Positions 1 through 64,000 of a stretch of 64,000 nt of DNA are shown here, in pieces (the first letter of the stretch is position 1; each line of letters begins with the position of its first letter). The stretch spans positions 124,001 to 188,000 of the forward strand of contig JAFRNW010000018.1 in assembly GCA_017429985.1 (NCBI GenBank), written 5' to 3'. Source of the stretch: Clostridia bacterium (GTDB taxonomy: Bacteria > Bacillota > Clostridia > Christensenellales > CAG-138). The notes beneath the pieces are model-generated. The model did not search any database. It worked only from the letters and a program-made list of their open reading frames with translations, and was not told the DNA's origin. The translations under genes were made by a program, and so were the position numbers.

Positions 1-289
1 TGTACTTTTCGCTGTACATGGTCAGGATCACAAAATCAAGGGGATCCAGCATCTTGCGCTCAAATCCCTTGAACTGCGGGTCGGTGAAGGCGTCCGTCAG
101 TTCTGTTTCGCGCTCGCCTCTGCGGCAGCAGAAGATCACACCGTCGCCGGGCTTCACAAGCCCGACCGGTTTCCCTTCCGCGTCCATCAGATTCATCGGC
201 TCAAAATGATATTCGGAACCCCCGTTCTCGTAAAGCTTCTCGACCGCGCGTGCCAGCGCGTCGCCGCCGGACAGTTTGTAATTTGCCAT
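1..289 (-). CDS. Phosphoglycerate-mutase (iPGM)-like protein, N-terminal part; runs off the window
   Basis: The visible 96 codons begin at ATG 289, after a good AAAGGAG site. They read like the middle of cofactor-independent phosphoglycerate mutase: an ALARAVEKLYENGG stretch, then PGDGVIFCCRRGER, which matches the iPGM GDxVIFFNFRPDR strand with its two substrate arginines, then AFTDPQFKGFERK and FVILTMYSE. In iPGM this segment lies around residues 220-320, so this protein starts where a normal enzyme is already half built. It lacks the N-terminal metal/serine nucleophile region unless that is supplied elsewhere. It is the last visible gene of the leftward HAD operon, 35 bp after the previous stop. 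Family resemblance is seen; catalytic ability is doubtful. The remainder lies left of base 1. Confidence 0.65.
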   Translation of the reverse strand, partial: MANYKLSGGDALARAVEKLYENGGSEYHFEPMNLMDAEGKPVGLVKPGDGVIFCCRRGERETELTDAFTDPQFKGFERKMLDPLDFVILTMYSEKY

Positions 290-324
290 ATTCTGATTGC
301 TCCTTTTGTATGATTCGTTTCCGG

Positions 325-1101
325 TCACTGAACGCGGGGGGTCGGATCCTCCGCCTGCGAGGGATCAAAAATCCCTTCTCCGGGAAATACTTTCAACAGT
401 TCTTCAAAGTGATGGATGATGCAGTCCGGCCGGTTCTCTTCCGTCAGCTTGAACTCAAGCCCGCCGGGATATTCCGCACCGACGGTACCCGCAAACATGG
501 ACTGTTTGGCACCGATGATGTCGCGCTTCAGATTGTCGCCCACAAAGCAGCTTTCCTCGGGGCGGACGCCTGCGTCGCTGAGCGCCAGAAAATAGATGGC
601 GGGATGCGGCTTGCGGAGCATCGTAACAGAAGACTGCTGTACCGTGCAGAACAGGTCGCGGATGCCGTCCTTGTCGAGCCATTCATCGATCTCAATGGTA
701 CCGATCAGGTCGCTGATGATACCGACCTTATACCCGCGGGCGATCAGTTTCTTCACGGTATCGATCCCGTTGGGAACCACGACGCGCTCCCCCTTTGCCC
801 TGCGGAAGCAGTACGTCAGCTCAACCGCCGCCTTCTCGATCTTTTCCTTGTCCCACTCCGGGACAAGCCATCTGGTCCAGAGCATGGATTCCGGCGCTTC
901 GCACATGTACTTCAGCGCCCAGTTGCGGTAGGTATCATACCGCTTGTTCAGGAAAGCGTAAAATGAATCCGGGTCCATGTCCGTGCCGCAGAGTTCCGCG
1001 ATACGGCTGCGCGCCTCGCGGATGAACGGCTCGTTGGTTTCATCGACAATCCGGAACGTTCCGCCGAGATCCAGAAAAACCGCCTTGATGCCATGTTTCA
1101 T
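325..1101 (-). CDS. HAD-superfamily hydrolase, paralog 1
   Basis: This 258-residue protein has the HAD order: motif I DLGGT with nucleophile Asp11, a helical C1-type cap (about residues 18-105), motif II GIISDL, motif III lysine in LRKPHP, and motif IV GDNLKRD. The position two residues after the nucleophile, normally the general acid/base Asp of phosphatases, is Gly13. Such loss is known in phosphonatase (DWAGT) and dehalogenase (DAYGT) branches, and DLGGTL proteins are also common and uncharacterised in Firmicutes. The start is ATG 1101, 4 bp after paralog 2, so they are probably translationally coupled. It belongs to the leftward operon behind the LacI-type operator at 3467. Substrate unknown. 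Confidence 0.85.
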   Translation of the reverse strand: MKHGIKAVFLDLGGTFRIVDETNEPFIREARSRIAELCGTDMDPDSFYAFLNKRYDTYRNWALKYMCEAPESMLWTRWLVPEWDKEKIEKAAVELTYCFRRAKGERVVVPNGIDTVKKLIARGYKVGIISDLIGTIEIDEWLDKDGIRDLFCTVQQSSVTMLRKPHPAIYFLALSDAGVRPEESCFVGDNLKRDIIGAKQSMFAGTVGAEYPGGLEFKLTEENRPDCIIHHFEELLKVFPGEGIFDPSQAEDPTPRVQ

Positions 1102-1105
1102 CTCT

Positions 1106-1873
1106 TCATACCCTCCGTACCTTGTCCCATGCCACGTGCGGCGCTTTCGGGAACAGTTCTTTCAGTTCGCTGAAATCAAAGATGACTGCGTCAGGACGGT
1201 TCTCGTCCGTGATCTTTTCCTTTGCAAGCTTTTCGGGCGTGGTATACAGAATAAACATTCCGTAACCTGCAAGACGGGTTCCTTCCACATCGCGGTTCAG
1301 GTTGTCCCCGATATACACGCACCGCTCCGGCTTTACGCCGAGCATGGCGCACGCCTTGTTGGAGATGGCGGGATCCGGTTTGCGAATACCTTCCACACAG
1401 GACAGAAGGACGGCTCCGAAATATTTTCCGAGGTCATCCGCCTCCAGCCAGCGCGGGATCTCCTGAGAGGTTACAAGATTTGAAATAATACCGAGTTTAT
1501 ATCCGTTTGCGTACAGGTCGCGGATCGACTGAGCGCCGTTCGGCGCAACGACCCTGCGTCCGTCCTTGTTGCGGTACTCGATTGTGAGTTCGATCGCGTT
1601 CTTTTTGATCAGATCGCGGGGATATTCCGGCGTCAGCCACTTGGTCCAGAGCTCTTCCTCGGTAGCTTCCCGCATTGTCTCAAAACACCATTTCCGGTAT
1701 CCGGCATAACGGTAATCCAGGAATTTGCAGAATTCATCCGGATCCCCGGTCTCACCGCACATTTCCGCGATTTTTCTGCGTGCCTCCGCTTCAAATTCCG
1801 CGTCGCGCTCTACCAGACGGAGCGTGCCTCCGAGATCATAAAATACAGCATCAAATTCTTTTTCCATGTTCAT
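1106..1873 (-). CDS. HAD-superfamily hydrolase, paralog 2
   Basis: This 255-residue protein has motif I YDLGGT (Asp13 nucleophile, Gly15 in place of the usual second Asp), an alpha-helical cap, motif II GIISNL, motif III GIRKPDP and motif IV GDNLNRD. It closely resembles paralog 1 in architecture, including the shared cap phrase ELWTKWLTPEY (ESMLWTRWLVPEW in paralog 1), so both probably arose by local duplication. The ATG at 1873 has AGGAG four bases upstream; a second ATG at 1867 is a possible alternative. The gap to paralog 3 is 12 bp. Soluble cytoplasmic enzyme; substrate not identifiable from sequence. Confidence 0.85.
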   Translation of the reverse strand: MNMEKEFDAVFYDLGGTLRLVERDAEFEAEARRKIAEMCGETGDPDEFCKFLDYRYAGYRKWCFETMREATEEELWTKWLTPEYPRDLIKKNAIELTIEYRNKDGRRVVAPNGAQSIRDLYANGYKLGIISNLVTSQEIPRWLEADDLGKYFGAVLLSCVEGIRKPDPAISNKACAMLGVKPERCVYIGDNLNRDVEGTRLAGYGMFILYTTPEKLAKEKITDENRPDAVIFDFSELKELFPKAPHVAWDKVRRV

Positions 1874-1885
1874 TACTCCTATGTG

Positions 1886-2617
1886 TCAGTTTTCCGTGTT
1901 GAGAGGCGGGAAGATATCCAGCAACTGAGAAATACGGGTGATCGTATAATCCGGCTGCAAAATGATCTCCTGCGGCTCGTTTTTGATCGTATCAGGTTCA
2001 TCGATCCGGATCATTGCGGCAAAGCCCGCTTTTCTGGTTCCTTCCACGTCGCGGATCGGATTGTCTCCGACATAGGCGCACTGGGAAGGCTCCTTCCCGA
2101 TCGCCCTGCATGCGAGATAATAAATGGCGGGATCCGGTTTGCGGAGACGTACTTTGGAGGAAAGGATCACCGCTTTGAAATAATGCGCTACTCCGTCCGC
2201 CACCATCCAGTCCGGGATCTCCGTCTCGGTGATCGTGTTGGCAATGATGCCAAGCGTGTATCCGCGGCGGTCCAGTTCGATGATCGTGGATTTTACGTCA
2301 TCGCGGGGAACCCTGCGGCCGTCATGATCGCGCCACAGTCTCGTGAGCCTTCCGGCGTTCGCGCAGACGCGCTCCGGGTCATAATCGGGAAGCAGGTGCT
2401 GGTTCCACAGTTCCATTTCGCCCGCGTCGATCAGCGTTTTCTTGACTTCTTTGCGGTATTTCTTCCAGCGCGCCTCCAGTTTTTCGAAAAACACGTCATG
2501 CGGTTCGGTCGCTCCGACAAGTTCCATCAGTTCCTTCTCGGCCCTGTCCGAAAACTCCTTGTCCTTGATCACAATACGCAGCGTGTTCCCAACATCAAAA
2601 AAGATCGTATCCGTCAT
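1886..2617 (-). CDS. HAD-superfamily protein, paralog 3, with altered motifs I and II
   Basis: The chosen start is ATG 2617, preceded by AAGGAG; the open frame extends 22 codons further but without a ribosome site. The 243-residue product has motif I FDVGNT (Asp8; Gly10 at the acid/base position), motif III LRKPDP and motif IV GDNPIRD. Motif II reads GIIANT: the usual Ser/Thr that orients the phosphoryl group is Ala. It therefore departs from the canonical active site at two places, more than its sisters, and could have a binding, regulatory or changed catalytic role. It lies in the leftward operon between paralogs 2 and 4, 56 bp downstream of paralog 4. Confidence 0.82.
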   Translation of the reverse strand: MTDTIFFDVGNTLRIVIKDKEFSDRAEKELMELVGATEPHDVFFEKLEARWKKYRKEVKKTLIDAGEMELWNQHLLPDYDPERVCANAGRLTRLWRDHDGRRVPRDDVKSTIIELDRRGYTLGIIANTITETEIPDWMVADGVAHYFKAVILSSKVRLRKPDPAIYYLACRAIGKEPSQCAYVGDNPIRDVEGTRKAGFAAMIRIDEPDTIKNEPQEIILQPDYTITRISQLLDIFPPLNTEN

Positions 2618-2673
2618 TGTACTTTCTCCTTTTCCGTTTAAAATAATCATTTCAAATATGGTGCATCCGAATA

Positions 2674-3435
2674 TCACTGCCATCCGTTCACACGGCGGAT
2701 GATATCCGGCAGTTCGTACAGTTCCTCGATCACAAAATCCCCCTCAGGCGCGCCGGATCCCCGGAAAGCGGCATCCCTGTGGGCGATGGAGGGGTTATTG
2801 ATCCGTACGGCAAGTCCCAGATGCGCGTTTCTTGCTCCGAGCACATCCCTGGAGATCGTATCGCCGACATATCCTGTCTCAGCAGCGGAAACCCCCATTT
2901 CCTTCAGCGCGATTTCAAAGATGCGCGGATCCGGCTTCCGGATCCCCGTGGAGCTTGACATCACGATACATTCCATGAATTCCGAAATGCCGTACTCGTT
3001 CAGCATATGCGGCACCAGCGAGGTGGAGATGATGTTGGAAACAACGCCCATCCGGATCCCCATGTCATGGAGTTCGCAGATGGTCTCCTTCAGGCGGGGC
3101 TTCCGCATATTCGTCACGCGCTCATAATCATAAAGAAAGCTGAGCTCTTCCGCGATCAGGTCAAGCCGGTCCCTTCCGATATGAAATTCCTTCAGATAAT
3201 AATCATTCCAGATCTCGCCCTGCTGCAGTTCCGTATGATCCTGTTCTCCCCGGTGTTTGTATTCCTCTCCGTTTTTCCGGATGAGGTCTGTAAGCTCATC
3301 AGGGGTCGTGTCCAGACAGATGCCGTATTGTGCAAGACGTGAGATAAGATGCTCCGAAAACCGTCTGCAGGAAGCATCCGTCCGTTTTACCGAATGCAGC
3401 GTCCCACCCAGATCAAAAAGAAGCGTCGAGATCAT
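2674..3435 (-). CDS. HAD-superfamily hydrolase, paralog 4; first gene of the leftward operon
   Basis: This 253-residue HAD protein has motif I FDLGGT (Asp8, Gly10), cap residues about 15-105, motif II GVVSNI, motif III GIRKPDP and motif IV GDTISRD. The GDT-SRD-GxR form of motif IV is shared with paralog 5 (GDTLSRD at 7.4-8.1 kb), so paralogs 4 and 5 form one subgroup and 1-3 (GDN-RD) another. The start is ATG 3435 behind GGAGGG. Its promoter and LacI-type operator lie at 3467-3517, so this is the promoter-proximal gene of a five-gene unit. The reaction is unknown. Confidence 0.85.
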   Translation of the reverse strand: MISTLLFDLGGTLHSVKRTDASCRRFSEHLISRLAQYGICLDTTPDELTDLIRKNGEEYKHRGEQDHTELQQGEIWNDYYLKEFHIGRDRLDLIAEELSFLYDYERVTNMRKPRLKETICELHDMGIRMGVVSNIISTSLVPHMLNEYGISEFMECIVMSSSTGIRKPDPRIFEIALKEMGVSAAETGYVGDTISRDVLGARNAHLGLAVRINNPSIAHRDAAFRGSGAPEGDFVIEELYELPDIIRRVNGWQ

Positions 3436-3466
3436 TCAGAAGACCCTCCGGAGCAATTGAATTTGT

Positions 3467-3517
3467 GTAAACGTTTACGATAGCTGTATTTTAATTCAAA
3501 TACCCTATGTTTGTCAA
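3467..3517 (-). promoter_or_regulatory. Promoter plus LacI-family operator of the HAD operon
   Basis: On the minus strand TTGACA (3517-3512) and TAAAAT (3493-3488) are separated by 18 bp. Just past the expected transcription start lies the perfect 12-bp palindrome GTAAACGTTTAC (3467-3478), typical of LacI/GalR-family operators. A bound repressor would block initiation or early elongation. Two near-identical sites occur at 3693 and 7305. Confidence 0.85.
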
Positions 3518-3653
3518 TATGAAACATTGATATCCCCTGGTTTCTTCCGGGAGAAAGGATCAACAGCGCTCCGGATCCGGACAAAACGGAATCAGGCCCT
3601 TCCTCCGGTGCCGTTTCCGCCAGATATTCTGATCGTCTTCCCGTTTCGGAGCA

Positions 3654-3704
3654 TTGACAAAAGCGGCAGTCCGATTGTAGAATGAAATGAACGAAAACGT
3701 TTAC
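3654..3704 (+). promoter_or_regulatory. Promoter plus LacI-family operator of the regulator gene
   Basis: TTGACA (3654-3659) and TAGAAT (3678-3683) have an 18-bp spacer. GAAAACGTTTAC at 3693-3704 matches the perfect palindrome at 3467 in 11 of 12 positions and sits at about +3 to +14. This suggests autoregulation of the LacI-type gene starting at 3749. Confidence 0.8.
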
Positions 3705-3748
3705 AGTTTTTTCGGAAGCAATTCCCCCAGAGAACGAGGAGACCGGCC

Positions 3749-4789
3749 ATGAGTTCTTTAACGTTAAAAGATGTAGCCAAAGTCGCAGGCGTTTCATACG
3801 CCACGGTTTCCCGCGCTCTCTCCGGAAGCCCTGAGATCGGAGAAAAAACGCGTCAGCGCATTCTCAAACTGTGCGACGAGATGGGATACACCCCGAATTC
3901 CGTCGCACGGTCCATGGTGATGAAGCACACGAACATCATCGGGCTCATCCTTGCCAGTATCGATAACCCGTTCATGAGTGAGCTCACGGTTCATCTTGAG
4001 ATCTATGCGCGTGAACTCGGTTATAACCTCATGGTGTGCAATTCGTCCTATAATCAGAAACTGGAACGGGATGTGTTCCGGCTCCTGCTCAGCCGTAAGG
4101 TCGACGGAATCATCATCCTCCCGATCAGTCACAGTTCGGACGAGAGCCTGCAGTCTCTTACCTCGCAGGTCCCGACTGTTTTCGTCAGCGAAAACATGCA
4201 GGATCTTCCCGAGAATTATATTTCCATTGACAATACCCGCGGGATGAAGATCGCTACGGATTACCTGTATTCTCTCGGCCACAGGAAGATCGTCTACCTC
4301 GGAGCAAGAAAAAACAGTGTCACGCACGCGCTGCGTGTTGAGGGTTACACTTCCACCTGCAAGAAACACGGAATCGAGCCGATCATCATTGAAAGCAACT
4401 ACCCCAGGAGTTCCCACGAAGCCGGGTATCTGCTTGCGCGCGAGTACTTTTCCAAGTCGCATGACGAGACGGCCATATTATGCGCTTCCGACTCACTGGC
4501 GATCGGTGTGATGCACGCCGCATACGAAAAGGGGATCCGTATCCCCGAAGATCTGTCGCTGATGGGATTCGACAACATCTCGTTCGCATCCCTTCCGCCG
4601 ATCAACCTGACCACGATCAATCAGCCAAAGCAGGAACTTGCCACCTCAGCAATGGATTTGCTGATCCAACACATCAACGGCACCGAATCGGGATACTCCA
4701 GCAAGCTTGTTTCCCCCTCCCTTGTCATCCGCGGATCCTGCCTGGCTAGGAATAAAGAAATCAATGCAAACGGAGGACCCCATGCATAA
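3749..4789 (+). CDS. LacI/GalR-family transcriptional regulator
   Basis: The 346-residue product starts with a LacI DNA-binding domain: LTLKDVAKVAGVSYATVSRA forms the helix-turn-helix at residues 4-24, and the hinge helix region is GYTPNSVARSM. A periplasmic-binding-protein-like sensor follows (GLILASIDNPFMSEL; YLYSLGHRKIVYLG; LSLMGFDNISFASLPPINLTTINQ). It is full length for the family. Its own promoter and those of the HAD operon and of paralog 5 carry the same GTAAACGTTTAC-like box, so I infer it controls all three units. The effector is unknown; family members usually bind sugars or sugar phosphates. Its stop overlaps the ATG of the PHP gene. Confidence 0.93.
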   Translation: MSSLTLKDVAKVAGVSYATVSRALSGSPEIGEKTRQRILKLCDEMGYTPNSVARSMVMKHTNIIGLILASIDNPFMSELTVHLEIYARELGYNLMVCNSSYNQKLERDVFRLLLSRKVDGIIILPISHSSDESLQSLTSQVPTVFVSENMQDLPENYISIDNTRGMKIATDYLYSLGHRKIVYLGARKNSVTHALRVEGYTSTCKKHGIEPIIIESNYPRSSHEAGYLLAREYFSKSHDETAILCASDSLAIGVMHAAYEKGIRIPEDLSLMGFDNISFASLPPINLTTINQPKQELATSAMDLLIQHINGTESGYSSKLVSPSLVIRGSCLARNKEINANGGPHA

Positions 4790-5492
4790 ATACGAACTGC
4801 ATCTGCACACATCTGAGACCAGCCGCTGCGGTCATGTACTCGCGGCGGATCAGGTAAAAACCTATCACAACCTCGGTTTCCAGGGTCTGTGCGTAACGGA
4901 TCACCTGCACGATACCTACCTCTCTACGCTGGACTGTCCGGATGACTGGAAAAAATGTATGGACAGCTATCTGACCGGATACCGCAACGCAAAAAAAGCA
5001 GGCGAATCCTTTGGGATGGATATCATACTCGGCTGTGAGCTGCGTTTCCCGGAGAATGACAGCGATTACCTTCTTTACGGAATCGATGAGGAATGGCTGT
5101 ATGACCATCCGTTCATCTGCCGCATGAATCATCAGTCATTTTTTGATACATACGGAAAAGAGGTCCTGATCATCCACGCACACCCTTACCGGCACAACGA
5201 TATCGTGTATTATGAATGTGTACACGGTCTTGAAGTGCTGAACTGCAACCCGCGGCATGACAGCCGTAACGAGCTGGCACTCAAACTTGCGAAGGAACAC
5301 CCCAGTCTCTACCGTACGGTGGGATCGGACGCGCACCGGATCGGCGATGAAGGACTCGCCGGCATCCTTTGCGAAGACCGTGTCAGGGACTCCTTCGAGA
5401 TGAAAAACGTTTTAACTTCCGGGAACTTCCGGCTCTGGAGCCCCGGAAATGAAAAGATAATTTATGAATGCGAGGTGCTTCAAAATGTATGA
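4782..5492 (+). CDS. PHP-domain metal-dependent phosphoesterase
   Basis: The start is ATG 4782 behind CGGAGGA, overlapping the regulator's end by 8 bp. The 236-residue protein carries all PHP metal-ligand motifs in order: HLHTSE (His7, His9), VTDHLHD, the glutamate in LGCELRF, HAHPYRH, and GSDAHR near the C-terminus. PHP proteins are multinuclear phosphoesterases such as histidinol-phosphate phosphatase and nucleotide or cyclic-phosphate hydrolases. Here it is co-transcribed with a LacI regulator and a sugar-type kinase, pointing to a phosphorylated small molecule. The exact substrate cannot be read from sequence. The intact metal motifs contrast with the altered motif I of the neighbouring HAD proteins. 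Confidence 0.88.
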   Translation: MHKYELHLHTSETSRCGHVLAADQVKTYHNLGFQGLCVTDHLHDTYLSTLDCPDDWKKCMDSYLTGYRNAKKAGESFGMDIILGCELRFPENDSDYLLYGIDEEWLYDHPFICRMNHQSFFDTYGKEVLIIHAHPYRHNDIVYYECVHGLEVLNCNPRHDSRNELALKLAKEHPSLYRTVGSDAHRIGDEGLAGILCEDRVRDSFEMKNVLTSGNFRLWSPGNEKIIYECEVLQNV

Positions 5493-6363
5493 TCTCATGA
5501 TTATTGGCCAGATTTCACTTGATCACAACATCGACTATGACGGACGCGAAGAATACATCGCAGGCGGCGCTGTAACTTTTTCCGGTTATGCCGCTGCAGC
5601 GATCGGACACAGCGTGGCGGTCGTTCCGAAAGGGAATACGGAAAAGCTGGATCCGTTTAAGGTCTTTGCTGACAGCAAGGTGGAAAAAATCTTTGCGATC
5701 GACGCTCCCACATGTACGGAAATGCAGAATACATATTTCACCGCAGACCGCGAACGCAGGCTCTGCCTGAACACGGGAATGATCCCACCCTACACTCCTG
5801 ATGATCTTCCGGACGCTGAAGCACGCATTTACCATCTCGGCGGCCTGGTCTACGGAGACATCGGAAGCGATGTCATCAAAGCCTGCGCCGCGCGCGGAGA
5901 TACCGCTGTAGACGTACAGGCTCTTCTCCGGCGCAGATTCGATGACGGCTCGCTGGAACTCCTCGACTGGCCGGAGAAATACACCAGCTTCCCGTACATC
6001 CGGTACCTGAAGACCGACGCCGCGGAAGCGGAAGTGCTCACGGGAACGGACGACCGTGAAAAAGCCGCCTATATGCTCTGTGAAATGGGCGCAAAAGAAG
6101 TCCTGATCACGCACAACACGGAAGCGATCGTCTGCGACGGAAACAAAATTTATCGCTCTCCCCTGCTCCCGCGCGGACTTGCAGGAAGAACAGGGCGGGG
6201 CGACACGACCTTCGCCGGTTATCTGTCCGAACGTCTGACGCATGACATTCCGGAAGCTCTGGAATTCGCGGCAGCGCTTGTTTCCCTGAAGATGGAGACG
6301 CCCGGACCGTTCAAAGGAACCCGTCAGGATGTCTGCGACTTCATCAACCAGTATTACCGGTAA
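5485..6363 (+). CDS. PfkB/ribokinase-family carbohydrate kinase
   Basis: The chosen start is ATG 5485, behind GAGGTG, giving 292 residues and an 8-bp overlap with the PHP stop. The PfkB fold signs are the N-terminal GGAVTFSGYAAAAIGHSVAVV and the C-terminal ATP/anion-hole motif RTGRGDTTFAGYL, in which Asp240 is the catalytic base. The family consensus is DTxGAGD, so Arg replaces Ala in GAGD and Arg the usual first Asp. It likely phosphorylates a sugar or polyol released within the pathway of this locus. Coupled expression with the PHP and LacI genes is clear; the acceptor is not identifiable. Confidence 0.85.
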   Translation: MYDLMIIGQISLDHNIDYDGREEYIAGGAVTFSGYAAAAIGHSVAVVPKGNTEKLDPFKVFADSKVEKIFAIDAPTCTEMQNTYFTADRERRLCLNTGMIPPYTPDDLPDAEARIYHLGGLVYGDIGSDVIKACAARGDTAVDVQALLRRRFDDGSLELLDWPEKYTSFPYIRYLKTDAAEAEVLTGTDDREKAAYMLCEMGAKEVLITHNTEAIVCDGNKIYRSPLLPRGLAGRTGRGDTTFAGYLSERLTHDIPEALEFAAALVSLKMETPGPFKGTRQDVCDFINQYYR

Positions 6364-6395
6364 CAGGAAGCGTTTCTTCCTCTTTCAATAAAAAC

Positions 6396-6414
6396 CCCGT
6401 CCTGTCCGGACGGG
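6396..6414. terminator. GC-rich hairpin between the kinase and mgtC-like genes
   Basis: CCCGTCC and GGACGGG form a perfect 7-bp stem with a 5-base loop, 30 bp after the kinase stop. Read rightward there is no U-tract; read leftward a T-run follows. It may stop or stabilise the regulator-PHP-kinase transcript, but intrinsic termination rightward is uncertain. Confidence 0.45.
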
Positions 6415-6439
6415 AAGCAAGAAAGCGAGGTCAACAATA

Positions 6440-7168
6440 ATGACATCCGGTGTATTACTGCTCAAGTCATTTTCGCTCGTGCAGTACCTGGAATTCTTTT
6501 TAAGGCTTCTGGTCGCGTGCGCGTGCGGAGCCGCAATCGGCATCGAACGTACAAAGCGGCTCAAGGAAGCCGGCATCCGCACGCATATCATCGTAAGCTG
6601 TGCTGCAGCTCTGATTATGATCGTATCCAAATACGGTTTCTCGGACACGGTCCTTGCTGACGGGTCTTTTCTCTACGGAACCCACGGCACGGACCCTGCC
6701 CGTCTTGCAGCGCAGGTCATTACGGGAATCTCTTTCCTTGGCGCGGGCATCATCTTCCATACAGGAAGTTCCATCCGCGGTCTGACGACTGCCGCGGGCA
6801 TCTGGGCGACGGCAGGCATCGGCCTTGCGATCGGTGCGGGGCTTTATGTCGTCGGCATCCTTTCGACCGCCTTGATTGCTGTCCTTCAGGTCCTGATGCA
6901 CCGGTATACTCTCGGCGCGGACTCCATGATCGTCGGCAAGATCCGCTGCACCGTCATGGACTCCCAGGCTTTCCGTAAAGCCTTCAAGGAATACATCGAA
7001 TCGCAGAAGATGCAGATCCTCGCAACTAAGGCATCTTTCAACGACGACGGCAGCGCAAACTACGAGTTCACGCTGCGCATGGGTCAGGATACGACCGTCA
7101 GCGATATCGCGGCCTTCCTTGAATCGATCGGCAACATCCGGGCCATCAGCTGTGAACTAACGAAATAA
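6440..7168 (+). CDS. MgtC/SapB-family membrane protein
   Basis: The 242-residue protein has the MgtC/SapB core: an N-terminal membrane region with GAAIGIERTKRLKEAGIRTH, then ITGISFLGAGIIF, SIRGLTTAAGIWATAGIGLAIGAG and further hydrophobic helices (about 4-5 segments to residue 155). A soluble C-terminal ACT-like tail (residues 165-242) follows. Family members are tied to Mg2+ and phosphate homeostasis and act in the cytoplasmic membrane, but their biochemical role is unsettled. It lies between two operator-controlled units without an operator of its own, so membership in the regulon is unclear. The start is ATG 6440 behind GCGAGG. Confidence 0.9.
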   Translation: MTSGVLLLKSFSLVQYLEFFLRLLVACACGAAIGIERTKRLKEAGIRTHIIVSCAAALIMIVSKYGFSDTVLADGSFLYGTHGTDPARLAAQVITGISFLGAGIIFHTGSSIRGLTTAAGIWATAGIGLAIGAGLYVVGILSTALIAVLQVLMHRYTLGADSMIVGKIRCTVMDSQAFRKAFKEYIESQKMQILATKASFNDDGSANYEFTLRMGQDTTVSDIAAFLESIGNIRAISCELTK

Positions 7169-7182
7169 CGAACCACCCAAAT

Positions 7183-7203
7183 GGCAACCCCTCGGGGATT
7201 GCC
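7183..7203 (+). terminator. Probable terminator hairpin after the mgtC-like gene
   Basis: GGCAA and TTGCC arms with an inner CCCC/GGGG pairing form a hairpin 14 bp after the stop. No strong U-tract follows, so it may be a weak or factor-assisted terminator. Confidence 0.45.
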
Positions 7204-7257
7204 GACTTAAATATTGTCCCTCTCTCAAAAGATATTCAAACTGGTTGAATAATTGAA

Positions 7258-7316
7258 TTGACAGTGCCTCTCATGAGGTGATAATATTTAATCATACTTT
7301 TTACGGAAACGTTTAC
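7258..7316 (+). promoter_or_regulatory. Promoter plus LacI-family operator of HAD paralog 5 and the ABC importer
   Basis: TTGACA (7258-7263) and TAATAT (7282-7287) have an 18-bp spacer. GGAAACGTTTAC at 7305-7316 differs from the palindrome at 3467 in one of 12 positions and lies about 12 bp past the expected start site, in the 5' leader. This is the third copy of the box. Confidence 0.82.
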
Positions 7317-7358
7317 GCTCAAACGTATCTCAATTTTTATTTCATAGGAGACTTCAAA

Positions 7359-8126
7359 ATGATTAAAGCTGTAATGTTCGATATGGGCGGAACGCTGGAA
7401 GATCTGTATTCGGACGAAAAAAACAACAAAGCCACCGCGTATGCCCTCTATGACATCCTGAAAAAACACAATGTCGACGTCCCCTATGAGGCAGAGCCCC
7501 TCTGGGAGATCGTCGGTAAGGGAATTCAAGAGTATAAAAAGGATTCCGAGCGCACACTCGTCGAACTGAAGCCGGAGGAGATCTGGTGCGATTGGGGATT
7601 CAAAAATATTCCCGTCAACCGCAATAAGCTTGCCGAAATCAGCGAAGAGATCGCACATATGTGGGAAACCACCTTTTATGACAGAAAGCTCCGCGACCAC
7701 GCCGCTGAAATGCTGAAAGGTCTGAAAGAGGATCTCGGAATGCATGTCTCCGTTGTCAGCAACACCGGAAGCCTGTTCCAGGTCTTCTCTACCCTGAATC
7801 ATTACGGAGTCCGCCAGTATTTTGATGACATCACGCTTTCCTCGATCACCGGCTACCGCAAGCCGCATCCGAACATTTTCCGCATTGCATTAGCCCAGGC
7901 GGATCTTGACCCTTCCGAATGTGCATTCGTCGGGGATACGCTTTCCAGAGATGTCGTCGGTCCGCGCAAAATGGGTTTCGGGCGCGTTTTCAAGATCAAT
8001 TCCTTCCTGACACCTCAGAAGGATCTCGGCACGTTCGATGTGCAGCCTGATTACCAGATCACGGACATCTATGATGTCTATGCACTTTTGAAGAAAGAAC
8101 GCGAAAATGAGGCCGCACACGCCTGA
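7359..8126 (+). CDS. HAD-superfamily hydrolase, paralog 5, leading the importer operon
   Basis: The start is ATG 7359 behind ATAGGAG; in-frame codons upstream overlap the operator and are probably not translated. The 255-residue protein has motif I FDMGGT (Asp8, Gly10 instead of Asp), a helical cap, motif II VVSNTG, motif III GYRKPHP and motif IV GDTLSRD. The GDT-SRD form groups it with paralog 4 at 2.7-3.4 kb. It is the first gene of a unit that continues into the ABC importer 60 bp downstream, which links the HAD proteins to whatever the importer brings in. Substrate unknown. Confidence 0.87.
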   Translation: MIKAVMFDMGGTLEDLYSDEKNNKATAYALYDILKKHNVDVPYEAEPLWEIVGKGIQEYKKDSERTLVELKPEEIWCDWGFKNIPVNRNKLAEISEEIAHMWETTFYDRKLRDHAAEMLKGLKEDLGMHVSVVSNTGSLFQVFSTLNHYGVRQYFDDITLSSITGYRKPHPNIFRIALAQADLDPSECAFVGDTLSRDVVGPRKMGFGRVFKINSFLTPQKDLGTFDVQPDYQITDIYDVYALLKKERENEAAHA

Positions 8127-8186
8127 GCGTCCCTCGGTTTTCTAATAATCATCCCGGTATTCTGATCTCGAAAAGGAGGCTATAAG

Positions 8187-10028
8187 ATGGCAAAGAAAGG
8201 GTGGAAACATCCTCCGATGACCAAAGAACGGTTAAAAAACCAGTTCAACAGCCTGATCGGAAATCCCTTCAACGTGATCGTTTTCATCACGTTGATTCTG
8301 CTGTTTGTTCTGATTATCATCCCGCTTCTTTCGATGGTCCACAACACCTTCATCGTGGCGAAATCGGAACTTCGCAACATTCCCGGTGCCAAAGTCGGCG
8401 ATTATACCCTCTGGTACTGGAAATACCTGATCGCGAGCCCGCTGACAAAAACGATCCTGTGGGTCCCGCTTCGTAACTCCCTGATTATCGGTGCATTCGT
8501 CACCGTCATCGCGGTTCCTCTCGGCGCCCTGATGGCCTGGCTGATGGTACGTACCGACATTCCGGGGAAAGGGCTCCTGTCCGCTCTGATCCTGATCCCG
8601 TATATGATCCCATCCTGGTGCAAAGCGCTTTCCTGGATGACCATCTTCCGGAATCCGAGCATGGGCGGCAACGGCGTGCTGTCAAGTTTGGGCATTCCCG
8701 TCCCGAACGCGCTGGCTTCCGGATTCATCCCCATCATCATCGTTATGACGATGCACTATTACGCATTCTCATACATCATGGCCTCCGGCGCGCTGCGTTC
8801 GATCAACTCCGAGCTGGAAGAAATGGGTGAAATCCAGGGCGCTACCAGAGCTCAGATTCTGAAAAGCATCACGCTTCCCCTGATCCTCCCGTCCATCCTT
8901 TCGGCAACCATCATGACCATCAGCAAATCTGTCGGTACGTATGGCGTTGCCGCAAGGCTCGGGGGCAACAATGCGGACGGTACCCCGTTCTATGTCCTTG
9001 CGACCCGCATGAAGGATTTTATCAACAGCAGCCCGAAAGGCGTCGGCTACGCAATGTCGATTCTGATGATCCTTCTTGCCGCAGGAACCATTATCATCAA
9101 CCAGAAACTGATCGGTACCCGTAAGTCCTACGCCACGATCGGCGGCAAGGGAACCAGGAGCAATCTGATTCAGCTCCGCAGCGCCAAGTGGCCGATGCTG
9201 ATCGTTATCTCTCTCTTCCTGATCATCGCCATGGTCATGCCGGTCTTCTTCCTCGTAATGGAATCCTTCCAGATCGTTCCCGGCGGCGGCTACGGTGCGA
9301 ACAACCTTACGCTGTATGCATGGATCGGTGAACTGCAGAACGCGCCGAACCCCGGCTACGCGCAGAACGGTCTGTTCCGGAATTCGGAATTTGTCCGGGC
9401 TCTCGGAAATACGGTCAAGCTTTCTCTGATCGCTTCCCTTATCACCGCAACCTTCGGACAGTTCTTCGGATACATTACAACACGCGGACGCGGCAAATGG
9501 TACGGAAACGCTGTTGAGCAGCTCATCTTCATCCCGTATCTGATGCCCGGTGTCGCATTCTCCGCCATTTACTTCTCCATGTTCAGCCAGCCGAGGCTGG
9601 GCGGCCTGATCCCGTCCCTGTACGGAACGTTCGCGCTGATCCTTCTTGTTTCCATCGTGAAGCATTTCCCGTTTGCGAGCCGGTCCGGTTCCTCCAACAT
9701 GATGCAGATCGCCGTGGAACTGGAAGAAGCCGCCACGATCAACGGCGCGGGATTCTGGAAGAGGATTGCGAGTATTATCATTCCTCTCGCGAAAAACGGC
9801 TTCCTGTCCGGCTTCCTGCTTTCCTTCATCAGTATTGCCAAGGAACTGGATCTGATCGCGATCCTGATGACACCGAAGAATTATACGCTGTCGTTCCTCG
9901 CTTTCGACTATTCAAAGGAAGCCATGCCTCAGGTGGCGGATGCAATCTGTATCGTGATCATCGTATTCATTCTTGTTACCAACCGGATCGCGGATAAATT
10001 CGGCGGCAACGTCAGCAAGAGCATGTAA
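8187..10028 (+). CDS. ABC importer permease, two fused permease domains (FbpB/AfuB class)
   Basis: This 613-residue protein holds two binding-protein-dependent permease domains in one chain, each with about six membrane segments. ATPase-contacting EAA loops are seen near residues 211-240 (EEMGEIQGATRAQILKSITL) and 512-540 (LEEAATINGAGFWKRIASII). Fused double permeases are typical of the Fe3+/hexose-phosphate (AfuB), 2-aminoethylphosphonate and thiamine branches. It has a strong AAAAGGAGG site. With the following ATPase and lipoprotein it makes a complete importer. The choice between ferric iron, polyamine, sugar phosphate or phosphonate cannot be made from the permease; locus context favours a phosphorylated compound. 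Confidence 0.92.
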   Translation: MAKKGWKHPPMTKERLKNQFNSLIGNPFNVIVFITLILLFVLIIIPLLSMVHNTFIVAKSELRNIPGAKVGDYTLWYWKYLIASPLTKTILWVPLRNSLIIGAFVTVIAVPLGALMAWLMVRTDIPGKGLLSALILIPYMIPSWCKALSWMTIFRNPSMGGNGVLSSLGIPVPNALASGFIPIIIVMTMHYYAFSYIMASGALRSINSELEEMGEIQGATRAQILKSITLPLILPSILSATIMTISKSVGTYGVAARLGGNNADGTPFYVLATRMKDFINSSPKGVGYAMSILMILLAAGTIIINQKLIGTRKSYATIGGKGTRSNLIQLRSAKWPMLIVISLFLIIAMVMPVFFLVMESFQIVPGGGYGANNLTLYAWIGELQNAPNPGYAQNGLFRNSEFVRALGNTVKLSLIASLITATFGQFFGYITTRGRGKWYGNAVEQLIFIPYLMPGVAFSAIYFSMFSQPRLGGLIPSLYGTFALILLVSIVKHFPFASRSGSSNMMQIAVELEEAATINGAGFWKRIASIIIPLAKNGFLSGFLLSFISIAKELDLIAILMTPKNYTLSFLAFDYSKEAMPQVADAICIVIIVFILVTNRIADKFGGNVSKSM

Positions 10029-10059
10029 GCCGCGCACGACTTAAGAAAGGAAAACTGTT

Positions 10060-11217
10060 ATGAGTAAAATCGTATTAAGTCACATTGATAAATTTTACGG
10101 AGAGAACCATGTTCTCCGCGACATCAATCTTACCATCGAAGACGGCGACTTCATGACTCTGCTCGGGCCGTCCGGCTGCGGAAAAACAACGACACTCCGT
10201 GTTGTTTCGGGCCTGGAAAAACCGCAGCACGGCACCATGACCATCGACGACAAGCCGATCATTGACGCGGATAAAGCTTTTTATGAGGCTCCTTCCAAGC
10301 GCGGATTGAATCTTGTGTTCCAGAGCTACGCGCTGTGGCCGCACATGACGGTGTTCGACAACGTCGCTTTCGGTCTGAAGATCAAGAAAATGAAAAAAGC
10401 GGAAGTGGAAGAAACCGTTATGCGTTCGCTGAAGACCATGCGTATCGAAGAGTACAGAGACCGTTATCCGAACGAGCTCTCTGGCGGTCAGCAGCAGCGT
10501 GTCGCAATCGCGCGTGCGATCGCTTCCAGCCCGAAGCTGCTTCTCCTTGACGAGCCTCTTTCCAACCTGGACGCCCGTCTCCGTATCGACATGCGCGCGG
10601 AGCTGAAACGTCTGCACCGTGAAACCGGCACGACGATCATTTATGTTACTCATGATCAGGTCGAAGCTCTGACGATGTCCACCAAGATCGCTCTGTTCAA
10701 GGAAGGCGAGATCTCCCAGATTGACACGCCTCTCGGTCTGTATACGAACCCCATCGACCTGCAGGCTGCGGACTTCATCGGCAATCCGCGTATCAACTTC
10801 ATCGATTCCAAGAGCGTCTATGACGGTGAAAACCTGAGCGTTGAAAGCGTGTTCGGTACATACGTGTTCCCGAAATCCACATTGAAACTGGACGAGGAAA
10901 TCCCTCTGAACAAGGAATTTGATACCGTCCTGGGTCTCAGGCCCGAAATGGTGGATGTCTATACAGAGGATCCCCACCATAAAAACACCGTGCCCGCCAA
11001 GGTCTACGCGAATCAGCCCGCAGGCAGCGAAACGCTTATCACTCTGACGGTGGGCGGTCTGGAATTCCTTGCCATTCAGGTCGGTCTTGTGGAATATGAC
11101 ATGAACCAGCAGGTTTTCGTTGTTCTTCATCCGAGCCGCATGAATGTGTATAATAAAGAGACAGGAAGACTCATCAAATTCGCTAAGACCAAACATAAAG
11201 CGGGTATCGATGACTGA
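10060..11217 (+). CDS. ABC importer ATPase (FbpC/PotA class)
   Basis: The 385-residue protein has Walker A GPSGCGKTT (about residues 36-44), signature LSGGQQQR (about 140), Walker B LLLLDEPLSNLDA (about 160) and the switch histidine in YVTHDQVEA. A C-terminal TOBE-type region (about 285-375) follows, as in the CUT1/PotA/FbpC branch. It is 31 bp after the permease with AGAAAGGA upstream. It powers the fused permease from the cytoplasmic face. All catalytic motifs are intact. Confidence 0.94.
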   Translation: MSKIVLSHIDKFYGENHVLRDINLTIEDGDFMTLLGPSGCGKTTTLRVVSGLEKPQHGTMTIDDKPIIDADKAFYEAPSKRGLNLVFQSYALWPHMTVFDNVAFGLKIKKMKKAEVEETVMRSLKTMRIEEYRDRYPNELSGGQQQRVAIARAIASSPKLLLLDEPLSNLDARLRIDMRAELKRLHRETGTTIIYVTHDQVEALTMSTKIALFKEGEISQIDTPLGLYTNPIDLQAADFIGNPRINFIDSKSVYDGENLSVESVFGTYVFPKSTLKLDEEIPLNKEFDTVLGLRPEMVDVYTEDPHHKNTVPAKVYANQPAGSETLITLTVGGLEFLAIQVGLVEYDMNQQVFVVLHPSRMNVYNKETGRLIKFAKTKHKAGIDD

Positions 11218-11261
11218 CAACAGTTGCTTGATCATTTAAAGCAGAAAGGAAAATGTGTATC

Positions 11262-12578
11262 ATGAAAAAATCAGTTGCGATTCTTTTATCCGTTCTGATG
11301 CTCGCCTCGCTTGCTGCGTGTTCCTCTTCTTCCGATCCCGGAACCGTTTCTACGGAGGTACAACCGGAGGATGCGCAGAAGACCGGCGTCGAGGCGATCG
11401 ATACGGTAGGTGCCGACGGCATCGACTGGAACCACATGTCGGCGGATGAGCTCTACGAAATGGCAAAAGCCGAAGGCGGCACGATCACGATCTATTCAAC
11501 GTCTACTGACGCCGATACGGCCCGCAAATACATCCGTGACGTTTATCCCGATCTGAACTTTGAATTCATTTCCTGCGACACCGACACTGTCAAGGATAAG
11601 GTCGAAATGGAAGCTGACAGTGGAAACGTCATGGCGGATGTCCTGATGGTCAAAGACGCTTCCGGCGAGATCTACAACGAGCTTGTTCTCTATAACGTCG
11701 TGGATGTTTACTATCCCGCCGATATCTGCGAGCACATCGATCCGAAACTGCTGCAGTACGGCATGCCCCTGTATTCCACCTTCAACCCCTGGTTCTATAA
11801 CACGAGGATGTTCCCGGACGGAGTCCCGATCGAGAGCTGGTGGGACATCGTAGAAGGATATAACGAGGAAACCCAGTCCTATAAGGATGCAAGCGGAAAG
11901 AGCACGCAGAAGTGGACCATTTACTCAAAGGGCATCACTTCCCCCTCCTATGCGGCGCTCTGGTCGCAGCTGATCGTCGACGGCGACGCCCTCGCGGAGC
12001 AGTATAAGGCACAGTACGGAAAAGACCTCACCATCACCTATAACGGCCACCTGAAAAACACGCCTGGCGTCATGGAACTCCCGGAGAACAACGCAGGCGT
12101 TGAGCTCTTCTGGCGTTTTTCCCAGATGCTGATCACGCCTCTGGCGGACGGCGACGCGGTTGTGGAAGCGGTACATGACTCCGTCAACGGACCGACCCTC
12201 GGCCTCTGCTCGGCGTCCAAGCTGGACAACTCGAAGCAGTCCATGGGCGAGAACGGATTCGACATTGCCTGGGTTACTGGTCTGAAGCCCTATACGGCAC
12301 AGAACTCCGCAAGCTATTCCTATGTTGTGACCGGGTGCGACAACCCCGCCGGCGCGCGTCTGTTCATTAACTTCATGATGGGCGGTTCTGACGGACAGAG
12401 CGGCTGCTATCAGGTGTTTGACAAGCTCGGACACTGGTCCGTACGTGATGACGTGACCTATCAGAAATCCGGCATCGCTTTTGAAGATGTCGGCCTGACA
12501 GCGCCTGATTACAAACAGGTCTATGCCAATTACCCGAACGTTAAAACCTATTGGAATCTCTGGAACAGCACCAGATAA
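11262..12578 (+). CDS. ABC importer substrate-binding lipoprotein (AfuA/FbpA-like, family 1)
   Basis: The chosen start is ATG 11262; an upstream ATG at 11253 lies too close to the AAAGGA site. The signal peptide ends in the lipobox LAAC (MKKSVAILLSVLMLASLAAC), so the mature 438-residue protein is membrane-anchored. The fold-type stretch GGTITIYSTSTDADTARKYI and later YSTFNPWFYNTRMFPD and PESWWDIVE-like text (PIESWWDIVE) resemble ferric/hexose-phosphate/phosphonate binding proteins. AfuA of this class is known to bind hexose phosphates. It determines importer specificity but ligand residues cannot be assigned here. Confidence 0.9.
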   Translation: MKKSVAILLSVLMLASLAACSSSSDPGTVSTEVQPEDAQKTGVEAIDTVGADGIDWNHMSADELYEMAKAEGGTITIYSTSTDADTARKYIRDVYPDLNFEFISCDTDTVKDKVEMEADSGNVMADVLMVKDASGEIYNELVLYNVVDVYYPADICEHIDPKLLQYGMPLYSTFNPWFYNTRMFPDGVPIESWWDIVEGYNEETQSYKDASGKSTQKWTIYSKGITSPSYAALWSQLIVDGDALAEQYKAQYGKDLTITYNGHLKNTPGVMELPENNAGVELFWRFSQMLITPLADGDAVVEAVHDSVNGPTLGLCSASKLDNSKQSMGENGFDIAWVTGLKPYTAQNSASYSYVVTGCDNPAGARLFINFMMGGSDGQSGCYQVFDKLGHWSVRDDVTYQKSGIAFEDVGLTAPDYKQVYANYPNVKTYWNLWNSTR

Positions 12579-12591
12579 TCTGTTTCCATCT

Positions 12592-12618
12592 CACGCGGCG
12601 GGTTTATTCCGCCGCGTG
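12592..12618 (+). terminator. Strong hairpin closing the importer operon
   Basis: CACGCGGCGG and CCGCCGCGTG make a perfect 10-bp stem around a 7-base loop, 14 bp after the binding-protein stop. Only a poor U-tract follows, so it may terminate partially or protect the mRNA end. Confidence 0.6.
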
Positions 12619-12643
12619 CTGTTGAATCGCACGGTGTACCGCA

Positions 12644-13183
12644 ATGGCAAAAGAACGTTCTGCAATACAGAGAAAAATCGATCAGTTTCTGAGGGTTCTG
12701 TTTCTTGATGAAAAAGGAGCCCCGAAAAGCGCTGTATTGCTTTACTCCTTTCTTCTTGCGATTCTCTTTGTACTGATTTATCTGGCAGCCTACCTGCTTT
12801 TGCTGGATCCCCTGGAACAATTGTGCTCAGGCGCATCCGTTGCAGCAAGGAATATCATCCAGTACCTGGTCCCGGCCATCGCCGGAAGCGTCCCCTGCGT
12901 CGCACTGTATTTTGCCTTCCCGAAGAAGAAACAGCTCGTTCCGTACGCTTTCCTCTGGATGGTAGCCCTCCTCGTGGCAATCATGCTTTTTGAGTTGCTG
13001 CTGATCGACTGGTCGGACGCATGGACAGATTATCAGCTCTTTCTGGTAATCCTCGCCATCCCCCTCGCGGTTTCCATCCTTTGCGGAGGAATTCCTGCGA
13101 CGCTGCTTTACCGGAAGGATATGAAAAAGGCCCGTGAAGAGAGGGAAAATGCCCCGAAGCGTCCGTCCTACTACAATACTTGA
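12644..13183 (+). CDS. Small four-segment membrane protein, unknown function
   Basis: The 179-residue protein has a basic N-terminus and four hydrophobic stretches at about residues 30-52, 65-87, 99-121 and 127-150, then a charged tail (KKAREERENAPKR). No enzyme motif is visible. Its stop overlaps or abuts the following metallo-hydrolase gene, so the two are probably co-translated. The ribosome site before ATG 12644 is poor, and read-through from the importer operon past the hairpin is possible. I do not recognise the family. Confidence 0.7.
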   Translation: MAKERSAIQRKIDQFLRVLFLDEKGAPKSAVLLYSFLLAILFVLIYLAAYLLLLDPLEQLCSGASVAARNIIQYLVPAIAGSVPCVALYFAFPKKKQLVPYAFLWMVALLVAIMLFELLLIDWSDAWTDYQLFLVILAIPLAVSILCGGIPATLLYRKDMKKAREERENAPKRPSYYNT

Positions 13184-13188
13184 CTGAG

Positions 13189-14142
13189 ATGCTGGAAGTT
13201 TTTTTCTGCAATGTGGGTGACGGAGACGCGATCCTTCTGACAGAGCATCTGCCCGGCGGGCAGAAATACAACGTGTTGGTCGACGCCGGCAGACCATGTC
13301 TGGAACCTGCGGACGGCTCACTGAGAAAAGAGGCTGTGTATTACCTTCTGAAACGTAATATTCAGCATCTGGATCTTATGATCCTGACACATCTCCATAT
13401 CGATCATATCGGAGGTATGTCCCGTATCATTAAAAATATCCGGACGGATCGGATATGCGTTCTGACAGTTCCCCCGCAGAATTCACTCCCGATCATGCCT
13501 TCCTTCCGGTCGACGGAAAAGAGGGTGAACGGTCTGTTACAGCTTCTCAACCTCTTCCGGGAGCTGATTGCAGAAGCGGAGTCGCAAGGGTGCCGCGTGG
13601 AAACCGCAGTTCCCGGAACAGTATCTCTGACGGACAGGCTGTCCATGACAACCTATCTTCCGGACCAGGAACTTGTCGTTCGCCAAAAAAAAGTTTTTGA
13701 CGCACTGTACCTTCATAAGGATACGAATTACAGGGAATGCTACCGTGTCGCGGAAGATCGGAACCTCTCCAGCTTGATGAACCGGTTCTCATACGCAGGC
13801 AGGAACATCCTGCTGACCGGTGACCGTTATGCATCGGACTGGGAATCGATTCCCATTCCGGCATGCGACATCGTAAAGCTTCCCCACCACGGAGATCCAA
13901 AATCCATGACGGAATCTCTGATCAGAAAGCTTGCCCCGCAGTACGCCGTGATCTCCTGCCAGAATGATCCGGCAGCCAGAAAAGACCGTCCGAATGCTGA
14001 GATCGTTTCCATGATGCAGAAATATGTGCCGCATATTCTCTGTACGGAAAATAAATCCCTTCCGACGCTGAAGGCATCCACGCACAACGGAATTCTTTTC
14101 CGGATCAAAACGGACGGCACCATAAGCTGCAACCTGGTATGA
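13189..14142 (+). CDS. Metallo-beta-lactamase-fold hydrolase, ComEC C-terminal-like
   Basis: The chosen start is ATG 13189; a TTG at 13180 overlapping the previous stop is an alternative. The 317-residue protein has the opening LEVFFCNVGDGDAILL, as in ComEC/Rec2 MBL domains (normally VxFxDVGQGDa). The metal motif HLHIDH is complete (His68, His70, Asp72, His73), followed by RNILLTGDRYASDWE and VKLPHHGDPKSMTESL with its second-site histidines. There are no membrane segments, so it is a soluble stand-alone version; possible roles are nuclease or phosphodiesterase. Compare the degenerate homolog at 35.9-36.8 kb. Confidence 0.85.
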   Translation: MLEVFFCNVGDGDAILLTEHLPGGQKYNVLVDAGRPCLEPADGSLRKEAVYYLLKRNIQHLDLMILTHLHIDHIGGMSRIIKNIRTDRICVLTVPPQNSLPIMPSFRSTEKRVNGLLQLLNLFRELIAEAESQGCRVETAVPGTVSLTDRLSMTTYLPDQELVVRQKKVFDALYLHKDTNYRECYRVAEDRNLSSLMNRFSYAGRNILLTGDRYASDWESIPIPACDIVKLPHHGDPKSMTESLIRKLAPQYAVISCQNDPAARKDRPNAEIVSMMQKYVPHILCTENKSLPTLKASTHNGILFRIKTDGTISCNLV

Positions 14143-14223
14143 AGTATAATAAATCCCGTTTGCTGACGGTATTTATAAAGAAAGAAAGGAACATTGACAT
14201 TGATCAATAAAAGGAGAAAAAAC

Positions 14224-15687
14224 ATGAAAAAGCTAGTTTCAATCGTTCTTGCTCTGCTGATGGTCCTCGCTCTTGTTGCGTGTGCTGCTCCCGCAGCTCC
14301 CGCGGCAGAACCGGCAGTCGAAGAACCCGCCGCTGAAGTTCCCGCAGAAACCGCAGTGGAAGAGCCCGCAGCAGAACCCGCAGCGGAAGAGCCCGCAGCG
14401 GAAGAGCCCGCAGCAGAAGAAGTCGCCTATGCTCCTCTTGCTCTCAATATCAAGAATAAGACGGGCGTAACCATCAATGAAGTCTATATCTATGAACAGG
14501 GTGCGGAAGACAAGGGCAACAGCGTTGTCGAAGCAGGCTGGAAGGATAAGGATGCCGATGGAGACAATTACGAGAAGAACATCTACATCGTCCGCAAAGC
14601 GGATGCTCCGATGGAAGTCTATGTTGTCTTTGAAGATGGCAGCAACGCGACCTGGACACTTCCCGAAACTCTGAAAATGTACGACAAACTGTCCATGAAG
14701 AAGGGCACTGATGTCGCAGAGTGGGAGCAGGAAGCCAACGATGATCCGGAAGATATTGCGAAGATGGACGAAGTCGTTGCAGCGGGCAAGACCGCGGACA
14801 ACTTCTATCCGGGTTATGAACTGATCGCGGTCGAACTGAAGAACAAGACCGGCAAGAACATCAATGAGTTCTACTTCTATGAGGAGAACGGAGATCCCAA
14901 GAGCTACAACAACCTCATCGATTATCTCTACTCCGATGACGGTGTCAAGATGGACACCTGGATGCCGGGCAAAGCAAAAGAGGGCGGCAAGTATCTGTTT
15001 GACTGCTTTATCCGTCCCCATGCCGAAAACTACATGATCGATGTCGTATTTGATGACGGCTCCGCCATCACCTATCCGATCGAGAACTGGTTCAAGCCCG
15101 ACGGAGACGGCAACCTGCCCAACGAGATCTCTCTGAAGAGCGCAGAAGACAAATATGATATCAAAGTCCAGTATGACGGCGGCGATCCGGAACCGCTCCA
15201 GAATCTTGCCGACGCACTTGCCAAGGGACGCATCGTCGACGGATGGTATCCGACATACGGCGAAGCCAAGGCAGCTCCCGCAGATGCGGCAGAGTACCAG
15301 AACCTCGCGCTGAACATCAAGAACAAGACCGGCGTTACGATCAACGAAGTCTATATCTATGAGCAGGGTGCAGAAGACAAGGGCAGCAGCGTTGTCGAAG
15401 CAGGCTGGAAAGACAAGGATGCTGATGGCGACAACTATGAGAAGAACATCTTCATCATCCGCAAAGCCGGCGCTCCGATGGAAGTCTACGTCGTTTTCGA
15501 AGACGGCAGCACGGCTACCTGGACGCTGAGCAATCCTCTCAGCATGTATGATAAGCTGTCCATGAAGAAGGGCACCGACGTCACACAGTGGGAGCAGGAG
15601 CCCAACGATGATCCCGAAGATATCGCGAAGATGGACGAAGTCGTTGCCGCAGGCGTTACGGCAGACGGCTGGACACCCGTCAAATAA
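14224..15687 (+). CDS. Secreted lipoprotein built of three repeated ~120-residue domains
   Basis: The start is ATG 14224 behind AAAAGGAG. Residues 1-20 are a signal peptide with lipobox LVAC. A Pro/Ala/Glu-rich spacer of about 50 residues follows (EEPAAE units), long enough to cross the cell wall. Then come three related domains, at about residues 72-190, 199-340 and 361-480. Domains 1 and 3 are nearly identical (ALNIKNKTGVTINEVYIYEQ ... MEVYVVFEDGS); domain 2 is divergent (VELKNKTGKNINEFYFYEEN). No catalytic motif is seen. A surface binding or structural role is inferred. A strong terminator follows. Confidence 0.85.
   Translation: MKKLVSIVLALLMVLALVACAAPAAPAAEPAVEEPAAEVPAETAVEEPAAEPAAEEPAAEEPAAEEVAYAPLALNIKNKTGVTINEVYIYEQGAEDKGNSVVEAGWKDKDADGDNYEKNIYIVRKADAPMEVYVVFEDGSNATWTLPETLKMYDKLSMKKGTDVAEWEQEANDDPEDIAKMDEVVAAGKTADNFYPGYELIAVELKNKTGKNINEFYFYEENGDPKSYNNLIDYLYSDDGVKMDTWMPGKAKEGGKYLFDCFIRPHAENYMIDVVFDDGSAITYPIENWFKPDGDGNLPNEISLKSAEDKYDIKVQYDGGDPEPLQNLADALAKGRIVDGWYPTYGEAKAAPADAAEYQNLALNIKNKTGVTINEVYIYEQGAEDKGSSVVEAGWKDKDADGDNYEKNIFIIRKAGAPMEVYVVFEDGSTATWTLSNPLSMYDKLSMKKGTDVTQWEQEPNDDPEDIAKMDEVVAAGVTADGWTPVK
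14437..14798 (+). repeat. Internal repeat, copy 1, of the lipoprotein gene
   Basis: This 362-bp segment encodes domain 1 and has a counterpart of the same length at 15304-15665. The proteins are almost identical, while many third codon positions differ (for example CTTGCTCTCAAT versus CTCGCGCTGAAC). Confidence 0.85.
15304..15665 (+). repeat. Internal repeat, copy 2, of the lipoprotein gene
   Basis: Counterpart of 14437-14798. Protein changes are few (GNSVV to GSSVV, IYIVRKADAP to IFIIRKAGAP) despite scattered silent changes, implying selection on the protein after duplication. Confidence 0.85.
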
Positions 15688-15712
15688 GCCGAAAGAGTCT
15701 TACGGTTAACAG

Positions 15713-15746
15713 AACGGAAGCGGTTTTCCCGCTTCCGTTATCTTTT
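15713..15746 (+). terminator. Intrinsic terminator of the repeat lipoprotein gene
   Basis: AACGGAAGCGG and CCGCTTCCGTT form an 11-bp stem with a 5-base loop followed by ATCTTTTT. Confidence 0.9.
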
Positions 15747-15776
15747 TCCCGTAATATCCGTCCGGTTCGAATCCGT

Positions 15777-15930
15777 TTATGCTCCGTCCAGATAGTCCCT
15801 GATCTCGGCAAGTCTTTTCCCCGCGACGGCGCGTCCAGCTTTATATGCTCTCTCGAGCACCGCAGGATCCTTTTCGGTCCTTTTCATTCCGAGCAGTGCT
15901 TCAGGACAAATGATATTCCAAAACAATGTG
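15777..15930 (-). pseudogene. Possible C-terminal remnant of a patatin-like (YjjU-type) protein
   Basis: On the minus strand a reading frame ending at 15777 gives NIICPEALLGMKRTEKDPAV followed by LERAYKAGRAVAGKRLAEIR and DYLDGA. This resembles the tail of patatin-like phospholipases (EKD...L...Y..G...a...I..yL). Upstream the frame runs into the MacB-type permease gene, so no start or catalytic part remains. It could also be a short real ORF from ATG 15887, but no ribosome site supports that. The rest of 15688-15987 holds only the terminator of the lipoprotein gene. Confidence 0.3.
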
Positions 15931-15987
15931 CGGGGGCATACGTCCCGTAGAACAGAAAAGCACGGCCGGTAAGCCGTGCAAATTCGT

Positions 15988-17241
15988 TTATTCTCTGCGA
16001 AGCGCGTCGATCGGGTTGAGCTTTGCCGCCTGCGAAGCCGGAAACGCGCCGAAAAAGAGTCCGACCACAAAGGAAAACACGACGGCAAGCCCCATGACCG
16101 GGACGCTGATAAAGATCGGAACCGACGAGGCTTTTGAAACGACAAACGCCAGCGCGATGCCCACGAGAACGCCGATGATGCCTCCGAGGCACGTCAGAAT
16201 GCCGGCTTCCATCAGAAACTGTGTGGAAATGAGCCTCCGTTTTGCGCCGAGCGCTTTCATGAGGCCGATCTCCTGCGTCCGTTCCGATACGCTGACCAGC
16301 ATGATGTTCATGACGCCAATACCGCCTACAAGAAGGGAAATGGACGCGATCCAGATCAGCTGCTTGTTCGTTGCGGTGGCGAGATCCTGAAGGTCTTTCG
16401 CCTTTTTCAGGATGTCGTCGCTCTTGTATTTGACGTCCCCCGTATCCTTGGTGAAACGCGCGTTCATCAGCTTCGTCGCCCGGTTTCCGACGTCCGTCAT
16501 GTCCTCCGTCGCTCTTGCACGGATCGCAAGAGACGGGGGCTCGTCGTACTGATAGATCACCGGCCAGGTCTGCATCGGAACCAGAATGTGCCCTCCCGAC
16601 AGGTCGGTGTATGTCTGGTAGTCTTCCAGGCTGGTGATCGTCGGCCGGAAGGATGTCGGCTGGGCGAATTCGCCGATGATCACAAACGGCTCTCCCTTGA
16701 TCTCGATGGTCTTCCCGACCGGATTCTGTCCGTTGAGCAGTGTTTCGGAAACGCTCCCATCGATCAGCGCGACTTTCCTGTATCTGTCGAAATCGTCCTT
16801 AACAAAGTTTCTCCCGGCACGGATGATGTATCCGTACACGTTCATATAATGCTCATCGACGCCGTTGATCGTCCCCATGCTGAGCCCTGTTGCCCCGTGG
16901 TAAACAGACTGGTACGCGCTCCTGGACATGTAGAACGAGCAGTCCACCGCGTTCGGTATCGCCATAACGGCCTCGCGGTCCGCGGGATTGTAGGACGGGA
17001 TCCCTTCCGGAACGGGGTTCCAGTCAAACTCCATCTCATAATTGCCCTGATACAGCTTTACGGTCACGACATTATTGCCCGCTCCGACCAGATTCTGCTT
17101 GATCTGCTCGTTCGTCCCCATGATCGTGGAGGAGATCGCGATGATCGAAGCGATTCCGATGATGATGCCGAGCATGGTGAGAATGCTGCGCATCTTATGC
17201 GCCCATATGCTGTCGAGCGAATCTCTGAAAAACTCTCCCAT
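15988..17241 (-). CDS. MacB/YknZ-type ABC transporter permease
   Basis: The start is ATG 17241 behind GAGGTG; a TTG 12 bp upstream is less likely. The 417-residue protein has one N-terminal membrane helix (MRSILTMLGIIIGIASIIAI), a large extracytoplasmic MacB-core domain (about residues 45-280) and three C-terminal helices (IWIASISLLVGGIGVMNIML; FLMEAGILTCLGGIIGVLVG; VVFSFVVGLFFGAFPA) ending in AAKLNPIDALRRE. This is the standard architecture of MacB-type mechanotransmission exporters for peptides, antibiotics or envelope components. It is the last gene of the leftward exporter block, 8 bp after a membrane-fusion protein. Confidence 0.93.
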   Translation of the reverse strand: MGEFFRDSLDSIWAHKMRSILTMLGIIIGIASIIAISSTIMGTNEQIKQNLVGAGNNVVTVKLYQGNYEMEFDWNPVPEGIPSYNPADREAVMAIPNAVDCSFYMSRSAYQSVYHGATGLSMGTINGVDEHYMNVYGYIIRAGRNFVKDDFDRYRKVALIDGSVSETLLNGQNPVGKTIEIKGEPFVIIGEFAQPTSFRPTITSLEDYQTYTDLSGGHILVPMQTWPVIYQYDEPPSLAIRARATEDMTDVGNRATKLMNARFTKDTGDVKYKSDDILKKAKDLQDLATATNKQLIWIASISLLVGGIGVMNIMLVSVSERTQEIGLMKALGAKRRLISTQFLMEAGILTCLGGIIGVLVGIALAFVVSKASSVPIFISVPVMGLAVVFSFVVGLFFGAFPASQAAKLNPIDALRRE

Positions 17242-17249
17242 GCCGCACC

Positions 17250-18944
17250 TCAATATGATGAACTGATCTTTACGGGAGCGCCGTTCTTCACGTCGCTGCC
17301 GTACGGGAAAGCGACGTAGTCGTCCTGCGTCAGCGCGTGATCCAGTATCTCGACATACCCGTACATGACTTTGCCGGTTCTGACCTCGACCTGTTCCAGC
17401 TTTCCGTCCGTTGCTTTAAAGACGTATTTCACGCCGTCGATTTCACGGATATAGGCCTGGTACAGATACAGATCGTTTCCCTGCTTCTCCTCGCCCTTGT
17501 CCGGCGTGAACTGAATGTACTGTCCGGGCTGGATCGCCGCGTTGTCGGTGATCTTCACGGTGACCATGTATTCTGAAGCGTTGTTGTTCCCTCCGTTGTA
17601 GGATACGGAAGAAGACGGCACGGAAGCGATTTCCGAAATGACGCCCTTGCAGGGCAGACCGGTGTCGAACACCATGCCGGTCACCGTCTGGCCGGTCGCA
17701 AGCTGTGAAAGCGACATCTCGCTGACGCCGCAGCGGACGTAGAACCCCTCGCTGCCCTTGATGGCGATCATGGTCGCGCCGTTCGCAAGGTCCGCGGGAT
17801 CGTTGACTGCAGAAACGATGCCGTCGATCTCCGCGCGCACATATCCATCCACACCCCGCTGCTGCAGCAGTTCCACATCCAGACGGAGCTGTTTCAGCTC
17901 AACTTCCGCGTCACGGATCTTCTTTGCGATCTCCTGCGCCTTCTGGAGCTTCTGCTCCTTGGTCATTCCGCCTCCGCCGGAGACCACGACATGGTGTCCG
18001 GGATCTTCCGGAGTAAAGGTGAAGGTCATCAGCACATAGCTTGTGTTCGTCGTCAGATTGATATCCGGCTTGATTTTAACCGTGACGGAATCCTTCTTGC
18101 GTGCTTCCTCGCAGTATTCCTGCAGCAGTTCGATTGAGATTCCCTGCACCCCATAAATCGGCTGCGCTTCCGACCCGATGTTTTTGATCAGGCTTGTATG
18201 AACATACGGGGATTGCTCAGTCCCTTTTCCTGTCTTCGGATCGCCGACAGAGATCTGTCCGTTTCCCGGTTTCAGCGAATCCATGCCGATTCCGTGGAAC
18301 ACGACTTCTAGCGTGCAGTGCAGTTCCGCGTCGGAAATCTTCATATAGGAGTTTCGGATAAGGTTGTTATAAACGCCCTTTCCGCTGAACGCGATGATCT
18401 TTGCTTCGGAATCCTCGTCCGCCAGCAGAACCGGCTGCAGGAGCCGGACCGGGGAAAGCGCGACGCCCTTCGGCAGAATGCCCAGACCCTTAAAAGCGGT
18501 GCGGTCCGCCTCGTCTTCCGTTCCTTCCGGAAGCGTGCCTACATACTCCTTTTTCGCGTATTTCTTATATTCTTTCTTATCCCTTTCAATCTGGTAGGTC
18601 AGGGATTCGATCTTCGAGCTTTTCAGTTCCAGATCGATGGCGTCCGCGGTCGCGTCATACTGATAGAGCGGATCCCCTGCCGCAACTGTATCGCCTTCCT
18701 GCACGAATACTTCCAGTATCGTGCGGTCCTTGTCATACGGCACGTCCTGCCAGCTGTCCGATGCGGCGGAACCAATCATCTGGATCTCGTCGTTCATCCA
18801 TCCGATGCTCCACTCGGAAACGGGCACAACGGAAACCTCCTTGCCGGGAAGCAGCTTCAGAACGGCAAACAGAATGCCGCATGCCGCCAGCAGGCCGCCC
18901 AGGGAAAACAGAATAATGTTGGTCTTCTTCGTAGGTCTTCTCAT
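17250..18944 (-). CDS. Membrane-fusion (HlyD/YknX-like) protein 2, extended
   Basis: The start is ATG 18944 behind GGAGGA, overlapping the ATPase stop. The 564-residue protein has an N-terminal anchor (NIILFSLGGLLAACGILFAV), then a biotinyl-lipoyl half motif near VQEGDTVAAGDPLYQYDA. There is a long insertion (about residues 110-340), a short coiled coil (EQKLQKAQEIAKKIRDAEVE), the second lipoyl half (VRAEIDGIVSAVNDP), and beta-barrel text to the C-terminus (YILD-like HALTQDDYVAFP). Monoderm YknX proteins are usually about 380 residues, so the insertion is notable. It likely couples the permease of 15988-17241 to extracellular partners. A second membrane-fusion protein lies on the other side of the ATPase. 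Confidence 0.85.
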   Translation of the reverse strand: MRRPTKKTNIILFSLGGLLAACGILFAVLKLLPGKEVSVVPVSEWSIGWMNDEIQMIGSAASDSWQDVPYDKDRTILEVFVQEGDTVAAGDPLYQYDATADAIDLELKSSKIESLTYQIERDKKEYKKYAKKEYVGTLPEGTEDEADRTAFKGLGILPKGVALSPVRLLQPVLLADEDSEAKIIAFSGKGVYNNLIRNSYMKISDAELHCTLEVVFHGIGMDSLKPGNGQISVGDPKTGKGTEQSPYVHTSLIKNIGSEAQPIYGVQGISIELLQEYCEEARKKDSVTVKIKPDINLTTNTSYVLMTFTFTPEDPGHHVVVSGGGGMTKEQKLQKAQEIAKKIRDAEVELKQLRLDVELLQQRGVDGYVRAEIDGIVSAVNDPADLANGATMIAIKGSEGFYVRCGVSEMSLSQLATGQTVTGMVFDTGLPCKGVISEIASVPSSSVSYNGGNNNASEYMVTVKITDNAAIQPGQYIQFTPDKGEEKQGNDLYLYQAYIREIDGVKYVFKATDGKLEQVEVRTGKVMYGYVEILDHALTQDDYVAFPYGSDVKNGAPVKISSSY

Positions 18945-19642
18945 TTGATATCGTCCTCCGTTCTGGGACGGAGATCCCTGTCTGAAATGCACCCGTCGTA
19001 AATATACTGGATCCGGGACGCCCGCTTTGCCACGCTGTATTCGTGCGTGATCATGACGATGGCTACCCCGTCCCGGTTGAGGGAATCGAAAATCTCCATG
19101 ATCTGAAGCCCGGATTTCGAATCCAGAGCACCGGTCGGTTCATCGGCAAGAAGCAGCTTCGGGTTGGTGCAGATCGCCCTTGCGATCGCGACTCTCTGGC
19201 ACTGGCCTCCGGAAAGCTGTCTCGGATAAAAGTCCATCCTGTCCTCCAGGCCGACCCGTCTCAGCGCTTCCTCCGCCATTTCGCGACGTTCCTTTCTCGG
19301 AATGCCCCGGAATGACAGCGGAAGGGAAACGTTCTCCCATGCTTTCTGCCGCTGCATCAGATAGTACGTCTGAAACACGAATCCGATGTATTCGTTCCGG
19401 ATGCGCGCCATTTCCTCATCGGTCGCGTGCGAATAATCCATCCCTTCCAGCAGATAGGTACCGGAAGTCTGGACGTCGAGATACCCGAGAATATTCATCA
19501 GGGTCGTTTTGCCGGATCCGGAAGGGCCCATGATGGCAACGTATTCGCCTTCGTCGACCTGCATGTTGATATGATGCAGTACGGGAACGATCTGTTCCCC
19601 CTGCACATAATCCTTGCAAAGATCTTTTATTTCAACGATCAA
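18941..19642 (-). CDS. MacB/LolD-type ABC transporter ATPase
   Basis: The 233-residue protein has Walker A GPSGSGKTT (residues 39-47), Q-loop FVFQTYYLM, signature LSGGQCQR, Walker [14 protein letters not shown] and switch ITHEY. The [10 protein letters not shown] form is typical of MacB/LolD/FtsE exporters. The start is TTG 19642, six bases after the previous stop; MIVEIKDLCKDY begins as expected for the family and no ATG lies near. It is coupled to both flanking membrane-fusion genes and should energise the permease of 15988-17241. Confidence 0.93.
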   Translation of the reverse strand: MIVEIKDLCKDYVQGEQIVPVLHHINMQVDEGEYVAIMGPSGSGKTTLMNILGYLDVQTSGTYLLEGMDYSHATDEEMARIRNEYIGFVFQTYYLMQRQKAWENVSLPLSFRGIPRKERREMAEEALRRVGLEDRMDFYPRQLSGGQCQRVAIARAICTNPKLLLADEPTGALDSKSGLQIMEIFDSLNRDGVAIVMITHEYSVAKRASRIQYIYDGCISDRDLRPRTEDDIK

Positions 19643-19647
19643 TGTCC

Positions 19648-20931
19648 TTACCCCGCGATTTCCGCTTCTTCCATGATCCCCGCTTCTTCCATCATCTCCG
19701 GTTCAGCCTGCCATGCGTCCCCCGCAGGCTCCCCGTCCGGGGATTCCGCCGCGTATCCCGGATCCGCAGCCTTCATGCCGGTATGGATCCCGTCGCTCGG
19801 ATACGCGATCCGGTCCGACGCACCCAGTCCCGCCGTGACTTCATAGGTGTCCGTGTCTTCATCATAGTTTCCGACGGATACGCGCCTCTTCTCGATTCTG
19901 TCGTTGCTGTCGGCGGCATACACATAGAATGCCCCGTTGTCCTCCACGAAATAGGAGGAGAGCAGCCGGATCCCCGACCCGATGCTTCCGGAACCGAACT
20001 CAATGTACAGGTGCTGCCCCATCATTAGGTCTTCCGTACTGTCCAGAGAAACATAGAAAGCGTATTTGCTGGTGTTTTCCCCCGCGCTGTCGGAATAGTA
20101 TCCTTCTCTCTCGACGGGCTGCTCCGTATTCACCTTGACGATCGATCCGGACCAGGTCTTGTTCTCGTCCACCCTGGAGCGGAGCGTCATGGGCGTACCA
20201 ACCGACAGCTGATAGGCGCCCTGCTCAGAGATCGTTCCCTTTACCCAGAAATCGGCGTTGGAGACGATCACCATGTAGGCGTCCTCGTTATTCGAGGGCA
20301 TCATTTCGCCCGTGTTATCCGAGGAAGGCGGATTGATGGACCGCACGGTGCCGGAAGAGGTCGCCCGCACGATATTGTCATCGATAATCGCCTTGGCTTC
20401 ATCCAGCGCCTTCTTCTTTTCCTTTGCGTCATACTCGGCTTTCATGACGTTCAGTCTCGCCGTCTGCAGCTGGACGTTCAGTTCCGCCTTTGCAGACGCT
20501 CTGGCTTTTCTCAGTTGCTTCTCAAGGCTTCTGATCTCGTCGTTATAGCTGGTGATATTGTTCAGCAGCGTTTCGTAATCGATGAGCAGCTGCTGGGACG
20601 TCATCTGCAGTTTGTCGATATCATAGGAAAACAGAGGCGTTCCCTCCACCACGTCGTCTCCGACTTCAACGAAACACTGATCGACGGTCCTGTCTTCCTC
20701 CAGACGGATCTTCACCTTGTTCTTGGCTTCCACGATACCGGAGTACCGGTCGCTGAGCACGACGCCGCCGTTTCCCTCGATGATTTCCGCCACGGTCTGA
20801 ACGTAAGCGTAATCATCCGTTCCGGACCCGTTCAGCAGGTAATATGCGCCGATCCCGGCGCCGATCAGCACCAGTGCAATCAGCACGATCGCGCCGGGCT
20901 TCAGCTTCCTTTTTTTCTTCTGTGTTTCCAA
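19648..20931 (-). CDS. Membrane-fusion (HlyD/YknX-like) protein 1
   Basis: The start is TTG 20931 with GGAG nine bases upstream. The 427-residue protein has an N-terminal membrane anchor (GAIVLIALVLIGAGIGAYYL), a lipoyl half near VEVGDDVVEGTPLFSYD, a coiled-coil hairpin (about residues 115-180, rich in Lys/Ala/Glu), the other lipoyl half with SSGTVRSINPP, then beta-barrel and membrane-proximal domains. The C-terminus is acidic and Met-rich (EPEMMEEAGIMEEAEIAG), which is unusual. It sits just upstream of the ATPase and probably works with the same exporter as the second fusion protein. Confidence 0.87.
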   Translation of the reverse strand: METQKKKRKLKPGAIVLIALVLIGAGIGAYYLLNGSGTDDYAYVQTVAEIIEGNGGVVLSDRYSGIVEAKNKVKIRLEEDRTVDQCFVEVGDDVVEGTPLFSYDIDKLQMTSQQLLIDYETLLNNITSYNDEIRSLEKQLRKARASAKAELNVQLQTARLNVMKAEYDAKEKKKALDEAKAIIDDNIVRATSSGTVRSINPPSSDNTGEMMPSNNEDAYMVIVSNADFWVKGTISEQGAYQLSVGTPMTLRSRVDENKTWSGSIVKVNTEQPVEREGYYSDSAGENTSKYAFYVSLDSTEDLMMGQHLYIEFGSGSIGSGIRLLSSYFVEDNGAFYVYAADSNDRIEKRRVSVGNYDEDTDTYEVTAGLGASDRIAYPSDGIHTGMKAADPGYAAESPDGEPAGDAWQAEPEMMEEAGIMEEAEIAG

Positions 20932-20978
20932 TTTTTATTGCTCCATTACGAATTTCAATCTGTCTCGGCGGGCAGCGG

Positions 20979-22595
20979 TCAGTCGTCCCGTATGCCGAAC
21001 AGCCCCTTGAAGAAATCCTCGAACCGGGAGAACACTTCCCTTGCGGTCGCCCCGGGTTCCGCCGGGGTCTCCGGCGCGTCCGTTTCCTCCGGCCCGGAGG
21101 GTTCTTCTTCAGAAAGCGGCTGAACCTTCGGCACGTAAATGCTGTCCGTCGTATACAGGAATTTCACGGACCCCGACTCCACGGGGCCGGAAGAATAGGC
21201 GGTATATGCCTCTCCGAGGTCCAGGATCGCGTCTTTGCGGTCCACCGTCACGGACAGCCCGTCCGTCTGTTTATCCAGTTCCTGCAGGCCGTCGTTGTAA
21301 AACTCCCGCAGTCCCTTATAAAGAGATCTTGCTCCGTTTTTCAGTTTTCCGGCGCTGGACGTAAGTGCGGAGGCCCCCTTGTGAAGAGTCTCAACGCCCT
21401 TCGCCAGTTTCGAGGTTCCGCTCTTCAGATCATCCAGATCGACGGACGGGATCTCTTTCAGGATCCCTTCCGCCGTTTTGGCGTTCCTGAGCGCGTCCCC
21501 GAGTTCGGAGAGCGCCCCGGAGATCTCCGCCAGAACCTCGGGATCCAGGCTGCTCTGGATTTTCCCGAGCGCGGAGGAAATGTCGTCCGCCGCGTCCCCC
21601 GCGGCATCCTCCGCAGCGGATACGGCTCTGTTCAGTCCGCTCATGTCCATCGACGAAACGGCATCCCGCAGGGAATCCGTCCCGTTTTCGAGATCCTCGA
21701 TCCCGTCCGTGAAGTCGTCCATGCCTTCCGCGTATTTCTGCAGTCCGCGGTACAGCGCTTTCGCCCCGTCCGTCAGATCCGCCCCCGCATCGTTCAGGTC
21801 GTCCACGCCGGAGACGAAGTCCTCCAGGTCGTTCATGCTGCCGAGGTCGTCCGCGTTCAGCAGGCCGGTCGCCACCACCGCCGTAACGGACTCCATGGAA
21901 AATGATTTCGTGTCGGCCTCAACGGTAAAGCTTTCGGAAAGGGAATCCTTCGCGTCGGTATCCAGGCTCTTCGCCAGTCCCGGGAACGTGGTCCCGATCA
22001 CCGTGGCCGCCCCGGCGTCCGTCATGAGTTTCGCGTTCTTCACGGTAACGTTTTTGAAGGAATCGCCCATCTCCATCATGGTGATCACAGTCAGGGGCGT
22101 ATAGAGCTCGACCTGTTCCCCCTTCACCGTGACCGTATTCTTCAGATTGTTTGAATACCGAACCGTGATAAGGACATGACCCGACTTCCCCGCGATCTCC
22201 TCCGGGGACATTTCGGTACCGTCAAGCGCATAGGTTACGGACATGGTAACGGGAAGCTGTGCGGGGTCTGCGGTTCCCTGATAGCTGACGTCTTCCCCGT
22301 CCGCGGCAAACTTCCATCCCGATTCCGTTTTCACGGGCGTTTTGTTCTGCGTGAGGCACTTGACGTCCGTCAGCGTGCTGGCGTCCTCTATCGTCTCCCG
22401 GCCGTCCGGGTTGACCATGTATACGCTGGACAGTACCTCGCGGGGGTTTCCGGAAGCGTCCGCCGTGACGTAGACCGTCTCGGTCCGCTCAACAGCAACA
22501 CTGTCCGCACTCTCCGCGGCCGTCATACGGAACGGAGAGAGCAGCAGTGCGGCTGCCATCGTCAGGCATACAATTGTTCCGGCAGCGCGTTTCAT
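20979..22595 (-). CDS. Secreted helical-repeat protein of the exporter block (YhgE/Pip-like spacer)
   Basis: The chosen start is ATG 22595, overlapping the stop of a 27-codon ORF by ATGA. The 538-residue protein has a signal peptide (AAGTIVCLTMAAALLLSPFR), a beta-rich domain (about residues 25-230) and a long helical region with spaced Gly and Leu (LTDGAKALYRGLQKYAEGMD; TDGIEDLENGTDSLRDAV). This is like the spacer repeats of YhgE/Pip and MmpL-linked proteins. The tail is Pro/Glu-rich. No membrane segments besides the signal are seen. It probably sits outside the membrane next to the FtsX-type permease; the function is unknown. Confidence 0.75.
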   Translation of the reverse strand: MKRAAGTIVCLTMAAALLLSPFRMTAAESADSVAVERTETVYVTADASGNPREVLSSVYMVNPDGRETIEDASTLTDVKCLTQNKTPVKTESGWKFAADGEDVSYQGTADPAQLPVTMSVTYALDGTEMSPEEIAGKSGHVLITVRYSNNLKNTVTVKGEQVELYTPLTVITMMEMGDSFKNVTVKNAKLMTDAGAATVIGTTFPGLAKSLDTDAKDSLSESFTVEADTKSFSMESVTAVVATGLLNADDLGSMNDLEDFVSGVDDLNDAGADLTDGAKALYRGLQKYAEGMDDFTDGIEDLENGTDSLRDAVSSMDMSGLNRAVSAAEDAAGDAADDISSALGKIQSSLDPEVLAEISGALSELGDALRNAKTAEGILKEIPSVDLDDLKSGTSKLAKGVETLHKGASALTSSAGKLKNGARSLYKGLREFYNDGLQELDKQTDGLSVTVDRKDAILDLGEAYTAYSSGPVESGSVKFLYTTDSIYVPKVQPLSEEEPSGPEETDAPETPAEPGATAREVFSRFEDFFKGLFGIRDD

Positions 22596-22675
22596 CTGAA
22601 GAGATAGACAGCGAATGTGGAAATCAGAAACAACGCAGCGAAAATAATGCAAAGAATTCTGACTGTTTTTTTCAT
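22592..22675 (-). CDS. 27-residue membrane micro-protein
   Basis: ATG 22675 follows GGAAAGGAA at good spacing and encodes MKKTVRILCIIFAALFLIST plus FAVYLFR. This is a basic N-terminus with one hydrophobic helix and no cleavage motif. Its TGA overlaps the ATG of the helical-repeat gene in the ATGA arrangement, and that gene has no other clear ribosome site. It could be a small exporter subunit or a leader that couples translation. It is too short for routine gene callers. Confidence 0.55.
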   Translation of the reverse strand: MKKTVRILCIIFAALFLISTFAVYLFR

Positions 22676-22765
22676 TTCATTTCCTTTCCGTCCGGTCCGG
22701 ATACCGGTAAAAAACTTTTGTTCAATTTTTAATTATATCATGCCAAGATGCCGTTTCACAAATCC

Positions 22766-25303
22766 CTACTCGGCGCTCTTCAGCGATTCGACCATGTTGA
22801 TCCTCCGCACCTTTCTGCGCATGAACAGATTGACGATCATGGCAAAGGCCAGGGAAAGCACGGCGGAATACACATAGCTTGTGGGATCCGCCTTCCGGAT
22901 AAACATGACCATGTCCACTTCGACCGTGGTCACGACAAACCTGTGGAGGTATTTCCCGAATACCAGGCCCAGCACGGTGCCGATCGCGGCAAGCGCGTTG
23001 TTCTCCCGGAACACGTAATCGTACATCTCCTTATCCGTGAATCCGAGGACTTTCAGGGTCGCAAGCTCCCTCCTCCGCTCCGTGATGTTGATGTTCGTCA
23101 GATTCAGCATCACGACGAAGGAAAGCGCGGCAGCGGCGGCGATCAGGATCCCCACGACGTAGTTCAGAACGCTCAGGGCGTCATAGATGTCCTGATGGAT
23201 CCCCGAGAGGAACGTCGACAGATAGACTCTGCTGTCTGCGAGGAAGCGGGTGTTCCATTCGTTCTCGATCGCTTTCCTTGCGGACGGGTCGGCCTCCCTG
23301 TACCCTGAAACGTTCGCGTACACGCAGTTGAACTGCGCGTCTTCCCCTGTCAGGCGTTCATAGTATCCGGACGTAAGGTAGATATAGTGATAGACATAAT
23401 TCTCGGCAATTCCCAGAATGTCCGCCTCATAGGTATCGTCGCCCACTTTGAACGACACTTTCCCGCCGGGCGAAAGATTGTGGTTCTCCGCGATCTTTCT
23501 GGTAATAATGGCGCCCCCGTCCCCGAGCGGGATGGGGTTCCCATCGTCATCATTGAAGCAAATCAGCCTGGAAAGAGCCTCCGGGTCGCCTGTCACAAAC
23601 AGATGCAGGTCAGTCGTCATATCGTCCGCGGATCCGCCCGAAACGCTCTTGTCGTAGCAGTACGCGACATTGTACAGCTCGTTTCCGGGATCCAGTTTCG
23701 TGATCAGAGCGTCCATCTCCTCCCTCGGCAGCGCGTCGTACAGATACGCCTCGAAATCAAGAAGCCACAGTCTCTCAAACTGCGCGGGAATCATCCCGAA
23801 GATGGAATCCGACAGGCCGAACCCCGTTACCAGGAGGCCGCAGCTTCCCGCGATGCCGATCACGCACATCCAGAACCGTTTCTTATACAGGAACATGTTC
23901 CGGATCGTGACCTTGGTCGTGAATCCCAGCCTGTTCCAGATGAATCCGACATGCTCCAGCAGAACCCGTTTGCCGGGTTTCGGCGCCTTCGGCCGCATCA
24001 GGGACGCGGGCACTTCATGCAGCGCGGAAAACGTGACGGCCGCGGCGGCGAGCGTAACGCTTCCCACGATCAGCAGGACGGACATCGCGGCCAGATCCGG
24101 CCAGTACTGGACGTGAAAGTCTGGAAGGCGGAACATGATCCCGTAGGAATTGACGATGACGGTCGGGAACAGCCAGAAGCCGATCCTTGCCCCGATCAGG
24201 CTGCCGGTCAGGCTCGCGAGAACGGCGTACATCAGTTCCTGCATGACGATGGATCTCTGGGAATACCCCAGCGCCTTCAGCGTTCCGATCTCGATCCGCT
24301 GATCCTCCACCATCCTCGTCATGGTCGTCAGCGCGACGAGCATGGCAACGAGCAGGAATATCAGGGGAAAGTAGGTGCCGATCGCCTTGATCCGCTCCGT
24401 GTTCTCCGAATAGTCACGGTATCCGGGATTGTCTTCCCGGTCCCGTACATACCAGGTCGCGTCCGTCGTTTTCCCGTACGCCTCGATCCTGTCGCGCACG
24501 GCGTCGACTTTTTCTTTGTATGCGTCGGAAAAGCAGTTCAGCTCTTCCGTTCCGGCGACCCGGATATCCGCCTCGGAATACCGTACCGCGACGAGCGACA
24601 CGAGCGGAAGTTTGGACCCCAGCCTTCCGATTGCGTTGCCTGACACGTACGCAAAACCGTCACTGTCCCCGTTGCCAATCGAACTGTGGCCGCGGCTGAA
24701 CGAGGAAATATACTTAGACGAATCCAGGAACCCGCAGATATACATTTCTTCCTGGACGCCGTTCGCGGAAAGAACGACCTTGCCGCCCCTCTCAAATCCC
24801 GCAACGGTTTTGAGCCTGGTGTCGACGGCGATCTCGTGGTCGTCCTCCGGGAATCTTCCCTCCGTGAGGTCGGGCCTGTTCAGCGTGAATTCCTCCCCGC
24901 TGATGCCGTAATCCGGCTTCACGGACCACCTTGCCGCGTGTTTGTCCTGCTTCGGAAGCGGCATGGAGATCAGATGGATGTTATACGCCGTGACCTCCCC
25001 GTCCGATTCCTCGTGCATCATCACGTCCGAGGAAAGAAGGGGGATCACCGTTTCCACGCCCCTGATGGCCTCCAGCGCGTCCAGATCGTCCTGCGTGATT
25101 CCCGCGGAGGAGACGACAGTTATGTCGGCAAGGTCCGTTTTGTCCAGATACCGGTCCGCCGTGACCTGCATGTCCGGGCTGGAAGCGCGTACCCCGGCAA
25201 AAAACGCCACGCCGATCAATGAAATGAAGAATATGGAAAGAAACCGCGTCATCGTATGCGCGATTTCCCTGAACAGGTTGATCCACAGATACTTCGATCT
25301 CAT
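22766..25303 (-). CDS. Large FtsX-type ABC transporter permease with two FtsX domains
   Basis: The 845-residue protein has an N-terminal helix (RFLSIFFISLIGVAFFAGVR) and a first extracytoplasmic domain (about residues 40-300). It then has an FtsX core of three helices (YFPLIFLLVAMLVALTTMTR and after), a fourth helix that starts a second extracytoplasmic domain (about 480-690), and a second FtsX core ending MRRKVRRINMVESLKSAE. This matches the 8-10-segment permeases of Gram-positive bacteriocin or antimicrobial-peptide exporters. The stop is TAG, showing amber is a normal stop in this genome. It starts 4 bp after its ATPase. Confidence 0.92.
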   Translation of the reverse strand: MRSKYLWINLFREIAHTMTRFLSIFFISLIGVAFFAGVRASSPDMQVTADRYLDKTDLADITVVSSAGITQDDLDALEAIRGVETVIPLLSSDVMMHEESDGEVTAYNIHLISMPLPKQDKHAARWSVKPDYGISGEEFTLNRPDLTEGRFPEDDHEIAVDTRLKTVAGFERGGKVVLSANGVQEEMYICGFLDSSKYISSFSRGHSSIGNGDSDGFAYVSGNAIGRLGSKLPLVSLVAVRYSEADIRVAGTEELNCFSDAYKEKVDAVRDRIEAYGKTTDATWYVRDREDNPGYRDYSENTERIKAIGTYFPLIFLLVAMLVALTTMTRMVEDQRIEIGTLKALGYSQRSIVMQELMYAVLASLTGSLIGARIGFWLFPTVIVNSYGIMFRLPDFHVQYWPDLAAMSVLLIVGSVTLAAAAVTFSALHEVPASLMRPKAPKPGKRVLLEHVGFIWNRLGFTTKVTIRNMFLYKKRFWMCVIGIAGSCGLLVTGFGLSDSIFGMIPAQFERLWLLDFEAYLYDALPREEMDALITKLDPGNELYNVAYCYDKSVSGGSADDMTTDLHLFVTGDPEALSRLICFNDDDGNPIPLGDGGAIITRKIAENHNLSPGGKVSFKVGDDTYEADILGIAENYVYHYIYLTSGYYERLTGEDAQFNCVYANVSGYREADPSARKAIENEWNTRFLADSRVYLSTFLSGIHQDIYDALSVLNYVVGILIAAAAALSFVVMLNLTNINITERRRELATLKVLGFTDKEMYDYVFRENNALAAIGTVLGLVFGKYLHRFVVTTVEVDMVMFIRKADPTSYVYSAVLSLAFAMIVNLFMRRKVRRINMVESLKSAE

Positions 25304-25307
25304 TCGT

Positions 25308-26009
25308 CTACCATTCTATCTTCTCTATCGACACCGGATCCGGATTGAATACGCTGTCCGCGATCCGGCCGTTCTTGATGGTCACGACCCGGTCCGCCAT
25401 GGGTTTCAGCGCGGCGTTGTGCGTAATGATGATGACGGTCATCCCCTGCTTTCTGCAGCAGTCCTGCAGAAGCTTCAGCACCTGCTTGCCGGTCTGATAG
25501 TCCAGCGCGCCGGTCGGCTCGTCGCAGAGCATCAGTTTCGGATTCTTCGCTAATGCGCGGGCGATGGATACGCGCTGCTGTTCGCCGCCGGACAGCTGCG
25601 CGGGGAAATTCCTTTTCCGGTCGGCCAGTCCGACCAGTTCCAGGACCTGGTCCGTATCGTACGGGCTGCTGCAGATCTGCGTCGCAAGCTCCACATTTTC
25701 CCTGGCGGTCAGGTTCTGCACCAGGTTGTAGAACTGGAACACGAAGCCCACCGTTTCGCGCCGGTAAAGCGTCAGCTTCCTCTGGGAGAATTCTTCAATG
25801 TGGACCCCGTCCACAATGATCTCGCCGCTCGTCGCGGTATCCATTCCACCGAGGATATTCAAAAGCGTGGTCTTCCCGGCGCCCGAAGGCCCCACGACCA
25901 CGCACAGTTCCCCTTTTTCAACCGTGAAGTCGACTCCGTCCAAGGCGTTGATCGTGACCTCGCCCATGCGGTACTGTTTCTTTACGTTTCTGATCTCGAT
26001 ATAAGCCAT
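25308..26009 (-). CDS. ABC transporter ATPase partner of the FtsX-type permease
   Basis: The chosen start is ATG 26009 ([13 protein letters not shown]), the family-typical beginning. The 233-residue protein has Walker [11 protein letters not shown]-loop FVFQFYNLV, signature LSGGEQQR, Walker [14 protein letters not shown] and switch ITHNA. It is the same class as LolD/MacB ATPases. It lies 4 bp before the large permease and ends in TAG. It is the first gene of the exporter block; the PrsA-like gene upstream ends with its own terminator. Confidence 0.93.
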
Positions 26010-26106
26010 CTTTCCATCTCTCCCTGCTGCACCATATGATACCAAAACCCATATCCCCATACAATAAACACGCGCATTATGTTGAAAGGATTTCACAATC
26101 GGGGCA

Positions 26107-26135
26107 TAAAAAACAGGCGGGTAAACCCCGCCTGT
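26107..26135 (-). terminator. Intrinsic terminator of the PrsA-like gene
   Basis: ACAGGCGGG and CCCGCCTGT pair in a 9-bp stem; on the minus strand a TTTTTTAT tract follows. Confidence 0.9.
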
Positions 26136-26153
26136 CTGGACCGAACGGAATGC

Positions 26154-27269
26154 TCATTCCGCGATGCTCTCGTAATTCTCCGGATACCTCTTGACGGAAT
26201 CCTCCTTGAGCCAGCCCTGAATGAGATTGTTGTAGTATTCGGACTCGTGGTTGCTGACCGCCATGGTGTTGAACTCGTCCTTGACATCCTCATAGGCGAT
26301 CGGACCGCTGGGAACGTTGCCCATCCTCTTGATGATGTGGTAGCCATGCTCGGACTGGACGACGGGCGAGACGTCGCCCTCGTTTTCAAGCGCCAGCGCG
26401 GCGTCCAGAAACTCCGTCACGAAATTGGCGCCTTCCCCGACCACATATCCTTCGGGATTGGTGGCCATGCCGGGATCAATGTTGTACTGGCTGAGCAGCG
26501 CCTCGAAATCTTCGCCCGCCCCGATCTGTTCGAGGATCGTATTGGCCGTTTCCTCGTTGTCGACCAGGATCTGGCGGACATAGAAGAATCCCTCCGGCAC
26601 ATAGAGCGGCATGTACGTATAGCCGTAGACATGGTACTGCTCCATCACAAAGTAGTAGGACGGGTTCTCCGTAAGCTCCTGCTTCTGGAGTTCCAGCTCG
26701 TCCTCGTACATTTTTACGAGGTCGTCCTCGGTAAGCGTCGCGTCGGCAAGCAGCTGCTCGCGGTATTTGCTGATGCGGATGGAATCCTCCTGCTCCCGCA
26801 GGAACTCCTTCTTCAGTTTGGAAAGCGACGTTCCGCTCTTGGCAAGCGATTCCGCCATGATCTTCTTGGCATACACTTCCGGATCGGTGGATCCCGCCTG
26901 TTTGGCGTAATCCACAAACTGCTGGATGAATTTATCGTATTCGGCGTCGGCGGCTGTTTTTGCCGTTTCCTTTTCTTCCGCCGTCAGCTGGACGCCGGCC
27001 TTTTCCGCCTGATATCCCTGGACCGCGTTCGAAAGCTGCTGATCCAGAATGAGATCCAGAAACTCCCGTCTGCCTTCCGGTGTCGTTGTATCGAAGCCGT
27101 ATATGGTTGCATACGACTGATTGCTGTCGTAAATATTCTTCAGTTCCGTTACCGTGATGTTCCTGTCGCCGACGGAAGCAGCGATCTTTCCGGAAGCGCA
27201 TCCGGTGGTTGCAAGCGCCATGCATGCCGCAAGCAGTGCGGCAATCATGATTCTGCCAAACCGTTTCAT
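26154..27269 (-). CDS. PrsA-like extracellular peptidyl-prolyl isomerase lipoprotein
   Basis: The start is ATG 27269 behind AAAGG; the longer open frame upstream has no start signal and overlaps the next gene. The signal peptide ends in lipobox TTGC (MKRFGRIMIAALLAACMALA then TTGC). The 371-residue protein has a SurA/PrsA chaperone N-domain (residues 30-220) and a parvulin-type domain: VRQILVDNEETANTILEQIG, EDFEALLSQYNIDPG, EGDVSPVVQSEHGYHIIKRM. It folds secreted proteins outside the membrane. Its position next to an exporter block and a secreted beta-helix protein fits an envelope role. Confidence 0.9.
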   Translation of the reverse strand: MKRFGRIMIAALLAACMALATTGCASGKIAASVGDRNITVTELKNIYDSNQSYATIYGFDTTTPEGRREFLDLILDQQLSNAVQGYQAEKAGVQLTAEEKETAKTAADAEYDKFIQQFVDYAKQAGSTDPEVYAKKIMAESLAKSGTSLSKLKKEFLREQEDSIRISKYREQLLADATLTEDDLVKMYEDELELQKQELTENPSYYFVMEQYHVYGYTYMPLYVPEGFFYVRQILVDNEETANTILEQIGAGEDFEALLSQYNIDPGMATNPEGYVVGEGANFVTEFLDAALALENEGDVSPVVQSEHGYHIIKRMGNVPSGPIAYEDVKDEFNTMAVSNHESEYYNNLIQGWLKEDSVKRYPENYESIAE

Positions 27270-27343
27270 GAGTGTTTCTACCTTTCTGATCCTTATAATG
27301 TAATATCGCAACCTAAGTATTATACTTACCAAATATCCGTCTG

Positions 27344-28210
27344 TCAAACATCCGGGGACAGGATCCTGAGATAGGCCGCCATGCCACCCGTCTGCCGGTT
27401 GTCCCCCCGGTAGGAGTACAGCCGCGGGTCCTCCACCGTGCAGACCCCCATCAGGGAAATGTGCTTCGGAAGAACGCCCGCTTCCATAAACTGGCTGACC
27501 GCGATCATCCACAGATCCACATACGCCTTTCCGGGACGTTTCCCGGGCATGAGGCAGTCTGTCGCGGGAAACGCGTCCGCGAAGTCCCTCCCCAGCGCCT
27601 CGTCCACTTCAAAGCAGTTCCCGCAGATGGAAGGTCCGACGCCCGCCACGATGTCGGCCGGATCCGATCCGAATTCCTGCAGCATCTTTCTGACGACTTC
27701 CCGCCCAATCCTGTCGAACGCGCCCCGCCATCCCGCGTGGCACAGTCCGATGCTTTTCGTATGCGGGTCCGCGAAATAGAACGCCATGCAGTCGGCGTGT
27801 CCCGTCATAAGGGTCACAGCGGGATCGTTCGTCACGAGTCCGTCGCAGTCGGGAAGCGGAGGAAACGTATATCCTTTTCCCCGGTCGTTGCGGTCCACCC
27901 TGAGAACGGTCGTGCCGTGCACGTAGGCGTCCATGACCATGCTTTCCACCGGAATCCCTTCCGCGTCGCAGAAGATCCGGTAGTTTTCCATGGTGACCGC
28001 CCTCGGTTCCTCTTCTCTGGTGAAACTCAGGTTCAGGGAGGCGAGATGTCCGGTGCTGATTCCGCCCGTACGTGCAGAAAAGCCATGAGCAAGCCATGGC
28101 ATTTCAGAAAAGGCCGGTAATGTAAAGCTCCCTACCCCGCTGTCGTTCTCGTGATACCGGTATCCGCGTCCGACCAGCTTCCAGGAAGAGAGGAAATCCT
28201 CTTTGTTCAT
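27344..28210 (-). CDS. pgeF: YfiH/PgeF-type multicopper-like purine nucleoside phosphorylase
   Basis: The 288-residue protein has the DUF152/YfiH signature: HGFSARTGGIS near the N-terminus, MTGHADCMAFYF, the zinc ligand pair in GLCHAGWRGAFDRI, VGPSICGNCFEVDEAL and MGVCTVEDPRLYSYRGDN. The His-Cys-His zinc site is intact. Family members act as purine nucleoside phosphorylase/adenosine deaminase or as peptidoglycan-editing factor; older databases call them laccases. Its ATG overlaps the NrdR stop by one base. Confidence 0.93.
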   Translation of the reverse strand: MNKEDFLSSWKLVGRGYRYHENDSGVGSFTLPAFSEMPWLAHGFSARTGGISTGHLASLNLSFTREEEPRAVTMENYRIFCDAEGIPVESMVMDAYVHGTTVLRVDRNDRGKGYTFPPLPDCDGLVTNDPAVTLMTGHADCMAFYFADPHTKSIGLCHAGWRGAFDRIGREVVRKMLQEFGSDPADIVAGVGPSICGNCFEVDEALGRDFADAFPATDCLMPGKRPGKAYVDLWMIAVSQFMEAGVLPKHISLMGVCTVEDPRLYSYRGDNRQTGGMAAYLRILSPDV

Positions 28211-28668
28211 CAGTTCTTTTCGTCCAGAAGGCGCTGAAGCTCCGCCATGAAGGTCTGCGTGTCCTTGAATTCACGGTAGACGGACGCGAACCGGACGTAC
28301 GCGACCTCGTCGACCTTCTTCAGGTTGTTCATCACGATCTCGCCGATGCTGGCGGTCGACACTTCGGAAGCGAGCGTGTTGTAAACGTCCCTTGTGATGT
28401 CCTCCACGAGCTTGTCCTGCGTCGCGGCAGAGATGGGGCGCTTTTCGCACGCCTTGCGGATCCCGCTGCGGATCTTCGCGCTGTCGAACGGTTCCCTGCG
28501 CCCGTCGCGCTTGACGACCATGATCGGGATCTCCTCGATCTTCTCATAGGTCGTAAATCTTCTCCCGCATTCCAGGCATTCCCTGCGGCGCCGGATCGCG
28601 CTGTTGTCTTCTGTCGGTCTGCTGTCGATGACCTTGCTGTCGGTACTGCCGCAATATCTGCACTTCAT
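28210..28668 (-). CDS. nrdR: Transcriptional repressor NrdR
   Basis: The 152-residue protein has the zinc ribbon [17 protein letters not shown] with [12 protein letters not shown] (four cysteines) and an ATP-cone ([20 protein letters not shown] onward). Length and motifs are textbook for NrdR, which represses ribonucleotide reductase genes according to dNTP/ATP state. It is co-transcribed with pgeF. No nrd gene is in the window. Confidence 0.97.
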
Positions 28669-28819
28669 AGTTCAGGCTCCCCTTCCGAATGGACTTCATC
28701 TTGTATACTTGTACAAAAGGAATATACCATATCTGTTCCGCAAGCCGTAAACCGGAAACACAGAATTAAAACATTGTTCAAAAAGCCTTCCGGCGCCGCG
28801 TCCGCCCCCGTCCGGACAG

Positions 28820-28847
28820 CAAAAATGCACAGGCAGAAGCCTGTGCA
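28820..28847 (-). terminator. Intrinsic terminator of the beta-helix lipoprotein gene
   Basis: TGCACAGGC and GCCTGTGCA form a 9-bp stem with loop AGAA; a TTTTTGC tract follows on the minus strand. Confidence 0.9.
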
Positions 28848-28878
28848 AAGGGAGTGTTTCAGATAATCGGACGGGAGA

Positions 28879-30498
28879 TTACGGCTCCGGCGTCACGATG
28901 GGCGCCGTGTACATCTCCAGTTTCGCGTCCCCGACAGGGATGGCGGCGTACTGACCGGCCGCCATCGAATAATCGACGTACGCGCCGCCGCTGATCCTGT
29001 ACTTTCCGGTGTTTCCGCCGAACAGCCCTTCCTCCATGTTGTTGTAGGCGATCAGGCAGTTCTTCAGCTCCACGGCGTCGGTCCCTTCTTCCGCCATAAA
29101 CAGATTGCCGGCGGAGTTGAACGCGAAATCGCAGTCGGTGAAACGGACCGTGTCGCATCCGGAGAAGAGATTCCCGATATACCCGAACGTTTCAAGGAAG
29201 GAGCATTTGTCAAACTGCACGCCCCTGCAGCGGTACATCTCCACATGGCCGTAGGAGCAGGAATGGATGATCGTATCCTTCACGTCGATTCCCGCGGTAT
29301 CCTCCGCCGTAATGCCGAACGTCCCGCAGCCGAACAGTTCGCATCCCTGCACGGACGCGCCGGTGCACTCGTTGAAGTCCACGACCGCGCCTGTGCATTC
29401 TCCCTGATCCGTATGCCCGACGACAAGACCTTCAAGCCGTACATTGGAGCAGCCGGAAAACTGGAGAACGATCGCGTAGCGGGATTCCGCAAGCAGGGTC
29501 GACAGAAGCGTGACCGTTCCGTCCGAGTCTTCGAATTCACCGCGGATGCAGAGATTGCTGACGCCTCTGATCTTCAGCTGGAATCCGTCCCACGAATCTT
29601 CCCAGACATAGTACGGACGCACGCCCTTTCCGTAATCGGAAGCGCTTGTCATCCGGTATTCGCCCGCCTTCAGAATAATCTCCGTGTCCGGAGCGATCGC
29701 GGCGAGCAGCTCATCCATGGTGGAAACGGTGACGGTATGCGCATATGCCGGACGGTTTCCTTCCGTAATGCTGAGGAACGGAATCCGGTTCCCCGTTCCG
29801 AAGTTTCCGGAAATAGATCCGTTCAGTTCCCGCAGGATCTCCCGGTCGCGAAGCATGAACTCGTAGCGGCCGGTGCCGTCATCCGGATAATCCACGATCT
29901 CTTCGTCCATGTACCAGGGAAGGGAAGCATAAGCCTGATAATCCCGGAACATAAAAACGACTTCTTCCAGCGTGTTTCCGTCCTCCGTGTAGGCAGGATC
30001 CTGACCGGTGCCGACCTGGATGGAATACTGCATGCCGCCCGCAAACCAGCGGGTCCACAGGCCGTATCCGGTATCAACGACCGCATAGGGGTTGCTTTCC
30101 GTCAGATAGGTATCCGGCGTGGTCGAGCCCGTCATGTAAATCCCGGAGATATCGCTCTCCGTAATGCCTGCGCGGATCACGACCGGGATCCCCTGATAGG
30201 TATAGCGGTACTCGCCGATCTTCGGTTCGCCGTTGATCACGGTAAAACCTTCCTCGGCGATCCCGTCGTAGACGTTCTGTACGCTTTTGATGTTGCAGCC
30301 GACCATTCTGTTGATCTCGTCGACAGATTCGACGTTCACAATGGGATTGGGCAGCCCGACCGAATCGCCGCCCAGCTCGTTCTGCGGCTTGGGGGTGATT
30401 TCCGAAAGGCTCTGCTGTTCGGCAGAGGCGCGGGCGCATCCTGCAAAGCAGGAACAGGCCAGCAAGCACACGAGAATGATTCCAATAATCTTTTTCAT
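28879..30498 (-). CDS. Secreted right-handed beta-helix lipoprotein
   Basis: The start is ATG 30498 behind AAAGGGG. The signal peptide has lipobox FAGC. The 539-residue protein has an N-terminal domain (about residues 30-250) and then a parallel beta-helix region (about 255-510). There, short turns repeat with Asn/Cys/Asp ladders, for example EIILKAGEYRMT, CSNVRLEGLVVGHTD, ECTGASVQGCELFGCGTFGI and DTVRFTDCDFAFNSAGNLFM. Such folds bind or cleave polysaccharides (pectate-lyase-like), but no catalytic set can be assigned. Anchored outside the membrane. It has its own terminator and runs convergent to nothing, so it is probably monocistronic. Confidence 0.8.
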   Translation of the reverse strand: MKKIIGIILVCLLACSCFAGCARASAEQQSLSEITPKPQNELGGDSVGLPNPIVNVESVDEINRMVGCNIKSVQNVYDGIAEEGFTVINGEPKIGEYRYTYQGIPVVIRAGITESDISGIYMTGSTTPDTYLTESNPYAVVDTGYGLWTRWFAGGMQYSIQVGTGQDPAYTEDGNTLEEVVFMFRDYQAYASLPWYMDEEIVDYPDDGTGRYEFMLRDREILRELNGSISGNFGTGNRIPFLSITEGNRPAYAHTVTVSTMDELLAAIAPDTEIILKAGEYRMTSASDYGKGVRPYYVWEDSWDGFQLKIRGVSNLCIRGEFEDSDGTVTLLSTLLAESRYAIVLQFSGCSNVRLEGLVVGHTDQGECTGAVVDFNECTGASVQGCELFGCGTFGITAEDTAGIDVKDTIIHSCSYGHVEMYRCRGVQFDKCSFLETFGYIGNLFSGCDTVRFTDCDFAFNSAGNLFMAEEGTDAVELKNCLIAYNNMEEGLFGGNTGKYRISGGAYVDYSMAAGQYAAIPVGDAKLEMYTAPIVTPEP

Positions 30499-30599
30499 GA
30501 TAGTATCCCCTTTCTTCCTCGGCATTAAACCACATCCCCCTTCTTTTGGCAACCCGCTTTTCCGTTTCTTGGAAATGTTGTAACAATTGCTTTTCAATA

Positions 30600-30632
30600 T
30601 AAAAAACCGGCCCGATGCAGCACCGGACCGGA
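30600..30632 (-). terminator. Intrinsic terminator of rpsU
   Basis: On the minus strand CCGGTCCG and CGGGCCGG pair (one G-U) around a 9-base loop, followed by TTTTTTAT. Confidence 0.88.
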
Positions 30633-30653
30633 ATAATCCCAAGATTCCGCCAA

Positions 30654-30824
30654 TCAATACTTGCGTTTCCTGGCGGCTTCCGCCTTTTTCTTGCGTTTTA
30701 CGCTCGGCTTCTCATAATGCTCACGGCGACGAACTTCTGCGAGGACGCCGGAACGGGCACATTTGCGTTTGAACCGCTTCAGAGCGCTTTCAAGGGATTC
30801 ATTTTCACCAACGCGAATTTCCAT
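30654..30824 (-). CDS. rpsU: 30S ribosomal protein S21
   Basis: This 56-residue basic protein begins [20 protein letters not shown] and continues through [20 protein letters not shown] to a Lys/Arg-rich tail, the standard S21 sequence. It is under the length cut-off of many ORF lists. It starts at ATG 30824 behind AGAGGGGGG. It has a strong promoter (30880-30908) and its own terminator, so it is a monocistronic unit. Confidence 0.97.
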
Positions 30825-30879
30825 TTGTTTCCCCCCTCTCTTAGGCGATTCCTTCTCTTAGGAGAAGACGCCGAGGATT

Positions 30880-30908
30880 ATTATATGCAAGGATAATCAA
30901 TAAGTCAA
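30880..30908 (-). promoter_or_regulatory. Sigma-A-type promoter of rpsU
   Basis: Minus-strand TTGACT (30908-30903) and TATAAT (30885-30880) have a 17-bp spacer. The leader to ATG 30824 is about 50 bases and includes a small TCTCCTAAGAGA hairpin. Confidence 0.85.
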
Positions 30909-31034
30909 GAACAGAATCCGCAGGTTTTTTCCGTATTCCTGCGGATACGGGGCAGCGTCCCTTCCGTTTCCATTCCCGCGCGGATGTGGTACAATGAAGC
31001 AGCGGTTTCTGCCGCGGAAAGGATGTACACCGCT

Positions 31035-32192
31035 TTGAAAATAGGCCAGTTTACAGACAGCTTTTTCCCGATCGTGGACGGTGTCGGACGCGTTGTCTAC
31101 AATTACGCGACCACGCTCTGCGAAAAGGATCAGGAATGCTACGTCATTTCGCCCATGGCGGATATCGGATACCTGGGCGGGTTCCCCTTCGAACTTCTGG
31201 AATTCGTCAGCGTCAGCGTTCCCACGCAGGAGCAGTATCACTCCGGCATCCCGCTTCTGGACGTGCATTACAACAGACGCATGCAGAAGATCCAACTGGA
31301 CATCATTCACGCGCACAGTCCGTTCATTGCGGGACAGGAGGCGGTCCGTCTCGCGAACGAGCGGAAGATCCCGCTTGTCGGGACCTTCCACAGCAAGTAC
31401 TACGACGATTTCTACAAGCTGACGAAAACGAAAATGCTCGCCGACATCGGCGTGAAGATGGTCGTGAATTTCTATGAGCGCTGCGACGAGGTATGGGCGG
31501 TCAGCAGCAATTCCGCCGACGTCCTCCGCGATTACGGATTCAAGGGCGACATCGTCGTCATGCCGAACGGGACACCGGACGTCAAGCCTTCGGACGAAAA
31601 CATGCGCGCCGCGAAGGAGCGCTTCGGTCTGGACGGCCGTCCCGTCCTCATGTACTGCGGCCAGATGAACTGGAAAAAGAATATCCGCAGAACGCTGGAG
31701 GCGGCGGCGCTGCTTGTCAAGGAAGGATACGACTTCCAGCTGGTCATGGTCGGGCAGGGACCCGACCGGGAAGAGATCGCGGATACCTGCACGGAACTCG
31801 GTATCGCGGACCGGACGGTCTTCACCGGCCATCTTCAGCAGGATACGCTGATCAACGGCCTTTACCAGGCGGCGAGCCTGTTCGTGTTCCCGTCCCTCTA
31901 CGATACATCGGGCATGGTCATCCGCGAAGCGGCCGCCATGGAGACCGCCAGCATCGTGGTGCGCGGCTCCGCGCCGGCGGAATCGATCATCGAGGGGAAA
32001 AACGGTCTCCTCTGCGACGATACGACGGAAAGCCTGGCGTCCGGGATCCGGATGGTGCTGGACAACCCGTACTACGGACTGCTCCTGGGCAAAGCTGCCT
32101 CCAGAACGATCTTCCTCCCGTGGACCGTCGTCCTCGACAAGGTCCTGGAACGCTACGAACATCTGATCGAAACGAATCCGCGGCGCGGCTGA
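31035..32192 (+). CDS. GT4-family glycosyltransferase (diglucosyldiacylglycerol-synthase-like)
   Basis: TTG 31035 (LKIGQFTDSFFPIVDGVGRV) is chosen because the family begins MKIGxFTDxxxPxxxGV and AAAGGA lies 11 bases upstream. ATG 31023 is possible but touches the ribosome site. The 385-residue protein has the GT-B fold: N-domain with HSPFIAGQEAVRLA and GTFHSKYYDDFY, C-domain with YCGQMNWKKNIRRTLEAAAL and the donor-site IREAAAMETASIVV in place of the usual EGFGLxxxEA. It probably transfers a sugar from an activated donor to a membrane lipid or polymer at the inner leaflet. A TACAAT -10 box lies at 30990. It leads into the polytopic protein gene. Confidence 0.88.
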   Translation: MKIGQFTDSFFPIVDGVGRVVYNYATTLCEKDQECYVISPMADIGYLGGFPFELLEFVSVSVPTQEQYHSGIPLLDVHYNRRMQKIQLDIIHAHSPFIAGQEAVRLANERKIPLVGTFHSKYYDDFYKLTKTKMLADIGVKMVVNFYERCDEVWAVSSNSADVLRDYGFKGDIVVMPNGTPDVKPSDENMRAAKERFGLDGRPVLMYCGQMNWKKNIRRTLEAAALLVKEGYDFQLVMVGQGPDREEIADTCTELGIADRTVFTGHLQQDTLINGLYQAASLFVFPSLYDTSGMVIREAAAMETASIVVRGSAPAESIIEGKNGLLCDDTTESLASGIRMVLDNPYYGLLLGKAASRTIFLPWTVVLDKVLERYEHLIETNPRRG

Positions 32193-32217
32193 CCGTCTGT
32201 GGGAGGGGGTGGAAACT

Positions 32218-33579
32218 ATGCTGATCAATCCGTTCAGAAACAAGAAGACGAGATATATCCTGCCTGTGCTCGCGATCCTCTGTGTGCTGCTTTTTGTCCG
32301 TTTCGGCGTCATCGGCGGAAGTGATTCGAAGGCCTACATCACCGCGAGCATCCGGGTCAGTCCGCTGTATCCGTCCGTGATCGCCCTTTTGCGGCTTCTC
32401 GCGGGCGAATCCGCTTATCTGCAGGTTCTCGCCGTTCTGCAGTGTCTTCTTCTTGCGTACAGCATCTATTCCCTCATGGTCATGATCGGGGAACGGTTCG
32501 GACTGTCCCCCCTGCTGACCGGGGCCGCATCCCTGGGCTTTTTCGGGTTGTATCTCCTCCGGCTTTTTATCGTCGGGGAGGAAGCCCTGTACTGCGTTAC
32601 CGTCATGACGGAGGCGGTCACCTATCCCGTCTATTATCTGTTTGTCAAATACGCGTTCTCCGCATGGGATGAAACGGAACCGAAGTACCTCCTGACCGCG
32701 GCGGTTCTCGCCTTCGTGCTCGCCGTCACGCGCGGGCAGCTCATTTGCCTGTTCCTTGTTCTTGTCGCGCTCTTCCTGATCCTGCTTTTTAAAATGAAGC
32801 GCGCGGGAGCCAAACGGTCCGCGCTGAAACGGTTTACGGTAAGAAGCACCGTATGCGCGGTCTGTTATTTCCTCGGGATCACGCTCTTCTCCTGCGTCTA
32901 CCATTTCGCCGCGTCCGGGACCTTCACCACGACCACCATGGGAAAAGAGGCCGTCCTCGGCGCCGTTCTGTACAACAGCAGCGCGTCGGACATCGAGGTG
33001 TTCGACCACGGCACGGAAGCGTACCGGTTCCTGAGCGCCGCCATGACGGAGGCGGAACAGGAGGGGCTGACCTACAAAGCCTCAAAAGGCGGCGTCGCGG
33101 ACAGATTCCGTCATTATGAGGCTTCCCATGACGAGCTTCGCGAATGCCTGCTGGACCACATCAAATCCGCGTACGGCATCAAAAAATCCAGCACCGAAGC
33201 CCGCCTGATCGTCGTATCCATCGCAGATACCTGTCTCCCGGTCCTGCTGCGCATGAATTTCGGACGCTATCTCGGCAACTGCGCCGTCAACGCGTTCGGC
33301 GGTCTCGTCCGAAGCAACTCCATCCTCCGGATCCCCGGCATCATCTGGAGTTTTCTGCTCTACGGACTGTCCGTTGTCTTTCTTTTCCTGAAAAACGGAG
33401 CATATAAAAAGGAACAGCGGTTTCTGTCGCTGATCCTTCTGTCCATTCTGATAAACGCGCTGTTCTGCTCGTTCGGCGTATTTGAGCTCTCCCGTTATGT
33501 ATATTACAACTTCCCCTGTTTTTATCTGGCGCTGTTCCTGATCGCATACCGGTTCATCCACACGGTGAAGAACACCTGA
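32218..33579 (+). CDS. Polytopic membrane protein, possible GT-C-type glycosyltransferase (copy A)
   Basis: The start is ATG 32218 behind GGGAGGGGG. The 453-residue protein has about 10 membrane helices. The first outer loop has GSDSKAYITASIRVSPLYP, with Asp36 in the place where GT-C enzymes carry their catalytic Asp. Other marked motifs are MTEAVTYP, TRGQ, YHFAASGTFTTTTMG, RFRHYE, RSNS and NALFCSFGVFELSRYVYYNF. The same motifs recur in copy B at 43929-45314, so they are probably functional. It follows the GT4 gene in the same direction. The GT-C assignment is inference from topology and the loop Asp. Confidence 0.7.
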   Translation: MLINPFRNKKTRYILPVLAILCVLLFVRFGVIGGSDSKAYITASIRVSPLYPSVIALLRLLAGESAYLQVLAVLQCLLLAYSIYSLMVMIGERFGLSPLLTGAASLGFFGLYLLRLFIVGEEALYCVTVMTEAVTYPVYYLFVKYAFSAWDETEPKYLLTAAVLAFVLAVTRGQLICLFLVLVALFLILLFKMKRAGAKRSALKRFTVRSTVCAVCYFLGITLFSCVYHFAASGTFTTTTMGKEAVLGAVLYNSSASDIEVFDHGTEAYRFLSAAMTEAEQEGLTYKASKGGVADRFRHYEASHDELRECLLDHIKSAYGIKKSSTEARLIVVSIADTCLPVLLRMNFGRYLGNCAVNAFGGLVRSNSILRIPGIIWSFLLYGLSVVFLFLKNGAYKKEQRFLSLILLSILINALFCSFGVFELSRYVYYNFPCFYLALFLIAYRFIHTVKNT

Positions 33580-33597
33580 TCCCCTTCCGGGACACGT

Positions 33598-34608
33598 TCA
33601 TATGCCGTCCTGCTCCGCGCCGTGCCGGATCATCTCCGCCGCCACGCTGACGGCGATCTCCGCGGGCGTTTCCGCCCCGATCGGAAGCCCGACCGGCATA
33701 TGGATCCTGCTGATCTGATCTTCCGGAAAACCTGCCTTTAATAGCCTCTCACGGATCCGTCCGATCTTTCTCCTGCTCCCGATGCAGCCGATATACCGCG
33801 CGTCAGTCCGGAGCGCCCATTCCATGACCGCCCCGTCCGTTTCCGGATCGCGCGACAGCGCGACGATCTCATCCTGTTCGCAGACGGTCAGACCGCTGAA
33901 AGCCTTTTCCGGAGGCAGCGGAATGCATTCCGCGTACGGGAAACGCTCCGCATTGCACAATTCACCGCGGTCGTCGATCACGGTCACGCGCCTGTCCATC
34001 AGATTCAGGATATCCCCGAGTTTCTTCGCCACGTGGCCGCATCCGAACAGAAACGCCGTCTTCTGCTTCTGCAGCGGCATGACGAACCACCCCGGATCCC
34101 CTTTGCTGAATACCGGTCTGTTCCAGAGATAGGGCCGAATGTCCCCGCTCAGGATCGTTCTCGACATGGAAACCGCGTATCCGTCGGAGAGAGCCGTCTC
34201 GGTGCTCCCGTCGTCCCGGAACCTGAACACCAGCCAGTCTCTGCCCCGGGAAGCGCATTTTGCGTCCGTCTCCTCCATCAGGACCCTGTCCCGGATGCTG
34301 TCCGGATCCAGATACAGAAAATGCATCCGCATGGTCCCTGCGTCCTGATCCCCTGCACCGTCCTCCTGCGCCGTACTGAAACCGCGGACGGCGCTATTTT
34401 TTCTGTCCATCAGTGTCAGCGCGGTCTGCAAGGCGCCGTTCTCCGCAGCGCCTCCCCCGACAGTTCCCTCCATCGAGCCGTCCGGAAGCACGATCATCTG
34501 CGTGCCGGCCGTGCGGGGCACGGAACCAGCGGAAGAAATGACCGTCACCAGAATCACGGCTGTCCCGTTCTGAAGATGCTCCGCAGCGGAGCGGTAGATA
34601 GTCGCCAT
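33598..34608 (-). CDS. XdhC/CoxI-family protein
   Basis: The 336-residue protein has the XdhC N-domain (VTVISSAGSVPRTAGTQMIV; MEGTVGGGAAENGALQTAL) and a Rossmann C-domain (AFLFGCGHVAKKLGDILNLM; EIVALSRDPETD; RYIGCIGSRRKIGRIRERLL). XdhC proteins deliver sulfurated molybdenum cofactor to xanthine dehydrogenase-type enzymes. No molybdoenzyme or cofactor gene is in the window, so its partner must lie elsewhere. It is convergent with the polytopic gene (18 bp apart) and divergent from the GT2 gene. Confidence 0.9.
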   Translation of the reverse strand: MATIYRSAAEHLQNGTAVILVTVISSAGSVPRTAGTQMIVLPDGSMEGTVGGGAAENGALQTALTLMDRKNSAVRGFSTAQEDGAGDQDAGTMRMHFLYLDPDSIRDRVLMEETDAKCASRGRDWLVFRFRDDGSTETALSDGYAVSMSRTILSGDIRPYLWNRPVFSKGDPGWFVMPLQKQKTAFLFGCGHVAKKLGDILNLMDRRVTVIDDRGELCNAERFPYAECIPLPPEKAFSGLTVCEQDEIVALSRDPETDGAVMEWALRTDARYIGCIGSRRKIGRIRERLLKAGFPEDQISRIHMPVGLPIGAETPAEIAVSVAAEMIRHGAEQDGI

Positions 34609-34697
34609 ACGGCCTCCCTGTTCGCGTTATTGCTTCCTTCAGTATATCATACCGTTCGCTTGCTTCTTTCACCGGATTCATCACCACGCGGCGGATA

Positions 34698-34706
34698 TGA
34701 TATAAT
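34698..34706 (+). promoter_or_regulatory. Extended -10 promoter of the GT2 gene
   Basis: TGATATAAT is an extended -10 element; no good -35 box is seen at 17-18 bp. It lies about 75 bp upstream of the GT2 start. Confidence 0.6.
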
Positions 34707-34779
34707 ATTAAACACACTTTGCGACAATGATCCGGTCATGACGGTCCGGCATTCGGAAAATGACGGAAAGGAGCCTGCC

Positions 34780-35865
34780 GTGGAATTAAGAAGCGACCGC
34801 CCGTACTTCAGCATCCTGGTCCCGGTATACAATACCGAGCCTTACCTGGAGGAATGCATCCGTTCCGTCCTGGATCAGCCTTTCCGTGATTATGAGCTCA
34901 TCCTCACAGATGACGGATCCACGGACGGAAGTCCCGCGCTTCTTGACGCTTTCGCCGGAACCGATCCGCGCATCCGGGTCTTCCACAAGGAAAACGGAGG
35001 CCTGCTCCACACAAGAAGGTTTGAGATCGCAAAAGCGGAGGGCTCGCACGTCATATTCCTGGACTCGGACGACAGGCTTGCCCCGGGTGCGCTGGAAATC
35101 CTTCATGAAGCGTTTGAAAGCTCGGGCTGCGACGGCGTGTTCTACGGAAGCCTGCGTTTCTGCGAGGACCGGATCCTCGACGAGGACAAACTCTGCGACG
35201 CGCCGCGGATCATCCGGGACAAGCGCGAGCTGTACAGAACGTGTTTCCTCTGTGATACCTACAACACCATCTGGCGCAAGGCGGTCCGCACGGAAGTATT
35301 CGACGGCCGCTCCTATGACCGGTATTATCACATCCAGGCAGGGGAAGATCTTCTCCAGACGGTCGAGATCCTTGAAAACTGCTCTTCCGTTCTTCTGATT
35401 CCGAATATCCTTTATCAGTACCGTGTCAACCCGACCAGCATCACAAGGGTCAGGAAAACGGAATCCTATTCCCTCGAGATGGTCCTTCCCTCCCTGATCA
35501 CGGATTTCCTGCGGGAACAGAACGTCTTCACGGACGGGGATTTCCGGGACCTGAGGAATTATTTCACAAAGGCCATGCTCGACAAGATCATCACGGTCTG
35601 CCGTTTTTCACCGGATGACGGTGAACGGGACAACTGTCTCCGGGTCATCCGGAACTGCGGCTATTACACGGAGAACATCCGGGACGCCGTCTTTACGCGG
35701 AATGATCTCGGAGCCGGGCTTCTGCTTTTGAACGCTTTCCGGAAAGGTCGCTTCTCTTTCACTTCCTTCCTGGTGCGGATCTATGACGCGGCCGTCATCC
35801 CGGCCAAGATATTTCTGAAGAAAATCCGGAACGCTTCGGGAGGTGCCGCAGACCGTGAGCAGTGA
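34780..35865 (+). CDS. GT2-family glycosyltransferase
   Basis: The chosen start is GTG 34780, six bases after GGAAAGGAG; an upstream in-frame ATG at 34738 lacks a site. The 361-residue protein has the GT-A fold: FSILVPVYNTEPYLEECIRS, the nucleotide-binding DDGSTDGS, and the DxD-type VIFLDSDDRLAPGAL. AGEDLLQTVEIL is the usual acid/base-acceptor region. A C-terminal helical tail follows. It likely builds wall teichoic acid or surface polysaccharide on the cytoplasmic side. It overlaps the next gene by 11 bp. Confidence 0.93.
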   Translation: MELRSDRPYFSILVPVYNTEPYLEECIRSVLDQPFRDYELILTDDGSTDGSPALLDAFAGTDPRIRVFHKENGGLLHTRRFEIAKAEGSHVIFLDSDDRLAPGALEILHEAFESSGCDGVFYGSLRFCEDRILDEDKLCDAPRIIRDKRELYRTCFLCDTYNTIWRKAVRTEVFDGRSYDRYYHIQAGEDLLQTVEILENCSSVLLIPNILYQYRVNPTSITRVRKTESYSLEMVLPSLITDFLREQNVFTDGDFRDLRNYFTKAMLDKIITVCRFSPDDGERDNCLRVIRNCGYYTENIRDAVFTRNDLGAGLLLLNAFRKGRFSFTSFLVRIYDAAVIPAKIFLKKIRNASGGAADREQ

Positions 35866-36820
35866 CAGCTTTGATCCGGAAGAGAAAAAAAGGCCTGTTC
35901 TTCCTTCCTGGTTCCTTCCCGTTTTGGTCGCCCTCCTTCTGGCGGGATCCGTTCTTCTTCTGGTCATTCATTATCTTTCCCCTTCCGATCCCGCGTCCGG
36001 ACATGCCGGGCAGTCTTCCCTGCCCTCCGCGACGCCGGTCCTCGGGGCGGACGGCAATCCGGCCCACCTTGATGTCTGGTTCGTGGACGTCGGCAACGGA
36101 AACTGCACCGTTCTCCGCTGTTCCGACGGAAAGACCCTTCTGGTCGACGCCGGAAGCGCGGACGACGCGGACGGGGTCCTTGCCGCGATCCGGGAAGTGG
36201 GAATCGAGCGGTTCGACCTTGTGTTCGCAACAACGGCCGACAAAAGACATATCGGCGGACTGCCCGCCGTGCTTTCCGAATATCCTGCCGATCTCTGCCT
36301 GATGACGGCGGAATGCATGGCATCGCCCGAAGCAGTCCCGCTTCTTTCCGCCCTTGATACGCTGGATATCCCCGTCTCTACCGTCCGCGCGAGCTTTACA
36401 TCGGTTCTGCCCTGGTCCGATCTTACGGAACTCAGGATCGTTTCTCCTTTCGACGCGGCATATGCCGACGAGAACGATCTCAGCATCATGCTGCACATCT
36501 CATTCGGCTCCACCGCCGTCCTGCTCGCGAGCGACGCGCAGAAGCCTGCGGAGCGTCTTGCCGTGAAGGCGCTCCCGAATTCCATGCTCAAGGCGGATGT
36601 CCTTCAGGTCGGCAACCACGGTGACGCGGACGCGTCGGGCGCCAAATTCCTCGCGACCGTCAAGCCGAAAATCGCCGTCATTTCCTGCGGAAAGAACAAC
36701 ATGCCCGCCGATTCCGTCATCCGGGATCTGACAAGTCTCGGCGCAGAAGTCATTCTGACGGAGGACGCCGGCACCGTGCACATTACGCTTGACGGTGTGT
36801 TTGCCGCGGTGATAAAATAA
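35855..36820 (+). CDS. Membrane-anchored metallo-beta-lactamase-fold protein with a degenerate metal site
   Basis: GTG 35855 is chosen (GGGAGG upstream); GTG 35843 overlaps that site. The 321-residue protein has an N-terminal anchor (LPVLVALLLAGSVLLLVIHY) and an outside ComEC-like MBL domain beginning LDVWFVDVGNGNCTVL and TLLVDAGSADDADGV. The position of HxHxDH reads TTADKRH: only the last His (132) remains. The second site, normally PHHG, is VGNHGDADA. It also keeps the late VKPKIAVISCG strand. So the fold is retained and the metal ligands are mostly gone, suggesting a binding or structural role. It is translationally coupled to the GT2 gene. Confidence 0.8.
   Translation: MSSDSFDPEEKKRPVLPSWFLPVLVALLLAGSVLLLVIHYLSPSDPASGHAGQSSLPSATPVLGADGNPAHLDVWFVDVGNGNCTVLRCSDGKTLLVDAGSADDADGVLAAIREVGIERFDLVFATTADKRHIGGLPAVLSEYPADLCLMTAECMASPEAVPLLSALDTLDIPVSTVRASFTSVLPWSDLTELRIVSPFDAAYADENDLSIMLHISFGSTAVLLASDAQKPAERLAVKALPNSMLKADVLQVGNHGDADASGAKFLATVKPKIAVISCGKNNMPADSVIRDLTSLGAEVILTEDAGTVHITLDGVFAAVIK
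36789..36818 (+). promoter_or_regulatory. Promoter of the T-box-pheST unit
   Basis: TTGACG (36789-36794) and TAAAAT (36813-36818) have an 18-bp spacer. The promoter lies inside the 3' end of the preceding gene. Confidence 0.7.
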
Positions 36821-36839
36821 TTGGTAACCGCGAAGAAAG

Positions 36840-37056
36840 GAAAAAAGACTTTCCGTTCCTGTCAGAGAGCGCCGCAGCTGCTGAAAGCGGCGCAGGAATA
36901 CGGTCAGTCTGCAGAGTTCGTCCCGGAGCGGTGCCGGTGAACCGTGCAGTAGCCGGCAACGGGCAGGCCCGTTACAGCCAAAAGGTTTCGGAACATCGTT
37001 CCGGAGCAAATGAGGGTGGTACCACGACGCTTCGTCCCTTGCGGATGAGGCGTTTT
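36840..37056 (+). promoter_or_regulatory. Phenylalanine T-box riboswitch of pheST
   Basis: The leader carries an AGAGA element, a GCGCCGC/GCGGCGC stem and a candidate specifier codon TTC (Phe) at 36917-36919 in GCAGAGTTCG. The conserved T-box GAGGGTGGTACCACG is at 37012-37026. The terminator is CGCTTCGTCC (37028-37037) paired with GGATGAGGCG (37043-37052), followed by TTTT. Uncharged tRNA-Phe should bind the specifier and T-box, disrupt the terminator and switch on pheS-pheT. Confidence 0.9.
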
Positions 37057-37089
37057 CTTATTTCAAATGATCAGTATGAGGAGGTAAAC

Positions 37090-38118
37090 ATGTCAGTACT
37101 GGATTCTCTGGAAGAAATCCGTGAACAGGCACTGGCGGAGCTGAAATCCAGCAAATCTCTCGAGGAACTGGATCAGCTCCGTGTTTCGGTCTTCGGAAAG
37201 AACGGCAATCTCACCTCGATCCTTCGCACCATGGGCAAGATGGATCCGCAGGAGCGCGCTGCTGTCGGCAAGGAGGCCAACCGGGTCAAGCAGGCGCTTG
37301 AATCCGCTTTGAACGAACGCAAGGAGATCCTTCTCCGTGCCGCGCAGCAGGCAAAGTTCGAACTGGAGCGCGTGGACGTCACCGCCCCCGGCAGGCATAC
37401 GCTGCCGACCGGCCGCATCCATCCCATGACGCAGACCTACCGGGAGATCCGGGACGCTCTGGTCGGAATGGGCTTCTCCCTGTTCGGCGGGCCTGAGATC
37501 GAGCTGGACGAGAACAATTTCACGCTGCTGAATCTGCCGCCGGACCATCCCGCGCGCGACATGCAGGATACGTTCTATATCAACGAAAACGTCGTGCTCC
37601 GCACGCACACGTCCCCGTGCGAGATCCGCGCGCTGAAATCCGTAAAGCCTCCGTTCCGGCTGATCATGCCGGGACGCGTGTTCCGCGTGGATGAGGTCGA
37701 CGCTTCCCATTCCCCCGTCTTTATGCAGATCGAGGGATTTATCGTGGACAAGGGGCTGACGCTTGGCGATCTGAAGGGAACGCTCGACACGTTCGTCCGC
37801 GCCGTGTTCGGCGATGAGGTCAGAACACGGCTCCGCCCGTCCTACTTCCCCTTTACGGAACCCTCCGCGGAGATGGACATGAGCTGCACGATCTGCGGCG
37901 GGAAGGGCTGCCGCGTCTGCAAGGGCACCGGATGGATCGAGATCCTCGGCTGCGGCATCACCAATCCGCACGAACTGGAAAACTGCGGGCTGGATCCGAA
38001 GGAATGGACCGCGCTCGCGTTCGGCGTCGGCGTGGACCGCGTGGCGAGCCTGAAATACGGCATTTCGGATATCCGGCTCGAGTATGAAAACGACGCCCGC
38101 TTCCTGCGTCAGTTCTGA
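37090..38118 (+). CDS. pheS: Phenylalanyl-tRNA synthetase alpha subunit
   Basis: The start is ATG 37090 behind GAGGAGGTAAAC. The 342-residue protein has an N-terminal coiled coil (residues 1-85), class II motif 2 (FRLIMPGRVFRVDEVDASHS) and motif 3 (ALAFGVGVDRVASLKYGI). There is also the Cys-rich insertion CTICGGKGCRVCKGTGWIEI, common in Gram-positive PheS. It forms the alpha2beta2 enzyme with PheT, which starts 17 bp downstream. Controlled by the T-box. Confidence 0.97.
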   Translation: MSVLDSLEEIREQALAELKSSKSLEELDQLRVSVFGKNGNLTSILRTMGKMDPQERAAVGKEANRVKQALESALNERKEILLRAAQQAKFELERVDVTAPGRHTLPTGRIHPMTQTYREIRDALVGMGFSLFGGPEIELDENNFTLLNLPPDHPARDMQDTFYINENVVLRTHTSPCEIRALKSVKPPFRLIMPGRVFRVDEVDASHSPVFMQIEGFIVDKGLTLGDLKGTLDTFVRAVFGDEVRTRLRPSYFPFTEPSAEMDMSCTICGGKGCRVCKGTGWIEILGCGITNPHELENCGLDPKEWTALAFGVGVDRVASLKYGISDIRLEYENDARFLRQF

Positions 38119-38135
38119 GAAGGAGGAAAACAGAT

Positions 38136-40535
38136 ATGAAATTACCGCTCAGATGGCTGAAAGAATATGTGGATTTCAACGTCACGGTTGATGAATTTGT
38201 GGAAAAACTGATGTGGCGCGGTTTCGAGATGGCTTCCGTCGATCCGGAAATGCCGGGCGTGTCCGGCGTTGTCGTCGGCAAAGTGCTGGATATCCGCCGC
38301 CATGAGAATTCGGATCATCTCCACATCTGCTCGATCGACATCGGGAACGAGATCCTTCAAATCGTCACCGGTGCGCAGAACGTGTCAAAGGGAGATCTCG
38401 TACCCGTTGCGGTGGTCGGCTCCGTTCTGTCCGGCCATGAAATGACGAAGGTCAACATGCGCGGCGTCGACAGCTACGGCATGCTGTGCTCCGGCGGCGA
38501 ACTCGGGCTTACCGACGCCGATTATCCCGGAAGCGAGGTCAACGGGATCCTGATCCTCAGGGAAGACCATCCCCTCGGCCAGACGATCCAGGAGGCGGTC
38601 GGCCTCGACAGCATCGTATTCGATATCGAACTGACGCCCAACCGTCCCGACTGCGCCTCCATCATCGGGATCTGCCGCGAGGCCGCGGCTGCGCTCGGGC
38701 AGCCCTTCCGCGAGCCGGTGATCCCCCCTGTGGAGGGAACCGGAAACGAATCCGACTATGCGAGCGTCACGGTCAAAAACGCGGAGCTTTGTCCCCGCTA
38801 TACCGCGCGCGTCGTGACGGATATCCGCATCGAGCCCTCCCCGGTCTGGATGCAGAAAAAACTCCGGAGCGTCGGACTCCGCCCGATCAACAACATCGTC
38901 GACATCACGAACTACGTCATGGTGGAATACGGCCACCCGATGCACGCTTTTGATCTCGCCTGCGTCAAAGACGGCCATATCATCGTGCGAAACGCATACG
39001 AGAACGAGATCGTGACGACCCTGGACGAGAAACAGCGCGCTGTGGACCCGGAGATGCTCCTGATCGCCGACCCGGAAAAGGGCGTCGGCATCGCGGGCGT
39101 CATGGGCGGACTGAATTCCGAGATCACAGAGAACACGAAAGCCGTCCTGTTTGAATCCGCCGTGTTCAAGAGCAGCAACATCCGCAGAACGTCGCGAGTC
39201 CTCCGCCACACGACGGACGCTGCTGCGCACTTCATCAAGGGCGTCGAACCGGTCAACGCCGGGCTTGCACTGGACCGCGCCATCGCGCTAGTCAGCGAGC
39301 TCCATGCCGGAACCGTGATCGGTAAAACGATCGACGTCTGCGCCGCGCCCCTTGAAGACAGGACCGTCGAGATCGACACGGATCACGTCAACCGGATCCT
39401 TGCCACGGATTTCACGCCGCAGGAAATGGCGGACATGCTGAAAACCATCTGCATTTCGTCCAGACCCGGGAACGGGGGACTCACCGTAACGATCCCCCAC
39501 TTCCGTACGGACATCGAAAGCGGGATCGAGGCGGACTGGGATATTGCCGAGGAGATCGCGCGGATCTACGGGTATTATAAGATCGAACCGACCCTGATGC
39601 GCGGAGACACGTTCCGCGGAGGAATCGGTCCCGAATTCGCGTTCGAAGATCTGATCAAGGACACGATGGCCGCGCAGGGCGCGTTTGAAATGTACAACTA
39701 CAATTTCACAGGTCCCGCGGCGCTCGACGCACTCCGGATCGGCACGGATGATCCCATGCGCGAAGCCGTCAAAATCCTGAATCCATTCGGAGAGGATCAG
39801 AGCCTGATGCGCACGACCCTTTACATGGGCATGCTCGACTCCGCGGCCAGAAACTGGAACCGGCATACGGGCCAGACGCGGTTCTTCGAGGTCGGAAACG
39901 TCCACTTCGACAACAACGACGTTCTGCCGGAGGAACAGAAAAAGCTCGGGATCGTCTACTTCTCCGAGTCGGAAGACTTCTTCTCCGTCAAAGGCACCGT
40001 TGAAACGCTGTTCGACGCGTGCTCCATCCCCGGCGCGGTCTTCCGTGCGGCCGACCGGCCCTATTTCCAGCCCGGCCAGGCAGCGCAGATCCTTGCGTCC
40101 GACGGAATCTCCGTTCTCGGGGAGATCGGCCGGCTGCATCCCGACATCGCGGAAAAATGGGACCTCGACTGCCCGGTCTATATGGCCGAGCTGTCCGTCT
40201 CCGCACTGATGGCGGCAAGCACGGGCGTGAAGAAGTTCACGCCTCTCCCGAGATTCCCCGTCGTGCAGCGCGACCTCGCGGTCGTCGTGGACGACCGGAC
40301 GGAAAACGCGGCCGTGTCGAAAATCATTCTCGATACGGAAACGGACTGCACGATCTCGGACGTGGAACTGTTCGACGTCTACGCCGGCATCGGCATCCCA
40401 GCGGGAATGAAGAGCATGGCCTACACGTTTACGCTCCGTTCCGACGACCATACGCTGACGGACGAGGAAATCCATGCGGCCATGGACGCGATCATAGCGA
40501 ATCTGGCGTCACACGGCGCCATGCTCCGCAGATAA
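38136..40535 (+). CDS. pheT: Phenylalanyl-tRNA synthetase beta subunit
   Basis: The 799-residue protein has the usual order: N-terminal tRNA-binding OB domain (GVVVGKVLDIRRHENSDHLH), B3/B4 editing region (about residues 200-400), B5, a catalytic-like core (QSLMRTTLYMGMLDSAARNW) and a C-terminal anticodon-binding FDX domain (FPVVQRDLAVVVDD). Length and layout are normal. Ribosome site GAAGGAGGAAA. Co-transcribed with pheS. Confidence 0.97.
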   Translation: MKLPLRWLKEYVDFNVTVDEFVEKLMWRGFEMASVDPEMPGVSGVVVGKVLDIRRHENSDHLHICSIDIGNEILQIVTGAQNVSKGDLVPVAVVGSVLSGHEMTKVNMRGVDSYGMLCSGGELGLTDADYPGSEVNGILILREDHPLGQTIQEAVGLDSIVFDIELTPNRPDCASIIGICREAAAALGQPFREPVIPPVEGTGNESDYASVTVKNAELCPRYTARVVTDIRIEPSPVWMQKKLRSVGLRPINNIVDITNYVMVEYGHPMHAFDLACVKDGHIIVRNAYENEIVTTLDEKQRAVDPEMLLIADPEKGVGIAGVMGGLNSEITENTKAVLFESAVFKSSNIRRTSRVLRHTTDAAAHFIKGVEPVNAGLALDRAIALVSELHAGTVIGKTIDVCAAPLEDRTVEIDTDHVNRILATDFTPQEMADMLKTICISSRPGNGGLTVTIPHFRTDIESGIEADWDIAEEIARIYGYYKIEPTLMRGDTFRGGIGPEFAFEDLIKDTMAAQGAFEMYNYNFTGPAALDALRIGTDDPMREAVKILNPFGEDQSLMRTTLYMGMLDSAARNWNRHTGQTRFFEVGNVHFDNNDVLPEEQKKLGIVYFSESEDFFSVKGTVETLFDACSIPGAVFRAADRPYFQPGQAAQILASDGISVLGEIGRLHPDIAEKWDLDCPVYMAELSVSALMAASTGVKKFTPLPRFPVVQRDLAVVVDDRTENAAVSKIILDTETDCTISDVELFDVYAGIGIPAGMKSMAYTFTLRSDDHTLTDEEIHAAMDAIIANLASHGAMLRR

Positions 40536-40542
40536 CCCGAAT

Positions 40543-40572
40543 TGACGGAACCCACCTTTTGGGGGTATACTG
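40543..40572 (+). promoter_or_regulatory. Promoter of the zinc-ribbon membrane protein gene
   Basis: TTGACG (40543-40548) and TATACT (40567-40572) are separated by 18 bp, just after the pheT stop. Confidence 0.7.
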
Positions 40573-40600
40573 ATTGCACTAAAGACAGGAGGAAAATGGA

Positions 40601-41050
40601 ATGACTTGTCCATATTGCGGCGCACAGCAGCCTGAAGAAACACGCTTCTGCACGGAATGCGGAAAATATATCGGAAAACCCGAAGAGGAAAGCGCGGAGC
40701 AGGCGGTTCCCGCCGCCGTGGTCCCTGCCGTCCAGGCGCAGCCTGCGGAGATAAAACCCGCACCCGTGGAGCCGGAACCGGAGTCCGCTCCCGCGAAGGA
40801 CAGCCCGTGGGCAACGATCGGCACATGGGGCTGGATCGGGATCCTGCTTCTTCTGCACATCCCTGTGATCAATGTCGTGATGGTCATTCTCTGGAGCTTC
40901 GGCGTTGCCAAGAAGCGCGTGAAACAGTCTTTCGCAAGAGCGGTCCTTGTGCTCGCGCTCGTCGCGCTTCTGGTTATGATCGTCAGCGCGATCGTGATCG
41001 CGCATTACTGGGGACCTTCCATCCAGGAAATGATAGAGAAATACTCCTGA
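40601..41050 (+). CDS. Zinc-ribbon membrane protein, unknown role
   Basis: The 149-residue protein has an N-terminal zinc ribbon (MTCPYCGAQQPEETRFCTEC; cysteines at 3, 6, 17, 20) and a Pro/Ala/Glu linker (residues 30-68). Two membrane helices follow (GWIGILLLLHIPVINVVMVI and AVLVLALVALLVMIVSAIVI). Such proteins are common in Firmicutes and uncharacterised. It has its own promoter and terminator. Confidence 0.82.
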   Translation: MTCPYCGAQQPEETRFCTECGKYIGKPEEESAEQAVPAAVVPAVQAQPAEIKPAPVEPEPESAPAKDSPWATIGTWGWIGILLLLHIPVINVVMVILWSFGVAKKRVKQSFARAVLVLALVALLVMIVSAIVIAHYWGPSIQEMIEKYS

Positions 41051-41064
41051 GAAGCAGCTTTGCC

Positions 41065-41094
41065 AAAGGGACATCTTCCGATGTCCCTTTTTTG
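41065..41094 (+). terminator. Intrinsic terminator after the zinc-ribbon gene
   Basis: AAAGGGACATC and GATGTCCCTTT pair around TTCC, followed by a T-run. Confidence 0.92.
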
Positions 41095-41227
41095 TCTTCT
41101 GCGGTCTTGCCCGGCCTCTGCCGCGCCGTTCCTTTTGGGCTGATTCCGCCGCGCGGATGTGTCATTGCACGGGAAGCATGCTATAATCGGGATAGCAAGT
41201 GAAGCGGAAAGGAAGTCATCTTCAAGA

Positions 41228-42796
41228 ATGGATACCCTGATCAAAAACGTTACGATCATGGACGGTACCGGAGACAAGGCGTTCACCGGTTCCGTCGGAA
41301 TGGAAAAAGGCAAGCTGCGGATCTTCCATACGCCCGATCCGCAGGCGGAAGCGAAAACCGTACTGGACGGCAGCGGCCTGACCGCGGTCCCCGGATTTAT
41401 CGACACGCATTCCCACGGCGATCTGACCATGAAGGGAACGTTCGCCACCGCGAGCAAGATCACGCAGGGGATCACCACCCAGATCGCAGGCCAGTGCAGC
41501 TTTTCCATGTTCCCGTGCGCTCCGGATCCGGAATCCTACCGGGTATTCTCGAAATTCATCGGCGGCATCGCGCCCCACCCGGACATGCCGGAACACGCGG
41601 AGGCCTGCGAAAGCGCCGGGACGTTTTTCAGATGGCTCGACACGCTGGATAATCCCGTTAAGACCTACTCTCTCGTCGGTCTCGGATCCCTGCGTCTCTG
41701 GGCGATGGGCTTCGAAGACAGAAAGCCGGACGAGACGGAACTCAAGCGGATGAAGGACATGCTGCGCCGCTGCCTGCGGGAAGGCGCGCTCGGCCTTTCC
41801 TCCGGTCTGGTCTATTCTCCCTGCCGTTTCGCCTCAAACGAGGAGATCCTGGAGCTCCTGCGCGTCGTGGCGGAAGAGGGCGGCGTCTACGCGACGCATC
41901 CCCGCAACGAAGCGGATCACGTGATCGAAGCGAGACGGGAATCGATCCGGCTCGCCACGGAAGCCGGCGTTCCGCTCTGCGATTCGCACATGAAGACCGC
42001 GGGACGGGATAACTGGGGAAAATCCGTGACCATTCTGGACGATGTGAACCGTGCAATGGACAGCGGGCTCAGGATCCTGATGGACAACTATCCGTATTTT
42101 GCCGGCAATACCTCTCTGAACGTTTCCATCCCTCCGAGATACCTGACGGAAGGCCTGCCCGGTATTCTCAAAGCGCTGGAGGACCCGGTCGAAAGCAGGA
42201 AGATTGAGGAAGAGATCGGGCGCAAATCCAATTATGACAACTACATCTACAACGCGGGCGGATATTCCGGAACGTTCGTCTCTTCCTGCCCGGAATTCCA
42301 TGACGCGGAAAGCAAATTCATTACGGACTACGCAAAGGAGATCGGGGTCAGCCCGTTTGAGGCGTACCGCCAGATCCTGCTCAAGAACCACGGCCTCGGC
42401 CTCGGAATCTACTTCCATCTGAACAAGGAAGATGTGTACCGCTTCTTCGAGCACCCCTTCTGCGCGATCGGAACCGACGGACTCATCGGGCTCGCCAGCG
42501 AAAACGCGCATCCCCGCACGTTCGGCACCATGCCGCGGGCATACCGTCTGCTGACGGAGGACACGCACATCTGCACCCCGGAACAGGCGATCCACCGCAT
42601 GACCGGTCTGACGGCAGAATTCCTGCGGCTTGAGGGCAAGGGCTTCCTGCAGGACGGCAAGGACGCGGACGTGCTGCTTCTGGATCTCGACAACTTCCGC
42701 GATTCGTCCACATACGAAAACGGCACCACCCGCTGCACGGGAATCGAACACGTCTTTGTAGGCGGAAAAGAAATCGATATGAGGAAATACAGATGA
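41228..42796 (+). CDS. D-aminoacylase / N-acyl-D-amino-acid amidohydrolase family
   Basis: The start is ATG 41228 (MDTLIKNVTIMDGTGDKAFT), behind GGAAAGGAAG. The 522-residue amidohydrolase has the metal motif FIDTHSHGDL, the region GLVYSPCRFASNEE, THPRNEAD, LCDSHMKTAG, CAIGTDGLIGLA (metal Asp) and HPRTFGTMPR. A terminal composite beta domain holds KGFLQDGKDADVLLLD. These enzymes deacylate N-acyl-D-amino acids or related N-acyl compounds in the cytoplasm. A GCTATAAT -10 lies at 41181-41187. The stop overlaps the next ATG (ATGA), so the kinase is co-translated. Confidence 0.92.
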   Translation: MDTLIKNVTIMDGTGDKAFTGSVGMEKGKLRIFHTPDPQAEAKTVLDGSGLTAVPGFIDTHSHGDLTMKGTFATASKITQGITTQIAGQCSFSMFPCAPDPESYRVFSKFIGGIAPHPDMPEHAEACESAGTFFRWLDTLDNPVKTYSLVGLGSLRLWAMGFEDRKPDETELKRMKDMLRRCLREGALGLSSGLVYSPCRFASNEEILELLRVVAEEGGVYATHPRNEADHVIEARRESIRLATEAGVPLCDSHMKTAGRDNWGKSVTILDDVNRAMDSGLRILMDNYPYFAGNTSLNVSIPPRYLTEGLPGILKALEDPVESRKIEEEIGRKSNYDNYIYNAGGYSGTFVSSCPEFHDAESKFITDYAKEIGVSPFEAYRQILLKNHGLGLGIYFHLNKEDVYRFFEHPFCAIGTDGLIGLASENAHPRTFGTMPRAYRLLTEDTHICTPEQAIHRMTGLTAEFLRLEGKGFLQDGKDADVLLLDLDNFRDSSTYENGTTRCTGIEHVFVGGKEIDMRKYR

Positions 42797-43671
42797 ATAA
42801 TGTTACCGTAATCGGGGGCGTCGCGTTTGAGATATGCGGCATCCCCAAGGATGTCTGCAGGCTCCGCAACTCGAACCCGGGCAAGGTCCGCATCACCGTG
42901 AGCGGCATCGCCCACAATATCGCCAAGTTCCTGAGAACGTACGGCACGGACGTCCAGCTCGTCACCGCGATCGGATCCGATCTGCGGGGCGAACTGATCG
43001 AAAGGGAATGCCGTTCCCTCGGGATCGGTCTGGACTATATCCAGCGGCAGGACGCGGAGAGCGCCGCGTACATCCGGGTGTATGACGACGATTTCAACCT
43101 GCTGACCGGAATCAACGAAATGGAAATCATCGACAGGATCCCGGTCCGGCATCTGAAAACCGTGCTGCCCGCCATCAACCAAAGCGATTTCTGCGTCATC
43201 GACTCGAATATTTCGGTGGAATCGCTGGGTTTCCTGACGGAGAATGTGACCGTGCCCCTGTTCTATGAGCCGGTATCCGTCGCGAAGGCGAAGCGAATCG
43301 GCATGCATCTGAACAAGTGCTACTCCGTCAAGGCGAACCGTTTCGAAGCGGGCCAGCTCTCCGGATGCTCGTGCGATACCATCCGCGGCGCGTACCGCGC
43401 GGCGGAATGGTTCCTGACGCAGGGAATCAAAAAGGTCTTCATCACGCTGGGGTCGGAAGGCATCCTGTATGCGTCCGAGGAAGACTTCGGTCACGTGGAC
43501 GGGATCAAGGTCGACTGCGAGGTCTCCAGCGCAGGAGCCGGGGACTGCGTATCCGCCGCGATCGTGCATTCTCTTCTGAAAGGCGCTTCCATCCGCGAAG
43601 CGGCGGAAGCCGGGAACAAAGCAGGCGCGGAATTCTGCCGCACCGATCATTTCGGAGAGAACTATTTTTAA
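42793..43671 (+). CDS. PfkB-family kinase (pseudouridine/ribokinase-like)
   Basis: The 292-residue protein has PfkB N-terminal VIGGVAFEICGIP, VSGIAHNIAKFLRTYGTDV and ATP-site VFITLGSEGILYA. The catalytic motif SSAGAGDCVSAAIV has Asp in GAGD intact. The SG-AHNIAKFL motif resembles PsuK/YeiC kinases, but no pseudouridine glycosidase is adjacent. Translational coupling to the D-aminoacylase suggests the two act on one compound, possibly an N-acylated sugar or nucleoside. That link is inference. Confidence 0.87.
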   Translation: MNNVTVIGGVAFEICGIPKDVCRLRNSNPGKVRITVSGIAHNIAKFLRTYGTDVQLVTAIGSDLRGELIERECRSLGIGLDYIQRQDAESAAYIRVYDDDFNLLTGINEMEIIDRIPVRHLKTVLPAINQSDFCVIDSNISVESLGFLTENVTVPLFYEPVSVAKAKRIGMHLNKCYSVKANRFEAGQLSGCSCDTIRGAYRAAEWFLTQGIKKVFITLGSEGILYASEEDFGHVDGIKVDCEVSSAGAGDCVSAAIVHSLLKGASIREAAEAGNKAGAEFCRTDHFGENYF

Positions 43672-43928
43672 AAACACGAATCAATGGAATGATTTATGTA
43701 TATATTCAGCTGGTCCCGATTATTAGTAAGCATAATCATTTTTCAGGGAATTACTTATATAGTTCAAAACGAAAAGTGAAAATGGTATTAAGAGACGAAC
43801 GGTTTTATTCGACCAAAATTGACAGAACACTTTATTTGCATTAGCAACGGAAGCATTACTCTACTGAATTATTAAAAAGGACGGTTAGGCAAACTCGATC
43901 ATATTGTTTAGTTTGTCTTATTAGAAGT
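43672..43928 (+). other. AT-rich intergenic stretch at the left edge of an AT-rich insert
   Basis: About 257 bp with sharply lower GC than the flanks and no supported gene, tRNA or repeat. A 20-codon frame from 43782 is not convincing. It marks the composition boundary of the block that holds copy B of the polytopic protein. Confidence 0.6.
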
Positions 43929-45314
43929 ATGGAGCACTCAAGAATAAAAAGACTTATTAGCAGTAATATCGTGCTTTTAGTATTTCTTGCAGTCTATTAT
44001 TTAGCTTTTTACCCTTTGATTGGTGTGATTTTTGCAGGTGATTCCTACTGGTACATGCGTCAAAGCATTCGTGTCAGCCCTGGTTATCCATTATTAATCA
44101 GTTTGTTCCGTCATGTTTTTTTAGAAAGCCATTGGGCAACAGCACTTGTTTTATTTCAAGAACTACTTACCGCCTACGCAGTTTTCACATTCGCTAACAC
44201 AGTAAAAAAACTGTTCACTCTTAGTTCTCTACTACAATTCATTGTCGCATTCTTTACCGCTTTCATGTATTATGCTTTCCGTTTACTTATCATCGGAAAA
44301 GAGACAGATACTTTCTTCTGCAATACCATTCTGACAGAAGGTATAACCTATCCTCTCTTCATCTTGTTATTCAAATACTTGCTATTATCGGTAGTAAACC
44401 ATGACAGACGTCTTTTACCTACCGTTTATAGCATTTCTTTTATTATTACGCTTATAAGGGGACAGTTCTTTTGGATTCCCCTTTTTCTTGTAGGCTATTG
44501 TTTTTACATCTTTATTCCTTCTTCTATTCTTCGCAAAACAATAACATCCTCCCTTTTGCTTGTTTCCTTTATATTATTGTCAAGTATTAGTTCTATGTTA
44601 TATCACTACCATGCTTCCGGTACGATCTCCACGACTACTCTCGGAACAGAAAGCACATTGACAGCAGTATTATATGACGTAGAGCAGAAAGACATTGCTG
44701 GTCTTTCTGTATCGAAAGATGTCAAAAATACTTTATTAAAAACGATTCAAGAAGCTGAACAAGAACATCAAACTTCCAAATATGCTCCTAAGAGATATAT
44801 AGAGCGTTACCGGCACTATGAAGACAATTTTGATCTTATACGCAAATCGTTTATGAATAGTCTTGCTGCTGAAGCAGGAAAGACCAACTACAAACAATTG
44901 TCTGATGATGAACTATCTAAAGCGATAGCTCCATATAATGCTGTTGTATTACCGCTTGCTTTTCAAATATTGCCGCGTTATCTGAGAACACGATGCGTCA
45001 ATTTTGTAGCAGGATTAATCCGTTCAAACTCACTTATGCATCCAATTGGCATTGTTGGAAGTATTCTCCTCTATTTTTTAGCAGTATTGTTACTCGTATT
45101 AACGCGGAACAGGGACGAATACCGCGTTGAACGTTCCTATTTATTGCTAATACTGCTAATGATTGTCAGTAACGCCCTGTTTTGTGCATTTGGTGTGTTC
45201 GCTCTCTCACGGTATATGTATTATGGGTTCCCTTTATTCTATCTTAGCTTTTTCTTATATGCTGTACGTTATTTCAAGTTCCTCCGAGAAAAGATACAAG
45301 AAAAAGAATCATAA
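43929..45314 (+). CDS. Polytopic membrane protein, possible GT-C-type glycosyltransferase (copy B), AT-rich
   Basis: The 461-residue protein has about 10 membrane helices and aligns end to end with copy A (32218-33579). Shared motifs are the first-loop AGDSYWYMRQSIRVSPGYP (Asp38), LTEGITYP, IRGQ, YHYHASGTISTTTLGTES, RYRHYE, RSNS and NALFCAFGVFALSRYMYYGF. The DNA is much more AT-rich and uses A/T-ending codons, unlike copy A, so it was probably acquired from a different genome rather than duplicated locally. Ribosome site before ATG 43929 is weak. Function inferred as lipid-linked sugar transferase at the outer face, unproven. Confidence 0.75.
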   Translation: MEHSRIKRLISSNIVLLVFLAVYYLAFYPLIGVIFAGDSYWYMRQSIRVSPGYPLLISLFRHVFLESHWATALVLFQELLTAYAVFTFANTVKKLFTLSSLLQFIVAFFTAFMYYAFRLLIIGKETDTFFCNTILTEGITYPLFILLFKYLLLSVVNHDRRLLPTVYSISFIITLIRGQFFWIPLFLVGYCFYIFIPSSILRKTITSSLLLVSFILLSSISSMLYHYHASGTISTTTLGTESTLTAVLYDVEQKDIAGLSVSKDVKNTLLKTIQEAEQEHQTSKYAPKRYIERYRHYEDNFDLIRKSFMNSLAAEAGKTNYKQLSDDELSKAIAPYNAVVLPLAFQILPRYLRTRCVNFVAGLIRSNSLMHPIGIVGSILLYFLAVLLLVLTRNRDEYRVERSYLLLILLMIVSNALFCAFGVFALSRYMYYGFPLFYLSFFLYAVRYFKFLREKIQEKES

Positions 45315-45415
45315 AAGGTATTTAGAAATCTTCTACCAACAATAACAATATTCAAGATACAGATCAGACGAATAGATCGCCCACATGATTTCGATATTAT
45401 TTACTTTAATTAGAA

Positions 45416-46330
45416 TCACTTCTTAGGAAGCGTGATCCAGCTCCCCGCCAGTTCATTGAATGAATCCGGCACAAACTCGTCAAATCCCGACCCCAGATAG
45501 AACGTCAGTTCCCCGAAGTACAGCTGTCCGTTCGCGTAATACCAGTCCACGCGCACGAAGGGAAGTCCCTTAGCGAGAACCCTTGACAGTTCCAGCATCT
45601 CCTCCCAGAACGGAAGGTGATCCGGAAGAAGGATCCCGCTCGTATTGTAATAATGCGAAACGTCGAGGCGCTTCCCGTTCAGGTCGTAGCAGTCCAGGGT
45701 ATGGGCGATAAACCGCGCCCTGTGCACCTCCACATACCGGGGTTCCCCGTCACCGCAGATGACCTTGTAATCCGAAATGTCCGTACCGTCATCGTTCTCG
45801 ATATACTGTTCCCCGACGATCTTCCTCGGGATATCCCGGTAGCACCATTCCCGTCCCTTGATGAAATAGTTCTCCGCAAGGCCTTCTCTGAGGCCCGATA
45901 CCGTTTTCTCCCGGTTGAGCTTGCTCTTGTCCTTGCAGATGCACATACCTTTTCCGGAATTGTGATTGCACTTCAGCACGAACCGGTCGGGCAGGGAATC
46001 AAAATCGATCTCGTCCGGGCTATCCCAGACGCCGAGGGACGGAATCAGGTAACGGGCGCCGATCCGCTCCGCGATGTAGGGCCGGACAAGGTATTTGTCC
46101 GACATCATCACATACTCGGGGCGGCGGTCGTAAAGCTTCATCCACTGGACCTTTTCGTTGATCCTTGTCGGATGATCCAGATCCAGGACCCTTCCGGTCA
46201 GCGATTTGTAAAGCCGCCTCAGATATTCCTCATCGGGCATGCTGTTGTATCGGCCCGCTTCCGCGTTGATCATGAAGCGGTAATCCGGGTCGGTGAGGTA
46301 TCGGATGCCTTTCCTGATCTTATCGGTCAT
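45416..46330 (-). CDS. TupA-like ATP-grasp protein
   Basis: The 304-residue protein matches the TupA-like ATP-grasp family often found in polysaccharide loci. It has TRINEKVQWMKLYDRRPEYV, SDKYLVRPYIAERIG, FVLKCNHNSGKGMCICKDKS (nucleotide-binding strand), the downstream YIENDDGTDISDYKVICGDG, and VRVDWYYANGQLYFGELTFY with catalytic-type Asp and Glu. TupA is known from teichuronopeptide synthesis, joining amino acids to glucuronate chains. Its ATG overlaps the glycogen phosphorylase stop by ATGA, an unusual partner. GC content is normal, so the AT-rich insert ends before it. Confidence 0.88.
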   Translation of the reverse strand: MTDKIRKGIRYLTDPDYRFMINAEAGRYNSMPDEEYLRRLYKSLTGRVLDLDHPTRINEKVQWMKLYDRRPEYVMMSDKYLVRPYIAERIGARYLIPSLGVWDSPDEIDFDSLPDRFVLKCNHNSGKGMCICKDKSKLNREKTVSGLREGLAENYFIKGREWCYRDIPRKIVGEQYIENDDGTDISDYKVICGDGEPRYVEVHRARFIAHTLDCYDLNGKRLDVSHYYNTSGILLPDHLPFWEEMLELSRVLAKGLPFVRVDWYYANGQLYFGELTFYLGSGFDEFVPDSFNELAGSWITLPKK

Positions 46331-48705
46331 TCTGTCAGAAGCGTCTTCGCGGCCTTCGGGCTGACGGGCTCGATATGCCAGATCTCATCCGCGTATTCCT
46401 TCACGGAGCGGTCGCTCGAAAAGATGCCCGCCGCCGCGATGTTGCGGAGGCATTTCCGCCCGAACGCGATCCTGTCCTTGCAGTCGTAGATCGCCTGCAG
46501 TTTCTTGTCGATGTATCCGAGCAGCTCGTAGACGATGAAATAATAGTCGGGTCTCTGCCAGTTCGTGCCGAACAGGAGCGCGCGGTGCAGATCGGAGAAA
46601 GCGCCGCTGTTGTCGTCCGAAAAAGTCCCGTCGATCAGCGTATCCAGGACCCGGCGGATCCTGGGCTCATATTCATAGAGCACTTTCGGATCGTAGGAGC
46701 TGCGGATGGAATTCAGCGTTTCCACGTTATTGCCGAAGACGTAGTTGTTTTCCTCTCCCGCAGCGCGGACGATCTCGATGTTGGCGCCGTCGTATGTCCC
46801 GAGCGTGACGGCACCGTTCAGCATCAGCTTCATGTTCCCCGTTCCGGAAGCTTCCGTTCCGGCAGGAGAGATCTGTTCGGAGATGTCGGCGGCCGGGATG
46901 ATGTGCTCGGCATAGCTGCAGTTGTAATTCTGGACGAATACGACCCGCATGAGGTCCTTCATGTCCGGATCCGCGTTGATCTTTTTCGCGATCTCATTGA
47001 TGAACTTGATAATCGCCTTCGCCCGGATATACCCCGGCGCGGCCTTCGCGCCGAAAATAAACGCGGTGGGCGGGAACTGCGTGATCCTTCCGTCCTTGAT
47101 CCCGAAGTAGATATCCAGCACGGCAAGCGCGTTCATCATCTGTCTCTTGTATTCGTGCATGCGCTTGACCTGAACGTCAAATATAAAGTCGGGCGGGATC
47201 GCGACGCCTTCCCGTTTTTCGATGATCGCGGAAAGCTGTTTCTTTTTCTCAAGCTTCACGGCATTGAACGCCAGAACGTCCTCGTCCGACAGATGATTCC
47301 TCAGCTCGGACAGACGGTCCGCGTGGATCAGGAAATCATCCTCTCCGACGCGCTTCTGGATAAACTGCCTGAGTTCCGGGTTGCAGACGCCCAGCCACCT
47401 TCTCGGCGTGATCCCGTTCGTCTTGTTCTGGAACCGTTCCGGATATGCCTGATACCACTCTTTCAGCACGTCGTGCTTCAGGATCTCCGTATGGATCTCC
47501 GCCACGCCGTTGACATGGCTGGAGCCGTAGACCGCAAGGTTTGCCATATGGATCACCTTGTTCTGGGTGATCGCGAGCCTGCTGCAGTCAAATCCGCGCT
47601 GCATCAGCTCCCCGCAGAGCAGCGTGTTGATCTCATACACGATATTGAAGATCTCCGGGAGCACTTCCTTGAACAGATCCACATCCCATTTTTCCAGCGC
47701 CTCGGACATGATGGTGTGGTTCGTATAGTTGAACGTCTTCTGCGCAACGGTGAACGCCTGCTCAAACGTCAGCCCCTCCTTCTTGAGAAGCCGGATCAGC
47801 TCCGGAATGCTGACGGTCGGATGGGTGTCGTTCAGCTGGATCGTCACATAATCCGCAAACTGCTCGATCGGCCTGTTCTCGCGCTTATAGCGGAACAGGA
47901 TATCCTGCAGGGACGCGCTGGAAAGGAAATACTGCTGTTTCAGGCGCAGCTTCTTCCCGGCGGGGGTGGTGTCGTTCGGATACAGGACGCGGGTGATGTC
48001 CTCGACCGCGTTCTTTTCCAGTACCGCGAGCGCGTATTCCTGATCGTTGAACAGCCTGAAATCGAATTCCTTGACCGGTTCGCTCTGCCAGAGCCGGAGC
48101 GTTCCGACGTTTTCCGTCTTGTATCCGATGATGGGCATGTCATACGGGACCGCCCGCACGGTCTGGTCAGAAAACTGCACCAGCACTTCATGCGTTCCGC
48201 GGCGGCGGCTCCAGGGATCTCCGCCCCTCTGCCAGTCGTCCGCGTTCTCGACCTGGAATCCGTCGTCAAAACTCTGTTTGAATAATCCGTATTTATAGCG
48301 CAGTCCGTATCCCATCAGGGGGAGATCCATCGTCGCGGCCGAATCGAGATAGCACGCTGCCAGTCTTCCGAGACCACCGTTCCCGAGAGCGGCGTCTTCG
48401 ATCTCCTCGAACATGGCGATGTCCAGTCCCTTTTCCTCGAACGCTTTCCTGACATCCTCCAGAATACCCAGCGAGAACAGGTTGTTGTAGACCATCCTCC
48501 CGATCAGATACTCCGCGCTGAAATAATAAGCTTCCCTGACCCGTTCATGTGCGTGCCGGCTCTCGTACCAGTCCTCGGCGATCGCGTCCATGACCACTTT
48601 TCCAAGAGCATTATGGATCTGCTGGGCTGTTGCGTCTCCCAAACTGACCTGTTCTTCCCGGAGAAGCACCAGTTCCATTTTTTCCATAATCTTATCAATA
48701 TGCAT
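46327..48705 (-). CDS. glgP: Glycogen/starch phosphorylase
   Basis: The 792-residue protein is typical GT35 length. Motifs: LGNGGLGRLAACYLDSAATM, NDTHPTVSIPEL, TNHTIMSEALEKW, VQVKRMHEYKRQMMNALAVL, and the PLP-site EASGTGNMKLMLNGAVTLGT with its lysine. It releases glucose-1-phosphate from alpha-1,4-glucans in the cytoplasm. The start is ATG 48705 behind GGAGG. It is followed by the coupled TupA-like gene; no other glg gene is in the window. Confidence 0.97.
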   Translation of the reverse strand: MHIDKIMEKMELVLLREEQVSLGDATAQQIHNALGKVVMDAIAEDWYESRHAHERVREAYYFSAEYLIGRMVYNNLFSLGILEDVRKAFEEKGLDIAMFEEIEDAALGNGGLGRLAACYLDSAATMDLPLMGYGLRYKYGLFKQSFDDGFQVENADDWQRGGDPWSRRRGTHEVLVQFSDQTVRAVPYDMPIIGYKTENVGTLRLWQSEPVKEFDFRLFNDQEYALAVLEKNAVEDITRVLYPNDTTPAGKKLRLKQQYFLSSASLQDILFRYKRENRPIEQFADYVTIQLNDTHPTVSIPELIRLLKKEGLTFEQAFTVAQKTFNYTNHTIMSEALEKWDVDLFKEVLPEIFNIVYEINTLLCGELMQRGFDCSRLAITQNKVIHMANLAVYGSSHVNGVAEIHTEILKHDVLKEWYQAYPERFQNKTNGITPRRWLGVCNPELRQFIQKRVGEDDFLIHADRLSELRNHLSDEDVLAFNAVKLEKKKQLSAIIEKREGVAIPPDFIFDVQVKRMHEYKRQMMNALAVLDIYFGIKDGRITQFPPTAFIFGAKAAPGYIRAKAIIKFINEIAKKINADPDMKDLMRVVFVQNYNCSYAEHIIPAADISEQISPAGTEASGTGNMKLMLNGAVTLGTYDGANIEIVRAAGEENNYVFGNNVETLNSIRSSYDPKVLYEYEPRIRRVLDTLIDGTFSDDNSGAFSDLHRALLFGTNWQRPDYYFIVYELLGYIDKKLQAIYDCKDRIAFGRKCLRNIAAAGIFSSDRSVKEYADEIWHIEPVSPKAAKTLLTE

Positions 48706-48914
48706 TCATTACCTCCGAATTGTGATGTCTCCATCCTGCGATAGCCCACATTCCTCGCATTGTACTGATTGTAGCACACATAAAGCAACCACACAATCGA
48801 CGCGCATAAAGAATCGACATAAAAACTGCAAAAAACCGTCAGTTTTCTCATTTCGGCACAGCAGGCAGGAATCAGGGACACAGACGGAACCCGGAACGGT
48901 CCGCAAAATCGGTA

Positions 48915-48965
48915 TTGACAGACATATCCCATGCTATTATTATAAAACTGTCCTATTTAGGACAG
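48915..48965 (+). promoter_or_regulatory. Promoter and palindromic operator of the Crp/Fnr regulator gene
   Basis: TTGACA (48915-48920) and TATTAT (48938-48943) have a 17-bp spacer. Across the expected start site lies the perfect palindrome CTGTCCTATTTAGGACAG (48948-48965, 8-bp arms, TT centre). The position suggests negative autoregulation by the product. Confidence 0.8.
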
Positions 48966-48977
48966 AAATGAGGGAAT

Positions 48978-49634
48978 ATGGAACATTTCAGCGAATCGCT
49001 GCTCAAGCGGGTCCGGAAGACGGGAATCTTTGAGACAATGACGCGCCAGGAGACGATCCGCGTCCTCAGCGATCCCCGGGCATACCTTGTCGGGTTCCAT
49101 CCGGAAGAAACGGTATTCGAGCCGGAAAACTTCATGCACTGCCTCGGATACGTGGTATCAGGGCGAATCGGAATACGGATGTCCGGCTATCCGATGCGCA
49201 CGCTGACGCAGGGATCCTGCTTCGGCGCGGCCGCCCTGTTCGGAAACGAGGGGCGTTATGTCACGGAGATCCGCGCGCAGTCGGAGACAAGGATCCTGTT
49301 CTTTGAGAACACGCTTGTGGAGGAATGCGTCCGCACGATCCCTTCGTTCGCGGAAGGCTACATCCGCTTTCTGAGCGAGCGGATCCGGTTTCTGAACCGG
49401 AAAATCCGTCTTCTCTCCGGCCATGACAGTCTGAACGCGCTGACCATATATCTCTCGGAACAGGTCCCGGACTGCGATGGCGTGATCCCGGTCAAATCCT
49501 ATACGCAGCTGGCGCGGACGCTGAACATGTCGCGCTCTTCCCTCTACCGGGTCATGGAAGAGCTGGAGAAGGACGGAATGATCCGAAAACAGGGCAAGGG
49601 GATCCTGCTGACCGATCCCGAAGCCTTTCTATAA
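48978..49634 (+). CDS. Crp/Fnr-family transcriptional regulator
   Basis: The 218-residue protein has a cyclic-nucleotide-binding-like beta-roll (residues 25-125; HCLGYVVSGRIGIRM, LTQGSCFGAAALFG), a dimer helix and a C-terminal winged helix (SYTQLARTLNMSRSSLYRVM then EELEKDGMIRKQGKGI). No Fnr iron-sulfur cysteine set is present at the N-terminus; Cys48, Cys82 and Cys109 are scattered. It resembles the clostridial Crp/Fnr branch often linked to stress or metal genes. It leads directly into an ABC importer, which it probably controls. Confidence 0.9.
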   Translation: MEHFSESLLKRVRKTGIFETMTRQETIRVLSDPRAYLVGFHPEETVFEPENFMHCLGYVVSGRIGIRMSGYPMRTLTQGSCFGAAALFGNEGRYVTEIRAQSETRILFFENTLVEECVRTIPSFAEGYIRFLSERIRFLNRKIRLLSGHDSLNALTIYLSEQVPDCDGVIPVKSYTQLARTLNMSRSSLYRVMEELEKDGMIRKQGKGILLTDPEAFL

Positions 49635-49646
49635 GTTTTATCAGCC

Positions 49647-49666
49647 TCTGCATTCAGGAATGCAGA
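49647..49666 (+). promoter_or_regulatory. Inverted repeat between the regulator and the binding-protein gene
   Basis: TCTGCATTC and GAATGCAGA are perfect 9-bp arms around AG, 13 bp after the regulator stop and just upstream of the ribosome site AGAAAGGAAA. It could act as an mRNA hairpin tuning expression of the importer or as an operator; it differs from the palindrome at 48948. Confidence 0.5.
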
Positions 49667-49682
49667 CAGAAAGGAAATCACT

Positions 49683-50774
49683 ATGTTGAAAAAGAAATCA
49701 CTCGTCGCTATGTTACTGATCCTGGCTATGCTCCTTTCCGTCGGATGCGCACAAAAACCCGCCGAAACGGAAGCGGCGGCGCCTGCCTCCGAGACCGCAG
49801 CGGAGTCCGTTCCGGAAGAGCCTGCCAAGGAAGAACCCGCTCCGGAAACCCCTGCCTTGGAACCCGCCGCGGAAGCCCCTGCGGGCGAAATGGTCCGTCT
49901 CGGAATCCTCAAGGGACCGACCGGCATCGGCGCAGCGGCACTGCTGCAGGACAATCAGGACGGCAAAACCGTCAACACCTATGAGGTTACGGTCGCTGCG
50001 GAAGCAACGGAGATTGTTTCCATGGTTGCCGCCGGGCAGCTGGATCTCGCCGCCGTTCCGACGAACGCAGCCGCCGCGCTGTACAATAAAACACAGGGCG
50101 GCGTCCGCATTCTGGCGCTGAACACGGCCGGCGTGCTCTATATCCTCGAGCAGGGCGATACCGTTCATTCCATGGCGGACCTGAAGGGAAAAACGATCTA
50201 TGCGGTCGGCCAGGGCGCAAACCCGGAATATGTCCTGAGGCATCTCCTCGCGGAGAACGGGCTTACGGACGGCGAAGACGTGACCGTGGAATTCCTGGAC
50301 AGCGCGGAACTGACCACAAAGGCTGCGGCGGGAGAGATCGAAGTCTGCATGCTCCCCGTTCCCGCCGTCACGACCGTGCTCATGAAGAACGGAAACATGC
50401 GCTCTGCCCTGGACCTGACGGAAGAATGGGACAAGCTCGGCAACGGAAGCACGCTTACCATGGGCTGCGTGATCGCTCCTGCCTCCTATGTGCAGGATCA
50501 TCCGCAGGCTGTCGCCGATTTCCTGAAGGAATATGAAGCGTCCATCCGCTTCGTGAAGGAAGACCCGGCCACAGGCGCCGGATACTGCGAGCTGTTTGAG
50601 ATCGTACCGAACAGCAAGGTCGCGGAAAAGGCGATCCCGGACGCCAATCTGATTTTCGTTTCCGGAGCGGACATCCGCCCCGCGATCGAAGGCTACTACA
50701 AAGTCCTCTTTGATTCCGATCCGAAATCAATCGGAGGCGCGCTCCCGGGCGATGACTTCTACCCGGCGGCTTAA
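49683..50774 (+). CDS. NitT/TauT-type ABC substrate-binding lipoprotein
   Basis: The 363-residue protein has a signal peptide with lipobox SVGC and a Pro/Glu/Ala-rich spacer (residues 24-70). The SsuA/ThiY-like fold follows: VRLGILKGPTGIGAAALLQD, VAAGQLDLAAVPTNAAAALY, DLKGKTIYAVGQGANPEYVL, and EVCMLPVPAVTTVLMKNG. Ligands in this family include sulfonates, nitrate, bicarbonate and pyrimidine precursors; this one is not assignable. It overlaps the permease gene by 23 bp. Confidence 0.9.
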   Translation: MLKKKSLVAMLLILAMLLSVGCAQKPAETEAAAPASETAAESVPEEPAKEEPAPETPALEPAAEAPAGEMVRLGILKGPTGIGAAALLQDNQDGKTVNTYEVTVAAEATEIVSMVAAGQLDLAAVPTNAAAALYNKTQGGVRILALNTAGVLYILEQGDTVHSMADLKGKTIYAVGQGANPEYVLRHLLAENGLTDGEDVTVEFLDSAELTTKAAAGEIEVCMLPVPAVTTVLMKNGNMRSALDLTEEWDKLGNGSTLTMGCVIAPASYVQDHPQAVADFLKEYEASIRFVKEDPATGAGYCELFEIVPNSKVAEKAIPDANLIFVSGADIRPAIEGYYKVLFDSDPKSIGGALPGDDFYPAA

Positions 50775-51516
50775 AAACATCCTGCGCGGCGCTGCCGCTG
50801 CGGCATTCTGGATCATAGTGTGGGCGCTCTGTGCCCGTGCGGTCGGGAAGGAACTGATCCTTCCCGGCCCGCTTCGCGTTGCGAGGACGCTTGTTTCGCT
50901 TGCCGGGACGGAAGCGTTCTGGCGCAGCATCCTGACGACATTTCTCCGCATTCTGACCGGATATCTTGCCGGCGTCATGCTTGCGTCAGTCCTCGCGGTG
51001 CTGACCTGTTCCGTAAAAACCGCGGATCTGCTCCTTTCCCCCGTGATCCGGCTTGTCCGGGCAACGCCCGTCGCTTCGTTCATCATTCTTCTTCTCCTCT
51101 GGGTCGGGCGGAAAAACGTTCCGGTCTTTATCTCCATGCTGATGGTCATCCCGGTCGTATGGGAAAACCTCGTTCAGGCAGCGGCTGCGGTGGATCCGAA
51201 ACTTCTGGAAATGGGACGGGCCTACGCGTTCGGTCCCGCTGGACTGTTCCGCCACATCTATCTCCCCTCCGTTCTTCCCGCTCTGGAGGCAGGGTGCCTG
51301 ACGGCCATGGGGCTCGCGTGGAAAAGCGGGATCGCCGCGGAAGTGCTGAGCCAGCCCAAACTCGCGATCGGAACCAGCATCTATAACAGCAAGGTCTATC
51401 TGGAGACCCCGGAGCTTTTTGCCTGGACGCTGACCGTCATCGTCCTGAGCATCCTGATCGAGCATCTGATCCGGAAGCTGATCGCATTCATTCAGAAAAA
51501 GGAGGTTCGCGTATGA
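50752..51516 (+). CDS. NitT/TauT-type ABC permease
   Basis: The chosen start is ATG 50752 inside the preceding gene; GGAGG at 50733 lies 14 bases upstream. The 254-residue protein has six membrane segments and the EAA-type loop AAAVDPKLLEMGRAYAFGPAGLFRHIYLPSVLPALEAG of SsuC/TauC permeases, followed by LAWKSGIAAEVL. It pairs with the ATPase whose ATG overlaps its stop (ATGA). Confidence 0.92.
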   Translation: MTSTRRLKNILRGAAAAAFWIIVWALCARAVGKELILPGPLRVARTLVSLAGTEAFWRSILTTFLRILTGYLAGVMLASVLAVLTCSVKTADLLLSPVIRLVRATPVASFIILLLLWVGRKNVPVFISMLMVIPVVWENLVQAAAAVDPKLLEMGRAYAFGPAGLFRHIYLPSVLPALEAGCLTAMGLAWKSGIAAEVLSQPKLAIGTSIYNSKVYLETPELFAWTLTVIVLSILIEHLIRKLIAFIQKKEVRV

Positions 51517-52055
51517 AGATCACGGATCTGTCTTTTTCATACGGTGACAGGAATATCTTCCGCCGCTATTCCGCGGAGTTTCCCGAACCGGTCTGCTGCA
51601 TCACTTCGCCTTCCGGAACCGGAAAAAGCACGCTTCTCAAACTGATCGCGGGCCTGCTGACCCCTGATTCGGGCACGATCGAAGGCGTGCCCTCCCGTCC
51701 CGTCATGATGTTCCAGGAGGACCGCCTGCTGCCATGGTACGACGTGCGGAAAAACCTGCTTCTGGTCTGTCCGGACAGGGAAAGGACGGACGCCATGCTG
51801 GAATCGGTGGAAATCGACGGGGATCTCAGGATAGCGGAGCTGTCGGGAGGCATGGCGAGAAGAGTCGCCCTGGCGCGCGCGCTACTCGCAGGGGGCAACT
51901 GTCTGCTGCTGGATGAGCCTTTTACCGGAATGGACGCCGACCTAATGCGCCGCATGGCAAAGCTGATCCTTTCGGAAAACGTTCCAGTAATCGCCGCGAC
52001 GCACTCCGGCGAGGAAGCGGAAGCGCTCGGGGCGGAGATGATCCGTCTGGTCTGA
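51513..52055 (+). CDS. Short NitT/TauT-type ABC ATPase
   Basis: The 180-residue protein has Walker A SPSGTGKST, Q-loop MMFQEDRLLPW, signature LSGGMARR, Walker B CLLLDEPFTGMD and switch ATHSGEE. SsuB/TauB proteins are usually about 250 residues; here the C-terminal part after the switch histidine is nearly absent and several loops are trimmed. All catalytic motifs remain, so it should work. It is the last gene of the Crp/Fnr-importer unit. Confidence 0.92.
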   Translation: MKITDLSFSYGDRNIFRRYSAEFPEPVCCITSPSGTGKSTLLKLIAGLLTPDSGTIEGVPSRPVMMFQEDRLLPWYDVRKNLLLVCPDRERTDAMLESVEIDGDLRIAELSGGMARRVALARALLAGGNCLLLDEPFTGMDADLMRRMAKLILSENVPVIAATHSGEEAEALGAEMIRLV

Positions 52056-52103
52056 CGCCCCGGATGCGGGGCTCAGAAGGATCTGTAAAGAGATTCATTC
52101 ATC

Positions 52104-52157
52104 CAAAAAGGACTTCCCCAGAACCGTAACGATCCGGTTCCGGGAAAGCCCTTTTAT
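52104..52157 (+). terminator. Intrinsic terminator of the importer operon
   Basis: A long interrupted stem (AAAGG-CTTCCCC-GAACCG against CGGTTC-GGGAA-CCTTT) ends in TTTTATT. Confidence 0.85.
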
Positions 52158-52192
52158 TATGTTTTCATATTCGCCTGCCCGAAGCCCCGGGC

Positions 52193-53449
52193 TCAGGAAA
52201 TGGGTCTGCGCGCGCAGGTAAAGTGGCTCTTCCAGTAGCCGGTCTTGCATGACCTTCTGACCACTTTCCCGTTTGCAGAAGAAGCGTCGATCATGTCCCC
52301 GCTTCCGATATAGATGCCCACGTGCCCGACCGACGAGCTTCCATCGGAAGTGAAGAACAGCAGGTCCCCCTTTTTCACTTCGCTCAGGCTCGTGATCTTT
52401 TTCCAGGAATTCGTCTTGGAATATCCGTCTGCGTCGAGCCTTCTGCAGTAGACATGCGCTTTTCGCAGGCAGAAATAGACGAGACCGGAACAGTCAAACT
52501 CGTTCGGCCCCTTGGAACCCAGGACGTACGGCTTGCCCAGCTGATTCTTCGCGGCCACGATCATAGCGCTGATCCGTCCCTCTGCGGACTGCTTTGCCGC
52601 TTCCGCGGCGGCCGCTTTCTTCTCCGCTTCGATCTCCTGCTCTTTTTCCACGGAGACCCTCGCCTCGGAAGAGTTGATGGCGGCGATCGTCTTTTCTCCC
52701 GCTTTTCCGTCTTCCTTCAGGGAGTTACGTTTCTGGAACGCCATCACGGCGCTGACCGTATCCGTTCCGTAATACCCGGTGATCTGATTGCTGTCCAGGT
52801 ATCCGAGCTCGTACAGCATATCCTGGAACCGCTCGATGTCCTTGCCCTCCGCGCCTTCCTTCATCACATACTTCTGCGCATCGGAGGACATCAGCAGATC
52901 ATACGTCTGGTTCCCTACGATCCCGTCGGTCGCCAGCTCGTGCTGACGCTGGAAGAAGCGCACCGCTTCACGGGTCGCGTTTCCGAAATGGCTGGTCGGT
53001 TCGTCCAGTTCAAGATAGCCGAGTTTCATCAGCCTCTGCTGGACCTGGAGAACCTCTTCCCCGTCGCTTCCCTTTTCGATCCGAATCTCGGGTGTCTCTT
53101 CGAGCATGACAGGATCGGACGGGGCTTCTTCCGTCTCCGCGGGTTCCTGCCCGTCCGGAACGGGTTCCTGTCCATAGGATTCGTCCGGCATGCCGGCAGT
53201 CGCCTGCGCGGCCACCAGATCCGGAGCCGTCATGTCCGCCATCCTTACCTGCCTTGCGGCCGATCTGCTGGTGATCACGATGACGACCGCAATCACAAAC
53301 AGGATGGCGCAGACAAGGAACACGCACATCGGCGCGCCGAGACGATAGCAGAAACGGAGAAACGCCTTCAGCCCGCGAAGCGCGGCATCTCCCGCTTTCT
53401 CAATAAAACTCTGATTGTTTCTCTGGTTGTTTCTATTACGTGTTCCCAT
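52193..53449 (-). CDS. NlpC/P60 cell-wall hydrolase with two peptidoglycan-binding domains
   Basis: The 418-residue protein has a cytoplasmic basic tail, one membrane anchor (APMCVFLVCAILFVIAVVIV), an acidic linker, two PG_binding_1 domains (about residues 125-190 with LMKLGYLELDEPTSHFGNAT; about 200-260 with MLYELGYLDSNQITGYYGTD), an Ala/Lys coiled coil, and an NlpC/P60 catalytic domain. The latter has Cys in EFDCSGLVYFC, His in SVGHVGIYIG and the polar third residue near DASSANG. It cleaves stem peptides in peptidoglycan. The membrane anchor keeps it at the wall. Monocistronic. Confidence 0.93.
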   Translation of the reverse strand: MGTRNRNNQRNNQSFIEKAGDAALRGLKAFLRFCYRLGAPMCVFLVCAILFVIAVVIVITSRSAARQVRMADMTAPDLVAAQATAGMPDESYGQEPVPDGQEPAETEEAPSDPVMLEETPEIRIEKGSDGEEVLQVQQRLMKLGYLELDEPTSHFGNATREAVRFFQRQHELATDGIVGNQTYDLLMSSDAQKYVMKEGAEGKDIERFQDMLYELGYLDSNQITGYYGTDTVSAVMAFQKRNSLKEDGKAGEKTIAAINSSEARVSVEKEQEIEAEKKAAAAEAAKQSAEGRISAMIVAAKNQLGKPYVLGSKGPNEFDCSGLVYFCLRKAHVYCRRLDADGYSKTNSWKKITSLSEVKKGDLLFFTSDGSSSVGHVGIYIGSGDMIDASSANGKVVRRSCKTGYWKSHFTCARRPIS

Positions 53450-53562
53450 CGGGCATCAGTTTACAATCCGGGGCGGAACCCCCGCAAGATGCGCAAAGGA
53501 AATGTCATATAAACATAACATTTGCGTCAATCTTTCTCATGGCAGATCACGCATCCGGGTGT

Positions 53563-53958
53563 TCAGACCCAGTTCCTTTTTATTTCGTCAAGCGCTTTCC
53601 GGGCAAACTCTTCATAATCCATTTCCCCGGAATAAACAAAGTCGGAATAGGCGCGGAAGCGTTTTTCCGTCTCCTTGTCGGATGCGTATCCGAATACAAC
53701 GGGGATCGTGTCCGAAAACACTTCCTTCCTGTATGACTCGGGCTGCCTGCCGAATGCCTCCGCGTCATCCATCGAGACGACCCTTGCCGTATACCCCTGG
53801 ACGGAGAGAATGGCGGCCGCCTTCAGGACGAACATAAGGCCCTCATGATCCGCAAAGAACAGCATGTCCGGATCGCCTTTCGGTTCTCTGAAAATATACG
53901 CTCCCTTTTGCGGTTTCGGTTCCAGCACGCCGTGCGGCTTTTTTTCGAAATCAAACAT
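53563..53958 (-). CDS. Stand-alone transketolase C-terminal domain protein
   Basis: The 131-residue protein resembles only the third domain of transketolase: GAYIFREPKGDPDMLFFADH matches the GAYVLxDxxGxPDVxLxAtG strand, then LKAAAILSVQGYTARVVSMD and EAFGRQPESYRKEVF. The thiamine-diphosphate and catalytic domains are absent and no fragment of them lies upstream. It may be a relic kept as a short gene or a small regulatory/binding domain. The ribosome site GGAGGAGA precedes ATG 53958, arguing it is translated. Substrate-contacting residues of the real enzyme are not all recognisable. Confidence 0.72.
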   Translation of the reverse strand: MFDFEKKPHGVLEPKPQKGAYIFREPKGDPDMLFFADHEGLMFVLKAAAILSVQGYTARVVSMDDAEAFGRQPESYRKEVFSDTIPVVFGYASDKETEKRFRAYSDFVYSGEMDYEEFARKALDEIKRNWV

Positions 53959-54179
53959 CGCAGCATCTCCTCCGTTAAAAACTTGCAGATCCCCTCCGTT
54001 CCTTCTGATCCGCGGTATATATGCTCAGGAACGGACGGTATATGTTTATTATAACCGTTCTCCTGCCGTGGGGATAAGAAATCTGCCGCAGTTTCTGTGA
54101 ATTATGGAAATATGGTATACTGAATGGAAAAAGTGCGGGCAGGCTGACACGATTTGAAAACGAGAGGTTATCTGCATTC

Positions 54180-55475
54180 ATGATGGAAATGATCATCCTT
54201 GTCTTATGCTTCATCTGCATCATTCTCCTTACGGTCCTGATCTTTCTCCTTGCAAGGCCGCGGAACGAATCGCTCCGCAGGGAGCTGATTGACGCCCATT
54301 CGCGCCTCAGGGAGGATATCCTCCGTTCGCAGGCACAGACAAGAAACGAAGTGTCCGGAAGCGTCCACACCTCCGTTTCCTCGCTCGGCCAGCTGCTGAA
54401 CAGGAACCAGCAGGCTTTCGCCGAACAGCAGGAATACCGTCTCCGTTCCTTTGAAGAGGGCAGTGAACAGCGGCTCGAGGCGATCCGTGAAACCATGGAG
54501 CGGAGGATCACCTCCATGACCGCCGAAAACAACGACCGGCTCGACCAGATGCGGCAGATCGTGGACGAAAAGCTTCAGACGACGCTTGAAACAAAGATGA
54601 ACGAGTCCTTCCGGATGGTCAGCGAACGGCTGGAACAGGTATATAAGGGGCTCGGCGAAATGCAGACCCTTGCTTCCGGTGTCGGCGATTTGAAGAAGGT
54701 CCTTTCCAACGTCAAGACGCGCGGTATCCTGGGCGAGATCCAGCTCGGCGCGATCCTTTCCGAAATCCTGTCCCCGGATCAGTATGAAACGAACGTCGCC
54801 ACGCGTCCCGGCAGCGACGAAAGGGTGGAATTCGCAGTCAAACTTCCCGCGGACGACGGGGAGCCGATCCTTCTTCCGATCGATTCCAAGTTCCCGGGAG
54901 ACAGCTATTCCGCGCTGCTGGACGCCTATGACAGCGCTTCCGTCGAGGAGATCAAGGCTGCTTCCGCCCGGCTTGCCTCCATGATCCGCAAGGAAGCCAG
55001 GGATATCCAGACAAAATACATCGATCCCCCGAATACGACGGATTTCGCCATCCTTTTCCTCCCGTTCGAGGGCCTGTACGCGGAAGTCCTGAAGCTGAAT
55101 CTCGTCGTGGAACTGCAGCAGAACTATCACGTGAATGTTGCCGGACCTTCCACGATGGCTGCGCTGCTGAACAGTCTGCAGACGGGATTCCGGACGGTTG
55201 CGATCCAGAAACGCAGCAGCGAGGTTTGGCAGGTTCTCGGGGCAGTCAAAACGGAATTCGAGAAGTTCGACTCGGTGCTGCATGAGACGCAGAAGAAACT
55301 GTCCCTGGTGGAACGGGATCTGGATCAGCTGGTAGGCGTGCGGACAAGATCCATCGTAAGGAAGCTCCGGAATGTGGAACGTCTGGATGATCTTACTTCC
55401 AACACGGTTCTCGGTCCGGAAAAAGGCTTCCTGGAGCAGCCGGACACGGATGACCCGGATGAATTCAATACTTGA
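54180..55475 (+). CDS. rmuC: DNA recombination protein RmuC family
   Basis: The 431-residue protein has an N-terminal membrane helix (IILVLCFICIILLTVLIFLL), a long coiled coil (about residues 35-165) and the RmuC nuclease-like core: SNVKTRGILGEIQLGAILSE, EFAVKLPADDGEPILLPIDS KFP, and FLPFEGLYAEVL with VAGPSTMAALLNSLQTGFRT. RmuC limits inversions at short inverted repeats in E. coli. Complete and of normal length. The tRNA-Arg gene lies downstream in the same direction with its own promoter. Confidence 0.95.
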   Translation: MMEMIILVLCFICIILLTVLIFLLARPRNESLRRELIDAHSRLREDILRSQAQTRNEVSGSVHTSVSSLGQLLNRNQQAFAEQQEYRLRSFEEGSEQRLEAIRETMERRITSMTAENNDRLDQMRQIVDEKLQTTLETKMNESFRMVSERLEQVYKGLGEMQTLASGVGDLKKVLSNVKTRGILGEIQLGAILSEILSPDQYETNVATRPGSDERVEFAVKLPADDGEPILLPIDSKFPGDSYSALLDAYDSASVEEIKAASARLASMIRKEARDIQTKYIDPPNTTDFAILFLPFEGLYAEVLKLNLVVELQQNYHVNVAGPSTMAALLNSLQTGFRTVAIQKRSSEVWQVLGAVKTEFEKFDSVLHETQKKLSLVERDLDQLVGVRTRSIVRKLRNVERLDDLTSNTVLGPEKGFLEQPDTDDPDEFNT

Positions 55476-55500
55476 CATTCCTATCCCCCGTTGTTAAAAT
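55472..55500 (+). promoter_or_regulatory. Promoter of tRNA-Arg
   Basis: TTGACA (55472-55477), 17-bp spacer, TAAAAT (55495-55500), 13 bp before the mature tRNA 5' end. Confidence 0.85.
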
Positions 55501-55513
55501 ATCCTTTGGTCAA

Positions 55514-55589
55514 GCGCTTGTAGCTCAGTGGATAGAGTGCCCGGCTACGAACCGGTAGGTCGCAGGTTCGAATCCTGCCAGGCGCGCCA
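55514..55589 (+). tRNA. tRNA-Arg, anticodon ACG
   Basis: The 76-base gene has acceptor GCGCTTG/CAGGCGC (one G-U), D-arm GCTC/GAGT, loop CTACGAA with anticodon ACG (read as ICG), T-arm GCAGG TTCGAAT CCTGC, and encoded CCA. The outermost anticodon-stem pair is C-U, a mismatch; all other stems are sound. Confidence 0.95.
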
Positions 55590-55593
55590 GAAC

Positions 55594-55624
55594 AGGATTG
55601 CCTCAGATGGCAATCCTTTTTTTA
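55594..55624 (+). terminator. Intrinsic terminator after tRNA-Arg
   Basis: AGGATTGCC and GGCAATCCT around a 6-base loop, then seven T residues. Confidence 0.92.
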
Positions 55625-55861
55625 TACCATGGACGGCGATATGGCTGCCCTTTCCTTCATTCAGTGGTACGGGCCAGGCGCCCGCCGTTTCCCTGCCGCC
55701 TGTGAAAGCGCGTTGTGATAATATGCGCTGTCAGCGGAATTGCTAGAGCAACTCCCCCTGTGATATATTGAATCATACAGGCATCCTTTGTCCGCCATCG
55801 GCGCATCATGGCAGAATCATGAGACATCCTGCTACAGTCGAATCCATATCAGGGAAACGTT

Positions 55862-56903
55862 ATGCTGATCAAGAATCCGATCCTCAGCGGCTTCCATCCC
55901 GACCCCTGCATATGCCGCAGAGGCGACGACTATTATATCGCGGTCTCCAGTTTTGAATGGTTCCCCGGCATCCCCGTCTATCACTCCCAGGACATGAAGC
56001 ACTGGGAGCTTTATACGCACGTGCTGACGGATGAGCGGACCTGCGATCTCAAGCGTCTGCCTTCGGCCAAGGGGATCTGGGCGCCCTTCCCGACTGGGAG
56101 CCTTCCCGGATCCCCGGGCATGACGATTTCGACAGCGGGATACTTGGCATCTGTTATTACGCGCCGCGCATTGACCCCGGCAGTTTCTGCGATCTCACCG
56201 CCCGTCCTGGCTGGCTGCGCATGCGCGGGCAGGAGGCAAGGAGTTCCCTGAACCGGGTCAGCATTCTTGCCAGAAAGCTCCTGAGCGTGAATGCGGAGAT
56301 CGTCACAAAGATGGATTTCTCCCCGGAGATCCATCAGCACAGCGCGGGTCTGATCCTGTATTACGACAATATGAATTACGCGTATCTCCGGAAATACTGG
56401 AGTGATACGCTCGGCTGTCCGGCGATCTCGGTCGTCCGTCTGAACAACGGCGAGAAAACCGACTTCAACAGCGCGCGCCGCGCTGCGGGTGACGGCCCCG
56501 TCTGGTTCAAACTGCGCATCAAGGGCCGCGAGTCACAGTTCCATGTTTCTCACGACGGCAAAAGCTGGAAGAGATCGGCCCCGCCTTCGACACGAGCTAG
56601 TTTTCCGACGAGTATTCGCATTACGGCGAGTTCACGGGCTGCTTCGTCGGCATGACCTGTGCAGACCTGAAGTCCGTGCTTCTTAAGGCTGCAGAGGCAG
56701 CAGGGATCCCCGAACAGGCCATTCGTTTTCCCGTTGTCTGCAAACGGCGCGGCAGGCTTCTCTTCCTGCTGAACTTCTCTGACGGGATACAGCGTGTTCC
56801 CGCACCTGCTGCAGGCAGGGAACTTCTGTCAGAACGTTTCGTCGAAAAGGAAGAAGAACTCTTCCTCTCCCCCTGGAATTCTGCCATAATAGAAATAGAA
56901 TAA
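55862..56903 (+). pseudogene. GH43 beta-xylosidase remnant fused to a GH42 C-terminal remnant
   Basis: The first part (from ATG 55862) reads like the GH43 start: NPILSGFHPDPCICRRGDDY, FEWFPGIPVYHSQDMKHWEL, KGIWAP. It then jumps into another frame at the C-terminal sandwich domain (DDFDSGIL..., RPGWLRMRGQEARSSLNRVS, HSAGLILYYDNMNYAYLRKY), so most of the catalytic propeller is deleted. A one-base shift near 56570 and a TAG at 56598 follow before GEFTGCFVGMTCADL. From there the frame continues as KSVLLKAAEAAGIPEQAIRF...LLFLLNFSDG, which resembles the tail of GH42 beta-galactosidases. The locus is therefore a collapsed pair of glycosidase genes and cannot make an enzyme. Confidence 0.82.
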
Positions 56904-56984
56904 AGACAATCTGAAACAGCCCGTGAGTGCGGATCCGTTCATCCGGGCTGACTGAAAGACTATGATGAAAGGAGACTTTTCCGG

Positions 56985-57617
56985 ATGAAGATTTATCCCG
57001 TCACCGCCCCTGTCTTCCGTCACTACGGCAGAATTCTGGACGGATTTGACACGTCCTCCCTTCTGGATGCCATGGCCGAAATCCCCCTTCCCGGGGAGGG
57101 CACGGCTTACAAGCCCAGCATTGAAACGTTGGAAGCCGTCGATCTGTTTCCCGCTCTGCGGGACCGCGCCTACGGCGGCATGCCCATTCAGCTGGGCATG
57201 TGCTGGGGCCGCAACACAAAACTCAACTGTCTGGAATATCACCGGGACAGCGAACTGAATGTCGGCACCCACGACTTTATCCTTCTGCTGGCCAGGGAGG
57301 ATGAAATTGAAAACGGAATGCTGGACACCGGAAAAGTTCTTGCCTTTCAAATACCGGCAGGCGTTCTGGTGGAAGTATACGCAACCACGCTGCACTACGC
57401 GCCATGCCATGTGAGCCGGGAAGACGGCTTCCGCGTGGCGGTGGTTCTGCCGAAAGGAACCAACACGGAAAAGCCGGATATTACGCCGGCAGGCAAAGAA
57501 GACCGTCTCCTCTGGGCACGGAACAAATGGCTGCTCGCCCACCCCGAATCAAGCGAGGCGAAAAAGGGCGCCTATACCGGCCTGACAGGAATCAACATAG
57601 ATATTGCAGAAACATAA
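56985..57617 (+). CDS. DUF4867-family cupin-like protein
   Basis: The 210-residue protein has cupin-like strands: LNCLEYHRDSELNVGTHDFI, VLAFQIPAGVLVEVYATTLH and VSREDGFRVAVVLPKGTNTE, with His/Glu candidates for metal (EYHRDSE, LHYAPCH). It matches what is known as DUF4867, usually beside sugar-isomerase or sugar-catabolic genes; the role is unknown, possibly sugar epimerase/lyase-like. It is 14 bp upstream of the isomerase-like gene and surely co-transcribed. Good GAAAGGAG site before ATG 56985. Confidence 0.78.
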   Translation: MKIYPVTAPVFRHYGRILDGFDTSSLLDAMAEIPLPGEGTAYKPSIETLEAVDLFPALRDRAYGGMPIQLGMCWGRNTKLNCLEYHRDSELNVGTHDFILLLAREDEIENGMLDTGKVLAFQIPAGVLVEVYATTLHYAPCHVSREDGFRVAVVLPKGTNTEKPDITPAGKEDRLLWARNKWLLAHPESSEAKKGAYTGLTGINIDIAET

Positions 57618-57631
57618 AGGAGGAACTCATC

Positions 57632-59107
57632 ATGCAGAATATTCCCGAAGTCAAACTCGGCCTCGTTGCCGTTTCACGCGACTGCTTCCCGATCGGGCTT
57701 TCCATTGCGCGCCGTGAGGCGATCGTCAAAACATGCGGCGGAAGTCTCTACGAATGCCCCGTTACCGTCGAGAACGAGAAGGACATGCTCAGGGCTGTCG
57801 ATGACGTCAAGGCAGCCGGCTGCAACGCGCTGGTCGTTTTTCTCGGCAACTTCGGTCCGGAAACACCCGAAACCCTGATCGCGAAGTATTTTGACGGTCC
57901 CTGCATGTTCGTGGCGGCGGCCGAAGGCGACGGCGATCTCATCAACGGGCGCGGAGACGCCTACTGCGGCATGCTGAACTGTTCCTACAACCTCGGCATG
58001 CGCCACCTGAAGGGATATATCCCCGAATACCCGGTCGGCACCGCGGAGGAACTGGGCAGGAAGATCCGGGAATTCATCCCCATCGCCCGGGCGATCATCG
58101 GCGTAAGGAATCTGAAAATCATTTCCTTCGGTCCCCGTCCGCAGGATTTCTTCGCCTGCAACGCACCGATCCGCGGCCTGTATGAGCTTGGCGTCGAAAT
58201 AGAGGAAAATTCCGAACTCGACCTTCTGGTGAGCTACAAAGAGCATGCGAACGATCCGCGCATTCCCGACGTCTGTGCCGATATGGCCGCCGAAATGGGC
58301 GAAGGCAAGTACTTCCCCGACCTGCTCAGCCGCATGGCTCAGTTTGAACTGACGCTTCTCGACTGGGCCGAGGCGCACCGCGGTGCGCGCAAGTATGTCG
58401 CCTTTGCAGACAAGTGCTGGCCGGCATTCCCGCAGCAGTTCGGCTTTGAACCGTGCTTTGTCAATTCGCGTCTGGCAGCGCGCGGCATTCCGGTCAGCTG
58501 CGAGGTCGACATCTACGGCGCTCTGAGCGAGTACATCGGCGCGTGTGTCAGTCAGGACGCGGTTACGATCCTCGACATCAACAACTCCGTTCCCGAAAAA
58601 ATGTGGGAGACCCAGATCAGAGGCAAATACGATTACACCCTCACCGACACCTTCATGGGTTTCCACTGCGGCAACACGCCAAGCTGCAAGATGTGCGCCG
58701 ACCGCGCCGTGAAGTACCAGCTGATCCAGCACCGTCTGCTCGAGCCCGCCGGTTCGGAACCCGATTTTACCCGCGGAACGCTTGAGGGCGATATCGCCCC
58801 GGGTGAGATCACCTTCTTCCGTCTGCAGTGCGACAGCGAAGGCGTGCTCCGCTCCTACATCGCCGAGGGCGAAGTCCTTCCGGTCGCAACCGGCAGCTTC
58901 GGCGGCATCGGCGTGTTCGCGATTCATGAAATGGGCCGTTTTTACCGGCACGTGCTGATCCAGAAGCGCTTCCCGCATCATGGCGCAGTCGCTTTCGGCC
59001 ATCACGGAAAAGCGCTGTTTGAAGTCTTCAAGTTCCTCGGCGTTCAGGATATCGGCTATAACCAGCCGAAGGCCCTTCCCTACCCGACGGAGAATCCCTG
59101 GGCATAA
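57632..59107 (+). CDS. L-fucose/L-arabinose isomerase-like protein
   Basis: The start is ATG 57632 behind AAAGGAGG. The 491-residue protein has the three-domain isomerase layout: N-domain GLVAVSRDCFPIGLSIARRE, middle IGVRNLKIISFGPRPQDFFA, and metal-site region VSCEVDIYGALSEYIG (Glu/Asp), then DTFMGFHCGNTPSC and a C-terminal barrel with FPHHGAVAFGHHGKALFEVF. It resembles the fucose-isomerase C-terminal-like family, which interconverts aldoses and ketoses with Mn2+. The sugar is not identifiable. Neighbours (decayed GH43/GH42, DUF4867, ridA relic) point to plant-polysaccharide sugars. Confidence 0.85.
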   Translation: MQNIPEVKLGLVAVSRDCFPIGLSIARREAIVKTCGGSLYECPVTVENEKDMLRAVDDVKAAGCNALVVFLGNFGPETPETLIAKYFDGPCMFVAAAEGDGDLINGRGDAYCGMLNCSYNLGMRHLKGYIPEYPVGTAEELGRKIREFIPIARAIIGVRNLKIISFGPRPQDFFACNAPIRGLYELGVEIEENSELDLLVSYKEHANDPRIPDVCADMAAEMGEGKYFPDLLSRMAQFELTLLDWAEAHRGARKYVAFADKCWPAFPQQFGFEPCFVNSRLAARGIPVSCEVDIYGALSEYIGACVSQDAVTILDINNSVPEKMWETQIRGKYDYTLTDTFMGFHCGNTPSCKMCADRAVKYQLIQHRLLEPAGSEPDFTRGTLEGDIAPGEITFFRLQCDSEGVLRSYIAEGEVLPVATGSFGGIGVFAIHEMGRFYRHVLIQKRFPHHGAVAFGHHGKALFEVFKFLGVQDIGYNQPKALPYPTENPWA

Positions 59108-59123
59108 TGGATCGTGCAGATAC

Positions 59124-59153
59124 CGCGCCGGGCATTGAACCTGGCTCGGCGCG
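59124..59153 (+). terminator. Hairpin after the isomerase-like gene
   Basis: CGCGCCG and CGGCGCG arms pair 16 bp after the stop, with an inner GG/CC pairing. No U-tract follows; a weak terminator or mRNA-end structure. Confidence 0.4.
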
Positions 59154-59246
59154 CATCCGAACGGCACAAAACTGTCGCCTCCGAAGGCTGCGAACGGAAA
59201 AAGCGGCTGGAAGGCAAAACGCAGAATCCATGAAAGGAGCACTCAC

Positions 59247-59615
59247 GTGAATACTGTTTCCACCCCGGACGCTCCCGCTGCAATCGGGCCCTAGTCCCAG
59301 GCAGTCTGTCACGGCGGATTCCTGTTCACCTCCGGACAGCTTGGGATCGATCCGGAAACCGGAGCTGCAGGAAACACCATCGAAGAGCAGGCAGAACAGA
59401 GCTGCAGGAACATCGGAGCGATTCTCTCCGCTGCAGGCGTCACGTTTGAAAGCGTCATCAAGACAACCTGTTTTCTGGCGGATATGAATGATTTTGCCGC
59501 ATTCAATGCCGTTTATGCACGGTATTTCACCGGCAGGCCCGCACGTTCATGCGTGGCGGTGCGTACGCTGCCGAAGGGAATGCTCTGCGAGATAGAAGCA
59601 ATCGCCGCGCTGTAA
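59247..59615 (+). pseudogene. ridA: RidA family gene inactivated by an internal amber codon
   Basis: GTG 59247 follows AAAGGAG. The frame reads MNTVSTPDAPAAIGP, then TAG at 59292-59294, then SQAVCHGGFLFTSGQLGIDP and the rest of a 122-codon RidA ending KGMLCEIEAIAAL. The family motif is IGPYSQA, so TAG replaces the conserved Tyr codon by one base change. The rest, including the arginine of TGRPARSCV and the glutamate of CEIEA, is intact. RidA removes reactive enamines/imines. TAG is a normal stop elsewhere in this window (22766, 25308), so reading through is unlikely. A recent loss is implied. Confidence 0.87.
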
Positions 59616-59627
59616 GCCAAAAGGAAT

Positions 59628-59660
59628 GAATGCCTGCCGTGTTTTTTACGGCAGGCATTC
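59628..59660 (+). terminator. Strong hairpin after the ridA relic
   Basis: GAATGCCTGCCGT and ACGGCAGGCATTC form a perfect 13-bp stem with loop GTTTTTT. It probably ends the sugar-locus transcript though the tail is only weakly T-rich. The following 59661-59850 shows only a small CCGCC/GGCGG hairpin and no gene. Confidence 0.7.
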
Positions 59661-59862
59661 TTGACGTTGCAGAAAGGGATTCCTTCCTGACAATCATTCG
59701 CAGCGCAATTCATACCGATCCGGCTGATCCATCCCGTTGCACGGAATCCGGCAGTTCTTTGTGAAACATCTGAAACCGCCGTAAGGGGGCGGTGAGGAAG
59801 GAAGAATATCAATAATCCGGTCACTTTTCATCGTTTTTTGAAAAATCCCCCTGCGTCACGGG

Positions 59863-59893
59863 TTGCATATGACGCTGCGTCATGAAGTATTCT
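59863..59893 (+). promoter_or_regulatory. MerR-type promoter with operator in a 19-bp spacer
   Basis: TTGCAT (59863-59868) and TATTCT (59888-59893) are 19 bp apart, longer than the usual 17. The perfect palindrome ATGACGCTGCGTCAT (59869-59883) fills the spacer. A further GCGTCA copy at 59853 lies upstream. This is the classic layout of promoters that MerR proteins bend and activate, directly before a MerR gene. Confidence 0.82.
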
Positions 59894-59916
59894 TGCTGTA
59901 AAGGAGGTGAAACGCT

Positions 59917-60654
59917 ATGTCGAAATACACGACGGGAGAGATCGCAAAACTCTGCGGCGTATCGGTGCGCACGGTCCAGTATTACGATACCCGGGGAATC
60001 CTCGTGCCGAGTGAGCTGACAGAAGGCGGCAGAAGACTGTATTCTGAAGAAGATCTGAGGCGGATGAAAATCGTCTGCTTCCTGCGGGAGATCGGTCTTT
60101 CCATCGACTCGATCGGCCAGCTTCTGTCCGAAAAGGATCCCGGAAGCGTCATTTCCCTGCTGCTCGATCAGCAGGAGATCGCGTTGAAAAAGGAGATCGG
60201 CGAACGGGAAGAACAGCTCGGGAAACTGTCGGAACTGAAGAGCGGGCTGAAAAACATCCGCGATTTCTCTGTCGAATCCATCGGTGACATAGCGTATACC
60301 GTGACAAACAGGCAAGAACTCAGGAGAATCCATACGACGATGCTCCTTACAGCGATACCCCTCGGAATCCTGCAATGGTCCTCTATCATACTGTGGATCA
60401 CAAAGGATATCTGGTGGCTGTTTCTGGTCTGGATCATCGCCGCGGTCCCGTACGCCGTCTGGATCTCACGCTGGTACTTCAGAAAGGTCGCGTATATCTG
60501 CCCGCAATGCCATACAGTGTTTAAACCGTCGTTTAAAGAAGCCTTCTGGGCAAACCATACACCCGCCACGCGCAAGCTGACCTGCCCTTCCTGCGGACAC
60601 CATGGCTTCTGCGTGGAAGTCGCATCAGCGCCGGAGGAAGCATCCCATGCATGA
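59917..60654 (+). CDS. MerR-family regulator fused to a membrane and zinc-ribbon tail
   Basis: The 245-residue protein starts with a MerR winged helix (TTGEIAKLCGVSVRTVQYYD, residues 5-24; LRRMKIVCFLREIGLSIDSI) and a dimerisation coiled coil (about 80-118). Instead of a cytosolic effector domain it has two membrane helices (MLLTAIPLGILQWSSIILWI; WLFLVWIIAAVPYAVWISRW) and then a zinc-ribbon-like end (YICPQCHTVF ... LTCPSCGHHGFC). It is thus a membrane-tethered regulator. AAAGGAGGTGA precedes ATG 59917. It overlaps the protease-like gene by 8 bp. Confidence 0.9.
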   Translation: MSKYTTGEIAKLCGVSVRTVQYYDTRGILVPSELTEGGRRLYSEEDLRRMKIVCFLREIGLSIDSIGQLLSEKDPGSVISLLLDQQEIALKKEIGEREEQLGKLSELKSGLKNIRDFSVESIGDIAYTVTNRQELRRIHTTMLLTAIPLGILQWSSIILWITKDIWWLFLVWIIAAVPYAVWISRWYFRKVAYICPQCHTVFKPSFKEAFWANHTPATRKLTCPSCGHHGFCVEVASAPEEASHA

Positions 60655-61555
60655 TACGGAATTCAACAGGACACAGACGGTAAAATTCCTGGTATGGACC
60701 TTCGCTCTCGCGTATCTCATTCAGTTCGGCGCGTCTTTCCTCTTTAAAAGCGGAAACGCTGGCATCGGGCAGATGATCATCGCGGCCGTGATGTTTGTTC
60801 CCACGCTGGGCGTGCTGCTTTCCGGCGCGCCGCTGAAGAACATGGGATGGAAACCGCAGATCCGGAAAAACATCGGACCCTTCCTGACCGCCTGGTTTGC
60901 CCCGTTGATTCTGACTGCTGCCGGCGCCTGCCTGTACTTCCTGCTTTTCCCCTCCCACCTCGATCTGAGCGGAAAATATCTTGCGGAAGCAGTCGGCGCG
61001 GAGGCGCTGAATCAGCTTGAGGCGCAGGGTCTCACCTATCCTCTGTATATCCTGATAAGCGCCGTCAGCAGTATGATCTATGCGCCGTTCCTCAACATGT
61101 TCCTGGCGCTGGGAGAAGAAATCGGCTGGCGCGGATTTCTGTATCCGCAGCTGAAAGCGCGGTTCGGGACAGGGACCGGCCGGCTGCTGGGCGGCGTCAT
61201 CTGGGGCGCCTGGCACTGGCCGCTCATCTGGCTGATCGGTTACGAATACGGCGCCGCATCGGGCAACCCTGCAGGGTATTTCGGATTTCCTGTCACCGGG
61301 ATGCTGCTCTTCTGCGTCATCACCGCAGGATGGGGTGTCCTGCACGACTGGCTGTATGAAAAAAGCGGGAGCATCTGGGTGCCCTCGCTCTTCCACGGAG
61401 CAATCAACGCGGCAGCCGCTCTCCCGCTGACGGTCTGTCTGACCAACACCGGCTCAGCAAGGCTTCTGGGGCCGGTGCCGAACGGGCTCATCGCCGGTCT
61501 GCCTTTCCTTACGGCGGCTGCCGTCCTGACGCTGCGCAGGAAAAAGACGGAATAA
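60647..61555 (+). CDS. CPBP-family intramembrane protease (CAAX/Abi-like)
   Basis: The start is ATG 60647 behind CCGGAGGAAG. The 302-residue protein has about eight membrane helices and the CPBP motifs: EEIGWRGFLYPQL (Glu-Glu and Arg), GAWHWPLIWL (His) and LFHGAINAAAALPL (His). Such proteases cut membrane substrates or act in bacteriocin self-immunity. Translational coupling to the membrane-tethered MerR protein suggests one functional unit; cleavage of the regulator is an attractive but unproven idea. Confidence 0.92.
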   Translation: MHDTEFNRTQTVKFLVWTFALAYLIQFGASFLFKSGNAGIGQMIIAAVMFVPTLGVLLSGAPLKNMGWKPQIRKNIGPFLTAWFAPLILTAAGACLYFLLFPSHLDLSGKYLAEAVGAEALNQLEAQGLTYPLYILISAVSSMIYAPFLNMFLALGEEIGWRGFLYPQLKARFGTGTGRLLGGVIWGAWHWPLIWLIGYEYGAASGNPAGYFGFPVTGMLLFCVITAGWGVLHDWLYEKSGSIWVPSLFHGAINAAAALPLTVCLTNTGSARLLGPVPNGLIAGLPFLTAAAVLTLRRKKTE

Positions 61556-61593
61556 CCGGTCCCTTGGATTATCATGTTTCTTTCAACGATTGA

Positions 61594-61628
61594 AAAAGAC
61601 TGCAATGCCTAAAAGGCACAGCAGTCTT
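61594..61628. terminator. Bidirectional terminator between the protease and radical SAM genes
   Basis: AAGACTGC and GCAGTCTT with inner TGCCT/AGGCA pairing form the stem. Rightward it is followed by CATTTTTC, leftward by TTTCAA, so it can end both convergent transcripts. Confidence 0.82.
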
Positions 61629-62716
61629 CATTTTTCTTCCCGGTTATCCTTCAGCAACTGTTTCACACATAACAACGGTTCATTGGAATTCCAGTCCCAT
61701 GAGTGTGCGGAATCACCGCCGCATATCACTCGGTCCTCACAGTATCTGCAAAGTTGGCTTTTATCCGTTCTATCAGTGCGAAAGATCCGGAACCTATGGC
61801 TCCAAACATCCCAGAAGTCATCCTTATGAATGTTTCCTTGTATAAGTGACGGCAGGTTTTCTATATCCAGACATGTGCAAATATCTCCGTTGCTTCGAAC
61901 AGATGCCACGTATATCCCTGCTCCGCAGAAAAAATAATTGTTTCTTACCATGCGTTCCATATTCAGGCCCAGAAAATGCGAGCAACCGTATGTCACTTCC
62001 ATGGAACAGGCAGGATCATAACGTTTTGATTGGATAAAGGCCAGAAGCTCTCTGAACTGCTCCCCGCTAAGAAGCAGATCGCTCATCTCGCACGCTCTTC
62101 CGATCGGTTCTACGTTGATGATTCTCCAGGATTTGATTCTCAGATCAGTTAAGAAGGAATACAGTTCCTCCAGTTCGCAGAAGTTGCTTGAATGGACAAC
62201 TGTCGTCACCTGTGGCGCATATCCCGCTTCCTGAAGGTTCCTGATCCCTTCGACGGCTTTTGCCCATGCGCCGGAGCTACCGCGAAGCGTATCGTGTGTT
62301 AATTCTAATCCGTCAAGACTGATGGAAACCGTTTCCATCATCGCCTTCTTTAGCTGTTGCGCCACATGCCTGTCGATGAGCGTTCCGTTGGTCGTCATCC
62401 CCCAATGAAATCCCAGCTCTTTCACTGTTCTCGCAATATGAAAGAAATCAGGATGGATCAGGGGCTCTCCCCCTGTCAGACAGACCATAGCGTTTTTCTT
62501 CGGAACAGAGCAAAGCGTTTTTTCAATGTCCTGCACGGACAAACGATCCCCGCTTGAACAGCACCGGCTGCCACAATGGGCACAGAATAAATTGCATGCA
62601 TTTGTCAGTTCGAAGAAAATCCAGCGAAGGTCCGGACTCTGGAATAAAGAATTGCGGTATGCTGCCAAGGCAGATAATTGGCTTCTTTTTAGCTCAGATA
62701 TGTCCCTGTTTGTCAC
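61628..62716 (-). CDS. Radical SAM/SPASM-domain protein
   Basis: GTG 62716 (GGAAGAA upstream) is the only credible start. The 362-residue protein has the radical SAM cluster motif CNLFCAHC (Cys41, Cys45, Cys48), the SAM-binding LTGGEPLIHPDFF, TTNGTLI and SISLDGLELTHDTLRG. A C-terminal SPASM-type region has CGAGIYVASVRSNGDICTCL and later CRYCEDRVICGG and LLC, giving auxiliary cluster cysteines. Such enzymes mature peptides or sulfatases. No sulfatase is nearby; the small double zinc-ribbon protein just upstream is the only neighbour. Lower GC than the region to the left. Confidence 0.92.
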   Translation of the reverse strand: MTNRDISELKRSQLSALAAYRNSLFQSPDLRWIFFELTNACNLFCAHCGSRCCSSGDRLSVQDIEKTLCSVPKKNAMVCLTGGEPLIHPDFFHIARTVKELGFHWGMTTNGTLIDRHVAQQLKKAMMETVSISLDGLELTHDTLRGSSGAWAKAVEGIRNLQEAGYAPQVTTVVHSSNFCELEELYSFLTDLRIKSWRIINVEPIGRACEMSDLLLSGEQFRELLAFIQSKRYDPACSMEVTYGCSHFLGLNMERMVRNNYFFCGAGIYVASVRSNGDICTCLDIENLPSLIQGNIHKDDFWDVWSHRFRIFRTDRTDKSQLCRYCEDRVICGGDSAHSWDWNSNEPLLCVKQLLKDNREEK

Positions 62717-62766
62717 TTCATTCTTCCAAACAAACGATGGATGGACCCGTCTTTTGCATTGATGGT

Positions 62767-63033
62767 TTAAATTTCCTTAATCGAAACTTTTGCACCACAT
62801 TGCGGACAGAAGTCCTCTTCATCGATCATCAGTTCCGTTTCCCATGAATATTTGCACTCTGGACAGACATGTTTGCGTTTGACCGGCATCGGTCCGTAGA
62901 TCGTATAAAACTCTTGGATTATGTAGTCGGGATTATCCATTGGCGCACCGCAGTAACGGCAGTATTTATCTCCTTCCCGCCATGTATTCCGGCAGTTTCT
63001 GCAGACCTTTTCCTTCGGCATATTACTGTTCAT
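62767..63033 (-). CDS. Small double zinc-ribbon protein
   Basis: The start is ATG 63033 behind GGAGGAGG. The 88-residue protein has two rubredoxin-like knuckle pairs: CRNC...CRYCG (N-terminal ribbon) and CPEC...CPQCG (C-terminal ribbon), joined by a segment IIQEFYTIYGPMPVKRKHV. It is 50 bp upstream of the radical SAM gene in the same direction. It could be a metal-binding partner or even a substrate, but it does not look like a classical leader/core precursor. No membrane segment. Confidence 0.82.
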   Translation of the reverse strand: MNSNMPKEKVCRNCRNTWREGDKYCRYCGAPMDNPDYIIQEFYTIYGPMPVKRKHVCPECKYSWETELMIDEEDFCPQCGAKVSIKEI

Positions 63034-63231
63034 ACGGTCCTCCTCCAATTATTCCGATCAATCCGCGCAATTATTACAGAACTTCCAATTTACATGTTTT
63101 AAATTCAGCTCTTTTTTGCTTAATTTACGGCACATGCCTTCCGTTTAGAAGAATGATTCCTCTCTTTCTGAGCGCTTAGGGGCAGACATTCCATCCGAGT
63201 CTCATTTTGGTTCAAGACCCCGGCTGCGTGA

Positions 63232-64000
63232 TCAGCTGCCGCTTTCCCCCATACTGCCGATCTCGGTATCAAGGACTTTCCCATATGCGGCGTCGTCGAT
63301 TTGATCGCTGAAATCGATCTCCAGCGTTTTCGTCAGCGTGCAGCCGTAATGTGCAAGATACTGGGTGATCCGCAGTGTCAGAGTGCCTTGCTCAGGCATC
63401 CAGTCCGGCCGCTTGATCACAAGGATCACGTTCGGCTCCGACTCGAGACCGAGCGCCACCAGGTCAGGATCCGGCGCCTTGGTCTCTGTCCTGCATTCCG
63501 CTTCGGTCACTTTCCTGCCGCCGTATTCTGCGCTGACGCTGAAGATCCCGGGCTCCGTCACCAGATCGGGACGGTCGATGACAAAGCGCCAGTTTTCCGA
63601 TTTATCGTACGTTCCGACCTCGAAGCTGTCCGGATAACCGTTCTCGCGTGCAAACGATCCGGTACCCCAGTAGCGGGCGTACAGTCCCTCTTCGGGAGCG
63701 GGCTCGGCTGATAGATGAATGCTCTCCTCCTGTCCGCTGTCTTCGGATTTATAAAGGACCGCGACCTCCATCTCCGGTTCCGGCTCGAGATTGTTGTTCA
63801 TATAGTAGTCCATGTGGGAAAAATAGAACTCTGCGACGTCAAACGCAGGAATCTTCAGGATCCCTGATTGAATCGCCGGATCCCCTTCCTCCCAGGAATA
63901 GGACTCCATCAGCTCGTCCAGATTCCGCTCGAACAGCTCCACGGTAACGGAGCGAACCGACTCCGGATTGGAAAGAAGGACCCATGCGTGGTATTCCGAG
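63232..64000 (-). CDS. Unknown protein, C-terminal part; runs off the window
   Basis: The open frame continues to the window edge (reading SEYHAWVLLSNPESVRSVTVELFERN upstream of an internal GTG at 63942), so the true start lies beyond 64000. About 255 residues are visible, beta-rich, with Gly/Pro turns (ARYWGTGSFARENGYPDSFE; PDWMPEQGTLTLRITQYLAH) and no cysteine cluster or membrane segment. An extracellular or immunoglobulin-like beta-domain role is possible. I do not recognise the family. Confidence 0.6.
   Translation of the reverse strand, partial: SEYHAWVLLSNPESVRSVTVELFERNLDELMESYSWEEGDPAIQSGILKIPAFDVAEFYFSHMDYYMNNNLEPEPEMEVAVLYKSEDSGQEESIHLSAEPAPEEGLYARYWGTGSFARENGYPDSFEVGTYDKSENWRFVIDRPDLVTEPGIFSVSAEYGGRKVTEAECRTETKAPDPDLVALGLESEPNVILVIKRPDWMPEQGTLTLRITQYLAHYGCTLTKTLEIDFSDQIDDAAYGKVLDTEIGSMGESGS

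Follow-up and report, generated by a model that had tools for sequence, protein, structure and literature searches.

Gene organization of the locus

On the minus strand of the window (the whole 64-kb stretch of DNA that was analyzed), genes follow one another in the order nrdR, yfiH, a PrsA/SurA-like foldase gene, an ABC ATPase gene, an FtsX permease gene, the 27-codon open reading frame (ORF) P0001, P0002 and an HlyD-like adaptor gene (Table 1). Beyond this first adaptor gene, the same strand carries a second ATPase gene, another HlyD-like adaptor gene and a MacB-like permease gene.

Table 1. Features of the P0001 locus (positions in the window).
Feature	Positions	Strand	Evidence
nrdR, part of conserved block	28210..28668	-	PF22811 + PF03477
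yfiH-like polyphenol oxidase gene, part of conserved block	27344..28210	-	PF02578, E 6.2e-68
PrsA/SurA-like peptidyl-prolyl isomerase foldase gene (P0003)	26154..27269	-	PF00639, E 5.4e-11
ABC ATPase gene	25308..26009	-	PF00005, E 1e-35
FtsX-type ABC permease gene (845 aa)	22766..25303	-	PF02687, E 1.8e-29
Sigma-70-like promoter, TTGTGA-18-TATAAT, with TG ahead of the second hexamer	22732..22761	-	consensus match only, 10/12
Shine-Dalgarno AAAGGA, 6 nt 5' of the P0001 ATG	22682..22687	-	read from sequence
27-codon mini-protein gene P0001	22592..22675	-	translation; own-genome profile match E 2.2e-9, P0001 left out of profile
ATGA stop/start overlap of P0001 with P0002	22592..22595	-	read from sequence
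P0002, 538-aa exported protein (own signal peptide; LxxG heptads) without a Shine-Dalgarno of its own	20979..22595	-	sequence, TIGR03057, model
HlyD-like adaptor gene, downstream of P0002 in the same gene row	19648..20931	-	PF16576, E 8e-8

Translation of the minus-strand ORF P0001 gives MKKTVRILCIIFAALFLISTFAVYLFR (27 aa, followed by a TGA stop codon), a peptide with a basic N-terminus and one hydrophobic stretch (mean Kyte-Doolittle value of 2.68 over 19 residues). The ribosome site, basic N-terminus, single hydrophobic helix and ATGA overlap on which the original prediction of a micro-protein was based were all confirmed in the sequence. We scanned both strands of the 64 kb for ATG-initiated ORFs of 20-45 aa with a Shine-Dalgarno match of at least 4 bases and a helix value above 1.6. 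Four ORFs passed, among which P0001 was the most hydrophobic and the only one to end in an ATGA overlap. Two overlapping promoter-like sites were found 5' of P0001 relative to 0.4 expected (consensus matches only). We found no terminator-like site or RNA element in the gap between the permease gene and P0002, and no Rfam match at E ≤ 1 in positions 22500-22900. As predicted, the ORF is unannotated: P0001 presents no significant match to Pfam, NCBIfam or PHROGs models, and no Pfam match at all at E ≤ 10. We consider it very likely that this 27-codon ORF is a real gene.

The product of P0002 was described as a helical protein, and long helices bearing LxxG heptads (TIGR03057) are indeed present, along with a beta domain and a signal helix at the N-terminus. 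Its structure model is of low confidence (mean pLDDT of 60.8). The sole PDB match at E ≤ 0.001, the delta-COP mu-homology domain (TM of 0.22 relative to the query and 11% identity, using this low-confidence model), was not interpreted as a fold identity. The 20 nt located 5' of the P0002 ATG (TTCGCTGTCTATCTCTTCAG) are devoid of a Shine-Dalgarno motif, in agreement with the claim that this gene lacks its own ribosome site. The missing Shine-Dalgarno motif and the ATGA overlap both suggest that P0002 is translationally coupled to the mini-gene. We rejected a frameshift or sequencing error separating the 27 codons from P0002: the fused product would exceed its homologs by about 27 residues and contain a second hydrophobic segment. 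A longer form of P0002 starting at a TTG codon (position 22652) was likewise rejected, since the alignment with homologs begins only at MKRAAG.

Stand-alone relatives of P0001

We searched for relatives of P0001 in 103 genomes of the window's taxonomic family, among which the window's own genome is the only one of its genus (g1). Using P0001 as the query, we obtained many matches in short open frames. Thirty loci were read: 18 of them are stand-alone ORFs of 28-37 aa and the other 12 correspond to P0001 itself or to longer frames. The 18 stand-alone ORFs were aligned without P0001 to build a profile, and the best match of this profile in the window's genome was the P0001 site (E = 2.2e-9; next match, 0.032). 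Since P0001 served as the query that retrieved the 18 members, this E-value is somewhat flattered, and we used shuffled sequences, selection and gene order as further checks. P0001 scores 35.9 bits against the profile, and none of 5000 shuffled sequences reached this score (maximum of 25.8 bits; only the helix was shuffled and the basic N-terminus was kept).

Matches at E ≤ 1e-5 were found in 53 of the 103 genomes. By hand count, these comprise 44 genomes with stand-alone short ORFs (the window's own genome included), from which the 18 profile rows also come, and nine genomes where the match lies in a longer frame only (G033, G036, G050, G051, G054, G028, G061, G024 and G019). The remaining 50 genomes of the family presented no match at this threshold. 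Strong copies usually occur once per genome. Using a 26-row profile that includes P0001, we then counted matches in 28 of 396 genomes across the order, 20 of which belong to the window's family. The same profile yielded matches in two of 398 genomes sampled across the phylum, one of them the window's own genome; as a control, this amounts to one of the 397 other genomes with a match at E ≤ 1e-5.

P0001 fits the KxxRIxCxxxAxLFxxS core of these proteins, including Arg6 and Ala13, and possesses its own ATG preceded by AAAGGA at 6 nt; its 27 codons are close to the 28-37 of its relatives. From sequence comparison, P0001 most likely represents the local member of a lineage-specific mini-protein family whose other members are 28-37 residues long. 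Single-helix membrane mini-proteins are a known kind of protein, but the pattern of free or fused copies is unusual.

Two further sets of related sequences were observed. Another family of the same order presents stand-alone relatives of 36-40 aa with longer basic N-termini (L179, L181, L183, L185 and L189). In G024 and G019 (L089 and L090), a segment resembling the mini-protein is fused to frames of 322 and 338 residues with a possible lipobox.

Gene order across relatives

Forty wider loci were compared for gene order: 32 with stand-alone members and eight others, namely seven P0002 homologs and the fused frame of G033. Synteny played no part in picking the family members. A PrsA-like foldase gene directly precedes the mini-gene in 17 of the 32 stand-alone loci, 13 of which present the order nrdR-yfiH-prsA, and the mini-gene overlaps prsA by ATGA in 10 of the 17. 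At the remaining stand-alone loci, a hydrolase gene directly follows the mini-gene (8/32) or other neighbors are found (7/32). The window also contains the nrdR-yfiH-prsA block, but its mini-gene does not directly follow prsA: the ATPase and FtsX permease genes lie in between.

P0001 had initially been proposed to be a small partner of an ABC exporter. Gene order weakens this proposal, since none of the 32 stand-alone loci adjoins an FtsX permease gene and seven relatives that share this permease with the window carry the segment as the start of their helical protein, the P0002 homolog. An ABC-specific role for the mini-protein is thus not supported.

The PrsA-like proteins closest to that of the window are found mostly in genus g24, and in G001, which belongs to a different genus. 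In g24, a 29-aa single-helix ORF (MSKGLRIFSL and similar) lies 17-37 nt after prsA at six of six loci (found by position; L220 left out), and these ORFs score only 9.3-15.8 bits on the mini-protein profile. In G001 (L219 and L249), prsA is followed by 350 nt without any mini-ORF and then by an ATPase gene whose product is 81.6% identical to that of the window; the contig ends there. This order, together with the block in the window, suggests that the window retains the block, its mini-gene being separated from prsA by the ABC genes. The mini-gene may be a prsA-linked copy that was pushed downstream or may derive from the segment common to P0002 homologs.

At three loci of genus g23 (L129, L130 and L131), a basic single-helix protein of 68-71 aa (MKRRHYRIHY and similar) is encoded just upstream of the mini-gene. 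It constitutes another candidate for an unannotated small membrane protein.

Homologs of P0002 and the origin of the mini-gene

Homologs of P0002 were detected at E ≤ 0.001 in 17 of the 103 genomes. In seven of them (G050, G051, G054, G030, G029, G036 and G028, the last on a short contig), the FtsX permease gene is directly followed by the P0002 homolog with no small ORF in between, and the homolog begins with a segment resembling the mini-protein (MKKTTRILCLAIAAVFVVS and similar). The likeness to P0001 is weak in G030 (14.6 bits). Another genome, G013, encodes a close homolog of P0002 with a different N-terminus. More distant P0002-like LxxG proteins from other genera (L010-L016) seem, by eye, to follow the ends of MMPL-like permease genes and not FtsX genes.

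The arrangement in the seven relatives raises the possibility of a split: P0002 would once have carried the 27 codons as its N-terminal signal-anchor and, on acquiring a new signal peptide, would have lost them to a separate ORF. The peptide would then either pair with P0002 in trans or be a remnant. Several observations fit this scenario. The N-terminus of P0002 itself does not resemble the segment (10.1 bits on the mini-protein profile vs 35.9 for P0001). The homolog's N-terminus is the best family match of the genome in six of the seven relatives; the seventh, G030, presents nothing better than 0.447, and none of the seven possesses a stand-alone copy at E ≤ 1e-5. An SD-like stretch is also found at that spot in the homologs of G050, G051 and G036; in the window, the Shine-Dalgarno precedes the 27 codons. 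Against the N-terminal segments of P0002 homologs, P0001 does reach 30.4 bits, but it is closer to the stand-alone members (35.9 bits; best ungapped score of 75 vs 60). Moreover, P0002 possesses its own N-terminus at full length and lacks nothing there, and the window harbors the nrdR-yfiH-prsA block, behind which stand-alone members are found in other genomes. We therefore regard the split of an ancestral anchor as rather unlikely, and favor P0001 as a member of the stand-alone family.

Selection on the mini-protein family

We aligned 46 members with assigned start sites (the start of G078 was reset by hand to an inner ATG). SD-like matches (3 bases or more) precede 43 of them, and all 46 share the Arg and the Ala that P0001 carries as Arg6 and Ala13. 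The pooled pN/pS ratio was 0.42 across the 70 of 1035 pairs that were similar enough to compare. Among 14 independent close pairs, pS exceeded pN in 13, and changes at codon positions 1, 2 and 3 numbered 77, 47 and 151, respectively. This pattern, computed for members other than P0001, points to purifying selection on the mini-protein family. The view of P0001 as a credible micro-protein is thereby borne out, as related stand-alone ORFs appear to be under purifying selection across the family.

These results also bear on the scenario in which the ORF only loads ribosomes onto P0002 and the peptide itself has no task. Such a leader would suit a gene that has no Shine-Dalgarno and starts at an ATGA overlap, and a promoter-like site precedes the ORF. 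But selection acts at the level of residues in the other members, and some stand-alone members do not overlap the next gene, which suggests that the family keeps its sequence and not only the act of translation. We consider this scenario improbable.

The last two explanations are the least credible. A chance, untranslated ORF in the gap between the permease gene and P0002 would be compatible with a length of only 27 codons in a genome that is the sole representative of its genus in the comparison, but the family match, the shuffled sequences and the joint presence of the Shine-Dalgarno and ATGA make this very doubtful. The reading of P0001 as the small hydrophobic toxin in a type I toxin-antitoxin system would fit its size and single helix on general grounds, but is equally hard to reconcile with the usual single strong copy per genome, often among housekeeping genes, and with the absence of an Rfam match around the gene.

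Proposed role of P0001

From the computed evidence (the ORF and its signals, the overlap, the family and its selection, and gene order), we infer that P0001 is probably a translated single-pass membrane mini-protein of this family, made together with P0002 and acting as a small envelope partner of the neighboring extracytoplasmic protein. Translation of P0001 would start from its own ribosome site. On reaching the TGA within the ATGA overlap, the ribosome would terminate and then re-initiate at the start of P0002, so that the amounts of the peptide and P0002 would be linked. Short overlaps were found to be needed for coupling in tested gene pairs from two species, where they result in tight coupling (PMC10666635). 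In E. coli, removing the downstream Shine-Dalgarno lowered re-initiation in four of five pairs, and the output of P0002 may therefore be modest (PMC6728339).

The basic N-terminus of P0001 is predicted to lie inside the cell and its short C-terminus outside, based on the positive-inside rule. The helix would stay in the membrane, with P0002 as its partner here and a PrsA-like foldase in other genera. Neighbors differ between genera, which counts against one fixed partner and suggests a general envelope partner rather than an ABC-specific subunit.

A bolder and less probable reading is that the family constitutes an interchangeable membrane module, with one Arg-Ala helix per genome docking onto a shared envelope partner, and that P0001 was split from P0002. 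If so, the helix would be encoded on its own in 44 genomes and, in nine others, at the N-terminus of varied longer, mostly exported proteins, and the ATGA overlap would allow the module of the window to be supplied to P0002 in trans and in matched amount.

What began as a guess on a single 27-codon ORF has become, through our analysis, a family open to annotation and test; the micro-protein prediction is strengthened to a family, and the ABC-partner prediction is not. The family supplies residues to mutate (Arg6 and Ala13) and genomes with free or fused copies to compare, and its genes are repeatedly linked to one for an extracytoplasmic foldase. Automatic annotation likely misses these genes because no model covers them in the versions of Pfam, NCBIfam and PHROGs that we searched.

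Comparison with known small proteins

Several described proteins resemble P0001. Prli42 (NF033880) is a 31-aa stressosome-linked membrane mini-protein of Listeria whose N-terminus binds the stressosome (PMC6614362). It shares with P0001 a length of about 30 residues, a basic cytosolic N-terminus and a single helix. The Prli42 model exceeded its curated cut-off of 27.5 bits in none of the 103 genomes and presented no match at E ≤ 10 in the window's own genome; the stand-alone mini-protein loci among the matches listed were those of G015 (E = 0.38) and G007 (E = 4.2). DUF4044 (PF13253), a model of about 33 residues for short bacterial proteins of unknown function, exceeded its gathering cut-off of 21.8 bits in none of the 103 genomes, and we saw no mini-protein locus among the weak matches listed. 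For LptM (NF047847; curated cut-off of 27.7 bits), the best of six members scanned scored 15.6 bits and P0001 was not among the matches. All three identities were rejected on these scores.

A literature search, largely confined to papers outside subscription, returned no description of this mini-protein family. Conserved and mostly unannotated small ORFs have been catalogued on a large scale, as in the 4,539 small-protein families of the human microbiome and in GMSC, and these collections may include the present family; the main text of the GMSC paper does not mention 'christensenell' (PMC11364881).

In terms of mode of action, the closest models are AcrZ and KdpF, short single helices bound to larger membrane machines (PMC7267776, PMC3618439). 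These belong to other pumps, and the present family is mostly not found beside a transporter. By likeness to AcrZ and KdpF, P0001 may nonetheless act as a partner at the membrane.
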